Source: Aminivibrio pyruvatiphilus
GTDB taxonomy: Bacteria > Synergistota > Synergistia > Synergistales > Aminobacteriaceae
DNA length: 56,606 nucleotides
Direction of reading: 5' to 3'
Assembly (NCBI RefSeq): GCF_004366815.1
Contig: NZ_SORI01000020.1
Location: 1 to 56,606, forward strand
In this document: positions 1 to 56,606 of the stretch, piece after piece
How the letters are laid out: each line of letters starts with the position of its first letter
Position numbering within the stretch: the first letter of the stretch is position 1
Notes under the pieces: model-generated
Seen by the model: the letters and a program-made list of their open reading frames with translations, nothing else
Database searches by the model: none
What the model was told of the DNA's origin: nothing
Position numbers and translations under genes: made by a program

Positions 1-132
1 AAGACCTGAAAAACCTGAAAAAGGGTAAGAAAGAAAGGAAACGGGGAAACGAAAACAGTTCATTTCCCCGTCCGGGGAGTTATCCCTTTACTTGAGGGAA
101 GGAACCTGCGGATTTAGGTTCGACGGAAACTG

Positions 133-160
133 TTGACCTTTTCGAAAAAAAGAGTATGAT
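133..160 (+). promoter_or_regulatory. Sigma-70-type promoter of the riboswitch transcript
   Basis: TTGACC (133-138) and TATGAT (155-160) are separated by 16 bp. Transcription would begin near 167, about 20 bases before the first riboswitch helix. Bases 1-132 show no gene that I can support. Confidence 0.7.
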
Positions 161-187
161 TTGAATATGAACCCTGACAACTGAAAA

Positions 188-296
188 CTTTTATCCAGAG
201 TGGCTGAGGGACTGGCCCTATGAAGCCCGGCAACCTGCCTGAAAAGGCGTGGTGCCAACACCAGCGCCCCGATAATTTCGGGGCGGATGATAAGAG
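188..296 (+). ncRNA. SAM-I (S-box) riboswitch aptamer
   Basis: The S-box hallmarks are present in order: helix P1 (188-195 pairing with 289-296), the AGAGTGGCTGAGGGA-type segment after P1, GAAGCCCGGCAACC, then GTGCCAA. S-box RNAs bind S-adenosylmethionine and normally switch methionine and SAM synthesis or uptake genes off. The 3' strand of P1 overlaps bases 294-300 (gaggaga), which can instead pair with 349-355 (tctcctc) in the terminator. SAM binding would therefore favour termination. The next genes are not recognisable sulfur-metabolism genes. Confidence 0.93.
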
Positions 297-344
297 GAGA
301 CCCATGCACGGATCATTCATGGTCCATGCCTCATGGCGGCCACA

Positions 345-372
345 GGCCTCTCCTCGGAGAGGCCTTTTTTTT
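345..372 (+). terminator. Riboswitch expression-platform terminator
   Basis: A perfect 9-bp GC-rich stem (345-353 with 356-364) with a 2-base turn is followed by eight T. Its 5' arm contains the bases that pair with the 3' P1 strand of the aptamer in the antiterminated state, so it is the regulated terminator of the leader. Confidence 0.9.
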
Positions 373-429
373 GTCTTTTTTTACCGGTTCGCCTGAACCG
401 GAACCCATTTCCTGAAGGAGGAACTGCCC

Positions 430-1041
430 ATGAGCACGATCGACTATTCCTGGCGCCCCGAAGACTATTCCGAGCCCTTCGACCCGGAGGAGCTGATGCT
501 CAGCCGCATCAGCGGCGCCGCCAGGCGGGAGGTTGTCCGGAAAATGATAGAAGAGGGCGGGACGGACGCCGTTCCTGAGGGGCTTGAAATGGCAACCCTC
601 AGCCATGACGAGAGGAGGACCCTGGGCTTATTCCACCCCTCCTTCCTCGGAGGGGAATACCTGCCGCCGTGCCGGGAATACGAAGTGGAGATCGCAAGGG
701 TCACCATCCGGTCCACCACCTACGACGTCGTCTCCGTCCGGGCGAAATACGGGAAGAACCGCATCAGCTACAGGATAAACGACGAGTACAACGGCGATAA
801 CCTCGGCGAAAAGCACACGCGCACCTCGATCCGGCCCCTCACCCTCGGGAGCCTGCTGGATTTTCTCACCGGTGCCTGGAGCCTTTACGAAAGCGTGGAA
901 TACAACTACCCCGATGACCTGGAAGGGCAGCTCGGGTTCTTCTGGGGAGAGTCCCTGCATTACCCCGATTTCGACGAGGCCCTGCGGGAACAGGTGACGG
1001 AGCGTTTTTACCAAACCGCCGGGAAAACGGAACAGTCCTGA
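430..1041 (+). CDS. Hypothetical protein, paralogue 1 of a tandem pair
   Basis: A 203-residue acidic protein of a family I do not recognise. It has no signal peptide or membrane segment, so it is probably cytoplasmic. The start ATG follows a strong AAGGAGG site, and the same leader (gaaggaggaactgccc) precedes the second paralogue. Residues conserved with that paralogue include the N-terminal SxIDYSWRPE, a central RSTTYDV, SIRPLTLG/SVRPLTLG and the C-terminal YPDDLEGQLGFFWGES. The conserved aromatic and acidic C-terminal block suggests a folded interaction domain, but no catalytic motif is visible. It is the first gene downstream of the SAM-I riboswitch, so SAM level should control it. An immunity-like or other small adaptor protein is possible; no function can be assigned. 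Confidence 0.8.
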   Translation: MSTIDYSWRPEDYSEPFDPEELMLSRISGAARREVVRKMIEEGGTDAVPEGLEMATLSHDERRTLGLFHPSFLGGEYLPPCREYEVEIARVTIRSTTYDVVSVRAKYGKNRISYRINDEYNGDNLGEKHTRTSIRPLTLGSLLDFLTGAWSLYESVEYNYPDDLEGQLGFFWGESLHYPDFDEALREQVTERFYQTAGKTEQS

Positions 1042-1079
1042 CGGACCGGAGCCGCTCCGCTGGAGAAAGAGGAATACCG

Positions 1080-1206
1080 ATGATTGCGGCGTGCCTGATC
1101 TTTTGGCTTGTTTCACGACTGCGGGACAGGGGGGAATGAATCCATGAACACGGGAAAGAGCACTTTCCGCCGGTTGTCTGAATCTGTTCCGGTTCAGGGG
1201 CCATGA
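1080..1206 (+). other. Relic of a deleted gene between the tandem paralogues
   Basis: Around 1128-1155 the sequence ggggggaatgaatccatgaacacggg almost repeats the junction between the second paralogue and the next gene (ggggaggaatgaatccatgtacacggg at about 1911-1937). The reading frame from 1144 (MNTGKSTFRR...) ends after 20 codons at 1206. A 19-codon frame at 1080-1139 (MIAACLIFWLV...) precedes it. The simplest reading is that a two-gene unit was duplicated and the copy of the 346-residue gene was then almost entirely deleted here. Confidence 0.5.
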
Positions 1207-1289
1207 CGGCCGAAGGGCTCTCCCCCAGGAGCCATTATCCGGGTTCTCAGGAACCGGATCAAATTTATTCACCGAAGGAGGAACTGCCC

Positions 1290-1922
1290 ATGAGCATGAT
1301 CGACTATTCCTGGCGCCCCGAAGGTTATTTTGAGCCTACCGACCCGGAGGATCTGATGCTCAGCCGGATCACCGGCGCCGCCAGGCGGGAAGCCGTACGG
1401 AAAATGGTACGGGATGGCGGCATGGACGCCGTTCCGGAGGGATTCGGCAACGAGGAGCTCAGCGAACGGCACAGGACGGCCTGGGGACGGATCCACCCCA
1501 TGTGCATGGGAGGGGAGTTCCTTCTGCCCTGCGAGCCCGGAGAGCTGGAGATCGCCCGGCTGACCATCCGGTCCACCACCTACGACGTCCTCTCCGTCCG
1601 GGCGAAACGGACAAAAAACCGTATCCGGGTCAGGGTTGACGACGAATACGACGGCGAGACCCTCAACAGGAAACACATGTGCACCTCCGTCCGGCCCCTC
1701 ACCCTCGGGCGCCTGCTGGACCTCGTGATCACCGGGTGGGACTTCTTCGAGTGTCTGGAAAACAACTACCCCGACGACCTGGAAGGGCAGCTCGGCTTCT
1801 TCTGGGGAGAGTCCCGGCTCTACCCTGAATTCGACGAGGCCCTGCGAGAAAGGGTCACGGAGTATTTCCGCGCACACCATGAAGCGGAAGAAGATGAAGA
1901 AAATGCAGAAGGGGAGGAATGA
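1290..1922 (+). CDS. Hypothetical protein, paralogue 2 of a tandem pair
   Basis: A 210-residue unrecognised protein, clearly a duplicate of the gene at 430-1041. It shares the start region (MSxIDYSWRPE), RSTTYDVLSVRAK, a VRPLTLG motif and NNYPDDLEGQLGFFWGES. ATG 1290 is chosen over an upstream in-frame ATG at 1203 because it carries AAGGAGG at 1275-1281 and the protein starts align. The C-terminus differs from paralogue 1 and ends in a highly acidic tail rich in Glu. It lies four bases upstream of the next start codon, so the two are probably translated together. The most divergent part is the middle (about residues 50-80), as might be expected for a partner-specific surface, but that is only inference. 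Confidence 0.8.
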   Translation: MSMIDYSWRPEGYFEPTDPEDLMLSRITGAARREAVRKMVRDGGMDAVPEGFGNEELSERHRTAWGRIHPMCMGGEFLLPCEPGELEIARLTIRSTTYDVLSVRAKRTKNRIRVRVDDEYDGETLNRKHMCTSVRPLTLGRLLDLVITGWDFFECLENNYPDDLEGQLGFFWGESRLYPEFDEALRERVTEYFRAHHEAEEDEENAEGEE

Positions 1923-1926
1923 ATCC

Positions 1927-2967
1927 ATGTACACGGGCAGGGACACCATCGAATGGATGTACGGGAAGCAGTTCAAGGCCGGCGGGGAATGGTCGGTCAG
2001 GACGGACAACGGGTTCCGGTGGTGGCCCACCGACCGGGCCCAGACGGTGGAGGTGGTGGGCGAGGCCGACGGGCCTTCCGGCGAGAGGGGCTATTACATA
2101 TCCGTCCGGACGGAGCTGTTCAAAGTCCGCAGCCTCGACGGCGACGCCCTGAAGGCCGTCAACATGACCCTCATGCCCTTCGCGTCCCTGGCGGGGCCGG
2201 TCTACGACCCCCGCCGGGGAACCCTGGACCTCTGCTCCTGGGCCCTTGTCTACGAGGAGATCAGCCCGTGGATGAACATTCTCCTCAGCATCGCGGCGGC
2301 CATGCAGATCCACGAGGCGCAGAGGCTGGGGGACAAATTCGGGGACTTCAGTCTGGAGAACGCCGTCAGCGGCCATCCCGAAAACGGCATCCGGGAAGGG
2401 TGGGACAATATCTCGGACCTGCTCCCCGCGTTCATCTCCGCCCAGGGAAGGGAGCCGTCCCGGTGGACCGCCCCCGAATTCCAGCACGCGGCCGACCTGC
2501 TCGGGAACATGCCCCCCGTCCTCCTGGCGACAGCCGGCGGGCCCGGGCTGTCGGCGGAGTTCCCCTTCGGGACCTTTTCCTCCCTCTGCAGGATGTCGGC
2601 GGAGGAATCTCACCCCTTCTACGGCAACGGCCTGCTGATCACCCATTTCTTCCCCGTTTCGGGAAAGAAGGGGGAGGAAGAAAAATGGATCCGGAAAGCC
2701 CTCTCCCTCAACATGCCGCTCCTGGGGTCCGACCCGGCGGGGTACGGCTTCGGCAGCTACACCTACAGTGACGGGATGATCGTCCACGCCGCCTTTTACC
2801 CCAACACCCTCTACAGCCCCGGCCTCCTGCTGAACCTTCTCCTCTCCTGCGGGGCCAGGGGAATGGCCATGAACAGGGAGCTCGCCGGGGTCAAGGGGGG
2901 CGAAAACCCCTTCCTCCTCTCCCGGAGCGCCGTGGAGCGGCTCATGGATCTCCTGGGGAAAAACTGA
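1927..2967 (+). CDS. Hypothetical protein (346 aa)
   Basis: An unrecognised 346-residue protein with no signal peptide. ATG 1927 is preferred because GGGGAGG lies at about 1911-1917 and an upstream in-frame ATG (1879) would overlap the preceding gene by more than 40 bases. The sequence is rich in Trp, Gly and Pro, with one hydrophobic helix at about residues 113-125 (PWMNILLSIAAAM) and another near the C-terminus (SPGLLLNLLLSCG). No known motif is visible. It sits in a tight operon with the tandem paralogues upstream and a 129-residue protein 19 bp downstream, so the products may act together. Confidence 0.75.
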   Translation: MYTGRDTIEWMYGKQFKAGGEWSVRTDNGFRWWPTDRAQTVEVVGEADGPSGERGYYISVRTELFKVRSLDGDALKAVNMTLMPFASLAGPVYDPRRGTLDLCSWALVYEEISPWMNILLSIAAAMQIHEAQRLGDKFGDFSLENAVSGHPENGIREGWDNISDLLPAFISAQGREPSRWTAPEFQHAADLLGNMPPVLLATAGGPGLSAEFPFGTFSSLCRMSAEESHPFYGNGLLITHFFPVSGKKGEEEKWIRKALSLNMPLLGSDPAGYGFGSYTYSDGMIVHAAFYPNTLYSPGLLLNLLLSCGARGMAMNRELAGVKGGENPFLLSRSAVERLMDLLGKN

Positions 2968-2986
2968 CAGCAAAGGAGGAACCGCG

Positions 2987-3376
2987 ATGAGGGACATGAT
3001 CTGCAAACTGATGGAAGACGCCGGGCTTGAGTTTGGCGAAAACGTAAGCGACGGCAACGGCGGGACCGTCCGGTATGGCGGGTGGCGGAAAAGGGGCGGC
3101 TGGGTCGCGGCCGGGAACAGCGCCCGGGAGGTGCGGCAGAGCCTCCTGGGCCTGAAAAGACGGGACGAAAGACAGTTCATCAGGAAGGCCGTCGCCGGTG
3201 CCGGCCTCCGTCTCTCCATCTCTGAAAGAAGCGTCCCGGACAACGGAGAGATCGTCAGCTCCATCCTCTACAGGGGATGGAGCGACGACGGCGAGGAGGT
3301 GGTAGTGGGCTCATGCCTGGGCGAGATCCTGGAATCTCTCGAGAAATGGCGGGACAATCAAATCCGGAAGGAGTAA
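2987..3376 (+). CDS. Small protein made of two internal repeats
   Basis: A 129-residue protein preceded by AAGGAGGAA. It consists of two copies of a roughly 55-residue unit. The first (about residues 4-58) contains DAGLEFG, then YGGW, then VAAGNSAREVRQSL. The second (about 64-122) contains GAGLRLS, then YRGW, then VVVGSCLGEILESL. The common pattern is a GL beta strand, a YxGW strand, a VxxG turn and a helix with E...SL, which reads as a duplicated small alpha/beta domain. No family or function is recognised. It is the last gene of the riboswitch-led operon. Confidence 0.75.
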   Translation: MRDMICKLMEDAGLEFGENVSDGNGGTVRYGGWRKRGGWVAAGNSAREVRQSLLGLKRRDERQFIRKAVAGAGLRLSISERSVPDNGEIVSSILYRGWSDDGEEVVVGSCLGEILESLEKWRDNQIRKE

Positions 3377-3555
3377 GTTCCGTAAATGATAGGATAGTGC
3401 ATAAATTTTCTGCCATAATGGGGATCATATTGACTTTGCTCACGGGGGCGAACACAATAGTTTAAAATATTTACTAAATTAATCTTGAAATGGCATAAAA
3501 AGCAAAACGCAGGCCTCAAGTAAGAGGCGTGAAAAAATGAGTGGGGATGCGAAGA

Positions 3556-6333
3556 ATGGAAAACCATTTCCTAACAAACTACACAGATCAAGTCTTTCTG
3601 GATCGCATCAAAGAAAACCTACGCAAGTGCAAGGCATTCTATTTCTCGGTGAGTTTTATCAAAAAAGCCGGTTTGGTTTTGTTGTTCAAAGATATAGAAG
3701 CCGCAATTGAACGGGGGTGTTTCGGTCGCGTTATCACCTCAACGTATCAGAATTTTACTGATATAGAATCTCTCAAGAGCTTTTTTAGTTTAATGGCAAA
3801 ACATGAAAACTTCGAGTGCCATCTGGATTTCGAAAGCTTCTCCAATGAGCAGTATTCAACCCTGGGCTTCCACTCAAAGGGGTATCTTTTTGAGTTCGAC
3901 AACAGATATGAGGTCATTATTGGCTCATCGAACATCACCCGGTACGCTCTTTTGCAAAATATTGAATGGGACGTTGCAATTAGCGACTCCGTCCCAACAA
4001 ATTCCTTTATTAAGGCCAAGAGCGAATTTCAAACTCTTTGGGAAACAACTCATCCCCTCAGTAGTGAAATTCTCAACCAGTACGCGAATAAATTGCATTA
4101 CGCCATTGAACGCTGGGATATGGACTATGACCTTGAAAATAGGGAGATAAAGCCAAACTTTATGCAGAGGCGAGCGCTGAAGGAGTTGAATCGCTTTCGA
4201 GCGATGGGTTTGTCAAAAGCACTTGTTGTCGCGGCTGCAGGGAGCGGAAAAACCTATCTAACGGCTTTTGATGCTTGTAACTTTAATCCCAAACGTTTGC
4301 TGTACGTTGTCCATGAAGGCTCGATTTTAAAGAGGTCGCTGGAGACATTTCAGAATGTTTTCGGTAGTAATGTGAGTTATGGTGTTTTCAGTGGGGAAAG
4401 CAAAGATCTGGATGCAAATTTTGTATTCGCGACGAACTTGACCATGAGCCGGTCTCTTGAATTGTTCAAAAGAAACGAATTTGATTACCTCGTAGTCGAT
4501 GAATGCCACCATGCAACTGCAGCTACTTACAAAAAGATTATTTCCTACTTTGAGCCGGAATTTCTTCTGGGTTTGACAGCAACGCCAGAGCGTATGGACA
4601 ATCAGGACGTCTTTGAACTGTTTGATGGGAATGTACCCTATGAACTCCGTCTCAGGGACGCTATTGCCAACGATCTGGTTGTACCGTTCAAATATTTCGG
4701 GATCCGCGACACACTCGTTGAGTATGGTCTCAATAGAAACCAGGAAAGACGCATGATCGCGCAGATGGCGGACGAAAGGCATTGTGACTTTATATGCGAA
4801 GCAATTGAAACCCATCGTCCTGTGGGGAAATTAAAGGCACTTGCTTTCTGCCGGAATGTTACCCACGCCCGAATGATGTGTGAGGCTTTGAGCGACCGCT
4901 ATCATACAGCCTATTTAACCGGAAAAAACAACGTGGGGGAGAGAATTCGCGCATACAATGATCTGCAAAGTGACAGGACTGAACTGGAAATTCTTTTTAC
5001 TGTGGATATTTTGAACGAGGGTGTTGATATTCCGGGAATCAACATGGTGTTGTTTCTTCGACCAACGGAGTCATCAACGGTTTTCACTCAGCAACTTGGG
5101 CGTGGGCTCAGAAAATACACGGGAAAAGAATACGTGACGGTCCTTGATTTTATTGGAAACAGTTATAGACGTAGTGTGCAAATAGCTTTTGCCCTGAGCC
5201 GATTAGCTGCAAATTTTGTTGTGGAAAAGCGGTTGATGAAATCGCTAGTAAAAGACAACTTTATGGCTCTGGGCCTAGGTCAGTACGGTGTGGAAATACA
5301 TATTGATGATCTCAGTAAAGAGGAAATAGTGAACTTTCTGGAAAACGAGAACTTCAATAGCCTTTCCTATTTAAAACAAGACTATTTTAACTTCAAGAAG
5401 TATATCGGATCAGAACATGCCCCCAAGCATATGGACTACCTTAATAATGATTGTGCACCGGATATATTGCGTTTCATGAGCGTCAAAATTGATGGCAAGA
5501 AGACGAGCTCGTATTATAATTTCCTTCGAGGTATACAGGAAAAAGATTTGCCTGTTTTTTCTGATGAGCAAATTCTCTTCATCAACTACCTCTCCTCCAT
5601 GCTGCCCCTCGTTCGTCAGCACGAATTCGTGATGTACAAATGTTTGATAAGTGGAGTTTGCAACCGCTCCGCGATAGAACATGAGCTTTCAGAAAATATG
5701 AGAAACTTCCGGAATGAAGAGGCTGTACACGCTCAAAAGTATATGATGGAATCTGGTTTTATCTCGACCGAAAACGATGAAATTAAGCTGAATGCACCAT
5801 TAGATGACCAGTATGTCGAGTATGTTCAAGATTTGTTGGTTTATGGACTGACTCGTTATGTTGTTGATTATGACGATGCTGACGATTTTAAGTTATGGGC
5901 AAGTTACCGCATCGATCAGGTTCAGCTCAAGCTTTGCAAAAACCCGAGATATACAATGAAGGGAACCTATGTCTATGATGGCGTCGTCTACATTTTTGCT
6001 TCGATAAAAAAAGATGCCAGTATTCAGGAGCATTTGAATTATAAGGACAAATTTCTGCAGGCAAACTTGTTTCAATGGGAATGCGAAGCAGGTCTTAAGC
6101 CTGAGAATCAGCAAGAACTGATCCAAAGTACAAAAGCCTTTTTGTTTATTCGGAAAGTCGAATCGGAAAATGGCATCGTGCTTCCCTTCACCTTTGTGGG
6201 TACTGGTAAGCTTGAGAACCCGAGAAAAACTGATAATCCAAGAGGTTCGTTACTCTTTGATATCTGGATTGACGAACCTCTTCCCGACTACCTTCAATAC
6301 GATTTCGGCCTCTCGAAAGGAATGGACTCATGA
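3556..6333 (+). CDS. PLD-like nuclease/superfamily 2 helicase/DUF3427-type protein
   Basis: A 925-residue protein with three parts. The N-terminal phospholipase-D-like domain has H106-S-K108 and GSSN (123-126), the HxK...GSxN signature. The superfamily 2 helicase core has Walker A AAAGSGKT (226-233), DECH (315-318), LTATP and a QQLGRGLRK motif VI. A long C-terminal region has the layout of DUF3427-type helicases. ATG 3556 has GGGGA eight bases upstream; GTG 3541 and ATG 3547 are alternatives. Base composition is clearly AT-richer than the neighbours, a sign of transfer. Its stop overlaps an ATG (ATGA, 6330-6333) that originally began mutT. The family is found in defence islands and DNA-processing loci; that this copy is antiphage is inference. 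It is probably cytoplasmic and acts on nucleic acid. Confidence 0.88.
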   Translation: MENHFLTNYTDQVFLDRIKENLRKCKAFYFSVSFIKKAGLVLLFKDIEAAIERGCFGRVITSTYQNFTDIESLKSFFSLMAKHENFECHLDFESFSNEQYSTLGFHSKGYLFEFDNRYEVIIGSSNITRYALLQNIEWDVAISDSVPTNSFIKAKSEFQTLWETTHPLSSEILNQYANKLHYAIERWDMDYDLENREIKPNFMQRRALKELNRFRAMGLSKALVVAAAGSGKTYLTAFDACNFNPKRLLYVVHEGSILKRSLETFQNVFGSNVSYGVFSGESKDLDANFVFATNLTMSRSLELFKRNEFDYLVVDECHHATAATYKKIISYFEPEFLLGLTATPERMDNQDVFELFDGNVPYELRLRDAIANDLVVPFKYFGIRDTLVEYGLNRNQERRMIAQMADERHCDFICEAIETHRPVGKLKALAFCRNVTHARMMCEALSDRYHTAYLTGKNNVGERIRAYNDLQSDRTELEILFTVDILNEGVDIPGINMVLFLRPTESSTVFTQQLGRGLRKYTGKEYVTVLDFIGNSYRRSVQIAFALSRLAANFVVEKRLMKSLVKDNFMALGLGQYGVEIHIDDLSKEEIVNFLENENFNSLSYLKQDYFNFKKYIGSEHAPKHMDYLNNDCAPDILRFMSVKIDGKKTSSYYNFLRGIQEKDLPVFSDEQILFINYLSSMLPLVRQHEFVMYKCLISGVCNRSAIEHELSENMRNFRNEEAVHAQKYMMESGFISTENDEIKLNAPLDDQYVEYVQDLLVYGLTRYVVDYDDADDFKLWASYRIDQVQLKLCKNPRYTMKGTYVYDGVVYIFASIKKDASIQEHLNYKDKFLQANLFQWECEAGLKPENQQELIQSTKAFLFIRKVESENGIVLPFTFVGTGKLENPRKTDNPRGSLLFDIWIDEPLPDYLQYDFGLSKGMDS

Positions 6334-6357
6334 TCGAAGTGGTGGCAGCCCTTATCC
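6152..6357 (+). repeat. 206-bp direct repeat, left copy
   Basis: Identical base for base to 14775-14980 (constant offset 8623). It covers the last 182 bases of the helicase gene and the first 28 bases of mutT. It ends exactly where the IS1634-type left inverted repeat begins at 6358. Confidence 0.95.
6330..6357 (+). pseudogene. mutT: 5' fragment of mutT cut by an insertion sequence
   Basis: The first 28 bases of the NUDIX gene (MIEVVAALI...), starting with an ATG that overlaps the helicase TGA. The frame then runs into insertion-sequence DNA and stops after a few codons. The complete gene survives at 14953-15330. Confidence 0.85.
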
Positions 6358-6441
6358 CCTGGATTCCCGGCCACACCTAACGAGAACGCCGGGTTAGCCG
6401 CAATAAATCCAGTGACAATCGAACTTTGACAACAAAAGTAC

Positions 6442-6470
6442 TTGACGTGCTCATCGTTATGTAATAATAT
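6442..6470 (+). promoter_or_regulatory. Promoter of the IS1634-type transposase
   Basis: TTGACG (6442-6447), a 17-bp spacer and TAATAT (6465-6470) lie just upstream of the GAGGAGG ribosome site and ATG at 6494. Confidence 0.6.
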
Positions 6471-6493
6471 ATACGTAACGAGGAGGTGGGGCT

Positions 6494-8104
6494 ATGGCAA
6501 GCATTGTCTTCCAGAAGGACAAACGCTCCGGGATCACCTACGCCTATGAATCGGTCTCCTACTGGGACAAGGAAAAAAAGCAGTCACGGGCGAAGCGGAC
6601 CCTGGTCGGCCGGGTCGATGAAAAAACAGGCGAGATCAGTCCCACCGACGGCAGGGGACGAAAGAAAAGAGCCGGGGAGACAGCGGCCAAGCCCGGCCCC
6701 GTTCCGGCCACCCGGACCGCGAGGCTCTTCTACGGTGCGACCTGGCTCTTCGATGCCATCGGGGAACAGCTGGGCATCACCGAGGACCTGAAGAGGTGCT
6801 TCCCGAAGACCTTCAGGCAGATCCTGTCCATAGCCTACTACCTTATTCTGGAGGACAAGAACCCGCTCTACCGGTTCGAGAAGTGGAGCACCCTTCACAA
6901 ACACCCCTGCGGGGAGAGCATCACCTCCCAGCGCAGCAGCGAGCTCTTCGCGTCCATCACGGAAGAAGGGAAGAACGAGTTCTTCAGGCTTCAGGGGAGA
7001 CGCCGTCTGGAGAATGAGTTCTGGGCTTATGACATCACCTCCATATCAAGCTGCTCCGAGTGCCTCAGGCAGGTTCTCTACGGCAACAACAAGGAGAACG
7101 ACCGTCTGCCCCAGTTGAACCTGGCCCTTGTCTTCGGCGAAAGCTCCGGGCTTCCTTTCTACTACGGCAAGATGGCCGGGAACATCCCCGACGTGAAGAC
7201 GGTCAAGCTTCTTCTGTCGGAGCTGGACATTCTCGGATACTCAAAGGTCAAGCTGGTCATGGACAGGGGGTTCTACAGCGAGGACAACCTCAACGCCCTC
7301 TTCAGGGAGCATGTCAAGTTCCTGATCGCGGGGAAGATGTCCCTGTCCTTCGTCAGGCAGAATCTGGAACCCATATACGGGCAGTTCCGCTCCTACGACC
7401 GCTTCAACGACACGTACGGGCTCTACTGCCATACGGTGCAGGCCGAATGGAACTACAGGCAATACCGTCCGTACAAGGGGGATACTGTCTCGGAGCCGAG
7501 GCGCATCTACGTGCACTACTACTACAACATCGACAGGGCGGCCGAGGAAGAGAAGGCCTTCGACCGCCGGCTGATCGCCCTCAGGAACGAACTCGAGTCG
7601 GGCAAAAGGGTTCCGGAGCACGAGGCCGGGTACAGCAGGTACTTCGACATCAGGACCGCACCCAAACGGGGGATCAGAGTCACCGTCAGGGAGGAAGCTG
7701 TGGCCAAAGAGAAAGAGCTGTTAGGTTTCTTCGCCCTGCTCACCAACGAGACCATGGACGCAGTCACCGCCCTTGAGCTCTACCGCAACAAGGACCTGGT
7801 CGAGAAGGCCTTCGGCAACCTCAAGGAGCGGCTCAACATGAGGCGAACTCTTGTTTCTTCGGAACAAAGCCTCGAAGGCAAACTGTTCGTTGAGTTCATC
7901 GCCCTGATTTACCTGTCGTACATAAAGAAGCGGATGCAGGATACGGGCCTGTTCAGGGACTACACCCTTCAGGGACTTCTGGATAAACTTGATGTGATCG
8001 AATGCTTTGAGCATCCGGGGCAAAGACTGCTTGTCGGCGAAGTTTTGGAGAAACAGAAACAAATCTATGTCGCGCTGGGTGTTCCGCCTCCAGGCTCGTT
8101 ATGA
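6494..8104 (+). CDS. IS1634-family (IS4 superfamily) transposase
   Basis: A 536-residue DDE transposase with the layout of the IS1634 family: an N-terminal segment with SYWDKEKKQSRAKRTLVGRVDEKTG, a central Asp region (ELDILGYSKVKLVMDRGFYSEDNL) and the C-terminal catalytic-Glu region (ELYRNKDLVEKAFGNLKERLNMRR). It is full length and uninterrupted, with a good ribosome site (GAGGAGGTGGGG), so it is probably active. Its stop lies 17 bp inside the right end of the element. This element broke an ArsR-type gene on its right and abuts the duplicated helicase/mutT junction on its left. Confidence 0.9.
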   Translation: MASIVFQKDKRSGITYAYESVSYWDKEKKQSRAKRTLVGRVDEKTGEISPTDGRGRKKRAGETAAKPGPVPATRTARLFYGATWLFDAIGEQLGITEDLKRCFPKTFRQILSIAYYLILEDKNPLYRFEKWSTLHKHPCGESITSQRSSELFASITEEGKNEFFRLQGRRRLENEFWAYDITSISSCSECLRQVLYGNNKENDRLPQLNLALVFGESSGLPFYYGKMAGNIPDVKTVKLLLSELDILGYSKVKLVMDRGFYSEDNLNALFREHVKFLIAGKMSLSFVRQNLEPIYGQFRSYDRFNDTYGLYCHTVQAEWNYRQYRPYKGDTVSEPRRIYVHYYYNIDRAAEEEKAFDRRLIALRNELESGKRVPEHEAGYSRYFDIRTAPKRGIRVTVREEAVAKEKELLGFFALLTNETMDAVTALELYRNKDLVEKAFGNLKERLNMRRTLVSSEQSLEGKLFVEFIALIYLSYIKKRMQDTGLFRDYTLQGLLDKLDVIECFEHPGQRLLVGEVLEKQKQIYVALGVPPPGSL

Positions 8105-8121
8105 GTGGGCGGGAATCCAGG

Positions 8122-8324
8122 TTTCGAGTCAACCGTACCAGCCGGGCCTGCCTCAGTACCCGGAGCTGATGGGAGATGGCGGAGGAACTCATGGAAAGAA
8201 GTTCAGCAATCTCGCTCACCCGCAGCTCCGAGATAGACAGGGCACAGAGAATACGGATGCGGGTAAGATCGCCGAGGACGTGAAAGAGATCGGCCAGTTC
8301 GGAGAGGGTTTCCTCCGCCGGCAT
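8122..8324 (-). pseudogene. ArsR/SmtB-type regulator, truncated by the insertion sequence
   Basis: The N-terminal part reads MPAEETLSELADLFHVLGDLTRIRIL, then SELRVSEIAELL and SSAISHQLRVLRQARLV. This is the winged helix-turn-helix of ArsR/SmtB metal or stress regulators, including the recognition-helix SxAxSxHLxxL pattern. About 68 codons remain before the frame enters the IS1634-type element at 8121. The effector-binding residues and the target operon are lost. The upstream side is also disrupted, since IS21-like terminal sequence begins about 65 bp away. Neither flank shows what it regulated. Confidence 0.8.
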
Positions 8325-8506
8325 GGCAGAGGCCAGGAAATTAACAGAACGGGTGGATTCAGTTTCCGGAGTGCGAAACGCGTTTTTTTAGAGCCACTTG
8401 CTCGCAGATATGAGAGCCGCCTCCGCGCTTAAACAGATCCATCGGCGCGCGGGGTGAAAGCCACCCCATTGGAACGAAGCGGCTCTGCACCTTGATAACC
8501 TGAAGA

Positions 8507-8914
8507 TCAATCCCGGGCTGCTTCACGCATGGACTTTTTGCCCTTGATGACGATATTGTACGCCTGTGAACAGAGTCGGTCCGTTATCGCCTCGGCGGCA
8601 ACCGGGACAGGAATCTGGTCCAGCCATTCGGCGGGCTCGAACTGGGAGGCAATGATCGTAGCCTGGTGGTTGTGCCTCCGGTCGACGAGCGAGAGCAGCA
8701 GCTGGGTGTCCTCCACGGAGATGGGAAACAGAAGCCATTCGTCGATAATCAGGAGGTCGTACTTGATAAACTGTTTTCTCAGGCGATTAAAGGCTTCCAC
8801 CCCCTTGGTTCTGGCCATTTTCAACTCGTCCAGCAGATCGGGCAGCTGAACGTAGCGGGTATTCAGAAAACGCCTGCAGGCGGCCTGTCCGAGAACCTGG
8901 GCAAGGAAGGACTT
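8507..8914 (-). pseudogene. istB: istB fragment (IS21 helper ATPase), 5' part deleted
   Basis: The frame begins inside the Walker A region (KSFLAQVLGQAACRR) and continues through the Walker B-like YDLLIIDEWLL, the sensor-type VDRRHNHQATIIASQFEPAEW and the C-terminal AITDRLCSQAYNIVIKGKKSMR. These are typical of IstB. Everything before the P-loop lysine, including the start codon and N-terminal domain, is missing. A TAA lies a few codons upstream in this frame. Confidence 0.8.
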
Positions 8915-8934
8915 GACTTTATGAAAACTTTACA

Positions 8935-9884
8935 TAAAGGCAATCCTTTTCTTCGGCGAGAAAAGATGTCCAGCGGCTCTCGCTTTTCCCGGTCAAGGGC
9001 GCGGAATTGACATGCTCGAGGGCAGTGCGGACGTGCTGCTGCAGGTCCGGGAAGGACAGGATCCGGATGTTGCGGAGCTTTGCGATGATTTTTCGCGACG
9101 AAATCAATACGGCGTTTTCCGCGGACGCCTTGTCCTTGGGCTTGCGGACTCGAGCGGGCAGTATGACCGTTCCGTAATAGGCAGCCATCTCCTGATATGT
9201 CCTGTTCAGGTCGGGCTCGTAGAAATCGGAGCGTTTGACGCCGCTTTTCAGATTGTCGGGGATAACCGTCTTGGGAACGCCGCCGAAATATTGAAAGGCG
9301 TTGACGTGACCGGAAATCCAGGAGGGCATCTTCTCGTCGCGGAACGGCTCGGCGTAGATGATCCCGCTGCACGGCAGAACGGCTACGAACAACGAAGCCT
9401 GAGACATCTTTCCGCTCTCCGCGTCGAAGAAGGCAATCCTTGCGCCGGCCCAGTCCACTTCGAGCGAGAACGCGGGTTTGTGCTCCAGCCGGATGGTTGC
9501 CTTGTGAACCCTGGCATGCAGATGGTAGTACCGCCGGAATTGCGTCTCCATGTAAAAGCGCTCGCTGCTTTGGCGGCATTGTTCAACGTACTCCTCCCAG
9601 AGCAGCTTCAGGGTGACATGGGGCTTGGCCAGTTCAGCATGCACATAGTCGAAGTCGGGCATCTTGAAGGTTGCGTCTCGTGACGGGGCGGTGATTTGCA
9701 GCAAGCCTTGCGTCACGGCGGTGTCGTCCAATGCGTCCAGGTCTTTCAGGGTGAGCCAGCCTTGATCCCGTGCCTTTCGCAGATACAGCGACACCGTGTT
9801 TCTGGACACCCCGTGCGTAGCGGCGACCTTGCGCTGACTCAGGCCGCTGTAAACGGCCCGGACAATGGTGAGAAAATCTGACAA
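8935..9884 (-). pseudogene. istA: istA fragment (IS21 transposase), 3' part deleted
   Basis: IstA begins at about TTG 9884 (after an AGAAGG site) with the helix-turn-helix LSQRKVAATHGVSRNTVSLYLRKA. The catalytic core has the first Asp in VDWAG, the second in IPDNLKSGV and the Glu in KDKASAENAV, so the DDE triad is complete. Homology ends at FLAEEKDCL, followed by four foreign codons and a stop. The C-terminal beta-barrel and DNA-binding part is lost by the deletion that joins it to istB. An upstream in-frame extension to 10067 covers the terminal repeats and is unlikely to be translated. Confidence 0.8.
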
Positions 9885-10336
9885 TTGAATACCTTCTGAG
9901 GTAAATTCCGTCTTCCGACGGTAATTCGATCTTACAGGAGTTCGCCCTGACCGGCTCCATGCCGGCGCGCCGGTGGCTCTAACACTCCGCGCGGGTGGCT
10001 CAGTTTCGCCGTGTTTTCCACGGAGTTTGAGGGACCATAATGAACCTCCCCTTTGATATATGCACATATGCTCACATATTCATATATCATATTCCGGAAA
10101 TCGGCGCAAGATAAAAACCGGGATCCTCCTTTTAAATAAGAGGACCCCGGTGTACGGTTTAGATTCAGGCGTGTTTTTTATCCGAAGGGTGCAGTGTTTT
10201 TTAAACCTTTCTTTTTTCGACTCCCTGAAGCATGGAGAAATTTTTAGAGTGCAGGTCTGACCGTCTTTGCTCCTCAATTCGTTGATCACCAAAGATCATC
10301 TAAATCCACGCCTGAATCGAGATTTTTGTTCTTTTC

Positions 10337-10951
10337 CTAGTTTGTTTTTTCTTGCTCCGGCTTCGGCAGCAATACGTCGTAATCGGCGTCATGGGCATTG
10401 CGCCGCGCGTCAACAGCCGTCTTGGGTTCACGGACCTGCGCATAGGTCGATGCATTGTTTATGGTATACCACAGGCCGTTCTGCTCCTGCATCCAGAGCG
10501 ACCGGGGGCTGTCCGCGCCGGAACTCCTCAGAAAAAGTTGGATGAAATCAGATTCTTTTCTCTTCGAAACAAAATCGAGCTTAAAATTATGGGGAGACAT
10601 GGCATAGCTGTTTTCCGGCGTCGTCCCTGCGGCGAAGCTTCGGAAAATATAGTGAAAATCGCTATCATTCAGACGTTCGACGAAAGTCCTGTAGTTATTA
10701 GACTGTTCGAGGGGCATGGGCAGATACATGGCATAGCGCAGCATTTTAGCCCCCTCCGCCCGGGTGCTTTCGTTCAAATAGCTGAACACCGCCTCGAAAT
10801 AAAGGTGCGCCGCTCCCTCCATGGTGCGTCCCTCTTCCTGGTAGCGCGCTTTGAACTCCCGATAGTCCTTCGGAAGTGCGGCCATGGCCTCGCCGTACAC
10901 CCCGAAAAGCAAAGCCCCGATAACCAATCCCCAAAGCAAAATTCTTTTCAT
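10337..10951 (-). CDS. Secreted protein of unknown function (possibly DUF6935-like)
   Basis: A 204-residue precursor. The second of two adjacent ATGs (10951) is preferred because GAGGAGG lies 7 bases upstream, whereas the first ATG is too close. The N-terminus MKRILLWGLVIGALLFGVYGEAMA is a signal peptide with an AxA-type cleavage site. The mature part has FKARYQEEGRTMEGAAHLYFEAVFSYL, HYIFRSFAAGTTPENSYAM and LFLRSSGADSPRSLW. These blocks resemble a DUF family I recall as DUF6935, which I cannot verify. It is the second gene of a two-gene minus-strand unit; the upstream partner is also secreted. Composition is less GC-rich than the chromosome. Confidence 0.65.
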   Translation of the reverse strand: MKRILLWGLVIGALLFGVYGEAMAALPKDYREFKARYQEEGRTMEGAAHLYFEAVFSYLNESTRAEGAKMLRYAMYLPMPLEQSNNYRTFVERLNDSDFHYIFRSFAAGTTPENSYAMSPHNFKLDFVSKRKESDFIQLFLRSSGADSPRSLWMQEQNGLWYTINNASTYAQVREPKTAVDARRNAHDADYDVLLPKPEQEKTN

Positions 10952-10982
10952 TTCCATGCCTCCTCGTGGCCGTACTTCTCGG

Positions 10983-11633
10983 CTAATCTGAATACCATAA
11001 ATTTGACATTAATTTGGCTATTTCAATGGAAGGGTAGTTTTTGGCAGAATCCAGCGTGACCATATGGCATTTTAATTCTTCTCCGGTGATAAGTTTGAAG
11101 TTGCACACAGGAATTGAACTTCCGCTCCCCATATTGAATACTTTTTGAGGGTTCTTGAATATGAGCCCCTCCCATAAATCCATGTCGTCGCCATCAAAGC
11201 AAAAACCATCCTTCTTGCACAATCCGCATCTCCATTTTTTTATTTTCGTCTTGATGGGACCTCCATTTTTCAAGACAACGTAATCGTTTTTCCGTTCGTG
11301 AACAATATAGGGCGACGTCTTGAACTCTTCTTTTTTAAAAAACATATGGGCGTCGTCCCCTGATTTGGGGCATTTCGATATGGATTTCCCGGGATCGGAA
11401 AACATGACCCAGTTCTTCTGCTGATAATCCGGTATTTTGTGTTCGGCCTTTGTTTTTCCTCCGATATCGTCCGGGGCGAAGGTAAAGTACTGTTTACCGC
11501 ACACAAAACACTCCCACCTGATTACCTCGATGACTCTTTCATCTCCTGAATCCTTCGCGAACGCCGGCAGCGCGCCAAACAAAAGCGCCGTAAAGATAAA
11601 AGCCATAACCGGGAACTTCCAAAATCTTTTCAT
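10983..11633 (-). CDS. Secreted zinc-ribbon-like protein
   Basis: A 216-residue precursor starting at ATG 11633, which has AAGGAGGAGG upstream; an in-frame ATG at 11759 lacks a ribosome site. Residues 1-26 (MKRFWKFPVMAFIFTALLFGALPAFA) form a signal peptide. The mature protein has WECFVCGKQYFTF and WRCGLCKKDGFCFDG, two CxxC knuckles about 80 residues apart. They could bind a metal, or form disulfides, which would be unusual in an anaerobe. I do not recognise the family. It is 31 bp upstream of the 204-residue secreted protein and probably co-transcribed with it. Confidence 0.65.
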   Translation of the reverse strand: MKRFWKFPVMAFIFTALLFGALPAFAKDSGDERVIEVIRWECFVCGKQYFTFAPDDIGGKTKAEHKIPDYQQKNWVMFSDPGKSISKCPKSGDDAHMFFKKEEFKTSPYIVHERKNDYVVLKNGGPIKTKIKKWRCGLCKKDGFCFDGDDMDLWEGLIFKNPQKVFNMGSGSSIPVCNFKLITGEELKCHMVTLDSAKNYPSIEIAKLMSNLWYSD

Positions 11634-12024
11634 CCTCAAAACCTCCTCCTTAAATTGAACAACTCGAAGAAACGCTGCCGCAACGGCAAATAAAAAAGCG
11701 ATCCCTATGAGATAGATTTTCTCAAAACTCCCAGGCGGAATGAGAACCTTCTTTCTCATAATAATGCCGTGCCACCAATAAACTCATCATTCCAAGCTTC
11801 TGCTCCTGTGGGGAGCTTCCAATGAAAGCATTCTCATTATCGCCTCTTTCTCCTACTCCGTCAATTCCAGAAAAAAATAATGTGACAGAAGTAAATTAAC
11901 CAACTCTTCTCTAAATATCGCACAACAGCTTCAGGAAATGGGTACAAGGGAAGAGCCACCCCACTGATTCTAATAATGATATAATTTGCTTCATTTCACA
12001 CAAAAATACTGGAGGAGTTCTGCC
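11634..12024 (+). other. Intergenic stretch between divergent genes
   Basis: No gene is supported here. A TATAAT (11980-11985) lies about 40 bp before the truncated Wzz-like gene, without a convincing -35 box. On the minus strand an open frame encodes MRKKVLIPPGSFEKIYLIGIAF... in frame with the zinc-ribbon gene, but it lacks a ribosome site. Confidence 0.5.
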
Positions 12025-12139
12025 ATGCCCACTCAGGGAAACTGCCCCGACATTTCACCCCGTTTGCCCGAAGAAGACGAGATCGACCTTGCCGATCTTC
12101 TCTTTGTTCTGTGGAGGAAAAGAAACATTATCTTAATTA
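12025..12139 (+). pseudogene. N-terminal fragment of a Wzz-like chain-length regulator
   Basis: GGAGGAG precedes ATG 12025. The product starts MPTQGNCPDISPRLPEEDE, then IDLADLLFVLWRKRNIILI. The EIDLxDLLxVLWRxxxxI block is the typical cytosolic lead-in and start of the first membrane helix of Wzz/BcsF-type polysaccharide chain-length determinants. About 38 codons remain before the IS4-type element begins, and no Wzz sequence follows that element in this window. The rest was deleted or moved. Confidence 0.65.
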
Positions 12140-13716
12140 CTCAACTTTCGCAGGACCTTGACAGCCGAAAAACCGTTGAAATGACTGGATAAAAATGACA
12201 GGAAGGCCCCTGTTTTGTAAAATTGTAGTCGCGAGATAACAAAACTACAAAAAGGAGGCCTTCCCGTGACTCCCATTTTACATCATGCCGGCTCTGACGA
12301 CGATACTCTTTGTTCCGCCGCAGCGTTTTTTCACACCTTCGGCATCTCAGGGCTCTTCAACCGCTCAGCCAGGACAGGAAAGGGAATTCCCCCCGTCAGG
12401 ATCCTGCAGTTTCTCTTCGCCCTCGTCTTCCTCAGGAAGACCTTCTTCGAGATGGTGCGCGAGAACTGCCTGCCCTGGGGCAAGGACACGTTCTACCGCT
12501 TCCTCTCGGAATCTCGGATCAACTGGAGGCGCTTCCTCCTGCTCGTCGCGAAGAGGCTTCTCGACACCTTCTTTCTCCCTCTCACGACGGAGAGAAGAGA
12601 CCGGGTCCTGATCCTCGACGATTCCATGTACTCGAGGAACAGAAGCAAAAAGGTGGAACTTCTGTCGAAATGCTACGACCACTGTGCTCACCGATACTTC
12701 AGAGGTTTCCGCATGCTCTCCCTCGGCTGGTCCGACGGAAGGTCCTTTCTGCCCCTGGCATTCTCCCTTCTCGGTTCGGCCAAGGAGGAGAAACGATTCT
12801 TCGGAGCCGCGGACACCGACGGAAGAACATCGGGGGCACGGAGACGGAAAGAAGCGGTGATGAAGACGTCGGAAGCGGCCCTTATCCTTCTTGACGCTGC
12901 GCTCCAGAACGGCATAAAGGCCGACTTTCTTCTCTTCGATTCCTGGTTTGCCACCAACCAGTTTCTGCACTCCGTGCACAGGAAAGGCGTCCGCTCCATC
13001 GCCATGGCCAAGGACTTCAATTCCCTGCAGTTCCTGGCAGTGCAGAAGGACGGAACGAAGAAGCGGATGAAGCTCGCAGACCTCTACCAGCAGGCCTCCC
13101 CGGGATTGGATAGAAAGGATATCCCCGGTTCCGTGCTCGTGGAGGTAGACAGCGGGAAGGACTCCCAGGAAGCTCCCCTGCCGGTCAAGGTCGTGTTCGT
13201 GAGAAACAGGAAGAACGGGGCAAAGCGGGAGTGGCTGGCCGTTCTGTGCACCGATACTTCCGTTCCCGACGAAGAAGTTGTCCGGATCTACGGGAAGCGC
13301 TGGTCCATAGAGGTCTTCTTCAAGGCCTGTAAGAGCATGCTCCGCCTGGGGAAAGAATTCCAGACCAGAAGCTACGATTCCCTGGTGGCCCATACGAGCA
13401 TTGTCTTCCTGAGATACATGATGCTCTCCTTCGAGTTGAGACGGTCTGAGGATGACCGGGCGTACGGTGAACTATTCTGCCGGTTTTGCGAAGAGCTGGA
13501 AGATATATCCTTCGTCGCGTCGCTCGCTCTCCTTCTGGAGATGCTGAAATCCGCCGTCCGGGCCGGAATCGCCCTGACAGAAACCATCCTGGAGGGGATG
13601 TTCGTGGAATTCGTACGGAAAACGCCCCGCTTCCTGAGGAATAAAATGGGCGTTTTAACTGCTTTTTCCATGTCATGACAACGATTTACGGTTTTCAAGG
13701 TCCTGAGAATGTTGAG
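12140..13716 (+). mobile_element. IS4-type insertion sequence, complete
   Basis: Imperfect inverted repeats: left CTCAACTTTCGCAGGACCTT from 12140 and, on the opposite strand from 13716, CTCAACATTCTCAGGACCTT. Both continue into TTGAxAxCCG. About 1577 bp with one transposase gene. The flanks do not share a target duplication, and the Wzz-like gene cut on the left does not resume on the right. This indicates a deletion or recombination at one end. Confidence 0.75.
12266..13678 (+). CDS. IS4-family transposase
   Basis: A 470-residue DDE transposase with a GTG start after AAAGGAGG. The three catalytic regions are LILDDSMYSRNRSKKVE (first Asp), LLFDSWFAT (second Asp) and YGKRWSIEVFFKACK (Glu, in the Y-(2)-R-(3)-E-(6)-K signature of IS4). 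The frame is uninterrupted, so the enzyme may be active. It cut-and-pastes the surrounding 1.6-kb element. Confidence 0.9.
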   Translation: MTPILHHAGSDDDTLCSAAAFFHTFGISGLFNRSARTGKGIPPVRILQFLFALVFLRKTFFEMVRENCLPWGKDTFYRFLSESRINWRRFLLLVAKRLLDTFFLPLTTERRDRVLILDDSMYSRNRSKKVELLSKCYDHCAHRYFRGFRMLSLGWSDGRSFLPLAFSLLGSAKEEKRFFGAADTDGRTSGARRRKEAVMKTSEAALILLDAALQNGIKADFLLFDSWFATNQFLHSVHRKGVRSIAMAKDFNSLQFLAVQKDGTKKRMKLADLYQQASPGLDRKDIPGSVLVEVDSGKDSQEAPLPVKVVFVRNRKNGAKREWLAVLCTDTSVPDEEVVRIYGKRWSIEVFFKACKSMLRLGKEFQTRSYDSLVAHTSIVFLRYMMLSFELRRSEDDRAYGELFCRFCEELEDISFVASLALLLEMLKSAVRAGIALTETILEGMFVEFVRKTPRFLRNKMGVLTAFSMS

Positions 13717-14226
13717 ATAGTGCTAAGTTGGGGGAAAAAGCAAAAAAGAGCCTTTACCCTCTCCATCCGTTCGCTACAAGATGGGAGACCTCCATTTTTT
13801 TAAAGGAACAATCCTTGTTATACTAGGGTATGGCGGATGTGAATGCAATTTACTCGCCGTTTAAAGAGAATCCGTCAGGAAACCAGTCAGCTTTTGGGTA
13901 ATCTTCGTCAACACATCATGCCTGATTGGATGAAAGTGTCAAGGGGAGATCCGCGCTTTGTGCGCCTGAAGCCCTTGAAAGGGACAATTGCCGGACAGTC
14001 GTGGTGATGAGGTCTCTTTTGGAAGGGTACTTCCCTTCGGTGTGGTAGAACAAAAAAATTATCTGAATTCCACGGTTAACCATTCAATGATTGGAGTGGT
14101 AAGCTTACACTAATGGGGACGTGTATGGCCCTTCCCCTGCGTCTTTGGGCAGGAAGGCCGTTATTCGCTGGCCTGGTAATAGGGGGTGTGCTATGCTGCG
14201 CTTTCCAATTCTGGAAGTGGTTCTGT
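13717..14226 (+). other. Accessory-region gap with a possible small gene
   Basis: No established family is recognised over these 510 bp. One frame, 13843-14007, encodes a basic 54-residue peptide starting MQFTRRLKRIRQETSQLLG and ending LKGTIAGQSW. A TATACT box sits near 13820, but the ribosome site is weak. An ATG overlaps its stop (TGATGA) and opens only a 13-codon frame. It may be a remnant of an older gene. The end of the gap holds the vsr ribosome site. Confidence 0.35.
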
Positions 14227-14685
14227 ATGGATAGGATTAGTAAGGAGGTACGTTCCCGTGTTATGGCCTCCATACGGGGCAAGGATACCAAACCCGAAAT
14301 GGCGCTGAGGCTTGCCCTGCATTCCCTCGGTTTCCGATACCGTGTGCATGTGGGGGGATTGCCAGGGAGCCCTGATATTGTCCTCTCCAGGTATAAGGCT
14401 GTCATCTTCGTTAACGGTTGTTTCTGGCACCTGCACGGTTGCGGTTATGCAAGGGTTCCCAAGGAACGGGTGGTTTTCTGGGAAAGCAAGTTCCGCAGGA
14501 ACAAGGCAAGGGATGCGAGCAATGTTGAAGCTCTTCTGGCGGCTGGATGGCGTGTCTTAATCGTCTGGGAGTGCGCATTCGGCAAAAAAGGATCTCGGGA
14601 AAGGGACTCCCTCCTTTCGGAAACCGCTGACTGGATACGTTCGAGTGAAAAATACAGGGAAATCCCGCATTTCCCTCCTGAATGA
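14227..14685 (+). CDS. vsr: Vsr-type very short patch repair endonuclease
   Basis: A 152-residue protein. Vsr nicks next to T:G mismatches created by deamination of 5-methylcytosine. Family marks are the N-terminal RSRVMASIRGKDTKPEMALRLALHSLGFRYR, the catalytic Asp in LPGSPDIVL, FVNGCFWHLHGC with the active-site and zinc-site His/Cys residues, and WRVLIVWECAF with the last zinc Cys. ATG 14227 is chosen because the family begins at this point; an earlier in-frame ATG at 14113 would add a non-homologous hydrophobic leader. Vsr normally sits beside a cytosine-C5 methyltransferase, but none is present in this window, so it is an orphan here. It lies next to the split helicase/NUDIX unit. Confidence 0.9.
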   Translation: MDRISKEVRSRVMASIRGKDTKPEMALRLALHSLGFRYRVHVGGLPGSPDIVLSRYKAVIFVNGCFWHLHGCGYARVPKERVVFWESKFRRNKARDASNVEALLAAGWRVLIVWECAFGKKGSRERDSLLSETADWIRSSEKYREIPHFPPE

Positions 14686-14774
14686 AACCAGGTTTTCCCC
14701 AGATTTGGGTTTGGTGCCCCTCTTTGATCATGTTTCCTCTGTCTTATTCTTATTTTAAGGGCATCTTTTCATCG

Positions 14775-14980
14775 GGAAAGTCGAATCGGAAAATGGCATC
14801 GTGCTTCCCTTCACCTTTGTGGGTACTGGTAAGCTTGAGAACCCGAGAAAAACTGATAATCCAAGAGGTTCGTTACTCTTTGATATCTGGATTGACGAAC
14901 CTCTTCCCGACTACCTTCAATACGATTTCGGCCTCTCGAAAGGAATGGACTCATGATCGAAGTGGTGGCAGCCCTTATCC
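14775..14980 (+). repeat. 206-bp direct repeat, right copy
   Basis: Identical to 6152-6357. It carries the last 182 bases of the helicase gene (a non-functional fragment here) followed by the start of the complete mutT. Together the copies bracket 8417 bp of foreign DNA (6358-14774). Confidence 0.95.
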
Positions 14981-15330
14981 GGAACGGGGATAAATTCCTG
15001 ATCTGCCGGCGTCCGGCGGACAAGGCCCGTCCCCTGCTGTGGGAATTCGTCGGCGGGAAGGTGGAGCCGGGCGAAACGGCCGAGGACGCCCTGGTCCGGG
15101 AATGTCGGGAGGAGCTTGCGGTGACCCTCTCGGTGGGGGGAGTGTTCATGGACGTGGTCCACGAGTACCCGGACATTACCATCCACCTGACCGTTTTCAA
15201 CGCGTCCATTGCCGAGGGGACGCCCCGGAAGATCGAGCACAGCGACATCCGCTGGATCACCCCCGGGGACATCCCCCACTACGAGTTCTGCCCCGCGGAC
15301 GCGGATATCCTGGAGCAGCTGATGGCCTGA
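14953..15330 (+). CDS. mutT: NUDIX hydrolase, MutT-like (8-oxo-dGTP diphosphatase type)
   Basis: A 125-residue protein with a complete NUDIX box from G35 to about residue 57: GGKVEPGETAEDALVRECREE, matching Gx5Ex7REUxEExGU. The N-terminal VVAALIRNGDKFLICRRP and LLWEFVGGK are typical of (deoxy)nucleoside triphosphate pyrophosphohydrolases that remove oxidised precursors. The start codon overlaps the helicase stop by ATGA in the ancestral arrangement, so the two were translationally coupled. In this chromosome mutT has been separated from the intact helicase by 8.6 kb and must now use another promoter, perhaps that of vsr 268 bp upstream. A gene for N-acyl-D-amino-acid deacylase follows after 31 bp. 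Confidence 0.88.
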   Translation: MIEVVAALIRNGDKFLICRRPADKARPLLWEFVGGKVEPGETAEDALVRECREELAVTLSVGGVFMDVVHEYPDITIHLTVFNASIAEGTPRKIEHSDIRWITPGDIPHYEFCPADADILEQLMA

Positions 15331-15361
15331 GGCCTGAAGAAAATAGAGCGGAGGTACTGCG

Positions 15362-16960
15362 GTGGCTGATTTTGACCTTGTGATACGGAACGCGCGGATA
15401 GTGGACGGGACGGGGACGCCCTGGTACAGGGGCGACGCGGGGGTGCGGGACGGCGTGATCGAGGCCGTGGGGACCCTTCCGCCCGGAGTGCCCTGCGCTT
15501 CGGAGATCGACGCGGGGGGCGAGGTGCTGGCTCCCGGTTTCATCGACATGCACACCCACAACGATTTCCTTCTGCTCGGGGATGGTGCGGGGGCGTCCAA
15601 GCTCAGGCAGGGGGTCACCACCATCCTGGTGGGGCAGTGCGGCATCAGCGCCGCCCCCATCCGGGACGAGCGGGTGTCCCTCCTGGATGCCTACACGGGC
15701 TTCATCAGGGCGGGAGTGACGCCGGAGTGGAACTGGAGGTCCTTCGCCGAATACCTTGACGTGCTGGATGGGCTGGACCTCGGGCTCAACGTGGGGTCCT
15801 TCGTGGGGCACGGGACGATCCGCCTGAACGTTCTGGGATTCGAAAACCGCCTTCCCTCGCCGGACGAGCTGCGGGAGATGAGGGAGATGGCCCGGGCCGC
15901 TCTGGAGGAAGGGGCCTTCGGCATGACCAGCGGCCTGATTTATCCTCCCGGGGTGTACTCCGCTTCCGGAGAGGTGGAGGAGATCGCCCGGGGGCTGACG
16001 GAGCGGCGGGGGCTGTATCTTTCCCACATGCGGAACGAGTCGTCCGGGGTGGTGGAATCCGTGCGGGAGACCATCGCCGTGGCGGAGAGGGCGGGAATCC
16101 CGGCGCAGGTCCTCCATCACAAGGCCACCGGGCGGGCAAACCACGGAAAGGTGAGGGAGACCCTTGCCCTGCTGGAAGAGGCCCGGGCGCGGGGGGTGGA
16201 CATGACCGTGGACCAGTATCCCTACACCGCCGGCAGCACCACCCTCCGGAGCATCCTGCCGCCGTGGGTGAACGAGGGCGGCCTGGAGAAGCTGATGGAG
16301 CGGCTCCGGGATCCCGTCCTCCGGGAGCGCATCCGGCAGGAGATCCTGACGACGGACGGCTGGGAGAACATGCTGATGAGCTGCGGCGGCCCGGAGGGTG
16401 TCCTGGTGGCCTATACCCCGGAGACGCCGGAATTCGAGGGGAAGAGGCTGCCCGAAATCGGGGAGATGACGGGCCGAGATCCCCTTGACGCCGCCTTCGA
16501 GGTGATCCTGGCGAACCGCGGCTCCGACACGGCGTGCTACTTCCACATGGACGAGGATGACGTGAAGTACGTGCTGGCCCATCCCCTGGTGATGGTGGCC
16601 TCCGACACGATCCCCCCCGCGCCGGGGGCGAAGTGCCATCCCCGGACCAACGGGGCCTTCCCGAGGGTCCTGGGCAGGTATGTCCGGGAAGAAAAGGTGC
16701 TGGGCCTGGAGGAGGCGGTGCGGAAGATGAGCGGCTTCCCCGCGGCCCGGCTCGGCCTGCAGAAGAAGGGGCTGGTGAAGCCCGGCATGGATGCCGACCT
16801 GGTGCTCTTCAACCCGGACACTGTGAGGGACGGCGCCACCTTCGAGGATCCCTTCGGGGAGCCGGAAGGAATTTCTTCTGTCTTCGTCGCCGGGAAGGTC
16901 GCGGTGAAAAACGGTGTTTTCACGGGAGCGACGGCGGGGAAAGTGCTGCGGAGGAGCTGA
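15362..16960 (+). CDS. N-acyl-D-amino-acid deacylase (D-aminoacylase family)
   Basis: A 532-residue amidohydrolase with a GTG start after CGGAGG. It hydrolyses N-acyl-D-amino acids, releasing the D-amino acid. Seen: the N-terminal IRNARIVDGTGTPWYRGDAGV and the FIDMHTHNDF metal motif. Also seen are the bridging Cys in LVGQCGISAAP, metal-ligand His residues in LSHMRNE and VLHHKATGR, and the catalytic Asp in VMVASD. All the key residues of the family are there, and the length agrees with known D-aminoacylases (about 480-530). It is probably cytoplasmic. It fits an organism that scavenges amino acids and acylated peptides; the exact side-chain preference cannot be read. Confidence 0.88.
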   Translation: MADFDLVIRNARIVDGTGTPWYRGDAGVRDGVIEAVGTLPPGVPCASEIDAGGEVLAPGFIDMHTHNDFLLLGDGAGASKLRQGVTTILVGQCGISAAPIRDERVSLLDAYTGFIRAGVTPEWNWRSFAEYLDVLDGLDLGLNVGSFVGHGTIRLNVLGFENRLPSPDELREMREMARAALEEGAFGMTSGLIYPPGVYSASGEVEEIARGLTERRGLYLSHMRNESSGVVESVRETIAVAERAGIPAQVLHHKATGRANHGKVRETLALLEEARARGVDMTVDQYPYTAGSTTLRSILPPWVNEGGLEKLMERLRDPVLRERIRQEILTTDGWENMLMSCGGPEGVLVAYTPETPEFEGKRLPEIGEMTGRDPLDAAFEVILANRGSDTACYFHMDEDDVKYVLAHPLVMVASDTIPPAPGAKCHPRTNGAFPRVLGRYVREEKVLGLEEAVRKMSGFPAARLGLQKKGLVKPGMDADLVLFNPDTVRDGATFEDPFGEPEGISSVFVAGKVAVKNGVFTGATAGKVLRRS

Positions 16961-17101
16961 AACAGTCGCCATATCTTCCCGGGTTTTTCGGCCTCCGGGG
17001 ACAATCGATATGGTTTTTCGGTTGCCGGGGGCTGCGGGGTGGTACTATCTCTAACGGCAGGGTTATTTTAGACAACTTTTCTTTTTGAGGGAGGCAATTC
17101 A

Positions 17102-17797
17102 ATGAAAAAATTCACTTTCCTTGTCCTTCTGATGGCTCTTTTCTCCACGCCCGCCATGGCAGCCACAATTTATACAACCACCATCAACGAGACAACCATA
17201 CCCCGGGTTCAGGACGTTATTCTGGAAATCATGATGGGGAAAAATTTCTATATCGACGACGTGGACGCCAACAAGGTCATTGTCGGCAAAAACTTCGGGG
17301 ACGGCATTTGGGTTCCGACAACCTTCTGCAAGGTCAAATTCAATTTGCTCGAGAGAGACGGGAACGTGAAAGTGATGGTCACCCAGACAGACACGGTCGG
17401 GGTCGTTTCGAGACAGCGTCCGATTGACCATCTGGTCCCCTTTATCCAGGAAATCAAAAACACAATTGACGGCACTCCCGTTGCGCACATTTCCAGCGAA
17501 GCCGTCAATCAGCTCCCCGGCTCCGGAAATGTGCGGGAAAAGGCCCTTGGAATCCGCCTGGGAGCAAAACTGGAAAATGGCCATATCGTCATCAAGGACA
17601 TCGATTCAGCGAGTATCGCCGCCGATGCCGGACTCGTTGCCGGAGACCGTATTGTCGAGGTGAATGGACGCCCGTCAAAGGATTTTGACGTGAACGCCCT
17701 TCAATCGTATCTTGCAAACAAGTCCGCCCAGAAATCCGCAATCTTTCTCGTGTATGCGAGAGACGGAAAGGAACATCTGGTTACCCTGAAAGAGTGA
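17102..17797 (+). CDS. Exported protein with a C-terminal PDZ domain
   Basis: A 231-residue precursor. Residues 1-20 (MKKFTFLVLLMALFSTPAMA) form a signal peptide with an AMA cleavage site. The N-terminal half (about 25-140) is an unrecognised alpha/beta segment. The C-terminal part (about 145-230) has the PDZ pattern: LGIRLG carboxylate loop, ASIAADAGLVAGDRIVEVNGRPSKDFD and a closing beta strand. There are no protease residues, so it is probably a periplasmic or surface binding or scaffold protein. GGGAGG lies before the ATG. It stands alone between the deacylase and the DNA glycosylase. Confidence 0.75.
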   Translation: MKKFTFLVLLMALFSTPAMAATIYTTTINETTIPRVQDVILEIMMGKNFYIDDVDANKVIVGKNFGDGIWVPTTFCKVKFNLLERDGNVKVMVTQTDTVGVVSRQRPIDHLVPFIQEIKNTIDGTPVAHISSEAVNQLPGSGNVREKALGIRLGAKLENGHIVIKDIDSASIAADAGLVAGDRIVEVNGRPSKDFDVNALQSYLANKSAQKSAIFLVYARDGKEHLVTLKE

Positions 17798-17904
17798 GGC
17801 AGCCCTCCTTTCGGGAAGACCCGGATAATCGGGCTCCCGGGCTTGATTTTCGCATGTTCCGGAGGCAGAGGAATGACTAATGGCACCATACCGGGGAGGC
17901 TGCG

Positions 17905-18420
17905 GTGAATCCCGTCCGCAGCTTCCCTCCTTCCGCCCGGCCCGATGCGGTGGTTCTTCTCCTGGGGAGCATGCCGGGAGAGGCGTCCCTGAAGGCCGGG
18001 CAGTATTACGCCCATCCGCGGAACGCCTTCTGGCCCATCATGGAGGCCGTCCTGGACATCCGGCGGGACCTGCCCTACGTCGAGCGTCTTGCCGCCCTGG
18101 CGGAGAGGCGCATCGCCCTGTGGGACGTGCTGGCGTCCTGCGTGCGGCCCGGGAGCCTGGATTCGTCCATCCTCGGGTCCACGGCGGTGCCCAACGACTT
18201 TCCCGGTTTTTTCCGGAGGTATGCCCTTATCCGGACGGTGTTCTTCAACGGCGCGAAGGCCGAACAGGCGTGGAAGCGCTCGGTGGCGCCGTCCCTGCCT
18301 GACGTGGGCCTCCGGCTCGTCCGCCTGCCCTCCACCAGCCCGGCCCATGCCGGCCTGAGCCTGCAGCAGAAAATTGACGCCTGGCGTGCGGTGGCCGAGG
18401 CGGCGGAGGTGTTGTCCTGA
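17905..18420 (+). CDS. DNA-deoxyinosine (hypoxanthine) glycosylase of the uracil-DNA glycosylase superfamily
   Basis: A 171-residue protein. It belongs to the family that excises deaminated purine bases (hypoxanthine from dI) and starts base-excision repair. Seen: the LLLGSMPGEASLKAGQYYAHPRNAFWPIM block, which forms the active-site loop and base pocket, and the closing LPSTSPAHAGL, corresponding to the minor-groove loop motif. Length and motifs agree with the single-domain family. The N-terminal segment before RPDAVVLLLG is short, so ATG or GTG choice matters little. It is followed directly by the repeat array. Confidence 0.8.
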   Translation: MNPVRSFPPSARPDAVVLLLGSMPGEASLKAGQYYAHPRNAFWPIMEAVLDIRRDLPYVERLAALAERRIALWDVLASCVRPGSLDSSILGSTAVPNDFPGFFRRYALIRTVFFNGAKAEQAWKRSVAPSLPDVGLRLVRLPSTSPAHAGLSLQQKIDAWRAVAEAAEVLS

Positions 18421-18427
18421 GGGCAGG

Positions 18428-18895
18428 TTGTCATCCTGAGCGAATGCGAAGGATCTCGGGCCTGAGTCTCTCCTGAATCAAAAGCGAGATCCTTCGGCCA
18501 AAAGGCTGGCCTCAGGATGACAAAAAAGGGTTGTCATCCCGAGCGAATGCGGAGGGATCTCGGGCTTGAGTCTCTCCTGAATCAAAAGCGAGATCCTTCG
18601 GGCGTGATGCTGCCCTCAGGATGACAAAAAAGGGTTGTCATCCTGAGCGAATGCGGAGGGATCTCGGGCTTGAGTCTCTCCTGAATCAAAAGCGAGATCC
18701 TTCGGCCGAGATACCGGCCTCAGGATGACAAAAAAGGGCTGTCATTCCGGGCGAATGCGATCGATTTGCTCGTTCGGGACGACAGGACCAGGTTGTCATC
18801 CTGAGCGAACGCGAAGGATCTCGCAGTTGGTTTTCAGGAGGCCCGAGATCTTCCCCGCAGGGGAAGGATCTCGGCCCGGAAGGAATTTAGATTGC
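18428..18895 (+). repeat. Palindromic repeat array, about 103-bp period
   Basis: Units start at 18428, 18531, 18635 and about 18739, followed by a degenerate unit. Each begins TTGTCATCCTGAGCGAATGC, continues GGATCTCGGGC and a 5' arm mirrored by GAGATCCTTCGG, and ends CTCAGGATGACAAAAAA. One transcribed unit can fold into a long hairpin (GTCATCCTGAG with CTCAGGATGAC). It contains no coding frame that I can support. Related units form the second array at 21825-22528. Confidence 0.9.
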
Positions 18896-18925
18896 CTGCC
18901 TGCAGCTTAAACCATCGCTCCCGGT

Positions 18926-20041
18926 TTATCCGCGGTCCCTTCCCGTGAAGAGCCATCCGCCGGCCAGGGCGGTGAAGGGGGCCACGGTGACCAGGCCGAA
19001 GCTTCCGACGAGGGTGTGGAGTATTTCCGCCGAGACGTACTGCATGTTCAGGATGTTGGCCAGGGGGACGCCCTGGGCGACGAAGACCAGCAGCAGGCTG
19101 GAATAGCTGCCCGTGTAGGCCAGCAGCAGCGTGGTGGTCATGGTTCCCACCACCGATCTGCCCACGGCGAAGCCGGACAGGACAAGCTGCCTCCGGGAGA
19201 GGTCCGGCCGCTTCTCCGCGATCTCGGCCATGGCGCTGGATACGTCCATGGCGAGGTCCATCACCGCCCCGGAGGACGCCAGGAATATCCCCCCCAGGAA
19301 GATGCGGGTCAGGTCGAGGTGGGCGAAGCCGCTGTAGAGCAGGGTCTCCGAGAAGGGCTTCACAGCGCCGTGGATGCGGAATTCGCTGCCGAAATAGAGG
19401 GAGAGGCCGCAGGTCAGCAGGATCCCGAGAGCGGATCCCAGGAAGGCTGCCGTGCCCTTGCGGCCGACCCCGCCTACGAGAAAGACGATGGCGGCGGTGA
19501 GGGCAAGGGCGGTAAAAAGGGAGATGAGCACCGGGTCAAGTCCGGCGAGGTACCCGGGAAGCAGCACCTTCCAGATCATGGCGCCGGTGAAGAAGAAGGA
19601 GAGCAGGGCCCGGGCGCCCGTCCACCCGCCGAAGAGAAGGAGGAGGGCGCAGAAGAGGGCCAGCAGCCGGAGCTGGGTGTCCAGCCGGTAATGGTCCAGG
19701 ACGCTGGCCTTGGCGATCCGCCCGGCGTCAGCGTCCACCACGGCAAAGGCAATGTCGCCGGGAACGAAGACCTTGTCCAGCTCCAGCCGACCCGCCAGAT
19801 GGTTCACAGCGTCGGTTTCCGTTCCCCTGAAGCTCCCTTCCAGGATCCGGATGCGGAGCCCCTGGTCACCGGTCCGCACGATGCCGAACTGCCGCATGTT
19901 CGAGTTGTCCGTCGACAGGATGCGGACCTTCACCCGCTCCGCCGAATCGGGAGCCTGTTTCCAGGAGGGAAGAAGGAAGAGGGCCAGGGTGAGCAGCAGA
20001 AAGAGCAGGGTCAGCAGGTGGTCCCGCCGTTTCGATTCCAT
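18926..20041 (-). CDS. YibE/F-family membrane protein
   Basis: A 371-residue integral membrane protein with an N-terminal helix at about residues 8-25. An extracytoplasmic beta-rich segment (about 35-120) follows, with the FxGTETD and VxxGD patterns found before the helices of the YibE/F family. Seven or more membrane segments then carry GAVMDLAMDVSSAMAEI and GRSVVGTMTTTLLLAYTGSYSSLLL. GGGGAGG precedes the start. Transport substrate is unknown for the family. It lies 76 bp downstream of the alkaline phosphatase, which is also on the minus strand. Confidence 0.82.
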   Translation of the reverse strand: MESKRRDHLLTLLFLLLTLALFLLPSWKQAPDSAERVKVRILSTDNSNMRQFGIVRTGDQGLRIRILEGSFRGTETDAVNHLAGRLELDKVFVPGDIAFAVVDADAGRIAKASVLDHYRLDTQLRLLALFCALLLLFGGWTGARALLSFFFTGAMIWKVLLPGYLAGLDPVLISLFTALALTAAIVFLVGGVGRKGTAAFLGSALGILLTCGLSLYFGSEFRIHGAVKPFSETLLYSGFAHLDLTRIFLGGIFLASSGAVMDLAMDVSSAMAEIAEKRPDLSRRQLVLSGFAVGRSVVGTMTTTLLLAYTGSYSSLLLVFVAQGVPLANILNMQYVSAEILHTLVGSFGLVTVAPFTALAGGWLFTGRDRG

Positions 20042-20117
20042 GAAATAACCTCCCCAATTGAAAAAGACCGGAGGGAGTCGCCTCCGCCCGGCCTTGTGGT
20101 GTGAGTTTCCGGTGTGT

Positions 20118-21644
20118 CTACCGCACGCCGAGGATGGACATGGTCTTCCAGGCGACGTCCGTGTTGTCGTAGTATCCGGCGAAGAGTTCGGAGCCGAGGC
20201 CCGCTGCGAAGAGAGGAACGGGGATGCCGGTGTGGGCGTAGGAGGTCCAGCCGATGCCGGCCTTCCGGTTGAGGATGTGGGTGATCTTCACCGAGAGGGG
20301 CTCGTAGCCGCCGTAGAGCAGGAAGGTGGCTTCGTCCTTGGCCCGTTCCTTCTTCTCGAGCATGCTGTTTTCAAAGGCCGCGCGAAGCTCACCGAGTTCA
20401 AGTTCGGAGAGGGTCATGGAGAGGGCGATCCGGGCTTCGTCATCGCCGGCCCTGGCCTTTTCCTCGAGGGCGGCGCGTTCTTCGGGGGTGGCGGTGCGGA
20501 GCCCGAAGGATCCGGTGATGAGGGGCATCATCTTCTCGAAGGTCTTTTCGCTTTCCTTCCGGAAGGCGGCGATCTTCCTGTCGAAGGCCTCGTAGGACTC
20601 CTTCTGATGGGCGATCTTCTCGAAGAATGTCTCGTACTCAGTGCCGGCGAAGCCGATGCTCATGCCGCCGGTCTCATGGTCTCCCACGACGATGATCAGC
20701 GTCTCGTCAGGGTGCTTCTCAGCGAAGGCCAGGGCTTCCTTCACGGCCGCGTCGAAGGCGAAGGTGTCGCCGATGGCTGCAGCCGCGTCGTTCGCGTGGC
20801 AGGCCCAGTCAATCTTGCCGCCCTCGACCATAAGGAAGAACCCTTCAGGGTTGTGGAGCATCTCGATGCCCTTGCGGGTGAACTCGGCGAGGGAGAGTTC
20901 CTTATCCGTCCGGTCCATGTCGTAGGGCATGGCGTTGCTGCCGTCGAGGACCGGGTTCACCGCTATGACCTTCGTGCCGGGCTGCGCCGAGAGGATGTCT
21001 TCCCTGGTGCGGAGGACCTGGTAGCCCTTCTCTTTCGCGATTTCGTAGAGGTCTCTGCAGTCCTTGTCCTTGCCGGTGCTCTGATGCAGGCCGCCGCCGG
21101 CGAAGAAATCAAAGCCGCTGTCGATGAGCTGTTCCCCGATGCCGTAGTAGTCGTTCCGGGACGGGACGGAGGCGTAAAAGGCTGCCGGGGTGGCGTGGTT
21201 GAGTGACACGGAGGTGAGAACACCGACTTTCATTCCCTTGGCGCGGACCATCTGGGCGACGGTGGTGAACTTCTGTTTCTTGGCGGGGTCCATGCCGATG
21301 ACGCCGTTGTCAGTCTTGTAGCCCGCGGCGAGGGACGTGGCCGCGGGTGCCGAGTCGGTGATGAAGGAGTTGGTGGAGTAGGTGGTGATCATCCCCTGCA
21401 CCGGGAGGCCGCTCAGGGCCAGCTTCTTGATCGCGGGCTCGCCGCCCGTCCTGTTGACGGAACCGTTGTAAACCTCCGCCGCGTTGACCTGCTGGAGCCC
21501 AAGGCCGTCGCCGATGAACATGAAAACGTACTTTGCCTTCCGGCCGCTCCAGTCGTTGCCCGTCCCGGCCGCCCAGGCCGCCGCTGCCAGCGTCAGCAGG
21601 ACAAAGAGCGCCAGTCCTGTTCTGTTCCGAAATGATCGTTTCAT
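20118..21644 (-). CDS. Alkaline phosphatase
   Basis: A 508-residue precursor with a signal peptide (MKRSFRNRTGLALFVLLTLAAAAWA) and AAGGAGGG before the chosen ATG 21644; upstream in-frame codons are not conserved-looking. Family marks are FIGDGLG with metal ligand D46, TDSAPAATSLAAG with the nucleophile Ser98, EGGKIDWACHANDA and VVGDHETGG for the second metal site. An Ala/Glu-rich insert at about residues 345-440 is predicted helical and replaces the usual compact crown. It probably acts outside the inner membrane to release phosphate. A weak hairpin with a T run (about 20060-20095) separates it from the YibE/F gene. Repeats flank the pair. Confidence 0.88.
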   Translation of the reverse strand: MKRSFRNRTGLALFVLLTLAAAAWAAGTGNDWSGRKAKYVFMFIGDGLGLQQVNAAEVYNGSVNRTGGEPAIKKLALSGLPVQGMITTYSTNSFITDSAPAATSLAAGYKTDNGVIGMDPAKKQKFTTVAQMVRAKGMKVGVLTSVSLNHATPAAFYASVPSRNDYYGIGEQLIDSGFDFFAGGGLHQSTGKDKDCRDLYEIAKEKGYQVLRTREDILSAQPGTKVIAVNPVLDGSNAMPYDMDRTDKELSLAEFTRKGIEMLHNPEGFFLMVEGGKIDWACHANDAAAAIGDTFAFDAAVKEALAFAEKHPDETLIIVVGDHETGGMSIGFAGTEYETFFEKIAHQKESYEAFDRKIAAFRKESEKTFEKMMPLITGSFGLRTATPEERAALEEKARAGDDEARIALSMTLSELELGELRAAFENSMLEKKERAKDEATFLLYGGYEPLSVKITHILNRKAGIGWTSYAHTGIPVPLFAAGLGSELFAGYYDNTDVAWKTMSILGVR

Positions 21645-21824
21645 AGTTTTTCCCTCCTTGAAGTATTTGACGCCATTATCCGGAGAGAGCGTTACGGATG
21701 AAGCGCGGAAGTGTATCGGGGGTGTAAAAAGTTGGGGGATGGAAAGAGGGGGACGAACCGGGCGGAGAGTTGTCCCGCAGCGGGGGAAGGGTCTCGGTTG
21801 CATTTGAAAACTCCCTGAGCAAGA

Positions 21825-22528
21825 TTGTCATCCTGAGCGAATGCGAAGGATCTCGGGCTAAGGCCTTCAGAATCAAAAGCAGGTCCCTCCCCCCCTGCGG
21901 GGATGCTTCGCTATCACTTCGCTCGTTCGGGACGACAGGGTGTAGCTTGTCATCCTGAGCGAATGCGAAGGATCTCGGGCTAAGGCCTTCAGAATCAAAA
22001 GCAGGTCCCTCCCCCCCTGCGGGGATGCTTCGCTATCACTTCGCTCGTTCGGGACGACAGGGTGTAGCTTGTCATCCTGAGCGAATGCGAAGGATCTCGC
22101 TTCTGAGGAAATCCAGAACCTACCCCGAGATCCTTCCCCTTCGGGGACGCGATCGGCCAAGGGGCTGGCCTCAGGATGACAAAAAAGAGTCTTCATCCCG
22201 AACCCCGGCTTTCATCCCGAGCGAATGCGATCATTTCGCTCGTTCGGGACGACAGGGTGTAGCTTGTCATCCTGAGCGAATGCGAAGGATCTCGGGCTTG
22301 AGTCTATCCAGAATCAAAAACGAGATCCTTCCCCTTCGGGGACGCGATCGGCCAAGAGACCGGCCTCAGGATGACAAAAAAGAGTCTTCATCCCGAACCC
22401 CGGCTCTCATCCTGAGCGAATGCGAAGGATCTCGCTTCTGAGGAAATCCAGAACCTACCCCGAGATCCTCCCCCTTCGGGGGCGCGATCGGCCAAGGAGC
22501 TGGCCTCAGGATGACAGGAGCCGTAAAT
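21825..22528 (+). repeat. Second palindromic repeat array, 122-bp period at the start
   Basis: TTGTCATCCTGAGCGAATGC recurs at 21825, 21947 and 22069, and again near 22265 and 22405. The first two 122-bp units are identical copies. Later units carry the arms GAGATCCTTCCCCTTCGGGG and end in CCTCAGGATGACAAAAAAGAG. The units are the same family as the 18428 array. The remainder of 21645-22749 holds no supported gene. Confidence 0.9.
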
Positions 22529-22615
22529 CCCGTCTCATGAGGACAGATGTTGTAAAGCTGATCTTACCCGCCCCTGCTCCACAGTATTTTTCCGGCACTT
22601 TGTGCCCTCTCGAGG

Positions 22616-22644
22616 TTGACAGGCCGGGAAGGGCACCATATTAT
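22616..22644 (+). promoter_or_regulatory. Strong promoter of the beta-helix surface protein
   Basis: TTGACA (22616-22621), 17-bp spacer and TATTAT (22639-22644). Near-consensus sigma-70 boxes about 100 bp before the coding start. Confidence 0.75.
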
Positions 22645-22749
22645 CAACTGGGCTGAAACGCCCGATTGTTTTCACTCCTTCGAAGATGCAGATTACGATG
22701 CTGTTTACATCCCAGTGCTGAACAGGCCATGAAGGGAGCTGCGAACAGA

Positions 22750-25527
22750 ATGTCCTCTTCCGGTCCTCCTGCCCGCCTTCTCCGGTATTTCCTTCCATTG
22801 TTTCTCTGTCTTTGTGTCCTTGCGTGTGCAGGCACTCCGGCCCTGGCCGCGGTCTGGCATGTGAGGCCGTCCGGTGCCGGAAACGGGTCGGACTGGGAAA
22901 ACGCTACCCCGGATCTCGCGGCGGTTCTGAAGAACGCCCAGCCGGGAGACGAGATCCGGGCGGCGGAGGGAGTCTATGTCCCCTCGTTCGACAGGGACGG
23001 GAACCCGGTGAACGGCGCGGCCCGGACCTTCGCACTGAAGAGCGGCGTGAAGCTCCTGGGCGGTTTTCCGGCTGAAGGAAGCCCGTCGCTGCAGGACAGG
23101 GACCCCAGGGCATTCCCCACGGTCCTCACCGGGGACCTTTTCGGAGACGACCAGGTCGATGCCGAAGGAAAAGCGGTCCTTATCGGTCAGAACGCCTATC
23201 ACGTGGTGTATGCCGCCGGGGTGGACGAAACGGCGGTGCTCGACGGCTTTGTCATTTCGGGAGGCAGGGCGGACGGCCAGGGTGAAGACGCCATGGGGGG
23301 CGGAATGTACTGCATAAATGCCTCTCCGGTCATTGAAAACTGTGTGTTTCGGGGGAATGCCGCAAAGGCCGGCGGCGGGGGAATGTACAATTCCGCTTCC
23401 AGTCCGTACGTCAGGAAATGTTCCTTTCTGGAAAATACATCTTCCGGCAGCGGAGGGGGCATGTTAAACTCCGCCTCCGATCCTGTTGTGGAGGACTGTC
23501 TTTTCCGGAATAACTTCATCTCCGCTCCGTCAGGGTCGGCATACGGCGGAGGGATGGCGAATCGTTCGGCCTCCGCACCGTCGGTGAAAAACTGTGCCTA
23601 TATCGGAAACAGCGTGTACTCCGCCTCCGGTTCCGGCTACGGCGGCGGGATGTACACAGCGGCGTCCAGTACCGTTGAGGCAGTCAACTGCACCTTCAGC
23701 GGGAACGAAGCATCGGCGGCCGGAGTAGGAAAAGGCTACGGCGGGGCTTTCTACGTGACGGGGTCAGGTTCCTCTCTTGTGCTGCTGAACTCGACACTTT
23801 CGGAAAATAACGCCAAGAATTCCGGAAGCAGTTTGTATATCGACGGCGGTTCCGTAACGGCGGCAAACAGCATTTTCTTCGGCAGCGATTTAGTGCAGGT
23901 GAGGAAACAGGCAGACGGTTCCCTCGCGCTCCTTTCCTGTCTTTACCGGGCCGGAAGCGTAACAGGGACGGGGATTGTCTCGGAGAATATACTTTTCGGC
24001 GATCCGCTCCTTGGAGAGCCGGCGGACAACGGCGGCTTCAACCCCACCATGGCTCCCGGGGAAGGGAGCCCCGCCCTTGATGCCGGTGTGGGTCCCGGAG
24101 AGGTCAGCTTCAACGGCGGAGTCCTCGTCATTCCGGACAGGGACCAGCGCGGGAAGGAGAGGCCGGGCGGCGGGGCTGTGGATATCGGGGCCTGCGAGAT
24201 CCAGTGGTATTCCCTCTCGTCTTCCGCCTCGGGAAACGGCGAGGGGCACGTGGCGGTTTTCCCCGAAGCAGCGTCCTATGTCGAGGGAACGGAGGTCACT
24301 CTCTCAGCCCATCCGGCGGAAAGCTCCCTTTTCACGGGGTGGGATGGGGATCTGGCGGGGACCGTAAGTCCGGCGACGCTGGCCATGGACGGCGACAGGA
24401 CGGTGAGTGCCGCCTTCGCCCTTAAAACCTTTACCGTAACCACATCGGCAGGCCCGGGAGGAAGTGTCTCTCCATCGGCGACGGTTCAATGGGGAGGCTC
24501 CGTCACGGTCACCGTCACCCCGGACAGCGGCTACGCCGTCGCCGGGCTGCTGGTGGACGGAGTGCCTGTGGACGCCGCTTCATCCTATACCTTTAACGAT
24601 GTAACGTCGGACCGGACCCTTGCCGCCTCCTTCGCGGCGCTGAATCCCGGCGGCCCCGGTGACCCCGGAGACCCCGGTGACCCTGGTGACCCCGGTGACC
24701 CCGGAGACCCCGGAGACCCTGATGACCCGGGGGAACCGAATGAACCGGACGAACCGGACGAGCCGGATGTACCCGAAGAACCCAATCCCGCCGGGCGAAT
24801 CGTCATCCGCCAGGAAAGCGTCGCTCTGGATGCCCTCCTTTCGGGAACCATCACGGTTCCGCTGCCCGGGGGAACTGCCCCCGGCGATTTTTTCAGGGTG
24901 ACGTCGGCGGACATTTCGGACATCACCCTGCGCTCGTGTTCTCCGGAAGAGCTGGGGGAGGGCCGGCCCGGGGGGATGCTCTGCGCCGTTTCCTTCGAGA
25001 TAGGGGCTTCGGTGCCGCCGGGGAAGACGGGGATTCTGGCCGTGGACCTGGAGATGGCGGTCCCGGAGGAAAGCCTCTCCGAAGAATGCCGGCTGGCCAT
25101 CGCCGGGGGAGAGGAGACCCTGAGCCTCGCGGAGGCGTTTCTGGAGCATGTCTCCATGGTGAAGATCCTCCCCGAAGGAGGGTACGATTTCGGAATCCTC
25201 GCGAAGAAAAACGGCTTCGGCGCCGATCCCCTGGACTTTTTCACGGTGGTCCGGGATGAAGGAATTTTCAGGGTGGGTGTGCGGCTTCTCCTGGCCGACG
25301 GGGCAGCGGAGGACGTGCCGTCCGTGCAGGCCGTGTCGCGGGAAAGTGACAGCCGCTTCCTCGTCTTCGACGGGGAACGGGACGGGAGATTCAGGGATCC
25401 TGTGGCGGCGGCCGAAAGGGAGGACGGCGGAGTGTATCCGGCAGGCAGGGGAGGGTGCTCTGCCGTGAACCACGGCGGTTATGCCCTGTTCATCCTTCTG
25501 CCCCTGCTGCTTCTCGCCTGGAGATAG
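22750..25527 (+). CDS. Surface beta-helix protein with Synergist-CTERM-like tail
   Basis: A 925-residue precursor. ATG 22750 is chosen because of AGGGAG upstream; ATG 22729 is possible. The signal peptide is followed by VWHVRPSGAGNGSDWENATPDL, typical of right-handed beta-helix (polymorphic-membrane-type) proteins. Next come many GGGMYN/ENCVFRGN-like turns (about residues 170-370). Two InlB B-repeat-like segments follow (GEGHVAVFPEAASYVEGTEVTLSAHP and the next copy), then a Gly-Asp-Pro linker (GDPGDPGDP..., about 640-665) and a cohesin-like or beta-sandwich region. The tail GGCSAVNHGGYALFILLPLLLLAWR combines a GGC motif, a hydrophobic helix and a basic end, as in Synergist-CTERM sorting signals. 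It is probably anchored on the surface and may bind other cells or substrate. Confidence 0.82.
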   Translation: MSSSGPPARLLRYFLPLFLCLCVLACAGTPALAAVWHVRPSGAGNGSDWENATPDLAAVLKNAQPGDEIRAAEGVYVPSFDRDGNPVNGAARTFALKSGVKLLGGFPAEGSPSLQDRDPRAFPTVLTGDLFGDDQVDAEGKAVLIGQNAYHVVYAAGVDETAVLDGFVISGGRADGQGEDAMGGGMYCINASPVIENCVFRGNAAKAGGGGMYNSASSPYVRKCSFLENTSSGSGGGMLNSASDPVVEDCLFRNNFISAPSGSAYGGGMANRSASAPSVKNCAYIGNSVYSASGSGYGGGMYTAASSTVEAVNCTFSGNEASAAGVGKGYGGAFYVTGSGSSLVLLNSTLSENNAKNSGSSLYIDGGSVTAANSIFFGSDLVQVRKQADGSLALLSCLYRAGSVTGTGIVSENILFGDPLLGEPADNGGFNPTMAPGEGSPALDAGVGPGEVSFNGGVLVIPDRDQRGKERPGGGAVDIGACEIQWYSLSSSASGNGEGHVAVFPEAASYVEGTEVTLSAHPAESSLFTGWDGDLAGTVSPATLAMDGDRTVSAAFALKTFTVTTSAGPGGSVSPSATVQWGGSVTVTVTPDSGYAVAGLLVDGVPVDAASSYTFNDVTSDRTLAASFAALNPGGPGDPGDPGDPGDPGDPGDPGDPDDPGEPNEPDEPDEPDVPEEPNPAGRIVIRQESVALDALLSGTITVPLPGGTAPGDFFRVTSADISDITLRSCSPEELGEGRPGGMLCAVSFEIGASVPPGKTGILAVDLEMAVPEESLSEECRLAIAGGEETLSLAEAFLEHVSMVKILPEGGYDFGILAKKNGFGADPLDFFTVVRDEGIFRVGVRLLLADGAAEDVPSVQAVSRESDSRFLVFDGERDGRFRDPVAAAEREDGGVYPAGRGGCSAVNHGGYALFILLPLLLLAWR

Positions 25528-25607
25528 ATCCGGTTGTGCTCCTGTCCTGTACAATCGGGGGAGGGGAGAACACCCGCCGATTCTGGAGAAAGAGGGCTGA
25601 GACCGTC

Positions 25608-26171
25608 ATGACGGAAAGAACCGAACTGGAGAAAATGCTGGCCGGAGAGCTCTACGACGCTTCCGACAGGGAGCTTGCCGGTATGAGGGAGAGGGCCCGG
25701 GACCTGTGCCGTCTCCTGAACGCCTCGCCTGAGGCCGACGGGAACGGGAGGCGGTCCCTGTTCATGAGCCTCTTCGGTACCGGGGGGGAGACGGTGAACG
25801 TCCAGCCCCCCTTCTTCTGCGATTACGGCGTCCACGTCTTTCTCGGGCAGAAGGTGTTCTTCAACTTCAACTGCGTCATCCTCGACGTGTGCAGGGTGAC
25901 CATCGGGGACTATTCCATGTTCGGCCCGGCGGTGCAGATCTACACGGCGGCCCACCCCATGGAAGCGGAGGCCAGGCGGGGCAGGGAGTTCGGCAGGCCC
26001 GTCACGGTGGGCTCCGATGTCTGGGTGGGCGGAGGGGCCATTCTCTGTCCCGGGGTGACCGTGGGCTCCCGGTCCGTGATCGGTGCGGGAAGCGTGGTCA
26101 CCAGGGACATCCCGGAGGGAGTCTTCGCCGCGGGCAATCCCTGCCGGGTCATCCGCCAGGTTTCCCCGTGA
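25608..26171 (+). CDS. maa: Maltose O-acetyltransferase-like hexapeptide-repeat enzyme
   Basis: A 187-residue acetyl-CoA-dependent O-acetyltransferase of the LacA/Maa group. Residues 1-55 match the N-terminal maltose-acetyltransferase helical region (KMLAGELYDASDRELAGMRERARDL). The hexapeptide beta-helix includes CDYGVHVFLGQKVFFNFNCVILD, the catalytic His in YTAAHPM, and VTVGSDVWVGGGAILCPGVTVG followed by IGAGSVVTRDIPEGVFAAGNPCRVIR. All family features are intact. The ATG at 25608 fits the family start. It converges with the MFS gene, with stop codons about 10 bp apart. The in vivo sugar acceptor is not known. Confidence 0.85.
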   Translation: MTERTELEKMLAGELYDASDRELAGMRERARDLCRLLNASPEADGNGRRSLFMSLFGTGGETVNVQPPFFCDYGVHVFLGQKVFFNFNCVILDVCRVTIGDYSMFGPAVQIYTAAHPMEAEARRGREFGRPVTVGSDVWVGGGAILCPGVTVGSRSVIGAGSVVTRDIPEGVFAAGNPCRVIRQVSP

Positions 26172-26181
26172 CGGGAGAGGG

Positions 26182-27489
26182 TCAGTTTTTGCCCGCTTCC
26201 CCCGTGTCCGGTGCGAGGGGCTCCCTTCCCAGGGGGCGCAGGGCGAGAAGGCTCGCCGCCATGGCGACGGCCACCACGGTGAACCCGGCGAAGTAGCCTG
26301 CGGCGGTGAACGTGCCGGGCGCTTCCCCCGGAAAATGGTCGATGATGATGCCCGTTCCCCACTGGAAGGCCACCGCCGACAGCACGGCGGTCATGTTCAT
26401 GGCGCCGAAGACGGCACCCCGCTCTCCCGGGGGGGAAACAGCGGTGATGGCCGCCAGGGAGAACACTCCCCGCATCCCCGAGGTCATACCAACGGTGAAG
26501 GCCGCCAGGCCGCCCACCCACACCGCCCCTCCCCACCCCGCCGCCGCGAGCAGCAGAAACCAGCTCAGCGCGTTGGCCGCGCTGACCTTCCGTATGATTC
26601 CCGGCAGTCCGGCGGGGGAGACAACCACGCCGCTGGTGAAGACGGGGCCCAGCATCATCCCCACGCTGACCAGGGAACTCCAGAACCGGGCAGACCCCGG
26701 TGAGGCATTGAAGGCAGCGGCAAACCACGACACGCCCCACAGTCCCTGGAAGGTGAGCAGGGAGGCCGAGGAGATCGCCCAGAGGGTCTGGAGAGCCCGG
26801 ACCCTGCGGTTTTTCATGATGAACAGAATGGCCTGCCCTATGCCGGGGAAGATGGAGAACAGGCTCCTGGCTTCCTTCCCCGCGGCGGAAAGGCGGATGG
26901 GGTCGGCAGGGGCCCTGCGGGCAAGAACCAGCGCCATGGCGAGGGGGATGGCCGAGAGCAGGGCGAAGGTGCCCGTCATGCCGAAGGTGTCCACGGCGAA
27001 GCCCAGAGGAGCCACGGACACGATGGCCCCGAGGCTGGACAGCCCCATGTTGATGGCCGCGTAAAAGCAGTACCGCTCCGGGGGGAAGGCGAAGGCCTGG
27101 AAGACGAGTACGGCGGAATACATGGGGGCCACGCCGAATCCGGAGAGAAGCCGCCATGCCCCCAGGGTGAAGGGGGTCCTCACGAAGGTGAGCAGCAGGC
27201 ATGAACCCGCCGTGAGGAGCAGTCCGGAGATAACCACCCTCACCGGGCCGTACCGGTCGTGAAGAATGCCCGAGACGGGCTGCAGAAAAGCGTAGGCGTA
27301 AAAGTGGACGCTCGAGATGAAGCCGATCATCGCCGCGCTCATGCCGAGCCGCTCCCCTTCAAGGGGCAGCACCACGGAGGCGGAGATGCGGAAGAAAACG
27401 GTCAGGAAGAAGGAGCCCACCAGGAGAAGAAAGAGGGGGAAAGATGAATCGGAAACCAGGCCGCGGACGGTGCTTTTGGATAATGACAC
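26182..27489 (-). CDS. MFS transporter
   Basis: A 435-residue permease with a GTG start after AAAGGAG. About twelve hydrophobic helices are visible. The first-half loop DRYGPVRVVISGLLL is the MFS motif A region, and RLLSGFGVAPMYSAVLVF fits helix 4-5. The N- and C-halves are split by a cytoplasmic loop at about residues 200-225. No substrate signature is recognised; it resembles generic organic-anion or drug MFS proteins. It is transcribed alone, convergent with the acetyltransferase and divergent from the molybdopterin enzyme. Confidence 0.82.
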   Translation of the reverse strand: MSLSKSTVRGLVSDSSFPLFLLLVGSFFLTVFFRISASVVLPLEGERLGMSAAMIGFISSVHFYAYAFLQPVSGILHDRYGPVRVVISGLLLTAGSCLLLTFVRTPFTLGAWRLLSGFGVAPMYSAVLVFQAFAFPPERYCFYAAINMGLSSLGAIVSVAPLGFAVDTFGMTGTFALLSAIPLAMALVLARRAPADPIRLSAAGKEARSLFSIFPGIGQAILFIMKNRRVRALQTLWAISSASLLTFQGLWGVSWFAAAFNASPGSARFWSSLVSVGMMLGPVFTSGVVVSPAGLPGIIRKVSAANALSWFLLLAAAGWGGAVWVGGLAAFTVGMTSGMRGVFSLAAITAVSPPGERGAVFGAMNMTAVLSAVAFQWGTGIIIDHFPGEAPGTFTAAGYFAGFTVVAVAMAASLLALRPLGREPLAPDTGEAGKN

Positions 27490-27697
27490 GGGGGACTCTC
27501 CTTTGCTCCAGTCAATTTGGTGAACAGCATACCACAGGTCAGGTCGGTCCAGAAGAGGGCGAAAAGTCCCTGAATCCGAAGGTCCCGGCGGCGCTCCCCG
27601 CTGCCTGCGGGGATTCAGGAAAGACCGGAAAAATGACCGTCCCCTCCGGAAGGGGGGAATGGTAATATTGATTCAGACCGCACCGAGGAGGAGAAAA

Positions 27698-29614
27698 ATG
27701 AACGCCCCAGCCTGGAAAACCTCTGCCTGCCCCTACGACTGCCCCGACGGATGCGCCATGCGCGGCCGCTTCGACGGGAATGCCGTGACCCTGGAACCGA
27801 ACCCCGCCCTTCCTTATTCCACCTTCCTCTGCGAAAAGGGAATGCGGTGGGCGTCCCGGGCAACGAGCCCGGCCAGGCTGTCCTCTCCCCTTACCCGGAA
27901 GGGAGGGGAGCTCGTTCCCGTCCCGTGGGAGGAGGCCCTGGACCTCTGGGCGCAAAAGATCCGGGACGGGGTGGAACGGCACGGCCCCCTGTCGGTGATG
28001 TACCTCTCCAGCGCCGGCTCCCTCTATTTCTCCAAAAAGCTGCTGCCCCACGTTTTCGCCGCCCTCGGAGGGTACACCACGAAAAAGGGGAACCTCTGCT
28101 CGTCGGCGGGAAGCCTCGGTTTGAAGGAAACCTTCGGCGAAGTGCCCGTCGTCCGCTCCGAGGAAGTGGCGGACCATTCACGGGGAGTGCTGTTCTGGGG
28201 ACGGAACGCCCTGGAGACCCACGCCCACGTGGCTTCGGTACTGAAAGCGGTGCGGGGAAGGGGCGGGGAAACGGCGGCCCTCGAAATCCGGAGCACCCCC
28301 ACCACCCGTTCCGCCGACCGGTGGTGGAGGCTCGACCCCGGGGGCGACTGGGCCCTGGCGGCATGGATCTGCCGGAGGCTCCTGGACGGGGGGAAAGCTG
28401 TGCCCGGCTGGCAGGACCGCACGGCCAACCCGGCGGAGTTCGCGGCGGCGGTGAATTTCCTGGACTGCGGCGCCCTTCTCTCTGCGGCGGGGATGACAGC
28501 GGACGGTGCGGAAGAGGTCTACTCCTGGCTTCTCCGCTTTTCTCCCGTCACCCAGTACCCTGCCTTCGGAGCCCAGCGGTACCTCCACGGCGACGCCCAG
28601 TTCCGGTGGATCGGCGCCCTTGCGGTGCTCCTGGGGGGATTCGCGGACAAGGGAGCGGGGCTTGCCTTCAGCAAGGAGGAGATGGCCCTCTTCCCGGAGC
28701 GGCTGAAGCCGGTTTCCCCGCAGACCAGGGCCCTCTCTGTCTCGGGGTGGCCCCTGGAGCTTGACGGTCTCGAGCCCCCCGTGGAGGTGCTCGTGGTGTC
28801 CGCAGCCGACCCGCTGCGGCAGAACCCCGCCACGGATCTTGTCCGCAGGGCCTACGAAAAAATCCCCTTCACGGTCTGCGCCGATTTTGTCCTCTCCGAC
28901 ACGGCAAAGGCCTCGGACCTGGTGCTGCCCATTACCACCTTCCTCGAGGAAGAGGGAGACTGGAAGGGCTCCTACTGGCACAGCTACCTCGTCCGCAGCG
29001 AACGGGTCCTTCCTCCCCGCCCCGGAACACTGGACGAGACGGAAATCTATACCCGCCTCGCGGGCAGGCTCGGCCTTTCCTGCGACCTGGTTGCCATGAA
29101 GAAGGAAATGGACAGGGAACTCCTGGCGTCGCCCCTGCTCGAGTCCGTCGGCGGCGGGGTCTACCGCTGGAACGAGCCGCCCTGCCGGCTGGACGGGGGA
29201 CGGAAGGCCCTGCTGCCCACGGAGGTTCCCGGAATGTCCCGGGGGCCGGAAGGGTATCTCCGGCTGGTGACGGTCCACAGGAAGGAATACATCAACGGCC
29301 AGAGCTGGGACGCTCCCTGCGCGGGCGGCCTTCCCAGCCTCTCGCTGAACCCGGCCGAAGCCCGTAAGCGCGGAGTGAAGGACGGCGACGAAGTCCCGGT
29401 CCGGAACGCCCGGGGAGGCAGCCTGGCCGTCCGGGTGGCGGAAGACCCTTCCCTGGGCGAGGGATACTGTATCCTTCCCCAGGGAACGAAGGGCGTGAAT
29501 CTGCTCACCGATCCCCTGATCAGCCCGGGGTGGGGTGCGCCCTTCGCCGAGAGCTGGATCGAGATCGGGCAGGGGAAGGAGGAGCGCGCGGAAAACGATC
29601 GACCCCGGAAATGA
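27698..29614 (+). CDS. Molybdopterin-dependent oxidoreductase, catalytic subunit
   Basis: A 638-residue protein of the DMSO reductase superfamily. Cys 11, 15, 19 and 45 (CPYDCPDGC...FLCEKG) form a [4Fe-4S] site. The core contains GGYTTKKGNLCSSAGSLG, near the usual metal-ligand position. It is followed by VLFWGRNALETHAHV, a molybdopterin-binding loop with SDTAKASDLVLPITTFLEEEGDW, and a C-terminal dinucleotide-binding domain (RLVTVHRKEYINGQSW and PVRNARGG). No twin-arginine signal is seen, so it is probably cytoplasmic. No electron-transfer subunits are adjacent. The substrate cannot be read. ATG 27698 has GAGGAGG upstream and gives a family-like N-terminus. Confidence 0.82.
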   Translation: MNAPAWKTSACPYDCPDGCAMRGRFDGNAVTLEPNPALPYSTFLCEKGMRWASRATSPARLSSPLTRKGGELVPVPWEEALDLWAQKIRDGVERHGPLSVMYLSSAGSLYFSKKLLPHVFAALGGYTTKKGNLCSSAGSLGLKETFGEVPVVRSEEVADHSRGVLFWGRNALETHAHVASVLKAVRGRGGETAALEIRSTPTTRSADRWWRLDPGGDWALAAWICRRLLDGGKAVPGWQDRTANPAEFAAAVNFLDCGALLSAAGMTADGAEEVYSWLLRFSPVTQYPAFGAQRYLHGDAQFRWIGALAVLLGGFADKGAGLAFSKEEMALFPERLKPVSPQTRALSVSGWPLELDGLEPPVEVLVVSAADPLRQNPATDLVRRAYEKIPFTVCADFVLSDTAKASDLVLPITTFLEEEGDWKGSYWHSYLVRSERVLPPRPGTLDETEIYTRLAGRLGLSCDLVAMKKEMDRELLASPLLESVGGGVYRWNEPPCRLDGGRKALLPTEVPGMSRGPEGYLRLVTVHRKEYINGQSWDAPCAGGLPSLSLNPAEARKRGVKDGDEVPVRNARGGSLAVRVAEDPSLGEGYCILPQGTKGVNLLTDPLISPGWGAPFAESWIEIGQGKEERAENDRPRK

Positions 29615-29637
29615 AGAACAGAAAAGGAGCTGATCCC

Positions 29638-30771
29638 ATGGGAAAACGAGCGATACTCCTTTCCGTCCTTGTCTGTGTCCTGGTGTTTTCGGCAGCGGCA
29701 TGGGGAGCGGGGCCGGAGGATTTTTTCAACGCCGGAATGAAGGCCGCCGGGGCGGGCGACTGGGAACGGGCCGCCGTTGCCCTGCGCCGGGCGGTTTCAC
29801 TGAAGGAGGATTACCCGGAGGCCCATTTCAACCTCGGGGTTGCCCTGTCCGGCCTGAAGCGGTTCGGGGAGGCGGCTGTATCCTACAGAAGGGCCACGGA
29901 GCTCAGGCCGTCGTATGCCCCCGCATGGAACGGCCTCGGCGCGGCCTGCAGGGAGCTGGAGCAGTTCGAGGAAGCCGAGGCGGCCTTCCGGAAAGCCGCT
30001 GAAACAGACGGGAAATACTGGGTACCCCACTACAACCTCGGAGACCTGTATGCCGCCCTAGGAAAGAACGACCGGGCAATCGAATCCCTCAAGCACGCCG
30101 TGAACCTGTCACCCCGTTCCGTGGAACCCCGGCTGAAGCTCGGTGCGGTCTACGCCTCGCTGAAGCAGTACGGGAACGCCCTTCCCCAGTTCGAGCAGGC
30201 CCGGGAGATACGGCAGGACATTCCGGAAATCCATTATTCCGAAGGCATCTGCCATGCCGGGCTGCAGAACCAGGAAAAGGCCGCCGGGGCCTTCCGGCGG
30301 GCCGTGAAGCTCCGCCCCGTCTACCCTCTGGCGTGGTACAACCTGGGGGTGTCCCTCTTCAGCCTCAATCGGCAGGAAGAGGCGGCAGAAGCCTTTGAAA
30401 AGGCGGTGGAGCAGGCTCCCGAATATCCCTATGCCCACAATAACCTGGCCAGGGTCTACCTTGGGCTGAACAGGGTTCGGGAGGCCAAAAAGGCCGCCCT
30501 GGAGGCCGTCCGGCTGGCGCCGGAATTCGCCATGGCCCATTCGAACCTGGGTTTTTGCCTTATCGGCGAGAAGAAGTACCCCGAGGCCGAAAAATCCTTC
30601 TCCGAAGCCCTCCGGCTGGCCCCCGGCTACGCCGACGCCCATTACGGGAGGGGAGTTGCCTTTGCGGGAATGGGAAAGAAGGACGGCCTGAAAAAAGAAG
30701 CGGAAATCCTGAGAACAATCGACCCCGAAAAGGCGGACCGGCTGGAGGCCATCGCCTCGGGGATGAAGTAG
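29638..30771 (+). CDS. Exported TPR-repeat protein
   Basis: A 377-residue precursor with the signal peptide MGKRAILLSVLVCVLVFSAAAWGA. Ten or so 34-residue tetratricopeptide repeats fill the mature protein; clear examples are YPEAHFNLGVALSGLKRFGEAAVSYRRA and YPLAWYNLGVSLFSLNRQEEAAEAFEKA. TPR solenoids bind peptides or partner proteins; no enzyme domain is present. It starts 23 bp after the molybdopterin gene and 18 bp before the next secreted protein, so it is probably in one operon and may serve as an assembly or binding factor for envelope proteins. Confidence 0.82.
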   Translation: MGKRAILLSVLVCVLVFSAAAWGAGPEDFFNAGMKAAGAGDWERAAVALRRAVSLKEDYPEAHFNLGVALSGLKRFGEAAVSYRRATELRPSYAPAWNGLGAACRELEQFEEAEAAFRKAAETDGKYWVPHYNLGDLYAALGKNDRAIESLKHAVNLSPRSVEPRLKLGAVYASLKQYGNALPQFEQAREIRQDIPEIHYSEGICHAGLQNQEKAAGAFRRAVKLRPVYPLAWYNLGVSLFSLNRQEEAAEAFEKAVEQAPEYPYAHNNLARVYLGLNRVREAKKAALEAVRLAPEFAMAHSNLGFCLIGEKKYPEAEKSFSEALRLAPGYADAHYGRGVAFAGMGKKDGLKKEAEILRTIDPEKADRLEAIASGMK

Positions 30772-30789
30772 CCCGAAAAGGAGGCCGTA

Positions 30790-32427
30790 ATGAGAAAGAA
30801 ACACTTCGCGACCCTGCTGTGCGCCGCGGCGCTTCTGCTTTTTCCTGCCTGGGCCGGGGCGCTCCCTGAACAGCCCTCTCCGGACCCCGTCCAGGCGGCG
30901 AACGACTTCATCACGGGACTCACCGGAGGTTCTCCGGCGGCCCTGGGGTATGCCTCCGACGCCTCGGACCTCGTCTTCATAGGAAAGCTGGTCCTCGAGG
31001 GCAGGCACGGGGAGGCCATGAACAAGGTGGGGGAGTTTACCGCCGGAAAGATGATCGGTGCGTCCGCCCCGGCGGTGGGCCAGATCGTCGCTCTCGGGAA
31101 GATGGCGGGCGACGCGGCGGCGAACTGGGTGGGGCAAAAGAATTTCGAACGGATCTACGACAGGATGCTGGAAGTGGCCGGGCCCGTGGACAAATGGCCG
31201 AAGGACCGCGCCCGGGCGAAAAGGGATGAATTCTTTCAGGCCGTTCTGGCTGCGGAATACCGGTATCTCGAGACCTATCTCATAAAGAACGGTTTTGCGA
31301 AAAACGTGGCCGAGGCGGAGGACGTGGCGGTGGACATGATCCTCGCCAAGGGAAGGTTCGAGAGCCTTTGCGACGCCTACGGCCTGGAGGGAAAGAACAG
31401 GACTCTGGCGGTCCTCGAGCGGGAAATCCGCATCGAGGCCGAGGTGGCCGCGGAGATAGCCCGGGATAAAGAACTCGCCAGGGTGGCCCGCCTCGAGGAG
31501 GAGCGGAAGGCGAAGGAAAAGGAGCAGGCGGAAAAAAAGGAAGAGAAGCCTGCGGAAGAAAAGACGGCTGCCGCACTTCCCGCACCCTCCATGCCGGAGG
31601 ACTACCCCCAGCAGATGGATCCCGCGAGCCAGAAGCCTTCAGCGCCTCCGGAGGCTCCCGCACCGGCGGCGCCCAAACCTGCGCCTGCTCCCCTGAAACC
31701 CGCGCCTTCCGCTCCGGAGGTTCCCCTCCGGTGGACGGTGACTCCCCGGCTGATGGACAAAGGGAGCACTTCCTTTGCCATTGCCGTGACGAACGTCTCC
31801 GGAAAGCCCATCCCCGGCTTTTCGGTGTCCCTCGCCCCGCTGAACCAGTCCCTGGACGGCGGCGTGGGGTGGGGAAGCCCTCCCTCGCCGGGAACCCTCG
31901 CCCCGGGAGCCTCGGTGACCGTTACCGCCTTCGCCATGGGCGACGCGGAAGGCGTGGCGGTGTCCTTTTCCGGGAACGGGAAGAATCTCGCCTCGGTCAC
32001 GGCACAGTCGGTCCACAGCGTGGAGAAGCGGGGGGAGAGGCATTTTTCCGGGAACTTCATGGGAGGAACGGGGAGGGGCACCATTTCCGTGACCCTGTCC
32101 GGCGGGTCGGCCACGGTGGTGATCAACGGCGTGTACACCGACAGCAGCCAGAATGTCCGCATCAATGCGGCCGGAACCGGCGTCTTCACCCGGACGGCCG
32201 GGGGAATCAGCCCGGCTTCGGGAAGTCTCTCGGTGAACTGGAGCGGCACCGCCGTGGGGAAAATGACGGTGAAGGGCACGCCCCGGGACGTGAACGAAAG
32301 GGTGTCGGGGACCCTGACGGGGAACCTCATGACGGGAACGGCGGGAGGGTCGTTCCGGGGCAGGTGGACGGGAGGAAGCCGGTTCGTCCAGCTTTCCGGC
32401 ACCTGGAATGCCGGAGAAAACAGGTAG
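30790..32427 (+). CDS. Secreted multidomain protein of unknown function
   Basis: A 545-residue precursor with a signal peptide (MRKKHFATLLCAAALLLFPAWAGA). Residues about 25-200 are helical. A charged Lys/Glu coiled segment (about 215-260) follows, then a Pro/Ala linker (APAAPKPAPAPLKPAP). A beta-sandwich-like region (about 315-400) then precedes a Gly/Thr-rich C-terminal domain with SGNFMGGTGRGTISVTLSG and GTLTGNLMTGTAGGSFRGRW, a beta-repeat resembling adhesin or wall-binding folds. I do not recognise the family. Context suggests an envelope operon with the TPR protein upstream. Confidence 0.7.
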   Translation: MRKKHFATLLCAAALLLFPAWAGALPEQPSPDPVQAANDFITGLTGGSPAALGYASDASDLVFIGKLVLEGRHGEAMNKVGEFTAGKMIGASAPAVGQIVALGKMAGDAAANWVGQKNFERIYDRMLEVAGPVDKWPKDRARAKRDEFFQAVLAAEYRYLETYLIKNGFAKNVAEAEDVAVDMILAKGRFESLCDAYGLEGKNRTLAVLEREIRIEAEVAAEIARDKELARVARLEEERKAKEKEQAEKKEEKPAEEKTAAALPAPSMPEDYPQQMDPASQKPSAPPEAPAPAAPKPAPAPLKPAPSAPEVPLRWTVTPRLMDKGSTSFAIAVTNVSGKPIPGFSVSLAPLNQSLDGGVGWGSPPSPGTLAPGASVTVTAFAMGDAEGVAVSFSGNGKNLASVTAQSVHSVEKRGERHFSGNFMGGTGRGTISVTLSGGSATVVINGVYTDSSQNVRINAAGTGVFTRTAGGISPASGSLSVNWSGTAVGKMTVKGTPRDVNERVSGTLTGNLMTGTAGGSFRGRWTGGSRFVQLSGTWNAGENR

Positions 32428-32488
32428 CGAACCTGTTTCATAGCCCGTAAAAGGGCACACGACCTGAAAAGCAGGGGAGGGGGAAGAA

Positions 32489-33322
32489 ATGCGCATGAGG
32501 TTTCTGGTGTACCTTGCCGCCGGGTATGTCTGCCTGGTCCTGGCGGCCTATATCTTCGCCGGGTCGCTCATCTTCTTTCCCCGGAGGGAGCTGGACGGCA
32601 ATCCTTCGGAACGGGGGCTCCCCTTCGAGGACGTCTCCTTCCGGGCGGGGGACGGCACGTCCCTCCACGGGTGGTTCCTTCCGGGTAAGGGCCGGGGCAC
32701 TGTGCTCTTCTGCCACGGGAACGCGGGGAACATTTCCCACCGGATGGATTCCCTGGAGATATTCCACCGCCTGGGGCTGTCGGTCTTTATCTTCGACTAC
32801 CGGGGGTACGGGAAGAGCGAGGGGAAGCCCACCGAGGAGGGTGTCTACAGCGATGCGGAGGGAGCCTGGCGGTATCTCGCCGAAGACCGGAAGATTCCTC
32901 CCGGTGAGATCGTGATTTTCGGCCGCTCCCTCGGGGGAGCCGTGGCGGCGCAGGCAGCGGAGCGGTTCCGGCCGGCGGGGCTTATTCTCGAGTCCACCTT
33001 CACCTCCCTCGCCGACGCGGGGAGGCACCACTACTTTTTCCTTCCGGTGGGGCTGATCGTGGGGGACGCCTTCAACACCCTCGGACGGATGAAGAACATC
33101 TCCTGCCCGGTGCTCGTGGCCGCAAGCCCCGATGACGAGATCATCCCGGGAGAGCACGGCCGGATCCTCTACGGGGCAGCCCGGGAGCCGAAAATGTTTC
33201 TGCCCCTGAAGGGGGACCACAACTGGGGCTTCATCTACACCGGCCGGGCGTATTCCGACGGGCTGGAACGTTTTTTCTCTTCGCTCTTCGGTGACGGGAA
33301 GGGAAAAAATGAAGTAGAATAG
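32489..33322 (+). CDS. Membrane-anchored alpha/beta hydrolase
   Basis: A 277-residue protein with one N-terminal helix (about residues 5-25), then FFPRRELDGNPSERGLPFEDVSF, and an alpha/beta hydrolase fold. It has the oxyanion segment CHGNAGN, FDYRGYGKSEG, nucleophile elbow GRSLGG, catalytic Asp in ASPDDEI and His in KGDHNWGF. It resembles the BEM46/ABHD13-like group. Probable substrates are acyl esters, but none can be named. GGGAGG precedes the ATG. A permease gene follows after 36 bp. Confidence 0.82.
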   Translation: MRMRFLVYLAAGYVCLVLAAYIFAGSLIFFPRRELDGNPSERGLPFEDVSFRAGDGTSLHGWFLPGKGRGTVLFCHGNAGNISHRMDSLEIFHRLGLSVFIFDYRGYGKSEGKPTEEGVYSDAEGAWRYLAEDRKIPPGEIVIFGRSLGGAVAAQAAERFRPAGLILESTFTSLADAGRHHYFFLPVGLIVGDAFNTLGRMKNISCPVLVAASPDDEIIPGEHGRILYGAAREPKMFLPLKGDHNWGFIYTGRAYSDGLERFFSSLFGDGKGKNEVE

Positions 33323-33358
33323 CATGCGACCCGCACCGGATGAAGGAGATGGATTTTC

Positions 33359-34510
33359 ATGGACTTTCTAGATTCCCTGTTGAAGAACCACCTGTTTCTC
33401 ATGAGCCTCACCGTGGCCCTCGGCATTTTCGTGGGCAAAATCTCCGTCCGGGGCATCAATCTCGGCATCTCCGGCGCCCTGTTCGTGGGCCTCTTTATCG
33501 GGGCGTGGGGGTACACCGTTCCCAACGACTATTTCACCTGGAACCTCATGTTCTTCGTGGTGGCCGTGGGGCTCCTCGCAGCCGAGGACACCGCCCGGGT
33601 GGTGAAGCGCTACGGCTTCAGGTTCATCCTCCTTTCCGTGGCGGTGACCGGCATGGGCGCCCTGGCGACGCTGATCATGGGCATCCTTTTCGCCGGGGAG
33701 GCATCACCCCACATGATCGCCGGAACCTACACGGGAGCCCTGACCAGCTCTCCCGGGCTGGGGGCGGCCCTGGAGGCCACGGGAGGGAACCCGGACGTCA
33801 CCATAGGCTACTCCGTGGCCTACCCCTTCGGGGTCATGGCTGTGGTGCTCTTTGTCCAGCTCATCCCCGCCATCTTCGGGATCGACGTGGCGAAGGAGAA
33901 GGAAAAGCTCGCCGCCGAAAAGAAGACCCTTTCCCCGGCGGAGGAGAACAAACGGCCCGAATCTCCCGCCTTCTCCCTGCTCTCCTTCGTCTTCTGCATC
34001 CTCGGGGGAACGATCCTCGGCAGGGTCTCCGTCCCTCTGGGCGGCCTGGGGTCCATCGCCCTGGGCACCACGGGAGGGGCGCTCCTCTTCGCCCTCGGGG
34101 CGGGGAGCTTCGAGCGCATCGGCCCCTTCCCCATGAGAATGGACAAGAAGGTCCTCTCCGCCATCCGGAGCATCTCCCTCGGGTTCTTCCTCGCCATCGT
34201 GGGGCTGAACGCCGGGGGCGGAGTGGTGAAGGCCTTCCTGGAGCACGGTGTCCTGCTTATGGCTGTTGGCATCGGCGCGGCCCTCGCGGCGGAGATGACG
34301 GGATTTTTCCTGGGGTACTACCTCTGGAAGATCAACTGGATCATCCTCGCCGGGGCCATCTGCGGGGCCATGACCAGCACGCCCGGCCTCGGGGCGGCCA
34401 TCGACGCCACCGGCACCGACGAGGTGAGCGCCGGCTACGGGGGCGCCTACCCGGTGGCCATCGTCTGCATGGTGCTCTTCACCACCATGCTCCATTCCTT
34501 CTTTCACTGA
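33359..34510 (+). CDS. AspT/YidE-type permease without RCK_C domains
   Basis: A 383-residue membrane protein of about ten helices. The duplicated AspT/YidE/YbjL core is seen as TGALTSSPGLGAALEATGG in the first half and CGAMTSTPGLGAAIDATGTDEVS in the second, each after a hydrophobic hairpin. AspT-family aspartate:alanine antiporters normally carry two RCK_C (TrkA_C) domains between the halves. Here only a short charged loop (EKEKLAAEKKTLSPAEENK) is present. The closest role is transport of an acidic amino acid or related metabolite; exchange partner unknown. AAGGAG precedes the ATG. Confidence 0.78.
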   Translation: MDFLDSLLKNHLFLMSLTVALGIFVGKISVRGINLGISGALFVGLFIGAWGYTVPNDYFTWNLMFFVVAVGLLAAEDTARVVKRYGFRFILLSVAVTGMGALATLIMGILFAGEASPHMIAGTYTGALTSSPGLGAALEATGGNPDVTIGYSVAYPFGVMAVVLFVQLIPAIFGIDVAKEKEKLAAEKKTLSPAEENKRPESPAFSLLSFVFCILGGTILGRVSVPLGGLGSIALGTTGGALLFALGAGSFERIGPFPMRMDKKVLSAIRSISLGFFLAIVGLNAGGGVVKAFLEHGVLLMAVGIGAALAAEMTGFFLGYYLWKINWIILAGAICGAMTSTPGLGAAIDATGTDEVSAGYGGAYPVAIVCMVLFTTMLHSFFH

Positions 34511-34523
34511 GTTTTTTGCGCAA

Positions 34524-34568
34524 AAAAGCAGCCCCTTCCCCGGACATTCCGGAGGAGGGGCTGCTTTT
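34524..34568. terminator. Bidirectional intrinsic terminator
   Basis: A 13-bp stem AAAAGCAGCCCCT (34524-34536) pairs with AGGGGCTGCTTTT (34556-34568), with an inner GC helix. It lies between the convergent permease and DUF3754 genes and has T runs on both sides. Confidence 0.85.
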
Positions 34569-34585
34569 CTTTTCAGGCCGTTGCC

Positions 34586-35971
34586 TCAGGACTCCGCGGA
34601 AGCTTCGTTGTTGTAGGGGAAGAAGTTGTCCCACAGGCCGTCCAGGGTTTCCAGGGTCTTCCGGATGGAGGGGACGGAATACCGCCCGTCCTTCTGCTCG
34701 AGGATTCCCTTCTCCTCCAGTTTGCGGACGGCATCGTCCACCTCGAAGTCCATGGCGACACCGAACTTTTCCTGCATCCACTCCTCGATCCGGTCGTCCA
34801 GCTCCTCCAGTGTAAAGGGCTGTCCCGAAGCGTTCCGCTCCGCCAGGAGGAAGTAGTAGGCCAGGATGGTTTCCTTGCACTCTTCTTCCTCGGCCTCGTT
34901 CACCAGGAAGTCGAATACCCCGGCGTTGTTGTCCAGGTTGTGGAAGTACAGGGTCTTCATGAGCCGGGCCTGGTGCTTTTCCTTGGTGTTCTTGTACTTC
35001 GCGAAGACCTTGAAGGTGATCATGCCCACCACGGAAAAGGCGGCGAGGATGGGGAAGAGCTTGTCCTTGAAATCGCTCCAGTTGATGGTCCGTCCCAGGG
35101 CCAGGGCCGCGATGACCGTGCCGATGACCACCAGGGCCGGAATGACCCGGTTCACCACGCTGAAGAGACCGCCGATGAGGGGAAGGAGGATGAGCCCCTT
35201 GTCCACCAGGGTCATGCGGATGGTCACGTCCGGGAAGAGGGTCTCCAGGGTGGAGACAGGGACGTTCTTGAACACTTTCAGGAAAATCGTGGGCACTTTG
35301 GAGCCCTTTTCCGACGGGGTGCTCTGACGGCCTCCCAGGGCGGCTTCGCCGAGAAGGCGGCGTTTCTTCTCCTGCCCCGTTTCCCCCGCGGTCTCTGTAT
35401 AGTAGTCGTAAAAGGCCTCCACGTCCTCCTCGCTTTTCAGCTTGATGAGGATGAGAAGTCGCTGGAGCATCTCTTCAGTCTCGGGTTCGGTTTTCTTCTT
35501 TTTGAACCTGTTCTGCCACGCCGCGGGATCGGGGGTTTTCTGCACTCTCTTTTTTCCCCTGCGGTAGATGAGGATCTTCTCGTACTTCTCCCTGTTGACC
35601 TCGATGTTCAGTCCCCTGGGGGCGGCTTCCGTCATGATTTCGTTCAGTTCGTCCAGGGAAAGCTCCCTGTAGTTCGCCGCTTCGAGGAGCTGCTCGAGGG
35701 CCTCCACCATGGAGTCGAACCGGGCGGAGTAATCTTCGTCCGGGCCGCAGAGCTTCAGGGTGTCCGCGTCGGGATTGAAGGGGTGATAAGCGTCCCTGGC
35801 CTGCATCAGGGTACCGTGGAACTCGTAGTGGTAAATAGCCTGCACAAGTCCGGCCACCCGGCGGAATTTTTCGCTCATCTCCGCCGAAAGGGTCTTTTCG
35901 CTGCACAGGGCCTCCACGATATCAGCGGTGCGCAGAGGTATGAATTTCTCCAAAGCGTTGTTCTCCCCCAT
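34586..35971 (-). CDS. DUF3754/TMEM143-like membrane protein
   Basis: A 461-residue protein. The N-terminus has KFIPLRTADIVEALC, typical of DUF3754. An acidic and basic linker follows, then FKNVPVSTLETLFPDVTIRMTLVDKG, two or three membrane helices (about residues 265-340) and FAKYKNTKEKHQARLMKTLYFHNLDNNAGVFDFLVNEAEEEE. The C-terminal part (about 400-461) reads as a winged-helix-like domain. No enzymatic residue is known in the family. GGAGGG precedes the ATG. It is transcribed alone and its role is not known. Confidence 0.8.
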   Translation of the reverse strand: MGENNALEKFIPLRTADIVEALCSEKTLSAEMSEKFRRVAGLVQAIYHYEFHGTLMQARDAYHPFNPDADTLKLCGPDEDYSARFDSMVEALEQLLEAANYRELSLDELNEIMTEAAPRGLNIEVNREKYEKILIYRRGKKRVQKTPDPAAWQNRFKKKKTEPETEEMLQRLLILIKLKSEEDVEAFYDYYTETAGETGQEKKRRLLGEAALGGRQSTPSEKGSKVPTIFLKVFKNVPVSTLETLFPDVTIRMTLVDKGLILLPLIGGLFSVVNRVIPALVVIGTVIAALALGRTINWSDFKDKLFPILAAFSVVGMITFKVFAKYKNTKEKHQARLMKTLYFHNLDNNAGVFDFLVNEAEEEECKETILAYYFLLAERNASGQPFTLEELDDRIEEWMQEKFGVAMDFEVDDAVRKLEEKGILEQKDGRYSVPSIRKTLETLDGLWDNFFPYNNEASAES

Positions 35972-36126
35972 CTTCAGCCCTCCGTTTCAACAGGACGCCT
36001 TCCCGGATCCGTTCCGTCTCCGGGAAGGGAAAAATAGTCCGCCGGAAGAAAAAGTATTTTTCAAAAATCGCCATTAGAGTATATCACGGGGAGAAAAGGG
36101 CCCGGAAAGGAATTCTTCCGGCGCCG

Positions 36127-38097
36127 TCATTTTCCAATACCGGGCTTCTGGGAGAGGAGAAATCTGGCGTTCCGCTCCGGGTCGCCCACGATGCCCAGGT
36201 AGTCGCCGGCCTCCAGGCGGAACGATCCGTCCGGGCCCGTGATCACATGGCCGTCCCGGCCCACGGCCACCACGGACACGCCGAAATCCTGCCTGATGCC
36301 GGACTCGGCCAGGGGTTTCCCCGCCAGGGGCGTGCCTTCGTGGAGAAAGACCCACTCCATGCTCATGAGGCAGGCGGCGTCCCGCAGCCTGGCGGAAGCC
36401 TCGTATTCCGGCAGTGCGGTGTAGAGGGATCCGTAGAGTGCCCGGCGCATGGCGTTCAGTTCGTTCTGGACCGCCGTGGCCGGGAAGTCCAGGTACAGAA
36501 GCACCTGGCGGGCCATCTCCAGCCCCGCTTCCACGTCGGGCCGGATGATTTCCCTGACGGCGTTTTCTTCCAGGAAGGGGAGGTGCTCATCGCTCACCGA
36601 GAGGGCAAGGATCGTTCCCTCCCCGGTCCGGCGGCGCAGGGCCCGGATGATGTCCATGGCGTCCAGGGGATCCTGGGCGGTGACCACGCAGAGACGGGCA
36701 TGCTCGGGGGCTGCCGCCTCGAGAATGACGTCCTGGGCGGGATTGCCGAGGATCAGGGTGAGTCCGGCGGTTTTCCCCTTCAGGAAGCTGTCGTGGACAG
36801 GTTCCACGATGACGTGGGGTATACCGAGCCCCGTCAGGATTTCCGCCATCCGGCGGGCGAAGGTTCCGCCCCCGGCAAGGACCACGTGATCCCTGAGGCC
36901 GGATTCGGGAAGGTTCACCGAGCGGACGGCGGAGGGTTTCCTGAGTTTCAGGGTGAAGGAATAGATGGGGGCGGTCAGGCCGGAGATCAGCGGCCCGAGG
37001 ATCATGGAGACGATCACGGTGTTCAGCGACAGGGAGTACATTTCCTGCCCGATGGCCCCCGAGCCGAGAGCCTCCTGGAGCACGATGAAGGCGATTTCCG
37101 ATATGGGTATCATTCCGAAAAAGGCCGCCAGGGGAATGACCCTGCCGTAGCCGAAAAGACGGGTCACCAGGCCGAGGACTGCTCCTTTCCCCAGGGTCGC
37201 GGCAGCAAAAAGCCCGAGGATAATGGCGAACCGTGATGCAAGAAAGAAGGGATCCAGGAGCATGCCGATGGTGACAAAAAAGAGAAGGCCGAAGATGTCC
37301 CTCACGGGTATCAGGTCGCTCAGGGCCCTTCTTCCGTAGTCTGACTCGCTCAGAACAAGTCCTGCCATGAAAGCGCCGAAAGCGAAGGAAAGATCGAACA
37401 TGTATGTCAGATATCCAATGCCGAGCCCTATGGTGGTCACTGTGAGCAGGAAGAGCTCCCGGGATTCCCAGCCTGCCACTGCTTTCAGGACGAGAGGAAT
37501 ATACCGTGCGCCCACGTAGAACATCACGGCAACGAAAATCACGACCTTCACGACCGGCATCAGGATCCCCGCTGCCGAAAAGCCCGTGGAGTTGAGGTTC
37601 ACGAGAAGCACCATCAGGGGGATGACGAGGATGTCCTGGACAATTGACATTCCAAGCATTACACGGCTCGAAAGGGTTCCCATCTGCCTTTTTGATGCAA
37701 GTGTTTTCAGGATGACCGCAGTGCTCGAGGAAATGACTGCCACGGAGAACCAGAGGGAGGGAATGGTCTCCCATCCCATGAAGCGGCCGATCCCCAATCC
37801 GATGGCAATGGTGAGGACTATCTGGATCCCGGTTCCCCCCAGGGCCACTGCCCGGATGGGAAGAATGCTCCTGATGGAAAACTCAAGCCCCAGAGAAAAC
37901 AGCAGGAGGGCCACCCCGATTTCCGCCAGGCTCTCAATTTCTTCCACTCCGCTTACGGTGATGCCCCCGGTGTAGGGGCCGATGATGACTCCAGCGAGAA
38001 TGTATCCCAATATGAGCGGCTGGTTCAGCTTCCTGGCGGCGAAACCTCCGAGAAGCCCTGCGAGGACAACGATAATAAGGTCAGTAGCGATGCCCAT
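36127..38097 (-). CDS. CPA2-type cation:proton antiporter with RCK domains, paralogue 1
   Basis: A 656-residue Kef/CPA2-type protein. Residues about 1-390 form twelve or so helices with LNQPLILGYILAGVIIGPYTGG, ISSSTAVILKTL and FAFGAFMAGLVLSESDYG. A TrkA_N nucleotide-binding domain follows (HVVLAGGGTFARRMAEIL, then PVHDSF, residues about 420-540). A TrkA_C domain comes last (EWVFLHEGTPLAGKPLAESG). The family exchanges K+ or Na+ for protons and is gated through the RCK domains. Q/N-linked KefF-type partners are not present. AAGGAGATAA precedes the ATG. It is divergent from the selenoprotein gene. It is strongly similar to 39192-41171. Confidence 0.87.
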   Translation of the reverse strand: MGIATDLIIVVLAGLLGGFAARKLNQPLILGYILAGVIIGPYTGGITVSGVEEIESLAEIGVALLLFSLGLEFSIRSILPIRAVALGGTGIQIVLTIAIGLGIGRFMGWETIPSLWFSVAVISSSTAVILKTLASKRQMGTLSSRVMLGMSIVQDILVIPLMVLLVNLNSTGFSAAGILMPVVKVVIFVAVMFYVGARYIPLVLKAVAGWESRELFLLTVTTIGLGIGYLTYMFDLSFAFGAFMAGLVLSESDYGRRALSDLIPVRDIFGLLFFVTIGMLLDPFFLASRFAIILGLFAAATLGKGAVLGLVTRLFGYGRVIPLAAFFGMIPISEIAFIVLQEALGSGAIGQEMYSLSLNTVIVSMILGPLISGLTAPIYSFTLKLRKPSAVRSVNLPESGLRDHVVLAGGGTFARRMAEILTGLGIPHVIVEPVHDSFLKGKTAGLTLILGNPAQDVILEAAAPEHARLCVVTAQDPLDAMDIIRALRRRTGEGTILALSVSDEHLPFLEENAVREIIRPDVEAGLEMARQVLLYLDFPATAVQNELNAMRRALYGSLYTALPEYEASARLRDAACLMSMEWVFLHEGTPLAGKPLAESGIRQDFGVSVVAVGRDGHVITGPDGSFRLEAGDYLGIVGDPERNARFLLSQKPGIGK

Positions 38098-38200
38098 GGA
38101 ATTATCTCCTTTCCGGAAAACCCCATTATTGTGGCATTTTTTCAGGAAAACCGCAAAGGCGAGTTAGTGTGGACAAACGGAGAAATTGACAAAAAAATCC

Positions 38201-38228
38201 TTGACACTTAAAACGGTTACTATATAAT
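38201..38228 (+). promoter_or_regulatory. Promoter of the selenoprotein peroxiredoxin
   Basis: TTGACA (38201-38206), 16-bp spacer and TATAAT (38223-38228). The AT-rich segment 38257-38272 (ggttataatattttaa) is only a partial match to a PerR-type operator, so a redox regulator is possible but not shown. Confidence 0.72.
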
Positions 38229-38336
38229 AAGTCCCGATTAGAAAGCAGCAATCATTTCGGTTATAATATTTTAAAGGAGACCGAAAAAATGTTTTTTTAC
38301 CGTTTTCTGCGCGTTTTTTCGAAAGGAGGAGGTTTC

Positions 38337-39059
38337 ATGGCTGAAGAAAAGGTTTCGTGTGCAGTTCCCGCGTCCACTGTTGAGGGAACCGCAAAAGAAG
38401 AGTCCGCGCCCGCCGCGGAAGCAAAAAAGGAGGCTGTTCGTATGGGGGTAACAGTGGGAATGAAGGCGCCGGATTTCACAGCACCGGCATATTACAAGGG
38501 CAAGTTCACCACGGTAAAGCTTTCCGATTTCGCCGGGAAGTGGGTTTCTATTTGCTTTTACCCCGGTGACTTCACATTCGTCTGAGCCACCGAAGTGTCG
38601 GCGGTCGCCGACCGTTATGCGGAATTCCAGGCTCTCGGAGTCGAAGTGATCTCGATCAGCGTTGACAGCCAGTTTGTTCACAAGGTATGGAATGATACGG
38701 AGCTTTCGAAAATGGTTGAAGGCGGCGTCCCATTCCACATGGCTTCCGACGGCGGCGGCGCCATCGGGACAGTCTACGGCGTATACAGCCCCGCCCAGGG
38801 TGTTGACTTCCGCGGCCGTTTCCTCATCGATCCGGACGGAATAATCCAGGGAATGGAAATCCTCACTCCTCCAGTAGGACGCAACGTTGACGAAACGCTC
38901 CGGCAACTTCAGGCGTTCCAGCATGTCAGAAAGACCGGCGGCAAGGAAGTGACCCCCTCCGGATGGACTCCCGGCGGCAAGGTCCTCAACCCGGGCCCGG
39001 ATCTCGTGGCGAACGTCTGGAAATTCTGGAACCCCAAGGATGTTTACGGCAGGAAATAG
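38337..39059 (+). CDS. Selenocysteine-containing peroxiredoxin (TGA read as Sec)
   Basis: A 240-residue selenoprotein. TGA at 38583-38585 is codon 83 and sits exactly where AhpC/Prx1-type enzymes have the peroxidatic Cys: YPGDFTFV-Sec-ATE, pattern PxxxTxxU. The frame continues with [21 protein letters not shown] (active-site Arg) and a C-terminal YGRK. It reduces hydroperoxides in the cytoplasm. The resolving Cys of AhpC (usually EVCPxxW) is Thr here (EVTPSGW). Only Cys8 and Cys73 remain, so it should work as a 1-Sec enzyme or with an external reductant. ATG 38337 has AAGGAGGAGG; ATG 38289 also has AAAGGAG. Paralogous antiporters flank it. Confidence 0.93.
38597..38612 (+). promoter_or_regulatory. 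Bacterial SECIS-like hairpin
   Basis: GTCGGC (38597-38602), loop GGTC (38603-38606) and GCCGAC (38607-38612) make a perfect 6-bp stem. The loop starts 17 bases after the TGA, as expected for SelB recruitment. The GGUC loop is the same as that I recall for the E. coli fdhF element. Confidence 0.8.
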
Positions 39060-39076
39060 CCTTCCGAAATAGAGAG

Positions 39077-39118
39077 GCAGCAAAAAGCCGCTCCGGAAAC
39101 GGAGCGGCTTTTTGCTGC
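39077..39118. terminator. Bidirectional intrinsic terminator
   Basis: A perfect 19-bp stem (39077-39095 with 39100-39118) and GAAA loop containing AAAAAGCCGCTCCG and its complement. It ends both the peroxiredoxin and, on the other strand, the second antiporter transcript. Confidence 0.92.
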
Positions 39119-39191
39119 AGGTGCATCGGAGAAGAGGTTTTGTCCCGGTGGGGATGGCATGTGTACCCGGATCAAGACCGATTTTAAGGGA

Positions 39192-41171
39192 TTACTGGTT
39201 TTTTTGCGGCGGTTTTTTGAAGAACTCGATCAGGCGGCGGTTCTGCTCGGGAGTGCCGACAACGCAGATGTAATCTCCCGGAAGAAGCACTAATTCTCCC
39301 CCGGGATTCGTGATGAGTTCTCCGCTCCGCTGGATTGCCGCCACGGAAACGCCGAGGGTCTCGCGGATTTTCGACTCCGCCAGTTTTTTGTCCGCGGCAG
39401 CATTTCCTTTGTGAACGTAGACCCATTCCAGGGAGATCATGTTTGTGGAAGACTGGAGCCCGTTCATGGCCTTGTACTCCGGGAACTGCTCTAAAAGCGG
39501 GCTGTACATGGCGTGTCGCATGGACGCCACCTCCCTGTGGACCGATGTGGCCGGCATTCCGAAGATGGTGAGAGTCTGCCGGGCCATCTCGATGGAGGCT
39601 TCGAAATCCGGTTCGACGATATGGCGGACGCCGTGGTCCCTGAGGATGGAGACGTCCTCCGCCTCGGCCGCCCACGCCAGGATCTGCACGTCCCTGTTCC
39701 GCCTGCGTATGCTCCGGATAGCCTCCACGGTCCCCATGTTCTCGGAAGTGGTGAGCACAGCAAGTTTTGCCGCCCCTGTTTCCGCCGCCTGCAGAACCAC
39801 GTCCTGGCTAGGGTCACCGAGGAGCATGGAGAGCCCCTGCTCCTTCCCCTTGAGGAAATCAGAATGGCCCGGCTCAATGATGACATAGGGTATGCCGAAC
39901 CGGCCCAGCATGACGCCAAGGTGCCTGGCCAGGCTTCTTCCTCCGGCGAGGACCACGTGGTCTTTTAAGGCGCTTTGGGGAAGGTTGATGCTCCGGACAT
40001 TGGACACGATGCCCTTTTTCTTGATTATTCCGTACATGGGCGCCACCAGTCCCGAAACGATGGGGCCGAAGATCATGGAGAGCACTACCGCGTTCAGGGC
40101 GATGGAGTATTCGGTCCTCCCCATGGCTCCGGCGGTCATGGCCGTCTGGAGCACGATGAAGGCGATTTCGGATATGGGGGTCATGGTGAGGAATGCCGCC
40201 AGCGGGATGACGTTCCGGTAGCCGAAGATATAGGTCATCGCCGAGAGGATCGCTCCCCGCGAGAGGGTTGTGGCCACCATGAGCAGCAGCGTGGTCAGGA
40301 GATGGGACCGCAGGACCCCCGGATCGAGGAGCATGCCGATGGAGACGAAGAAGAGGAGAGAGAACACGTCCCGCAGGGAGGAAATGTCGCTCAGGGTCCT
40401 CCTGCCGTAATCCGATTCGCTGAGCACGAGCCCGGCCATGAAGGCCCCGAAGGCGAAAGAGAGGCCGAAGGCGTAGGTCAGGTAGCCGATGCCCAGTCCA
40501 AGGGCCGTCACGGTCAGGATGAAGAGTTCCTGGGACTCCCATCCCGCCACGTATTTCAGCACCAGGGGGATAACCCGGGAACCCGCGTACACCATTACCG
40601 CCACGAATCCGATCACCTTCAGGACAGGAGCGGCAACGCCCAGGACCGACAGTTCCGTGCCGAAGAATCCGAGCAGAAGGACCATCAGGGGAAGGACGAT
40701 GATGTCCTGCACGATGGACATGCCGAGCATGACGCGGCTCGACAGGGTGCCGAGCTGTCCTCTTGAGGACATGGTCTTCATAATGACCGACGTGCTCGAC
40801 GAGACGATGGCAACCGTGTACCACATGGACGGGACGGGCCCCCAGGCTGCGATGGTCCGGGCGAGGGCATAACCGACGAACAGGGTGATGAATACCTGGA
40901 TCGCCCCTCCTCCGATGGTCACGCCTTTGATGGAGGCGATGCTTTTCATGGAGAATTCCAGGCCGAGAGAGAACAGGAGCAGTGCCGCCCCTATTTCGGC
41001 GAGCCCGGCGATCTGGTCCACATCGGAGATGGTGATGCCGCCGGTGTAGGGTCCGATAATGATGCCGGCTATGATGTAGCCGAAGATGAGCGGCTGGTTG
41101 AGTTTTTTCGCGGCTATTCCGCCGATCAGTCCGGCAGTGACGACGATGATGAGATCAATTGCAATATTCAT
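39192..41171 (-). CDS. CPA2-type cation:proton antiporter with RCK domains, paralogue 2
   Basis: A 659-residue paralogue of the gene at 36127-38097, with the same order: membrane domain (LNQPLIFGYIIAGIIIGPYTGG, SSSTSVIMKTM, FAFGAFMAGLVLSESDYG), TrkA_N (HVVLAGGRSLARHLGVML, PGHSDF) and TrkA_C (EWVYVHKGNAAADKKLAESK). It should exchange K+ or Na+ with H+, gated by nucleotide or another ligand on the RCK domains. A CTAGGAG site precedes the ATG. The two paralogues share domain lengths and loop positions, which indicates a tandem duplication around the selenoprotein gene. Confidence 0.87.
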   Translation of the reverse strand: MNIAIDLIIVVTAGLIGGIAAKKLNQPLIFGYIIAGIIIGPYTGGITISDVDQIAGLAEIGAALLLFSLGLEFSMKSIASIKGVTIGGGAIQVFITLFVGYALARTIAAWGPVPSMWYTVAIVSSSTSVIMKTMSSRGQLGTLSSRVMLGMSIVQDIIVLPLMVLLLGFFGTELSVLGVAAPVLKVIGFVAVMVYAGSRVIPLVLKYVAGWESQELFILTVTALGLGIGYLTYAFGLSFAFGAFMAGLVLSESDYGRRTLSDISSLRDVFSLLFFVSIGMLLDPGVLRSHLLTTLLLMVATTLSRGAILSAMTYIFGYRNVIPLAAFLTMTPISEIAFIVLQTAMTAGAMGRTEYSIALNAVVLSMIFGPIVSGLVAPMYGIIKKKGIVSNVRSINLPQSALKDHVVLAGGRSLARHLGVMLGRFGIPYVIIEPGHSDFLKGKEQGLSMLLGDPSQDVVLQAAETGAAKLAVLTTSENMGTVEAIRSIRRRNRDVQILAWAAEAEDVSILRDHGVRHIVEPDFEASIEMARQTLTIFGMPATSVHREVASMRHAMYSPLLEQFPEYKAMNGLQSSTNMISLEWVYVHKGNAAADKKLAESKIRETLGVSVAAIQRSGELITNPGGELVLLPGDYICVVGTPEQNRRLIEFFKKPPQKNQ

Positions 41172-41269
41172 AAAGTTCTCCTAGTTAGAAATAAGGAACA
41201 ACTGCTGTATTGTCACACAAAAAAAGAAAACTTCAAGTGTCATGGAAGAGATACACCGCATCCGAACAG

Positions 41270-41299
41270 AAAAGCCGCCCGGTTTTCGGGCCGGCTTTT
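41270..41299 (-). terminator. Intrinsic terminator of the tryptophanase gene
   Basis: AAAAGCCG pairs with CGGCTTTT around an inner CCCG/CGGG helix and short loop, just after the tryptophanase stop on the minus strand. Confidence 0.75.
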
Positions 41300-41318
41300 C
41301 CATGCGGATAGGGACGGG

Positions 41319-42719
41319 TTACAGGTTCTTCGGCCTGAGATGGGCGAGGAAGTGCTTCAGCCCCTTCACCGGGGGTTCGTAGGTGATCTCCAGCCCGTAC
41401 CGGATGGAATCCCGGCGGTTGTATACGTTGATTATGGTCTCAGCCACGTACTCCATGTGGCTGTTGGTGTAGGTCCTGCGGTTGATGGCCAGGCGGTAGA
41501 GCTCGAGCTTCGGGAAGGTGCGGGCTCCCGTCTTCTCGTCAACATTCTCGAAGGCCAGGGCCCCGAGGCCGATGCCCCTGACTGCCCCTTCCCGGTAGAT
41601 CTCGATGGAAAGCACGTCGGCGGGGTAGGATCCCTGAGGGATGTGGGGAAGGAAGGCCCCGGCGTCGATGAAGACGGCATGGCCACCGATGGGCTGGATG
41701 CAGGGCACTCCGCCTTCGGTGAGCAGCTCGCCGAGGTAGCGGACCTGGGCGATGCGGTGGGTGAGATGCTGCTCGTTCACCATCTCCCGGAGTCCAACGG
41801 CAAGGGCCTCGAGATCCCTGCCGGCGAGGCCGCCGTAGGTGGCGAAGCCCTCGAAGAGGATGACCCGGGGGACGACCTTATAGTACATTTCCTCGGTGCG
41901 GCAGGCCACGAGGCCGCCGATGTTCACCAGGGGGTCCTTCTTGCAGGACACGGTGATGGCGTCGGCGGTGTCCATGGTGGCCTTCAGGATCTCCGCCACT
42001 GTCATGTCCCGGCAGTCCGGCTCCCGGTTCTTGATGAACCATGCGTTCTCCGCCATGCGGGCCGCGTCGAGGAGCAGGGGAATGCCGTGCTTTTTGGCTA
42101 CGGCGGACACGTCCCGGAGGTTTTTCAGGCTCACGGGCTGGCCTCCGCCGGAGTTGTTGGTGATGGTGACCATGATGAAGGGCACCCGCCCCCTGTTGTC
42201 CGCGAGGGCCTTTTCAAGCTTGGCGATGTCCACGTTGCCCTTGAAGGGGTGGGGGGTCTCCCGGTCGAAGGCTTCGTCGATGACGCAGTCCACGGAGGAG
42301 GCCTTCGCGTTGAAGATGTGCCCCCTGGTGGTGTCGAAGGGCATGTTGAAGGGGATCACGTCCCCTTCCTTCACGAGGGAGCCGAAGACCACGTTCTCGG
42401 CGGCCCGGCCCTGGTGGACGGGAATGGTATAGTCGAAGCCCAGGACGTCCTTCACCGCCTTCTTCAGGCTGTAGAAGCTGTCCGCTCCGGCGTAGGCCTC
42501 GTCGCCCATCATGATGGCGGCCCACTGCTGCTTGCTCATGGCTCCGGTGCCTGAATCGGTGAGAAGATCGATGTACACGTCCGCGGACTTCAGGCCGAAC
42601 ATGTTGAAATGCCCTGCTTCCAGCGCCCGTTCCCGTTCCTGCTGGTCGGGGACGTGGACGGGTTCCACCATCTTGATGCGGAAGGGCTCGGGGGGAACTC
42701 TGGTGACCATGGGGCTCAC
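41319..42719 (-). CDS. tnaA: Tryptophanase (beta-eliminating lyase)
   Basis: A 466-residue PLP enzyme that would split L-tryptophan to indole, pyruvate and ammonia. Family marks: YIDLLTDSGTGAMSKQQWA, HQGRAAEN, DAARMAENAWF and SCKKDPLVNIGG with the PLP lysine K261. The close relative tyrosine phenol-lyase must be excluded. FDTTRGH carries the Asp (D129) typical of tryptophanase rather than the FTTTRYH of the phenol-lyase. Its Arg at the MER motif is Leu here (GIGLG). The C-terminal KHFLAHL has the His (H456) of tryptophanase. AAGGAGGAG precedes the ATG. No tnaC-like leader or tnaB permease is adjacent. It fits amino-acid fermentation. Confidence 0.85.
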   Translation of the reverse strand: MSPMVTRVPPEPFRIKMVEPVHVPDQQERERALEAGHFNMFGLKSADVYIDLLTDSGTGAMSKQQWAAIMMGDEAYAGADSFYSLKKAVKDVLGFDYTIPVHQGRAAENVVFGSLVKEGDVIPFNMPFDTTRGHIFNAKASSVDCVIDEAFDRETPHPFKGNVDIAKLEKALADNRGRVPFIMVTITNNSGGGQPVSLKNLRDVSAVAKKHGIPLLLDAARMAENAWFIKNREPDCRDMTVAEILKATMDTADAITVSCKKDPLVNIGGLVACRTEEMYYKVVPRVILFEGFATYGGLAGRDLEALAVGLREMVNEQHLTHRIAQVRYLGELLTEGGVPCIQPIGGHAVFIDAGAFLPHIPQGSYPADVLSIEIYREGAVRGIGLGALAFENVDEKTGARTFPKLELYRLAINRRTYTNSHMEYVAETIINVYNRRDSIRYGLEITYEPPVKGLKHFLAHLRPKNL

Positions 42720-42988
42720 TCCTCCTTCTGGTGTTGGGGAAAAAGGTCAGGTTTCTTCTGCTATTCTATCCCATTTTCCGCCCTTTGCGCCATTTTTTTA
42801 TCATGACCTGTGAAAAAATTTTCATTCCCGGGGAGGAGACAGCGGGGGGAGGCAGGGGGCCCCCGCCGGAGAAAAAACGTTTTTCCTTTCCGGAACGCTA
42901 AAACCCCGAAAAACAGGCCGAAAAACCGATGAAAGACCCTTGTTTTGCTGTATAATCACAGATTATTTCTTTGCCCTGGAGGAACTGC

Positions 42989-43750
42989 ATGCGACTTGTA
43001 CTGTACAACATCCGCTACGGAACCGGCACGGGATGGGACTACCATTTCCCCTTCCCCTTTTCCGGCTGTCTCCGGAAGACCGAGGGACGATTCCGGCGGA
43101 TTTCCGATTTTATCTCGAAGCTGAAGCCTGACCTCGTGGGGCTTGTGGAGGCCGACTCGGGCTCCTACCGCCAGAACGGGGAATGCCAGGCCGAACTCAT
43201 GGCGGCCCGGCTGAACGCCGAGTCCGTCTTTGCCTGCAAGTACCACCACGAGTCTCTCGTCTCCAGGACTCCCCTGCTGAAGTCCCAGGGGAACGCCGTG
43301 GTGACCAGGCTGCCCATACTCTCGTCCCGGGAGCACTACCTGAGCCGGGGGGTCAAGCGGACGCTCCTCGAGGTGGAATTCCAGGATTTCACCCTGTTCC
43401 TGGCCCATCTCTCCCTGGGATACGGAGCGCGGAAAATCCAGATCGGCGAGGTGGCCGACCGGTGCCGCCAGGCAAAGAAGCCCGTCATCCTCGCCGGGGA
43501 CGGCAACATCTACGCCGGCGAAAAAGAGCTCCGGCCCCTCTTCCGGAAGGGGCTGTTCCGGAACGCCAATGATGGGAACGTGCCCACCTACCCGAGCCGT
43601 CTCCCGGCGCTGGCCCTTGATTTCGTGCTGTACAGCGAAGGCATCGATATGAAAAAATTCCGGGTGCCCCAGGTCAGGTATTCCGACCACCTTCCCCTGG
43701 TCTGCGACTTCACCCCGGAGGGGCGGGGCAGGGAGGCACTGGCCTCATGA
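42989..43750 (+). CDS. Endonuclease/exonuclease/phosphatase-family hydrolase
   Basis: A 253-residue EEP-fold enzyme. Seen: YNIRYGTG, metal-binding Glu in GLVEADSG, GNAVVTR, LAHLSLG, the active-site AGDGNIY (GDxN) and SDHLPLV with the catalytic His. These residues are intact. Members cleave phosphodiesters or phosphomonoesters of nucleic acids, inositides or lipids, and none can be chosen here. Start ATG 42989 has TGGAGG. A TATAAT (42951-42956) lies upstream. Its stop overlaps the cardiolipin synthase start (ATGA), so the two are translationally coupled, which may point to a lipid substrate. Confidence 0.8.
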   Translation: MRLVLYNIRYGTGTGWDYHFPFPFSGCLRKTEGRFRRISDFISKLKPDLVGLVEADSGSYRQNGECQAELMAARLNAESVFACKYHHESLVSRTPLLKSQGNAVVTRLPILSSREHYLSRGVKRTLLEVEFQDFTLFLAHLSLGYGARKIQIGEVADRCRQAKKPVILAGDGNIYAGEKELRPLFRKGLFRNANDGNVPTYPSRLPALALDFVLYSEGIDMKKFRVPQVRYSDHLPLVCDFTPEGRGREALAS

Positions 43751-45192
43751 CGGCCGGAGTTTTTCTTTACTCCTTTTATGATCTTTCCTCCATCGCCATC
43801 CGTATTTTCATGCTCTGCTACATCCCCCAGCGCCACAGCCCCACCACGGCCATGTCGTGGCTCCTGGCCATCTACTTCTGGCCGTGGATGGGCTTTCTGC
43901 TCTATATCGCCTTCGGCTCCACCGCCCTTCCCCGGGAGAGGATAGAGCGGCACGAGGCCCTGCTCCGAAGTCTCACTGCCGACAAGGCCACCTTCCGCAG
44001 AATTCTCGACGACGAATCCCACTGGCTGCCGGAAGAGCTTGTCCGGTTCGGGGCCCTGGGGAAAAAGCTGGGGGACATGTGCATCACCACGGGCAACTCG
44101 TTCCTCCTCATCGACAGGGAAGAGGATTTCCTGAACAAACTCTGCGCCGACATCGACGGAGCGAAGGAATCGGTGCACCTGCTGTACTATATCTTCGCCC
44201 TTGATTCCATGACGGAGCGCCTTTTCGCCTCCCTTGAAGGGGCGGCGGCCAGGGGCGCGGAGTGCAGGCTCCTCGTGGACGCCCTGGGCGCCAAGCCCTT
44301 TCTGAAGAAGGACGCGTCCCGCCTCCGGTCCTCCGGCGTGCGGGTGGAGAAGGCCCTTCCCCCCGGACTGTTCCGCAGGACGGCCACCACGGCCCGGTAC
44401 GACCTGAGGAACCACCGGAAGATCGCCGTAATCGACGGCCGTATCGGCTACACCGGCTCCCACAACGTCACGGAGCCCTCTTACGGCGGCAAGGCGGGAG
44501 GACGGCTGTGGAAGGATCTCACTCTCCGCCTCACCGGACCGGTGGTCCTGCAGCTCCAGGGTGTCTTCATGGAGGACTGGTACGTGGAGACAAGGGAACT
44601 CCTCCCCACGGAACAGGTCTTCCCCAGGCCTGAGCGGACGGGGCAGGCCATCGTCCAGACGGTGCCCAGCGGCCCGTCCTACCCGTGGCAGAACTACCAG
44701 CGCCTCGTGGTGGCAGCCCTCCACGGGGCAAAAAAACGGGTGGTCATCACGACACCCTATCTCATCCCCGACGACGAGCTGCTCCACGCCCTGGAAACCG
44801 CCGCCCTCGGCGACGTGAGAATACAGCTCGTCATACCGGAGCGGAGCGACCAGTTCCTCGTGGGAAGCGCAGCCAAAGCCTATTTTGACGTACTTCTGGA
44901 CATGGGCGTGGAAATCTACCTCTTCCAGGAAAACATTCTCCACTCAAAGACCATGACCGTGGACCACAGCCTCGCCTTCCTGGGGACGAGCAACTTCGAC
45001 ATCCGCTCCTTCGCCCTCAACTTCGAGCTGAACCTCGTGCTCTACGGAACGGAGGAAACATCGGCCATACGGATGGCCCAGGAACGCTACATCGCGGAAT
45101 CGCGGCGGCTGACCGCGGAAGAATGGAACGGCCGACCCCGCGTGCTGAGGGTGGTTCACGGGGTGACCAAACTCTTCAGTCCCCTTCTCTAG
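43747..45192 (+). CDS. cls: Cardiolipin synthase
   Basis: A 481-residue membrane-bound phosphatidyltransferase that condenses phosphatidylglycerol to cardiolipin. Two N-terminal helices (about residues 1-60, with PWMGFLLYIAFG) are followed by two PLD active sites: NHRKIAVIDGRIGYTGSHN and HSKTMTVDHSLAFLGTSN. Both HxK(x)4D motifs are complete. The length is usual for ClsA-type enzymes. It overlaps the EEP gene by four bases, and a diguanylate phosphodiesterase-type sensor begins 33 bp later on the same strand. Confidence 0.9.
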   Translation: MTAGVFLYSFYDLSSIAIRIFMLCYIPQRHSPTTAMSWLLAIYFWPWMGFLLYIAFGSTALPRERIERHEALLRSLTADKATFRRILDDESHWLPEELVRFGALGKKLGDMCITTGNSFLLIDREEDFLNKLCADIDGAKESVHLLYYIFALDSMTERLFASLEGAAARGAECRLLVDALGAKPFLKKDASRLRSSGVRVEKALPPGLFRRTATTARYDLRNHRKIAVIDGRIGYTGSHNVTEPSYGGKAGGRLWKDLTLRLTGPVVLQLQGVFMEDWYVETRELLPTEQVFPRPERTGQAIVQTVPSGPSYPWQNYQRLVVAALHGAKKRVVITTPYLIPDDELLHALETAALGDVRIQLVIPERSDQFLVGSAAKAYFDVLLDMGVEIYLFQENILHSKTMTVDHSLAFLGTSNFDIRSFALNFELNLVLYGTEETSAIRMAQERYIAESRRLTAEEWNGRPRVLRVVHGVTKLFSPLL

Positions 45193-45225
45193 GGGCCGGC
45201 AGAGCGGGGCGGGGGGCGGACAGGG

Positions 45226-47292
45226 ATGAAAAGACCGTTATTCCTGACGGCGGCAGTTCTCACCGGGCTTTTCTGCGGCGCCATGATTCTTCTCTCCTGG
45301 GGGGCCTTTTACCTGCAGATGAGGGCGGACAGGGCGAGGATCCTGAGGGTTGCCTTTCTCCAGACGGACAACCTTGCCCGGGCCTTCGAGGAGCATTCCC
45401 TGAGGACGGTGGAGAACGTCAGGCAGGTTCTTTTCTCGCTGAAGGAAATCTACGAGAAAAGGGGAGGAGGGGTGGTGCGGAGCTTCGAGGAGGCCGCCAA
45501 CGCCTCCGTTGCCCGGTATGCTCTCCGGAGCCGTGAAGCCCAGGGAAACCTCTTCAACCTGCTGAGCATCGCCGACGAAAACGGTGACCTCGTCCTGAGC
45601 AGCCAGGTGCCCTTCAATCCAGTCAACATCCTGGCCAGGCCTTTCTTCCAGGCCCACCGGAAGGGTGAAAAGGGCTTCCTCGTGGGGCCTCCCATTCTCG
45701 GCACAGCCACAGGAAAATGGTACATCCCCATGAGTCTCCCCCTCGAAAAGCCCGACGGATCCTTCGGCGGAGTCGTCCTCGCCTCGGTCAACCCTTTCTA
45801 TTTCTCCGATTTCTACCGCCAGGTCAGCCTCGGCCCCAAGGGGGCCGTCATGCTGCTGGAGTCCGGGGGAACGATCCTCGCAGGGATGGTGGAGGGCGGC
45901 GAAACCCCCTTCGGAGCCTCCATTGCGGACAGCGGACTGTTCGCCGCAGTAAGCTCCGGCGAAACGGGAGCCCTGGAGTGCAAGGGACTGCCGGACGGTA
46001 TCCCGCGGCTTCTGAGCTACCGGAAGGTCGGTCCGTACCCCCTGTTTGTGACCGTGGGCGCCGAGAAAGACGGCGTTTTCGCGGAATACCGCAGACGGCG
46101 GCAGATGAGCCTTACCTGGGTGTTCGCTTTCGATGCCTTCGTCCTCGTGTTCTTCGGTGCCTCGGTTCGGGCCCTGAGGAAAGAGCGGCAGGCGGAAGAC
46201 CGGTTCCGGAACTTTTTCGAGCAGAACAGTGTCGGGTTTGCCCTGGTCGCAGCCGACGGGGCCTGGATTCACTTCAACGGGAAACTCTGCGAGATGCTGG
46301 GATACAGCCGGGAAGAGCTGATGATCCTCCCGTGGAAAGACATTACGCCTCCGGACGTCCTGGAAGGGGAACTCCCGCTGTTTGAAAAGGCATTACAGAG
46401 TGATCAAAGTGACTTTTTCATAGAAAAGCAGTACGTCAGAAAAGACGGCCTCAGGATCGACGTGGATGTATCCACCAAGATCATGAAGAACGCCGACGGA
46501 TCGGTGCGCTATTTCGCCTCCATAGTCCAGGACGTCTCCGAACGGAAGAAGGGCGAGAGACTCCTGGAGAAGCGGGCGGCGGAGCTGGAGCGGCACCGCG
46601 AGGCCATCATAGACAGCATGGCCGTTCTTGCGGAATATCGGGATATGGGAACAGGAAACCATGTCCGCAGAACGAAGCAGTACGTAAAGATGCTCCTCGA
46701 ACGGTCGGGGAGCGCGGCCCTCTTTCCGGAGAAGGACCTGCCCATGATCTGGCAGTGCGCGGTCCTTCACGATATCGGAAAGGTGGGGGTGCCGGACGCC
46801 GTGCTGCTGAAGCCGGGAGGACTGACTCCGGAAGAATTCGGCGTCATCCGGCGGCACCCGTCTATCGGGAGCGACGTGCTGCTCCGGGCGGAGGAACTCC
46901 TGGGCAGCGATTCTTTCATCACCTACGCGCGGCAGATCACGGAGTACCACCACGAGCGGTGGGACGGCACGGGGTATCCCCACGGCCTGGCCGGGGAGGA
47001 CATTCCCGTTCTTGCCCGCATCACCGCCATCGCGGACGTCTACGACGCGCTCATCTCCAGACGGCCCTACAAGGAGCCTTTTTCCCACGAAGCGGCGGTG
47101 GAGCAGATCCGCGCCGGTTCCGGAACCCTGTTCGATCCCCGGCTCGTGGAGGTGTTTCTCGGCTGTGCGGAAGAGTTCGACGTCATAGCGAAAGACAACT
47201 CCGATGAAGATGGAGCCGGGGCAGGCCGAAAGGAAGACCGGGACGTCCCCGGCGACGGTGATGACGGGCGGCGGGGGAGGGATGGATCCTGA
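45226..47292 (+). CDS. PAS/HD-GYP sensor, probable c-di-GMP phosphodiesterase
   Basis: A 688-residue membrane sensor. One N-terminal helix, an extracellular dCache-like domain (about residues 35-290), a second helix (about 295-320), PAS (about 330-440, GFALVAADGAWIHFNGKLCEMLGYSREEL) and HD-GYP (about 460-660). The phosphodiesterase motifs are HDIGKVGVPD and HHERWDGTGYPHGLAGEDIP, complete. No GGDEF domain is present. The extracytoplasmic signal is not known. The stop TGA overlaps the first codon of the patatin gene. Confidence 0.88.
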   Translation: MKRPLFLTAAVLTGLFCGAMILLSWGAFYLQMRADRARILRVAFLQTDNLARAFEEHSLRTVENVRQVLFSLKEIYEKRGGGVVRSFEEAANASVARYALRSREAQGNLFNLLSIADENGDLVLSSQVPFNPVNILARPFFQAHRKGEKGFLVGPPILGTATGKWYIPMSLPLEKPDGSFGGVVLASVNPFYFSDFYRQVSLGPKGAVMLLESGGTILAGMVEGGETPFGASIADSGLFAAVSSGETGALECKGLPDGIPRLLSYRKVGPYPLFVTVGAEKDGVFAEYRRRRQMSLTWVFAFDAFVLVFFGASVRALRKERQAEDRFRNFFEQNSVGFALVAADGAWIHFNGKLCEMLGYSREELMILPWKDITPPDVLEGELPLFEKALQSDQSDFFIEKQYVRKDGLRIDVDVSTKIMKNADGSVRYFASIVQDVSERKKGERLLEKRAAELERHREAIIDSMAVLAEYRDMGTGNHVRRTKQYVKMLLERSGSAALFPEKDLPMIWQCAVLHDIGKVGVPDAVLLKPGGLTPEEFGVIRRHPSIGSDVLLRAEELLGSDSFITYARQITEYHHERWDGTGYPHGLAGEDIPVLARITAIADVYDALISRRPYKEPFSHEAAVEQIRAGSGTLFDPRLVEVFLGCAEEFDVIAKDNSDEDGAGAGRKEDRDVPGDGDDGRRGRDGS

Positions 47293-48242
47293 CCGGAAGA
47301 AGCGGCGGAGAGCGGAAAATCGGCCTTGCCCTCGGCAGCGGTGCGGCGAGGGGAATTGCCCACATAGGGGTGCTCCAGGCCCTCGAAAAGGCCGGGATAC
47401 GGCCGGATATCGTCGCAGGGACGAGCATCGGGGCCCTGGTGGGCGGCGTATATGCCGCCGGGAAGCTCGGGGAACTGTCGGAGATCGCCCTCGGCCTCGA
47501 CTGGAAGAAGGCGGCCGGGTACTTCCTGGAGGTATCCTTCCCCCGCTCGGGTCTCATTGAGGGGACGAAGGTGACGGACTTTCTTTCGGAAATAGTGGGC
47601 TCCATGGATATCGGTGCCCTTCCGGTGCGGTTCGCCTCCGTGGCGGCGGACGTGATGACCGGAAACGAGGTGGTCCTGGGTGAAGGAGACCTGGTCTCCG
47701 CCATCCGGGCCAGCATCTCCGTCCCCGGAATATTCACCCCGGCACGGCGGAACGGGAGTTTCCTGGTGGACGGCGGGCTCGTGAATCCGGTGCCGGTGAG
47801 CGTCTGCCGGGCAATGGGCGCGGATGTGGTCATCGCCGTGGACCTGAACAACGGCCGGGTGAAGGAAACCCCGAAGGGCGGACTTCCTGCGGAAACGCAG
47901 CCGGAAGGCGGTCCGGGGCGGAACGGAATTGCCGCAGGGGAGATTTTCGCATGGCTCGAGAGGAAAACGAAGGGCTTCGATACCGGTTTCCTCGGGCCGG
48001 TGAAGGAATGGATGTCCCGGGACCCCGCCCCGGGAATTTTCGACGTGCTCGGCAGTTCCCTGCGCATCATGGAAGAGCAGATCGCGGCGGCACGGCTGGA
48101 AATCGACCGGCCGGACCTGCTGATCCGCCCGTCGGTGGGGAATGTCCGCTTTCTCGAGTTTCACCTGGCCGGGGAGATGATCGCCGAGGGCTTCCGTTCG
48201 GCGAAGGAGGCCCTTGAGGGGAGAGCGCTTCCGGAAAATTGA
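47289..48242 (+). CDS. Patatin-like phospholipase (RssA type)
   Basis: A 317-residue cytoplasmic patatin. Oxyanion segment GSGAARGIAHIGVL, nucleophile Ser46 in GTSIGA and the catalytic Asp161 in VDGGLVNP are all present, so lipid-acyl hydrolysis is expected. No ATG, GTG or TTG is found in frame before the oxyanion segment. CTG 47289 forms a CTGA overlap with the upstream stop and has GGGGGAGG at 47273-47280, eight bases before it. I infer an unusual CTG start. The ATG at 47282 is in another frame. The C-terminal part beyond residue 200 is family-typical. Confidence 0.8.
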   Translation: MTGRSGGERKIGLALGSGAARGIAHIGVLQALEKAGIRPDIVAGTSIGALVGGVYAAGKLGELSEIALGLDWKKAAGYFLEVSFPRSGLIEGTKVTDFLSEIVGSMDIGALPVRFASVAADVMTGNEVVLGEGDLVSAIRASISVPGIFTPARRNGSFLVDGGLVNPVPVSVCRAMGADVVIAVDLNNGRVKETPKGGLPAETQPEGGPGRNGIAAGEIFAWLERKTKGFDTGFLGPVKEWMSRDPAPGIFDVLGSSLRIMEEQIAAARLEIDRPDLLIRPSVGNVRFLEFHLAGEMIAEGFRSAKEALEGRALPEN

Positions 48243-48317
48243 AGGGGCGGCGCTTCAGGGTACTGACGCCGCGGCGGAAGAGAAGGAACGGAACAGGCAC
48301 AAGGGAGGGAGATCACC

Positions 48318-49418
48318 ATGACGGCACATCCGAAAGGTCCGTGGTTCCAGCGATTCCTGATCAACTTTTTCACCGTTGTTCTGGCCGTGCTCGTCTTCTG
48401 GGTTCTCGGCTTTCTCATGGAGGACATCGAGTCCATCGAGGGGCCCAGGTACAGGGATGTCGAGGCGCGGTTCGTGGACGGCGACCTGGTGGAAAAGTCG
48501 AAACGGCTCGCTGAAGAGATCGCGGCAACCGGCCGGGAGATGGATGCGAAACGGGAGGAAATGCGGATCCTCAGCGACAGCTCGTCGAACCTTCAAAGTA
48601 CCATCAGCCAGCTGATCGAACTGCAGAAACTCACCATCCAGAAATCTCTCTCCCTGCCCGAGGCCCATTCTGCGAACCTTTCCGAGAGTCTTGCGGGCTT
48701 CCTTGAAAGCCGGAAGCTGTACCAGGCTCACAGCGCGGAACTTTCCGGACTTTCCGAACGGAAGCGGAAACTTGAATCGGAGCGGCTGAAACTCGACAAG
48801 ACGATAGAAGAGCAGAGGGAGCCTGCCCGGAAAGAGTACGAACGCCTGGCGGAGAAGCACAACCTCCGGATTGCCGCCTTCCAGCTGGCCGTCCTGCTGC
48901 CCCTGCTGGCCGCGGGGGGATACCTGGCGGTCAGAAAGCGGGGGAGCGTCTATTTTCCTCTATTTCTTGCCTTCGGCGGAGCGGTGCTTGTGAAATCAGC
49001 TCTCGTGATTCACAGGTATTTTCCGACGCGGTACTTCAAGTATTTCATAGTTCTTGGGCTTCTCGCGGCGGTTGTCAGAATCCTGGTCACCATCATCAGG
49101 ATCGTGGCCTTCCCCAGGGCCCAATGGCTTACGAAACAATACCGGGAGGCTTACGAGCGTTTTCTCTGCCCGGTGTGCGAATACCCCATCCGGACGGGAC
49201 CGAGGAAATACATGTTCTGGACGAGGCGTACCGTGAACAAGGTCCCCCTCTCCGGAGAAACGGGAGAAGAGAAGCCCTATACCTGCCCGGCCTGCGGAAC
49301 CTCCCTGTTCGAGCAGTGCGGGGCATGCGGCGGTTTGAGACATTCCCTTCTTCCCTTCTGCCTGCACTGCGGGGCGGAGAAAAAAAGCACTGAGGAAGCG
49401 GAAAAGGGCGAAGAATGA
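48318..49418 (+). CDS. Coiled-coil membrane protein with C-terminal zinc ribbon
   Basis: A 366-residue protein. One helix at about residues 14-34, an extracytoplasmic or lumenal coiled coil (about 50-175, with ALREE-type heptads such as LSERKRKLESERLKLDKTIEEQ), and three further helices (about 187-265). A cytoplasmic tail carries paired CxxC knuckles: CPVCEYPI, CPACGTSLFEQCGACGG and CLHCG. The family is not recognised. GGGAGG precedes the ATG. The zinc ribbon may bind nucleic acid or protein partners. Confidence 0.78.
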   Translation: MTAHPKGPWFQRFLINFFTVVLAVLVFWVLGFLMEDIESIEGPRYRDVEARFVDGDLVEKSKRLAEEIAATGREMDAKREEMRILSDSSSNLQSTISQLIELQKLTIQKSLSLPEAHSANLSESLAGFLESRKLYQAHSAELSGLSERKRKLESERLKLDKTIEEQREPARKEYERLAEKHNLRIAAFQLAVLLPLLAAGGYLAVRKRGSVYFPLFLAFGGAVLVKSALVIHRYFPTRYFKYFIVLGLLAAVVRILVTIIRIVAFPRAQWLTKQYREAYERFLCPVCEYPIRTGPRKYMFWTRRTVNKVPLSGETGEEKPYTCPACGTSLFEQCGACGGLRHSLLPFCLHCGAEKKSTEEAEKGEE

Positions 49419-49457
49419 CCCTATGGCCGCTGAAGATGGCTGCCGGAAAGAGGCCCG

Positions 49458-50753
49458 CTACTCCAGGGACATAACCTTTTCCAGGAGGGGGCTCCGTCCG
49501 AGGTCGGAGGGGAAGAGCACGTTCCCGTAGAAGGGGACGGGGGTGAAGTATGCGGATCTTTCCGTGCCGAACAGGTCAATGCCCGCATTCCCGAAGGCTT
49601 TCCAGATGAGTTCGGTGCAGTACACCGCCTCTTCGTTGTTTTTGTCGAAGCTGCCGTCGAAGGGCCGTTTCTCGAGATAAAATTCCCGGGCTTCGCCGCT
49701 GGCACGCCCGGCGCCCGCCCTGTTCCCTTTCAGCCGGTAGACCGCCGCTCTCTCCACCTCGAAGGGCGACAGAAATTCTTCGAGGGGTTCCATCTCCACC
49801 CGTTCAGATTCAGGGGAGGCATGGATCACCCAGGGGATGCCTCCCGACCATCTCACCATGCCGCTGTGGGAGAAATCGGCGGGATTCTTGAAGAAAAAGA
49901 GAAGGGCCTTGCTCCTCCAGGACTTGCCGTTCACGAGGATGATGTCCCCGTTCTGAAACTGGTCCGGCGAGAATTCGAAGGGTTCGGGCGCCGGGAGGGG
50001 AAACGACCCCCTCTCGTAGCGCCGGATCTCCCCCTCCGCGGCCTTGGGAGGAACCGGCGTCGAAAGGGTCAGGACCCCGTTGTCCGCCCGGAGGATCCAT
50101 CGGGCTGCGGGAAGGGGGAAATTCCGCAAATCGAGCAGGGGGTTCAGCCCGTAAATCTCCTGCCGGAAAGCGTCCGTCCGGTCGTGCCCGTTGATGCGTA
50201 TTCCGGTGTTTTCCATCACGATCTGGTTTCCGTTCTCCACGGCGAGGGATGACGCCGTTTCAACACGGATGCGCCCCAGTTCCGTTCCGTACAGCCCCAG
50301 CACCCTGACGGACCCGGGGAAAAAATTGACGGACAGTCTGCCCCGGCGGGCCGGAAAGGCCCCGAGGGCGTCATTGATGTCCCTGTCGAGGATCACCACT
50401 TCCGCATTTGTCCGGAGAACCCCGTTCACCTTCAGGGAATGGCGGCGGCCGCTGCGCCACTCATCGGGGGCATTCAGCTCGAGGAAGAAAAATTCGGCAG
50501 CGATTTTTTCCACCCGAAGTCCCCCGAAACACGCTCCCCGGATGACGAAAGAGGCGTGCCGGATATTGCCCTCGCCGTCCGGCGGCTCATCCATGCGAAG
50601 TTCGAGAGAATCGGGGTTCGTTACCGAAAGGAGAAAGTCAAAAAGAACGTCCCCGCTGCCGGGTGCATGGGAAGGAAGAAGAAGGCCGTTGCCGCCGGCG
50701 GACGGTGACAGGAGCAGAACAAGAAAAAGGGTCAGAAAGAAGCTTCTTATCAT
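49458..50753 (-). CDS. DUF2993-like domain fused to a permuted papain-like (YiiX-type) hydrolase
   Basis: A 431-residue precursor with a signal peptide (MIRSFFLTLFLVLLLSPSAGG). Residues about 30-200 resemble DUF2993/LmeA-like lipid-binding proteins. Residues about 285-430 form a YiiX/YebB-type permuted NlpC/P60 domain: GDIILVNGKSWRSKALLFF, His in DFSHSGMVRW, and Cys in YCTELIWKAF. In this circularly permuted fold the His precedes the Cys, as here. It is expected to be extracytoplasmic and to cut an amide or thioester bond in a lipid or peptide. ATG 50753 has GGAGGA upstream; the longer frame would be unusual. Confidence 0.72.
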   Translation of the reverse strand: MIRSFFLTLFLVLLLSPSAGGNGLLLPSHAPGSGDVLFDFLLSVTNPDSLELRMDEPPDGEGNIRHASFVIRGACFGGLRVEKIAAEFFFLELNAPDEWRSGRRHSLKVNGVLRTNAEVVILDRDINDALGAFPARRGRLSVNFFPGSVRVLGLYGTELGRIRVETASSLAVENGNQIVMENTGIRINGHDRTDAFRQEIYGLNPLLDLRNFPLPAARWILRADNGVLTLSTPVPPKAAEGEIRRYERGSFPLPAPEPFEFSPDQFQNGDIILVNGKSWRSKALLFFFKNPADFSHSGMVRWSGGIPWVIHASPESERVEMEPLEEFLSPFEVERAAVYRLKGNRAGAGRASGEAREFYLEKRPFDGSFDKNNEEAVYCTELIWKAFGNAGIDLFGTERSAYFTPVPFYGNVLFPSDLGRSPLLEKVMSLE

Positions 50754-50944
50754 GGGCTTTCCTCCGCGGAAATTCCGCCCGGTGTCCGGAAAGCAGACGG
50801 TGTACGCGGAACGCCTTCCCTTTCGGGGCCGGGACATGGGACTTCCCGGAAAAAGTGTACAGTATATTCATTTGACAGTCCAGCTCCGGCTGCCGGGAAC
50901 CACAGCCTCCCGGGCAATTTCGTGCCGTGCCGGAAGGGGCGGGC

Positions 50945-53686
50945 TCAGGAATTGTCAGCGAGGCCGCCTGCGGTGTCCCCTTCTTCCGCCTTTCGGACCA
51001 TGGATATGAGGATATCGGCGACTGCAGGGTCGAGAGACGTACCCCGCAGCTTCAGGATCTGCTCCAGAACTTCCTCCCCGGTCATTCTGCCCTCTTCCAT
51101 GGACTCCAGAAGATCGTCGAAGGCTTCTCCGGCGCGCAGAATCCTGGCCATCTGAGGTATTTCCTCTCCCCCGATTCCCCTGGGATATCCCGACCCGTCC
51201 CAGTTTTCGTGGTGGTTGAGAACACTTTCGCCAAGGTCCATGGTTTCATCGTATAAATTCAGTATCCGGAACCCGGCGACAGGGTGCTTTTTCATTTCCC
51301 CGTCAGAGTCCTCTTCTCCGGGGAAAAGACAGCCTGCTTCATTCAGAACGTCTTCATCGACGACAATTTTCCCTATATCATGAAGAAAACCTGCCTCTTT
51401 CAGCTTTCGCGTCTCTGTTTCCGGCATATTGAGGGCATGGCCGATCTCCATGCAGATCCGGCTCACGTTTTCCGAGTGCTGTTTCTGACAGGGGCTTTTT
51501 TCATGAAGAGTCTCCATGATGGCGGAAATGGTTTCCAGGCTTTCCGCTTTCCTGCCCAGGTCCTTTTCCCTGTACATGGCCTCTTCAGCTTCCCGAAGGG
51601 TTTCCTGTACGGACTGGCCGGGATCGGTCTTTACTGAAAAACCGAGGGCTATGCTGCCCTTGATTGCCCTGACGCGAAGTTTCGAGATTTCCCCCTTGAT
51701 CCTGCCGATGAGTTTCCGGACATCTTCGGGCTTCGCCCGGGGAAGGATGATGGTGAATTCGTCTCCCCCCACCCTGGCGATAATGTCGCTCTCGCGGCAG
51801 CTCTTTCTCAGCGCCTCCGCCGATTTTTTCAGCAGTTCGTCCCCGGCGGAGTGGCCGAAAATGTCGTTCGTCAGCTTCAGCCCGTTGACGTCTCCGAAGA
51901 TAACCGCCAGGGGGAGGTTTTCATCCCTGTCCATTCTCTTCAGTTCCTCTTCAAAAAAAGCCCTGTTGTACAGGCCGGTGAGGCTGTCGTGATAGGTCAG
52001 GAAATTGATGCGGGCCTCGCTCTTCCGGCGCTCCGTATTGTCGGTGAAGGTGACGACGGCGCCGGTAAGTTCTCCGTTCCTGAACTGGGGGTACGAGGAA
52101 TAGGCCACATCCAGGGGCGTTCCGCCGGATGTCCAGAAAACCTCGTCGTCCACCCGTATTCCCCGTCCGGTCCGCAAAGAGCTGAATATTTTGCATTCTT
52201 CGGGGTCCATGAGCCTGCCGTCCCTGTGGGCGTAATGGATCAAAAAATGCATGTTTTTGCCGGAAAGGTCCTCCTGGCTCCCATACCCCAGCATTTTCAG
52301 GCAGCCCGCGTTCGCGAAGGTGCAGTTTCCCTTCCTGTCGATGCCGTATATGCCTTCCGCGGCGGAATCCAGGATCAGCTTCAGGTGGCTCCTGTTCTGG
52401 TCAAGCTCCCGGTTTCGTTCCTCGAGCTCGGCGGTTCTCTCCCTCACCGTTTCCCCGAGGGAGGCGATCATGTGCTCCAGCTTTTCTGCCATAATGTTCA
52501 CCGCCCGGGCGACCCTCCCAATTTCATCGTTTCTCCGCACTTCGGCCCTCCTGGAGAGGTCTCCCGAGGAAAGGCTTTCCGCTGTCGTGACGAGATTTTC
52601 CAGGGGCTTCATCAGCACGGAGGCGGCTTTAGCGCATACAAGCGCAGCCGCCAGTACGGCGAGGACCGTCAGCAGAAGGGAGAATCGCATGGTGTGGAAA
52701 ATGCCGGCCGTGAAGAGACTCTCGGGGAGTGCGAACAGGACGAGCCAGTCTACCCCTTCCCGGCGGAACTCATTAATATGAACGATGAAGCTGGTTTGCT
52801 GATCGCTCACCTTTACGGTGTTGCCTTTCCCCCGGGCGTAAAGTTCTGCCGCCTGCTGCAATATCCGGTTCTCCCCGTCGGCAGGCGTCAGCCGTCTGAA
52901 GGTGCCGTCGGGAAGGGTCCTGAAATTGTCCATGCCGATGGAGTTGCCTATGAGGGCTCCTGAACGTTTCTCCACGATCGCCGCCATGCCGCCGGCCTCC
53001 TCCGCCAGCTCCTCAAGGGACGAATTGATCCCTGACAGGGTGATGTGGGCGCCCAGAACCCCCAGAAGCTTACCGTCCCTCCCCGCAACCGGTGCGGCAG
53101 CGGAAACGGTGAGGTCGGGCATGATAAAGTGCCTGTAAACAGGCGAAAATACCGGCTTTCCGAGAGTTTTCGCTGCCCTGTACCAGTCCCTGGTCCTCGG
53201 GTCGAAGGTTCCAGCCTTTAGCGCAAGTTCTCCGGCGGTGAAATCATCCTTCAGGGAGTAATACCATGACGCGCCCCCGGTGGAGCGGTTGTTCCTCATG
53301 ATCTCTATCCCGCCCTGCGGATTCCTGCGGGCGCCGTAATATTCCCCCTCTTCAGAGCCGAAGCTGAAGCTGTACAGGCCCTGATTGTGAGTCGTGAGAA
53401 CGGAGGAGAAAAACCTCTCCCGCTGGTTTTCATCGTTCAGGTCGATGACTCCCTTTTCGATCTGGTCCTTGTACACTTCGATGAGGTGCAGGGGGCTGTT
53501 CATGTGTTCCCCGATCCTGCTGAATACCCTCGAATTCAGTTCATAGGCCAGCCGGCCGGCGGTTTCTTCAGTGGAAGAAAGCCAGCCCGAGAAAATGAAG
53601 TATCCGACGGTCCCGCTGGATGCCGTGATGAGGACGATGAAAAGAATTACGCCGATGGTTTTGATGGAGAGAGTGCTGGATTTCAT
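50945..53686 (-). CDS. Cache-HAMP-PAS-GGDEF-HD-GYP regulator, paralogue 1
   Basis: A 913-residue membrane-bound bifunctional cyclic-di-GMP regulator. Helix (about 10-32), dCache sensor (about 40-330), helix (about 335-360), HAMP (about 360-410), PAS (about 430-550), GGDEF (about 560-720, intact GGDEF in RVGGDEFTIIL) and HD-GYP (about 730-890, HDIGKIVVDE and HHENWDGSGYPRGIGGEE). Both the cyclase and phosphodiesterase motifs are intact. The ribosome site before 53686 is weak. It is on the same strand as its upstream paralogue, separated by 341 bp. Confidence 0.88.
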   Translation of the reverse strand: MKSSTLSIKTIGVILFIVLITASSGTVGYFIFSGWLSSTEETAGRLAYELNSRVFSRIGEHMNSPLHLIEVYKDQIEKGVIDLNDENQRERFFSSVLTTHNQGLYSFSFGSEEGEYYGARRNPQGGIEIMRNNRSTGGASWYYSLKDDFTAGELALKAGTFDPRTRDWYRAAKTLGKPVFSPVYRHFIMPDLTVSAAAPVAGRDGKLLGVLGAHITLSGINSSLEELAEEAGGMAAIVEKRSGALIGNSIGMDNFRTLPDGTFRRLTPADGENRILQQAAELYARGKGNTVKVSDQQTSFIVHINEFRREGVDWLVLFALPESLFTAGIFHTMRFSLLLTVLAVLAAALVCAKAASVLMKPLENLVTTAESLSSGDLSRRAEVRRNDEIGRVARAVNIMAEKLEHMIASLGETVRERTAELEERNRELDQNRSHLKLILDSAAEGIYGIDRKGNCTFANAGCLKMLGYGSQEDLSGKNMHFLIHYAHRDGRLMDPEECKIFSSLRTGRGIRVDDEVFWTSGGTPLDVAYSSYPQFRNGELTGAVVTFTDNTERRKSEARINFLTYHDSLTGLYNRAFFEEELKRMDRDENLPLAVIFGDVNGLKLTNDIFGHSAGDELLKKSAEALRKSCRESDIIARVGGDEFTIILPRAKPEDVRKLIGRIKGEISKLRVRAIKGSIALGFSVKTDPGQSVQETLREAEEAMYREKDLGRKAESLETISAIMETLHEKSPCQKQHSENVSRICMEIGHALNMPETETRKLKEAGFLHDIGKIVVDEDVLNEAGCLFPGEEDSDGEMKKHPVAGFRILNLYDETMDLGESVLNHHENWDGSGYPRGIGGEEIPQMARILRAGEAFDDLLESMEEGRMTGEEVLEQILKLRGTSLDPAVADILISMVRKAEEGDTAGGLADNS

Positions 53687-54027
53687 TTCCGACCCCCTGT
53701 GTTTCCCGCCGGAATCAGAAAACCGGCAGAAAAACAGACCCCGTACGTCCTTTCCCTAAAGCCCGGAACGAGCGCGCTTTTCTTCGGCACACCGGATAAA
53801 AAGCCCTTCATGGAATGTTTGGAGAAAAACGGTCATTGCCGCTGCATCGATGCCCCGCATGAAATAATACTACATTCCGCCGCGGGCATTGCAGCAGTTT
53901 TTTAACCAATTTCTTTTTTATCAATTGTGCGGATTATGGTGCGTTTCATTGAAAAACATGGAGGGGTATTGAGGGAAGGAACATCCGCCGCAGGAGGGGG
54001 AGTGATCCCCTTCCCGGGGATTCGGGG
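53687..54027 (-). other. Gap between the two regulators
   Basis: No gene supported. On the minus strand a TATTAT lies upstream of the paralogue-1 gene, but without a convincing -35. The 3' side next to 54028 has no terminator-like hairpin I can support. Confidence 0.4.
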
Positions 54028-56606
54028 CTACCTGATAAGCTTCGACCCGGAGAGAATGAAGGCCGCATAAGCCTCGGCGACCCCTGGATCCAGAAAGGTT
54101 CCCGCCCGCTGCCTCAGCTCCCTGACCGCATGGCTTTCCCAGCCCGGGCTGCCTTTGAATTGCACCTTCAGCCTGTCCCAGACCTCGGCGATCAGCAGAA
54201 TTCGTGCCTGGAGAGGAATGTCCTTTCCGCTTTTTCCGTTCGGAAAACCGGAACCGTCCCAGTGTTCGTGGTGGCAGAAAATCCACTCCGCATATTCCAG
54301 GGTTCCGTCGAAAAGATTCAGTATCCTGTAGCCCGCCGCAGGGTGAAGGATCATTTCTTTCCTGTCCTCCTCCTCCTCTACCAGACCGTCCTCCCGGTTG
54401 AGGTATTCCTGGCCCAGAACGACCTTGCCGATATCGTGCAGATACCCTGCAGCCTTCAGTTTTTCGACCTCTCCTTCGGACATCCCGAGGGTTTCTCCGA
54501 TCATACGGCAGGTCCCGCTCACAGATTCGGCATGCCTCTGTTCTCCGGGGCATTTTTCAAGCAGCGTTTCCATGATGGTCTTTACCATCTCGGAATCGAT
54601 GTCTTTCCTGTATAGGATTTTTTCCCTGTACATGGATTCTTCGGCAGCCTGGACGGCCTCGGCGAGATCTTGGCCCGGATCTGTCTTTGTCCCGGACCCC
54701 ATGGAAATGCTGCCCCGTATGGCGATAATTTTCCTGCCGGCAAAGTCGTTCCTGATTCTCCGGATGATCCTTCCGGCAGCCTCTTCACCCGTGTTTGTCA
54801 TGATGACGGCGAATTCGTCTCCCCCCAGCCTGGCCACGACATCCTTTCCACGGCAGGATCCTTTCAGCAGCTCCGCGGCGGAAACCAGGAGCCTGTCCCC
54901 CGCGGCGTGGCCGAAAACATCGTTCGTCAGCTTCAGGCCGTTGATGTCGCCGAAAAGAACCGTGACGGGCAGATTGCTTTCCGTGTCCGCCTCCTTCAGC
55001 GCTCTTTCAAAGAATGCCCGGTTGTGAAGACCTGTCAGGGAGTCATGGGTGCTGAGATAGTCTATTTTTGCCCGGCTTTTTCGCCTCTCGGAATTGTCCG
55101 TGAAGGAGACCACCGCTCCCACAATCTCTCCGTTCAAAAATTGAGGGTAAGAGTGGTAGTCAACCTCCAGGGGCGTGCCGTCGGCGCGCCGGAAGATTTC
55201 GTGGTCGGAGTGAGCATTCTCTCCCGTTAGAAGGGACAGGCAGATCCTGCACCGGGAAGGATCGATGGAAAATCCTTCAGAATCAGTATGATGGATCAGA
55301 GAATGCATGTTTTTCCCCCGAAGGATTTCGAGGCTTTCAAATCCCATGATCCGAAGAAAGCTCCAGTTGCAGAAGGTGCAGTTTCCCTTCAGATCTATGC
55401 CAAACACTGCGTCGCCGGTGGAATCGAGGAGCAGCCGGAGCATGTTTCTGCTCTCCGCCGTTTCCCTGCTCTGCTGTTCCAGTTCCCTGTTCGCCGCCTG
55501 GAGTTCGACGGTTCTCTCCTCCACGATCCTTTCCAGGTTGCCGAAAAGGGAGGAGATGGTGGCGGCCATGTCATTGAAGGCCCGGGCGATAAGCCCTATT
55601 TCGTCATCCCTGACTACCGGTGTCCGGGCCGAGAGGTTTCCGCCGGCAAATTCCGCGGAGGATCTGACCAGCAGTGTGACCGGGTTGAGCAGCTTCTTTG
55701 CAACTTTCATGTAAATGGCGATGGAAATCAGCTGGGACAGGAGCAGCAGAAGCCCCGAGAATCGGGCGCTCTCCTTGATGGACCCGGCAAGAAGGTTTCC
55801 CGGCAGGGCCGTGAGGATTACAAGATCCAGCCCTTCTCCGGTATAGCCGGAGAAGAACAGAAGAAACTGCCCGTCGGGTGTTTCCGAAAGGAAATCTGTT
55901 TCTCCCGTGGACTGGTAGTGATGCAATGCCTCTCCCATCAAATTGCTGTATCTCCCGTCCCTGGAAGAGGAGGAGAGCAGGGTCATGGTGTTTCTATCGA
56001 AAACAGCCGCAAAGGATCGTTCGTGGCTGACCGTCTGTTTAATCCGCTCATCGAGAAAGGAAAAAGGGATCCGGGTCCCGGTCACCCCGAGCGGTTTCCC
56101 GTTATTGCCGTAGACGGGATGGACTGCCGAAAGGACTGGATCTCCGGAGTATGACGGGCCAAAGAGCACTGAAAGGACAGGCTCACCATTTTCCAGGACT
56201 TTCCGGAACAAGAAAGAATTTTTTACATCGTCTTTATGGAGGGGTTCCACAGGGAGACCGGATTCGCCGGAGAACCAGGCAAAACCTTTCCCCTTCCCGT
56301 CGGGACGGATGAATTCCGGGCTTCCCGCCGGATTATTCCGGGCGCCGTAGGACACGCCGCCGGGGGTCTCGAAAAAAATGCCGGAGATCTCCCCTGAATG
56401 AACCTCGAGAATTCCACGAAAAAACCGTTCCCTCTTTCCGACGTCTTCCAGATCGACAAACCCGTTTCCGAGCGCAGCGCTGCATGCAGCGCTTATTCCG
56501 GCAGGGACGGCGAGAAATTCCCGAACCTTCTGGACCGCAATTTCGTTCTTGTCCCGGTTCATTATGCTCACGGCGTCCCTGGCCATTCTGAAGCCCCTGG
56601 AAAAGG
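54028..56606 (-). CDS. Cache-HAMP-PAS-GGDEF-HD-GYP regulator, paralogue 2 (5' partial)
   Basis: The frame is open to the window edge; the first codons with the leading membrane helix lie outside. The visible 858 codons include a dCache sensor, second helix (about 280-305 from the edge), HAMP (about 310-360), PAS, GGDEF (RLGGDEFAVIM, intact) and an HD-GYP region with HDIGKVV. In place of GYP it has GFP (HHEHWDGSGFPNGKSGKDIP), so the phosphodiesterase loop differs. It resembles the neighbouring paralogue in every domain except the sensor, which has diverged. It may therefore be mainly a cyclase, but this is inference. Confidence 0.86.
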   Translation of the reverse strand, partial: FSRGFRMARDAVSIMNRDKNEIAVQKVREFLAVPAGISAACSAALGNGFVDLEDVGKRERFFRGILEVHSGEISGIFFETPGGVSYGARNNPAGSPEFIRPDGKGKGFAWFSGESGLPVEPLHKDDVKNSFLFRKVLENGEPVLSVLFGPSYSGDPVLSAVHPVYGNNGKPLGVTGTRIPFSFLDERIKQTVSHERSFAAVFDRNTMTLLSSSSRDGRYSNLMGEALHHYQSTGETDFLSETPDGQFLLFFSGYTGEGLDLVILTALPGNLLAGSIKESARFSGLLLLLSQLISIAIYMKVAKKLLNPVTLLVRSSAEFAGGNLSARTPVVRDDEIGLIARAFNDMAATISSLFGNLERIVEERTVELQAANRELEQQSRETAESRNMLRLLLDSTGDAVFGIDLKGNCTFCNWSFLRIMGFESLEILRGKNMHSLIHHTDSEGFSIDPSRCRICLSLLTGENAHSDHEIFRRADGTPLEVDYHSYPQFLNGEIVGAVVSFTDNSERRKSRAKIDYLSTHDSLTGLHNRAFFERALKEADTESNLPVTVLFGDINGLKLTNDVFGHAAGDRLLVSAAELLKGSCRGKDVVARLGGDEFAVIMTNTGEEAAGRIIRRIRNDFAGRKIIAIRGSISMGSGTKTDPGQDLAEAVQAAEESMYREKILYRKDIDSEMVKTIMETLLEKCPGEQRHAESVSGTCRMIGETLGMSEGEVEKLKAAGYLHDIGKVVLGQEYLNREDGLVEEEEDRKEMILHPAAGYRILNLFDGTLEYAEWIFCHHEHWDGSGFPNGKSGKDIPLQARILLIAEVWDRLKVQFKGSPGWESHAVRELRQRAGTFLDPGVAEAYAAFILSGSKLIR

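Follow-up and report, generated by a model that had tools for sequence, protein, structure and literature searches.

Intergenic CGTC-type hairpin repeats in a Synergistaceae genome and their probable partner, an Ssn-like GIY-YIG nuclease

Results

The two repeat arrays on either side of an alkaline phosphatase gene and a YibE/F gene in the window, the whole stretch of 56,606 nucleotides analysed here, each consist of inverted dimers, set in tandem, of a CGTC-type REP. The repeats are members of a family of small intergenic DNA hairpins that is widespread among bacteria, and they mark sites at which the gene neighbours are not the same in sister species. Judging from sequence comparison, the REPs are probably the cognate single-stranded DNA hairpin sites of an Ssn-like GIY-YIG nuclease encoded in the same genome. 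This attribution is based on the anatomy, covariation and intergenic placement of the repeats, a REP-nuclease linkage across phyla, the match between repeat type and nuclease subclade, and an excess of adjacency change at the repeats.

Arrays A and B

Both arrays of long hairpin repeats described in a sequence-only reading of the window are real and lie at 18428-18874 (array A) and 21825-22519 (array B). They consist of inverted dimers of about 96-122 bp of one common hairpin repeat, with all units listed on the plus strand. Array A starts with three dimers: A1 (18428..18523), with two inverted hairpin REPs whose tags face outward, A2 (18532..18627) and A3 (18636..18731), the latter identical to A2 at 90 of 96 bases. 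A short single hairpin with TGTC/GACA ends (18739..18785) and a decayed dimer (18793..18874), in which one REP at 18795-18820 is recognisable, complete the array. In an alignment, A1 was identical over all 96 bp to the dimer that opens the array of the sister species. The period of about 103 bp proposed earlier holds for the first unit spacing, but most units are 104 bp apart; TRF reported 18426-18759 with 3.2 copies and 91% matches.

Array B begins with two 122-bp units, B1 (21825..21946) and B2 (21947..22068), which are, as had been read, identical at all 122 bases. Beyond them are larger dimers with a 195-bp period (90% in TRF), namely B3 (22069..22182, 114 bp, with a branched fold), B4 (22264..22377) and B5 (22404..22517), whose tag is changed from GTC to CTC and which falls outside the strict search pattern; a further short single hairpin occupies 22209..22255. 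The sequence common to both arrays could be confirmed as the 20-mer TTGTCATCCTGAGCGAATGC, found exactly at six positions, all on the plus strand, starting at 18428, 18635, 21825, 21947, 22069 and 22264. When six units were folded as single-stranded DNA and scored against shuffles, z values of −7.0 (A1), −2.7 (A2), −5.5 (A3), −2.1 (B1), −5.3 (B3) and −6.9 (B4) were obtained. At gathering thresholds, Rfam returned no family for the repeats in the window. The window does contain a SAM riboswitch, the sole match in that search.

REP anatomy and covariation

Each REP comprises a TGTC tag, a stem ATCCT/AGGAT, a tandem G-A/G-A step and a distal stem with a short loop. The stem thus runs from AT/AT through three pairs and the G-A/G-A step to further pairs, about nine steps with mismatches, of which AT/AT was preset by the search pattern. 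This pattern itself required the GTC of the tag, the AT/AT stem start and the first C of the tail; the base before GTC was T in 126/127 own REPs, and the tail read CTC in 92/127 and CTG in 29/127. Of 142 own REPs, 127 had Watson-Crick pairs at all three tested positions, as against a mean of 59 and a maximum of 79 in 1000 shuffles; among non-seed REPs from other records, the figure was 139 of 172 (shuffles: mean 43, maximum 59). Dimers with outward tags were seen, and clusters are common here.

The distal parts range from 3 to 39 bases, with 7-8 bases (a 3-4-base loop on two pairs) in 45 of 142 REPs. Those of 7 bases are mostly GCGNAGC, a DNA mini-hairpin that closes on a GNA loop and is highly stable (PMC4686876). 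The common loop forms of the window, GAAT, GAAC and GGAT, are neither GNA nor GNNA, which speaks against the nuclease reading.

Distribution and genomic placement

Counting and mapping the repeat genome-wide, as the sequence-only reading had proposed, yielded 46 core copies at up to 3 mismatches in the 3.35-Mb Synergistaceae genome, with none for a reversed-pattern control. Strict REP copies were intergenic in 136 of 137 cases (16 stretches). Of 40 genomes of relatives, 4 carry the repeat, and among the matches listed, records from at least about 17 phyla contain an exact 27/28-bp core. A phage feature was considered and rejected: the general core was present in 15 viral contigs and the GAATGCG form of the window in none. 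Integron attC sites were dropped because the repeat ends lack attC core sites, as judged on sight. None of the papers searched contained the six repeat core forms or the six spurious peptide forms looked for.

Array A lies between the convergent genes for a uracil-DNA-glycosylase (UDG) superfamily protein (17905..18420, plus strand), its left neighbour outside the element, and YibE/F (18926..20041, minus strand; PF07907, E 1e-76). Array B is upstream of the alkaline phosphatase gene (20118..21644, minus strand; PF00245, E 7e-71) and also of its right neighbour, a divergent beta-helix protein gene (22750..25527, plus strand). A special link of the arrays to the phosphatase-YibE pair was not borne out, given that the repeat is genome-wide and that the phosphatase gene of the congener G002 has no upstream array; in G002 and the sister species G001, the beta-helix and phosphatase genes are on different contigs. 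The picture is largely one of many intergenic copies with no link to phosphatase or YibE, which the reading had itself set against its proposal. Duplication of the pair through the repeats is likewise unsupported because a second phosphatase, which in G001 adjoins the array, shows just 51% identity. What stands of the earlier interpretation is recent amplification, in line with the identical 122-bp units and with array lengths that vary from one sister species to another at shared sites; the link to the pair, its duplication and a REP transposase found no support.

We regard it as unlikely that the repeats act at the RNA level, as hairpins in transcripts with a role in mRNA termination, stabilisation or processing at the ends of genes. 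The folds are strong, the stop codon of the gene at locus L032 comes from a REP, and REPs are present in 9 of 16 gaps between convergent genes as against 12 of 115 between co-directional ones (p 7e-5, in stretches chosen for REPs). However, array B sits between divergent genes, an A-run rather than a T-run follows the dimers on the plus strand, and the linkage to one nuclease subfamily would be left unexplained. G-U pairs, moreover, are rare in the covarying stem, with 4/426 cells in own REPs and 10/888 in other records, which points to selection on DNA and not on RNA.

Gene-order change at the repeats

Relative to a sister species, adjacency had changed at 7 of 14 REP gaps and 1 of 30 other gaps (p 0.0006), or at 6 of 13 REP gaps when the contig-end case was removed (p 0.0017); the compared genomes are mostly drafts, in which arrays can break or misjoin assemblies. 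At the locus that holds the nuclease gene in the species under study and in G002, G001 has an NYN-domain gene that is edged on either side by REP remnants; the same sister species carries an AbiL-type defence pair at array A. The comparison at L032 gave no clean empty site, since the REP is present in G001 and different DNA follows the stop codon in G002.

A GIY-YIG nuclease among the repeats

Among shared ORF clusters at repeat loci, GIY-YIG stood out. The genome encodes a GIY-YIG nuclease of 103 aa (C15:4702-5013; PF01541, 61 bits) inside a REP array; the gene is bracketed by REPs in G002 as well and is open in both species, between which it is 96% identical. The sole match in a PDB search was the UPF0213 protein BH0048 (1zg2, E 0.004), and nothing exceeded the cut-off in NCBIfam. 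In 48 repeat-bearing genomes, inverted repeats flank 24 of 49 short GIY-YIG genes; the figure is 1 of 20 for UvrC genes of this genome set (Fisher p 0.0003) and 1 of 20 for other GIY-YIG loci, taken from relatives. The 25 of 49 short genes without inverted flanks at the threshold count against the nuclease reading, as does the single, UvrC-sized GIY-YIG match in at least 5 of the 48 genomes (G047, G057, G067, G077 and G083).

In a tree that included 16 resident Synergistota proteins, 23 of 25 REP-flanked proteins and our own pair fall into one 30-row clade with 100/100 support, several members of which are pairs from one genome; all 16 resident Synergistota proteins are outside it. A recognisable REP is near 28 of the 30 members. 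The TTGCGA and CCYGC repeat types, the latter pattern defined after the flanks had been viewed, each form one subclade (0/500 shuffles as low), and the TTGCGA row L295 carries xxTGA motifs too. Y15, G17, R25, H29 and E62 are present in 30/30 members and N81 in 29/30 (fragment numbering); we take these to be GIY-YIG-type catalytic residues.

It is quite unlikely that the arrays represent an old insertion extended by replication slippage into tandem repeats that are inert and no longer have a partner enzyme. Identical units and variable array length at unchanged sites would fit such an origin, as would the finding that no REP-type nuclease was detected in the assemblies of two of the four repeat-bearing Synergistaceae, G001 and G011. 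The latter result also counts against the nuclease reading and indicates that the repeat can persist without the nuclease. Compensatory changes that keep the stem paired and the open nuclease gene in the arrays of two species, however, argue against inertness.

The model of GTAG REPs, in which a RAYT (Y1 HuH transposase) mobilises REPIN-like elements in trans, is very improbable for these repeats: the palindromic, paired, intergenic and high-copy appearance is alike and 12 of 40 relatives have Y1_Tnp matches, but all are found among the 36 genomes without the repeat (12/36), the tag is TGTC and not GTAG, and the search for a REP-associated transposase suggested earlier returned no PF01797 match in the genome itself or in any of the four repeat-bearing genomes. 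Around the repeats at 120 genome and 15 viral loci, reading the 40 largest clusters of shared ORFs by eye alone brought up no recurrent transposase.

Discussion

If the REPs are sites of the GIY-YIG nuclease, the hairpin would form when DNA becomes single-stranded during replication, uptake or repair, and the enzyme may then bind and nick it. Subsequent repair, through slippage or through recombination between copies, could amplify units and join new neighbours at the arrays. The association would thereby offer a reason for the changes in gene order and accessory genes seen there. We only tentatively entertain, and on balance doubt, the wider proposal that REP and nuclease constitute one mobile, phylum-crossing system, in which the nuclease would mobilise CGTC-type REPs and cut single-stranded DNA hairpins, making REP-bracketed genes exchangeable modules. 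One GIY-YIG clade accompanies CGTC-type REPs across phyla, with repeat type following subclade, and this makes the candidate cognate enzyme directly testable.

Ssn proteins have reportedly been described as site-specific nucleases of the GIY-YIG type that act on single strands and go with NTS repeats (Chenal et al., Nat Commun 2025). Like Ssn, the protein studied here is a short single-domain GIY-YIG protein with conserved key residues and a gene among putative cognate repeats, a likeness at the genomic level. One subclade pairs with a dRS3-like repeat; the repeat sequence of the window is different. RAYT/REPIN systems (GTAG REPs) share the paired intergenic hairpins and differ in their tag and in the Y1 transposase, for which there is no match here.

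CGTC-tagged REPs, as far as described in the available text of Di Nocera et al. (2013, PMC3733652), include Neisseria dRS3 and Rickettsia RPE-4 and RPE-6, have an unpaired CGTC tag or a TGTC/CCTC change and a stem of 8-9 bp that opens with two complementary A/T positions (AT), occur mostly as outward-tag dimers, and were left by that survey without a dedicated transposase. Compared with this text description, the repeats of the window share the terminal CGTC/TGTC tag, the paired-AT stem start (preset by the search pattern), the 3-base tail, outward-tag dimers, intergenic placement, occurrence in several phyla and no RAYT association. They differ in the tail (CTC, as opposed to mostly CCA), the tandem G-A step and branched dimers, distal parts of 3-39 bases in place of a 4-5-base loop, and frequent clusters where those of CGTC REPs are rare. 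The same text names five phyla with CGTC REPs, Synergistota not among them; the present repeats add a Synergistaceae case.

Anatomy of the hairpin repeats

Array A (18428–18874, between a UDG-superfamily gene and YibE/F) and array B (21825–22519, between the alkaline phosphatase gene and a beta-helix gene), recognized in the sequence-only reading, are real hairpin arrays, and two of the 122-bp units are indeed identical. Each full dimer consists of two hairpins (REPs) facing one another, with the outer ends TGTC/GACA. In the window, TTGTCATCCTGAGCGAATGC occurs in six exact copies, all on the + strand, and six units folded as single-stranded DNA gave z values of −2.1 to −7.0. Isolated 27–28-base hairpins showed no special stability with DNA folding parameters alone (z −0.5 and −1.2). 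Spurious open reading frames on both strands at 21873–22441 consist of the repeats (peptides such as HPERMRRIS) and would probably be annotated as hypothetical proteins. The window, which is the entire contig C20 of a 3.35-Mb genome in 62 contigs, also holds a SAM riboswitch preceding the first predicted gene (188–296, 90.7 bits) and, within the beta-helix gene, a 9-bp tandem repeat encoding a Gly-Asp-Pro run (24646–24728).

The REP layout GTC-AT(NNN)-GA-distal-GA-(N'N'N')-AT-C was tested by scoring its three pairs. All three were Watson-Crick in 127 of 142 REPs of the own genome (1000 shuffles: mean 59, maximum 79). The same held for 139 of 172 REPs of other records (shuffles: mean 43, maximum 59), which came from 83 of 119 loci once seed matches had been removed along with Synergistaceae locus L092. 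Seven stem types were present in the covariation set, and G-U pairs were rare in the stem (4/426 cells in the own genome; 10/888 elsewhere, seeds included). In the 7-base distal parts, base 3 was G in 53 and base 5 was A in 55 of 62 cases (23/25 and 24/25 for the own REPs), which yields the form GCGNAGC. According to PMC4686876, this is a DNA mini-hairpin with a GNA or GNNA loop, GCGAAGC having a Tm of 78 °C. The 8-base distal forms frequent in the own genome (GCGAATGC, 6; GCGAACGC, 4; GCGGATGC, 4; of 18) have loops without the final A and speak against a uniform mini-hairpin picture.

Distribution of the repeat

The repeat is not special to the phosphatase/YibE pair: the genome contains 46 core copies at up to three mismatches (26 on the + and 20 on the − strand; reversed-pattern control, 0), with the highest density among the fetched stretches on contigs C12, C15, C38 and C41. 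Across the window plus 15 fetched stretches, 136 of 137 strict REPs were intergenic; the exception, at window position 54766, falls within a predicted gene and probably arose by chance. REPs were found in 9/16 convergent, 5/15 divergent and 12/115 co-directional gaps of stretches picked for REPs. With up to two mismatches, the core was present in 4 of 40 relatives, own genome counted, namely three genomes of one genus (the own genome, sister species G001 and congener G002) and one of another genus (G011); it was absent from two other congeners.

Individual loci showed further features. On C12, a 5.4-kb stretch without a predicted gene by simple prediction (L039, 1293–6746) carries nine strict REPs, and portions of it are 94–97% identical in G001 but differently ordered. 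On the 7-kb contig C41, type IV pilus/type II secretion genes (T2SSF, two T2SSE) lie between REP arrays (L045, 725–4858). At L032, around 6930–6940, the stop codon of a gene comes from a REP in the own species; G002 instead has a TAG there and no REP.

At least 120 stretches of species genomes match the exact 27/28-base pattern. By our own grouping of record titles, the matches listed fall into about 17 phylum-level groups (Nitrospirota, Omnitrophica, Chloroflexi, Acidobacteria, Firmicutes, Proteobacteria, Planctomycetes, Bacteroidetes, Elusimicrobia, Actinobacteria, Hydrogenedentota, Armatimonadetes, Verrucomicrobia, Synergistetes, Acholeplasmataceae, Parcubacteria and Aminicenantes), some of which may reflect mis-binning since most core-bearing records are metagenome bins. 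The named strains Reyranella aquatilis KCTC 52223 and Butyricicoccus faecihominis DFI.6.109 also carry the core. Among the matches listed (120 genome loci and 15 viral), 138 of 145 cores lack an inserted base, six have an A, and the T form of the window occurs once, in the record Synergistaceae bacterium isolate LM3-B4.3.

A short GIY-YIG nuclease as candidate partner

A REP-associated transposase had been proposed as something to search for; the own genome gave no Y1_Tnp match, and among the 40 relatives such matches occurred in 0/4 repeat-bearing genomes versus 12/36 others. When the open reading frames of 135 loci were clustered, the 40 largest shared clusters, inspected by eye, contained no recognizable transposase; the clustering did show a short GIY-YIG protein adjoining the repeats. 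The C15 array of the own genome contains such a gene (C15:4702–5013, 103 aa), and the corresponding locus of G002 carries a 96% identical counterpart. REP-bracketed homologues with 47–53% identity are found in Alphaproteobacteria (L107), Thermomicrobiales (L136) and Phycisphaerae (L146), and the remaining short GIY-YIG proteins of Synergistota relatives, found by tblastn, are 33–43% identical with flanks lacking a REP.

All 48 repeat-bearing genomes hand-picked from the at least 120 matching stretches gave a GIY-YIG domain match, UvrC counted, at least five of them with a single UvrC-sized match only. The flanks were scored under control, as inverted similarity of 260-base flanks with a threshold of ≥30 (shuffles reach 29), which all four known bracketed cases passed. 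The threshold was reached by 14/29 best matches (from 30 genomes with returned loci, one left out for too short a flank) and by 10/20 further short genes (15 second copies, five from other genomes of the 48), versus 1/20 UvrC genes from 20 of the 48 genomes and 1/20 other GIY-YIG loci from Synergistota relatives, among them the second locus of the own genome (Fisher p = 0.0003 vs UvrC; 2.5e-6 vs both controls). By inspection, the control match at L293 belongs to another repeat family and the one at L219 consists of tRNA-like repeats. The UvrC gene in L293 (genome G045) is bracketed by inverted repeats of the CCACAAAGACACCAAGACACAAAGG type.

Of 73 protein rows, 10 were excluded for length or stops; in the tree of the remaining 63, one 30-row clade with support 100/100 includes 23 of the 25 REP-flanked rows, together with the own pair and five rows for which no flank was scored. 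The two remaining REP-flanked rows are L259, which falls just outside, and L266, which is long and probably badly framed. The own pair groups as sister (98/92) to L257, which comes from G046, the genome to which Oscillospiraceae record L067 belongs. A REP was recognizable in 28/30 clade members, of the types xxTGA (20), TTGCGA (4) and CCYGC (4, dRS3-like, a pattern defined only after the flanks had been inspected). TTGCGA and CCYGC each form one subclade (91/82 and 92/88; 0/500 shuffles as low), several clade rows being same-genome pairs (G040, G045, G060, G079). L295 carries both xxTGA and TTGCGA motifs.

Gene order at the arrays

Mapped gene pairs of C12:46000–88130, C15:1–20000, C6:93000–106000 and window 14–36 kb were compared with G001. 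Adjacency had changed at 7/14 REP gaps versus 1/30 other gaps (p 0.0006; 6/13, p 0.0017, with a contig-end case removed), unmapped gaps (4 REP, 14 other) standing outside the count; misjoins at repeats may contribute, as the assemblies are drafts. At the place of array A, G001 has two additional genes, matching AbiLi (E 8e-79) and RloB/AbiLii, a RloA/RloB-like defence pair (L199, 11865–13825) absent in the own species. The neighbours of array B lie on separate contigs in G001 and likewise in G002; directly across the array-B counterpart, G001 has a second alkaline phosphatase, 51% identical (L199, 7000–8418). At the C15 nuclease locus, whose flanks are 97% and 91% identical in G001, an NYN-domain gene (L314, 7738–8559) with REP remnants at both edges replaces the REP-nuclease-REP block; this gap was nevertheless scored as conserved. 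On C12, the blocks between arrays differ in order in G001, and further arrays kept their position with altered length. An array-free 4.4-kb stretch of C6 is also absent from its place in G001.

Comparison with known systems

GIY-YIG 'Ssn' nucleases were reportedly described in 2025 as cutting single-stranded DNA at Neisseria repeats and influencing transformation. The short nuclease would bind at the REP and might cut there, and rearrangement could take place at the arrays. CGTC-type REPs have already been described, in a survey that identified no transposase dedicated to them (PMC3733652). The repeats of the window are classed as a variant of the CGTC REPs, with an Ssn-like nuclease as their likely partner.
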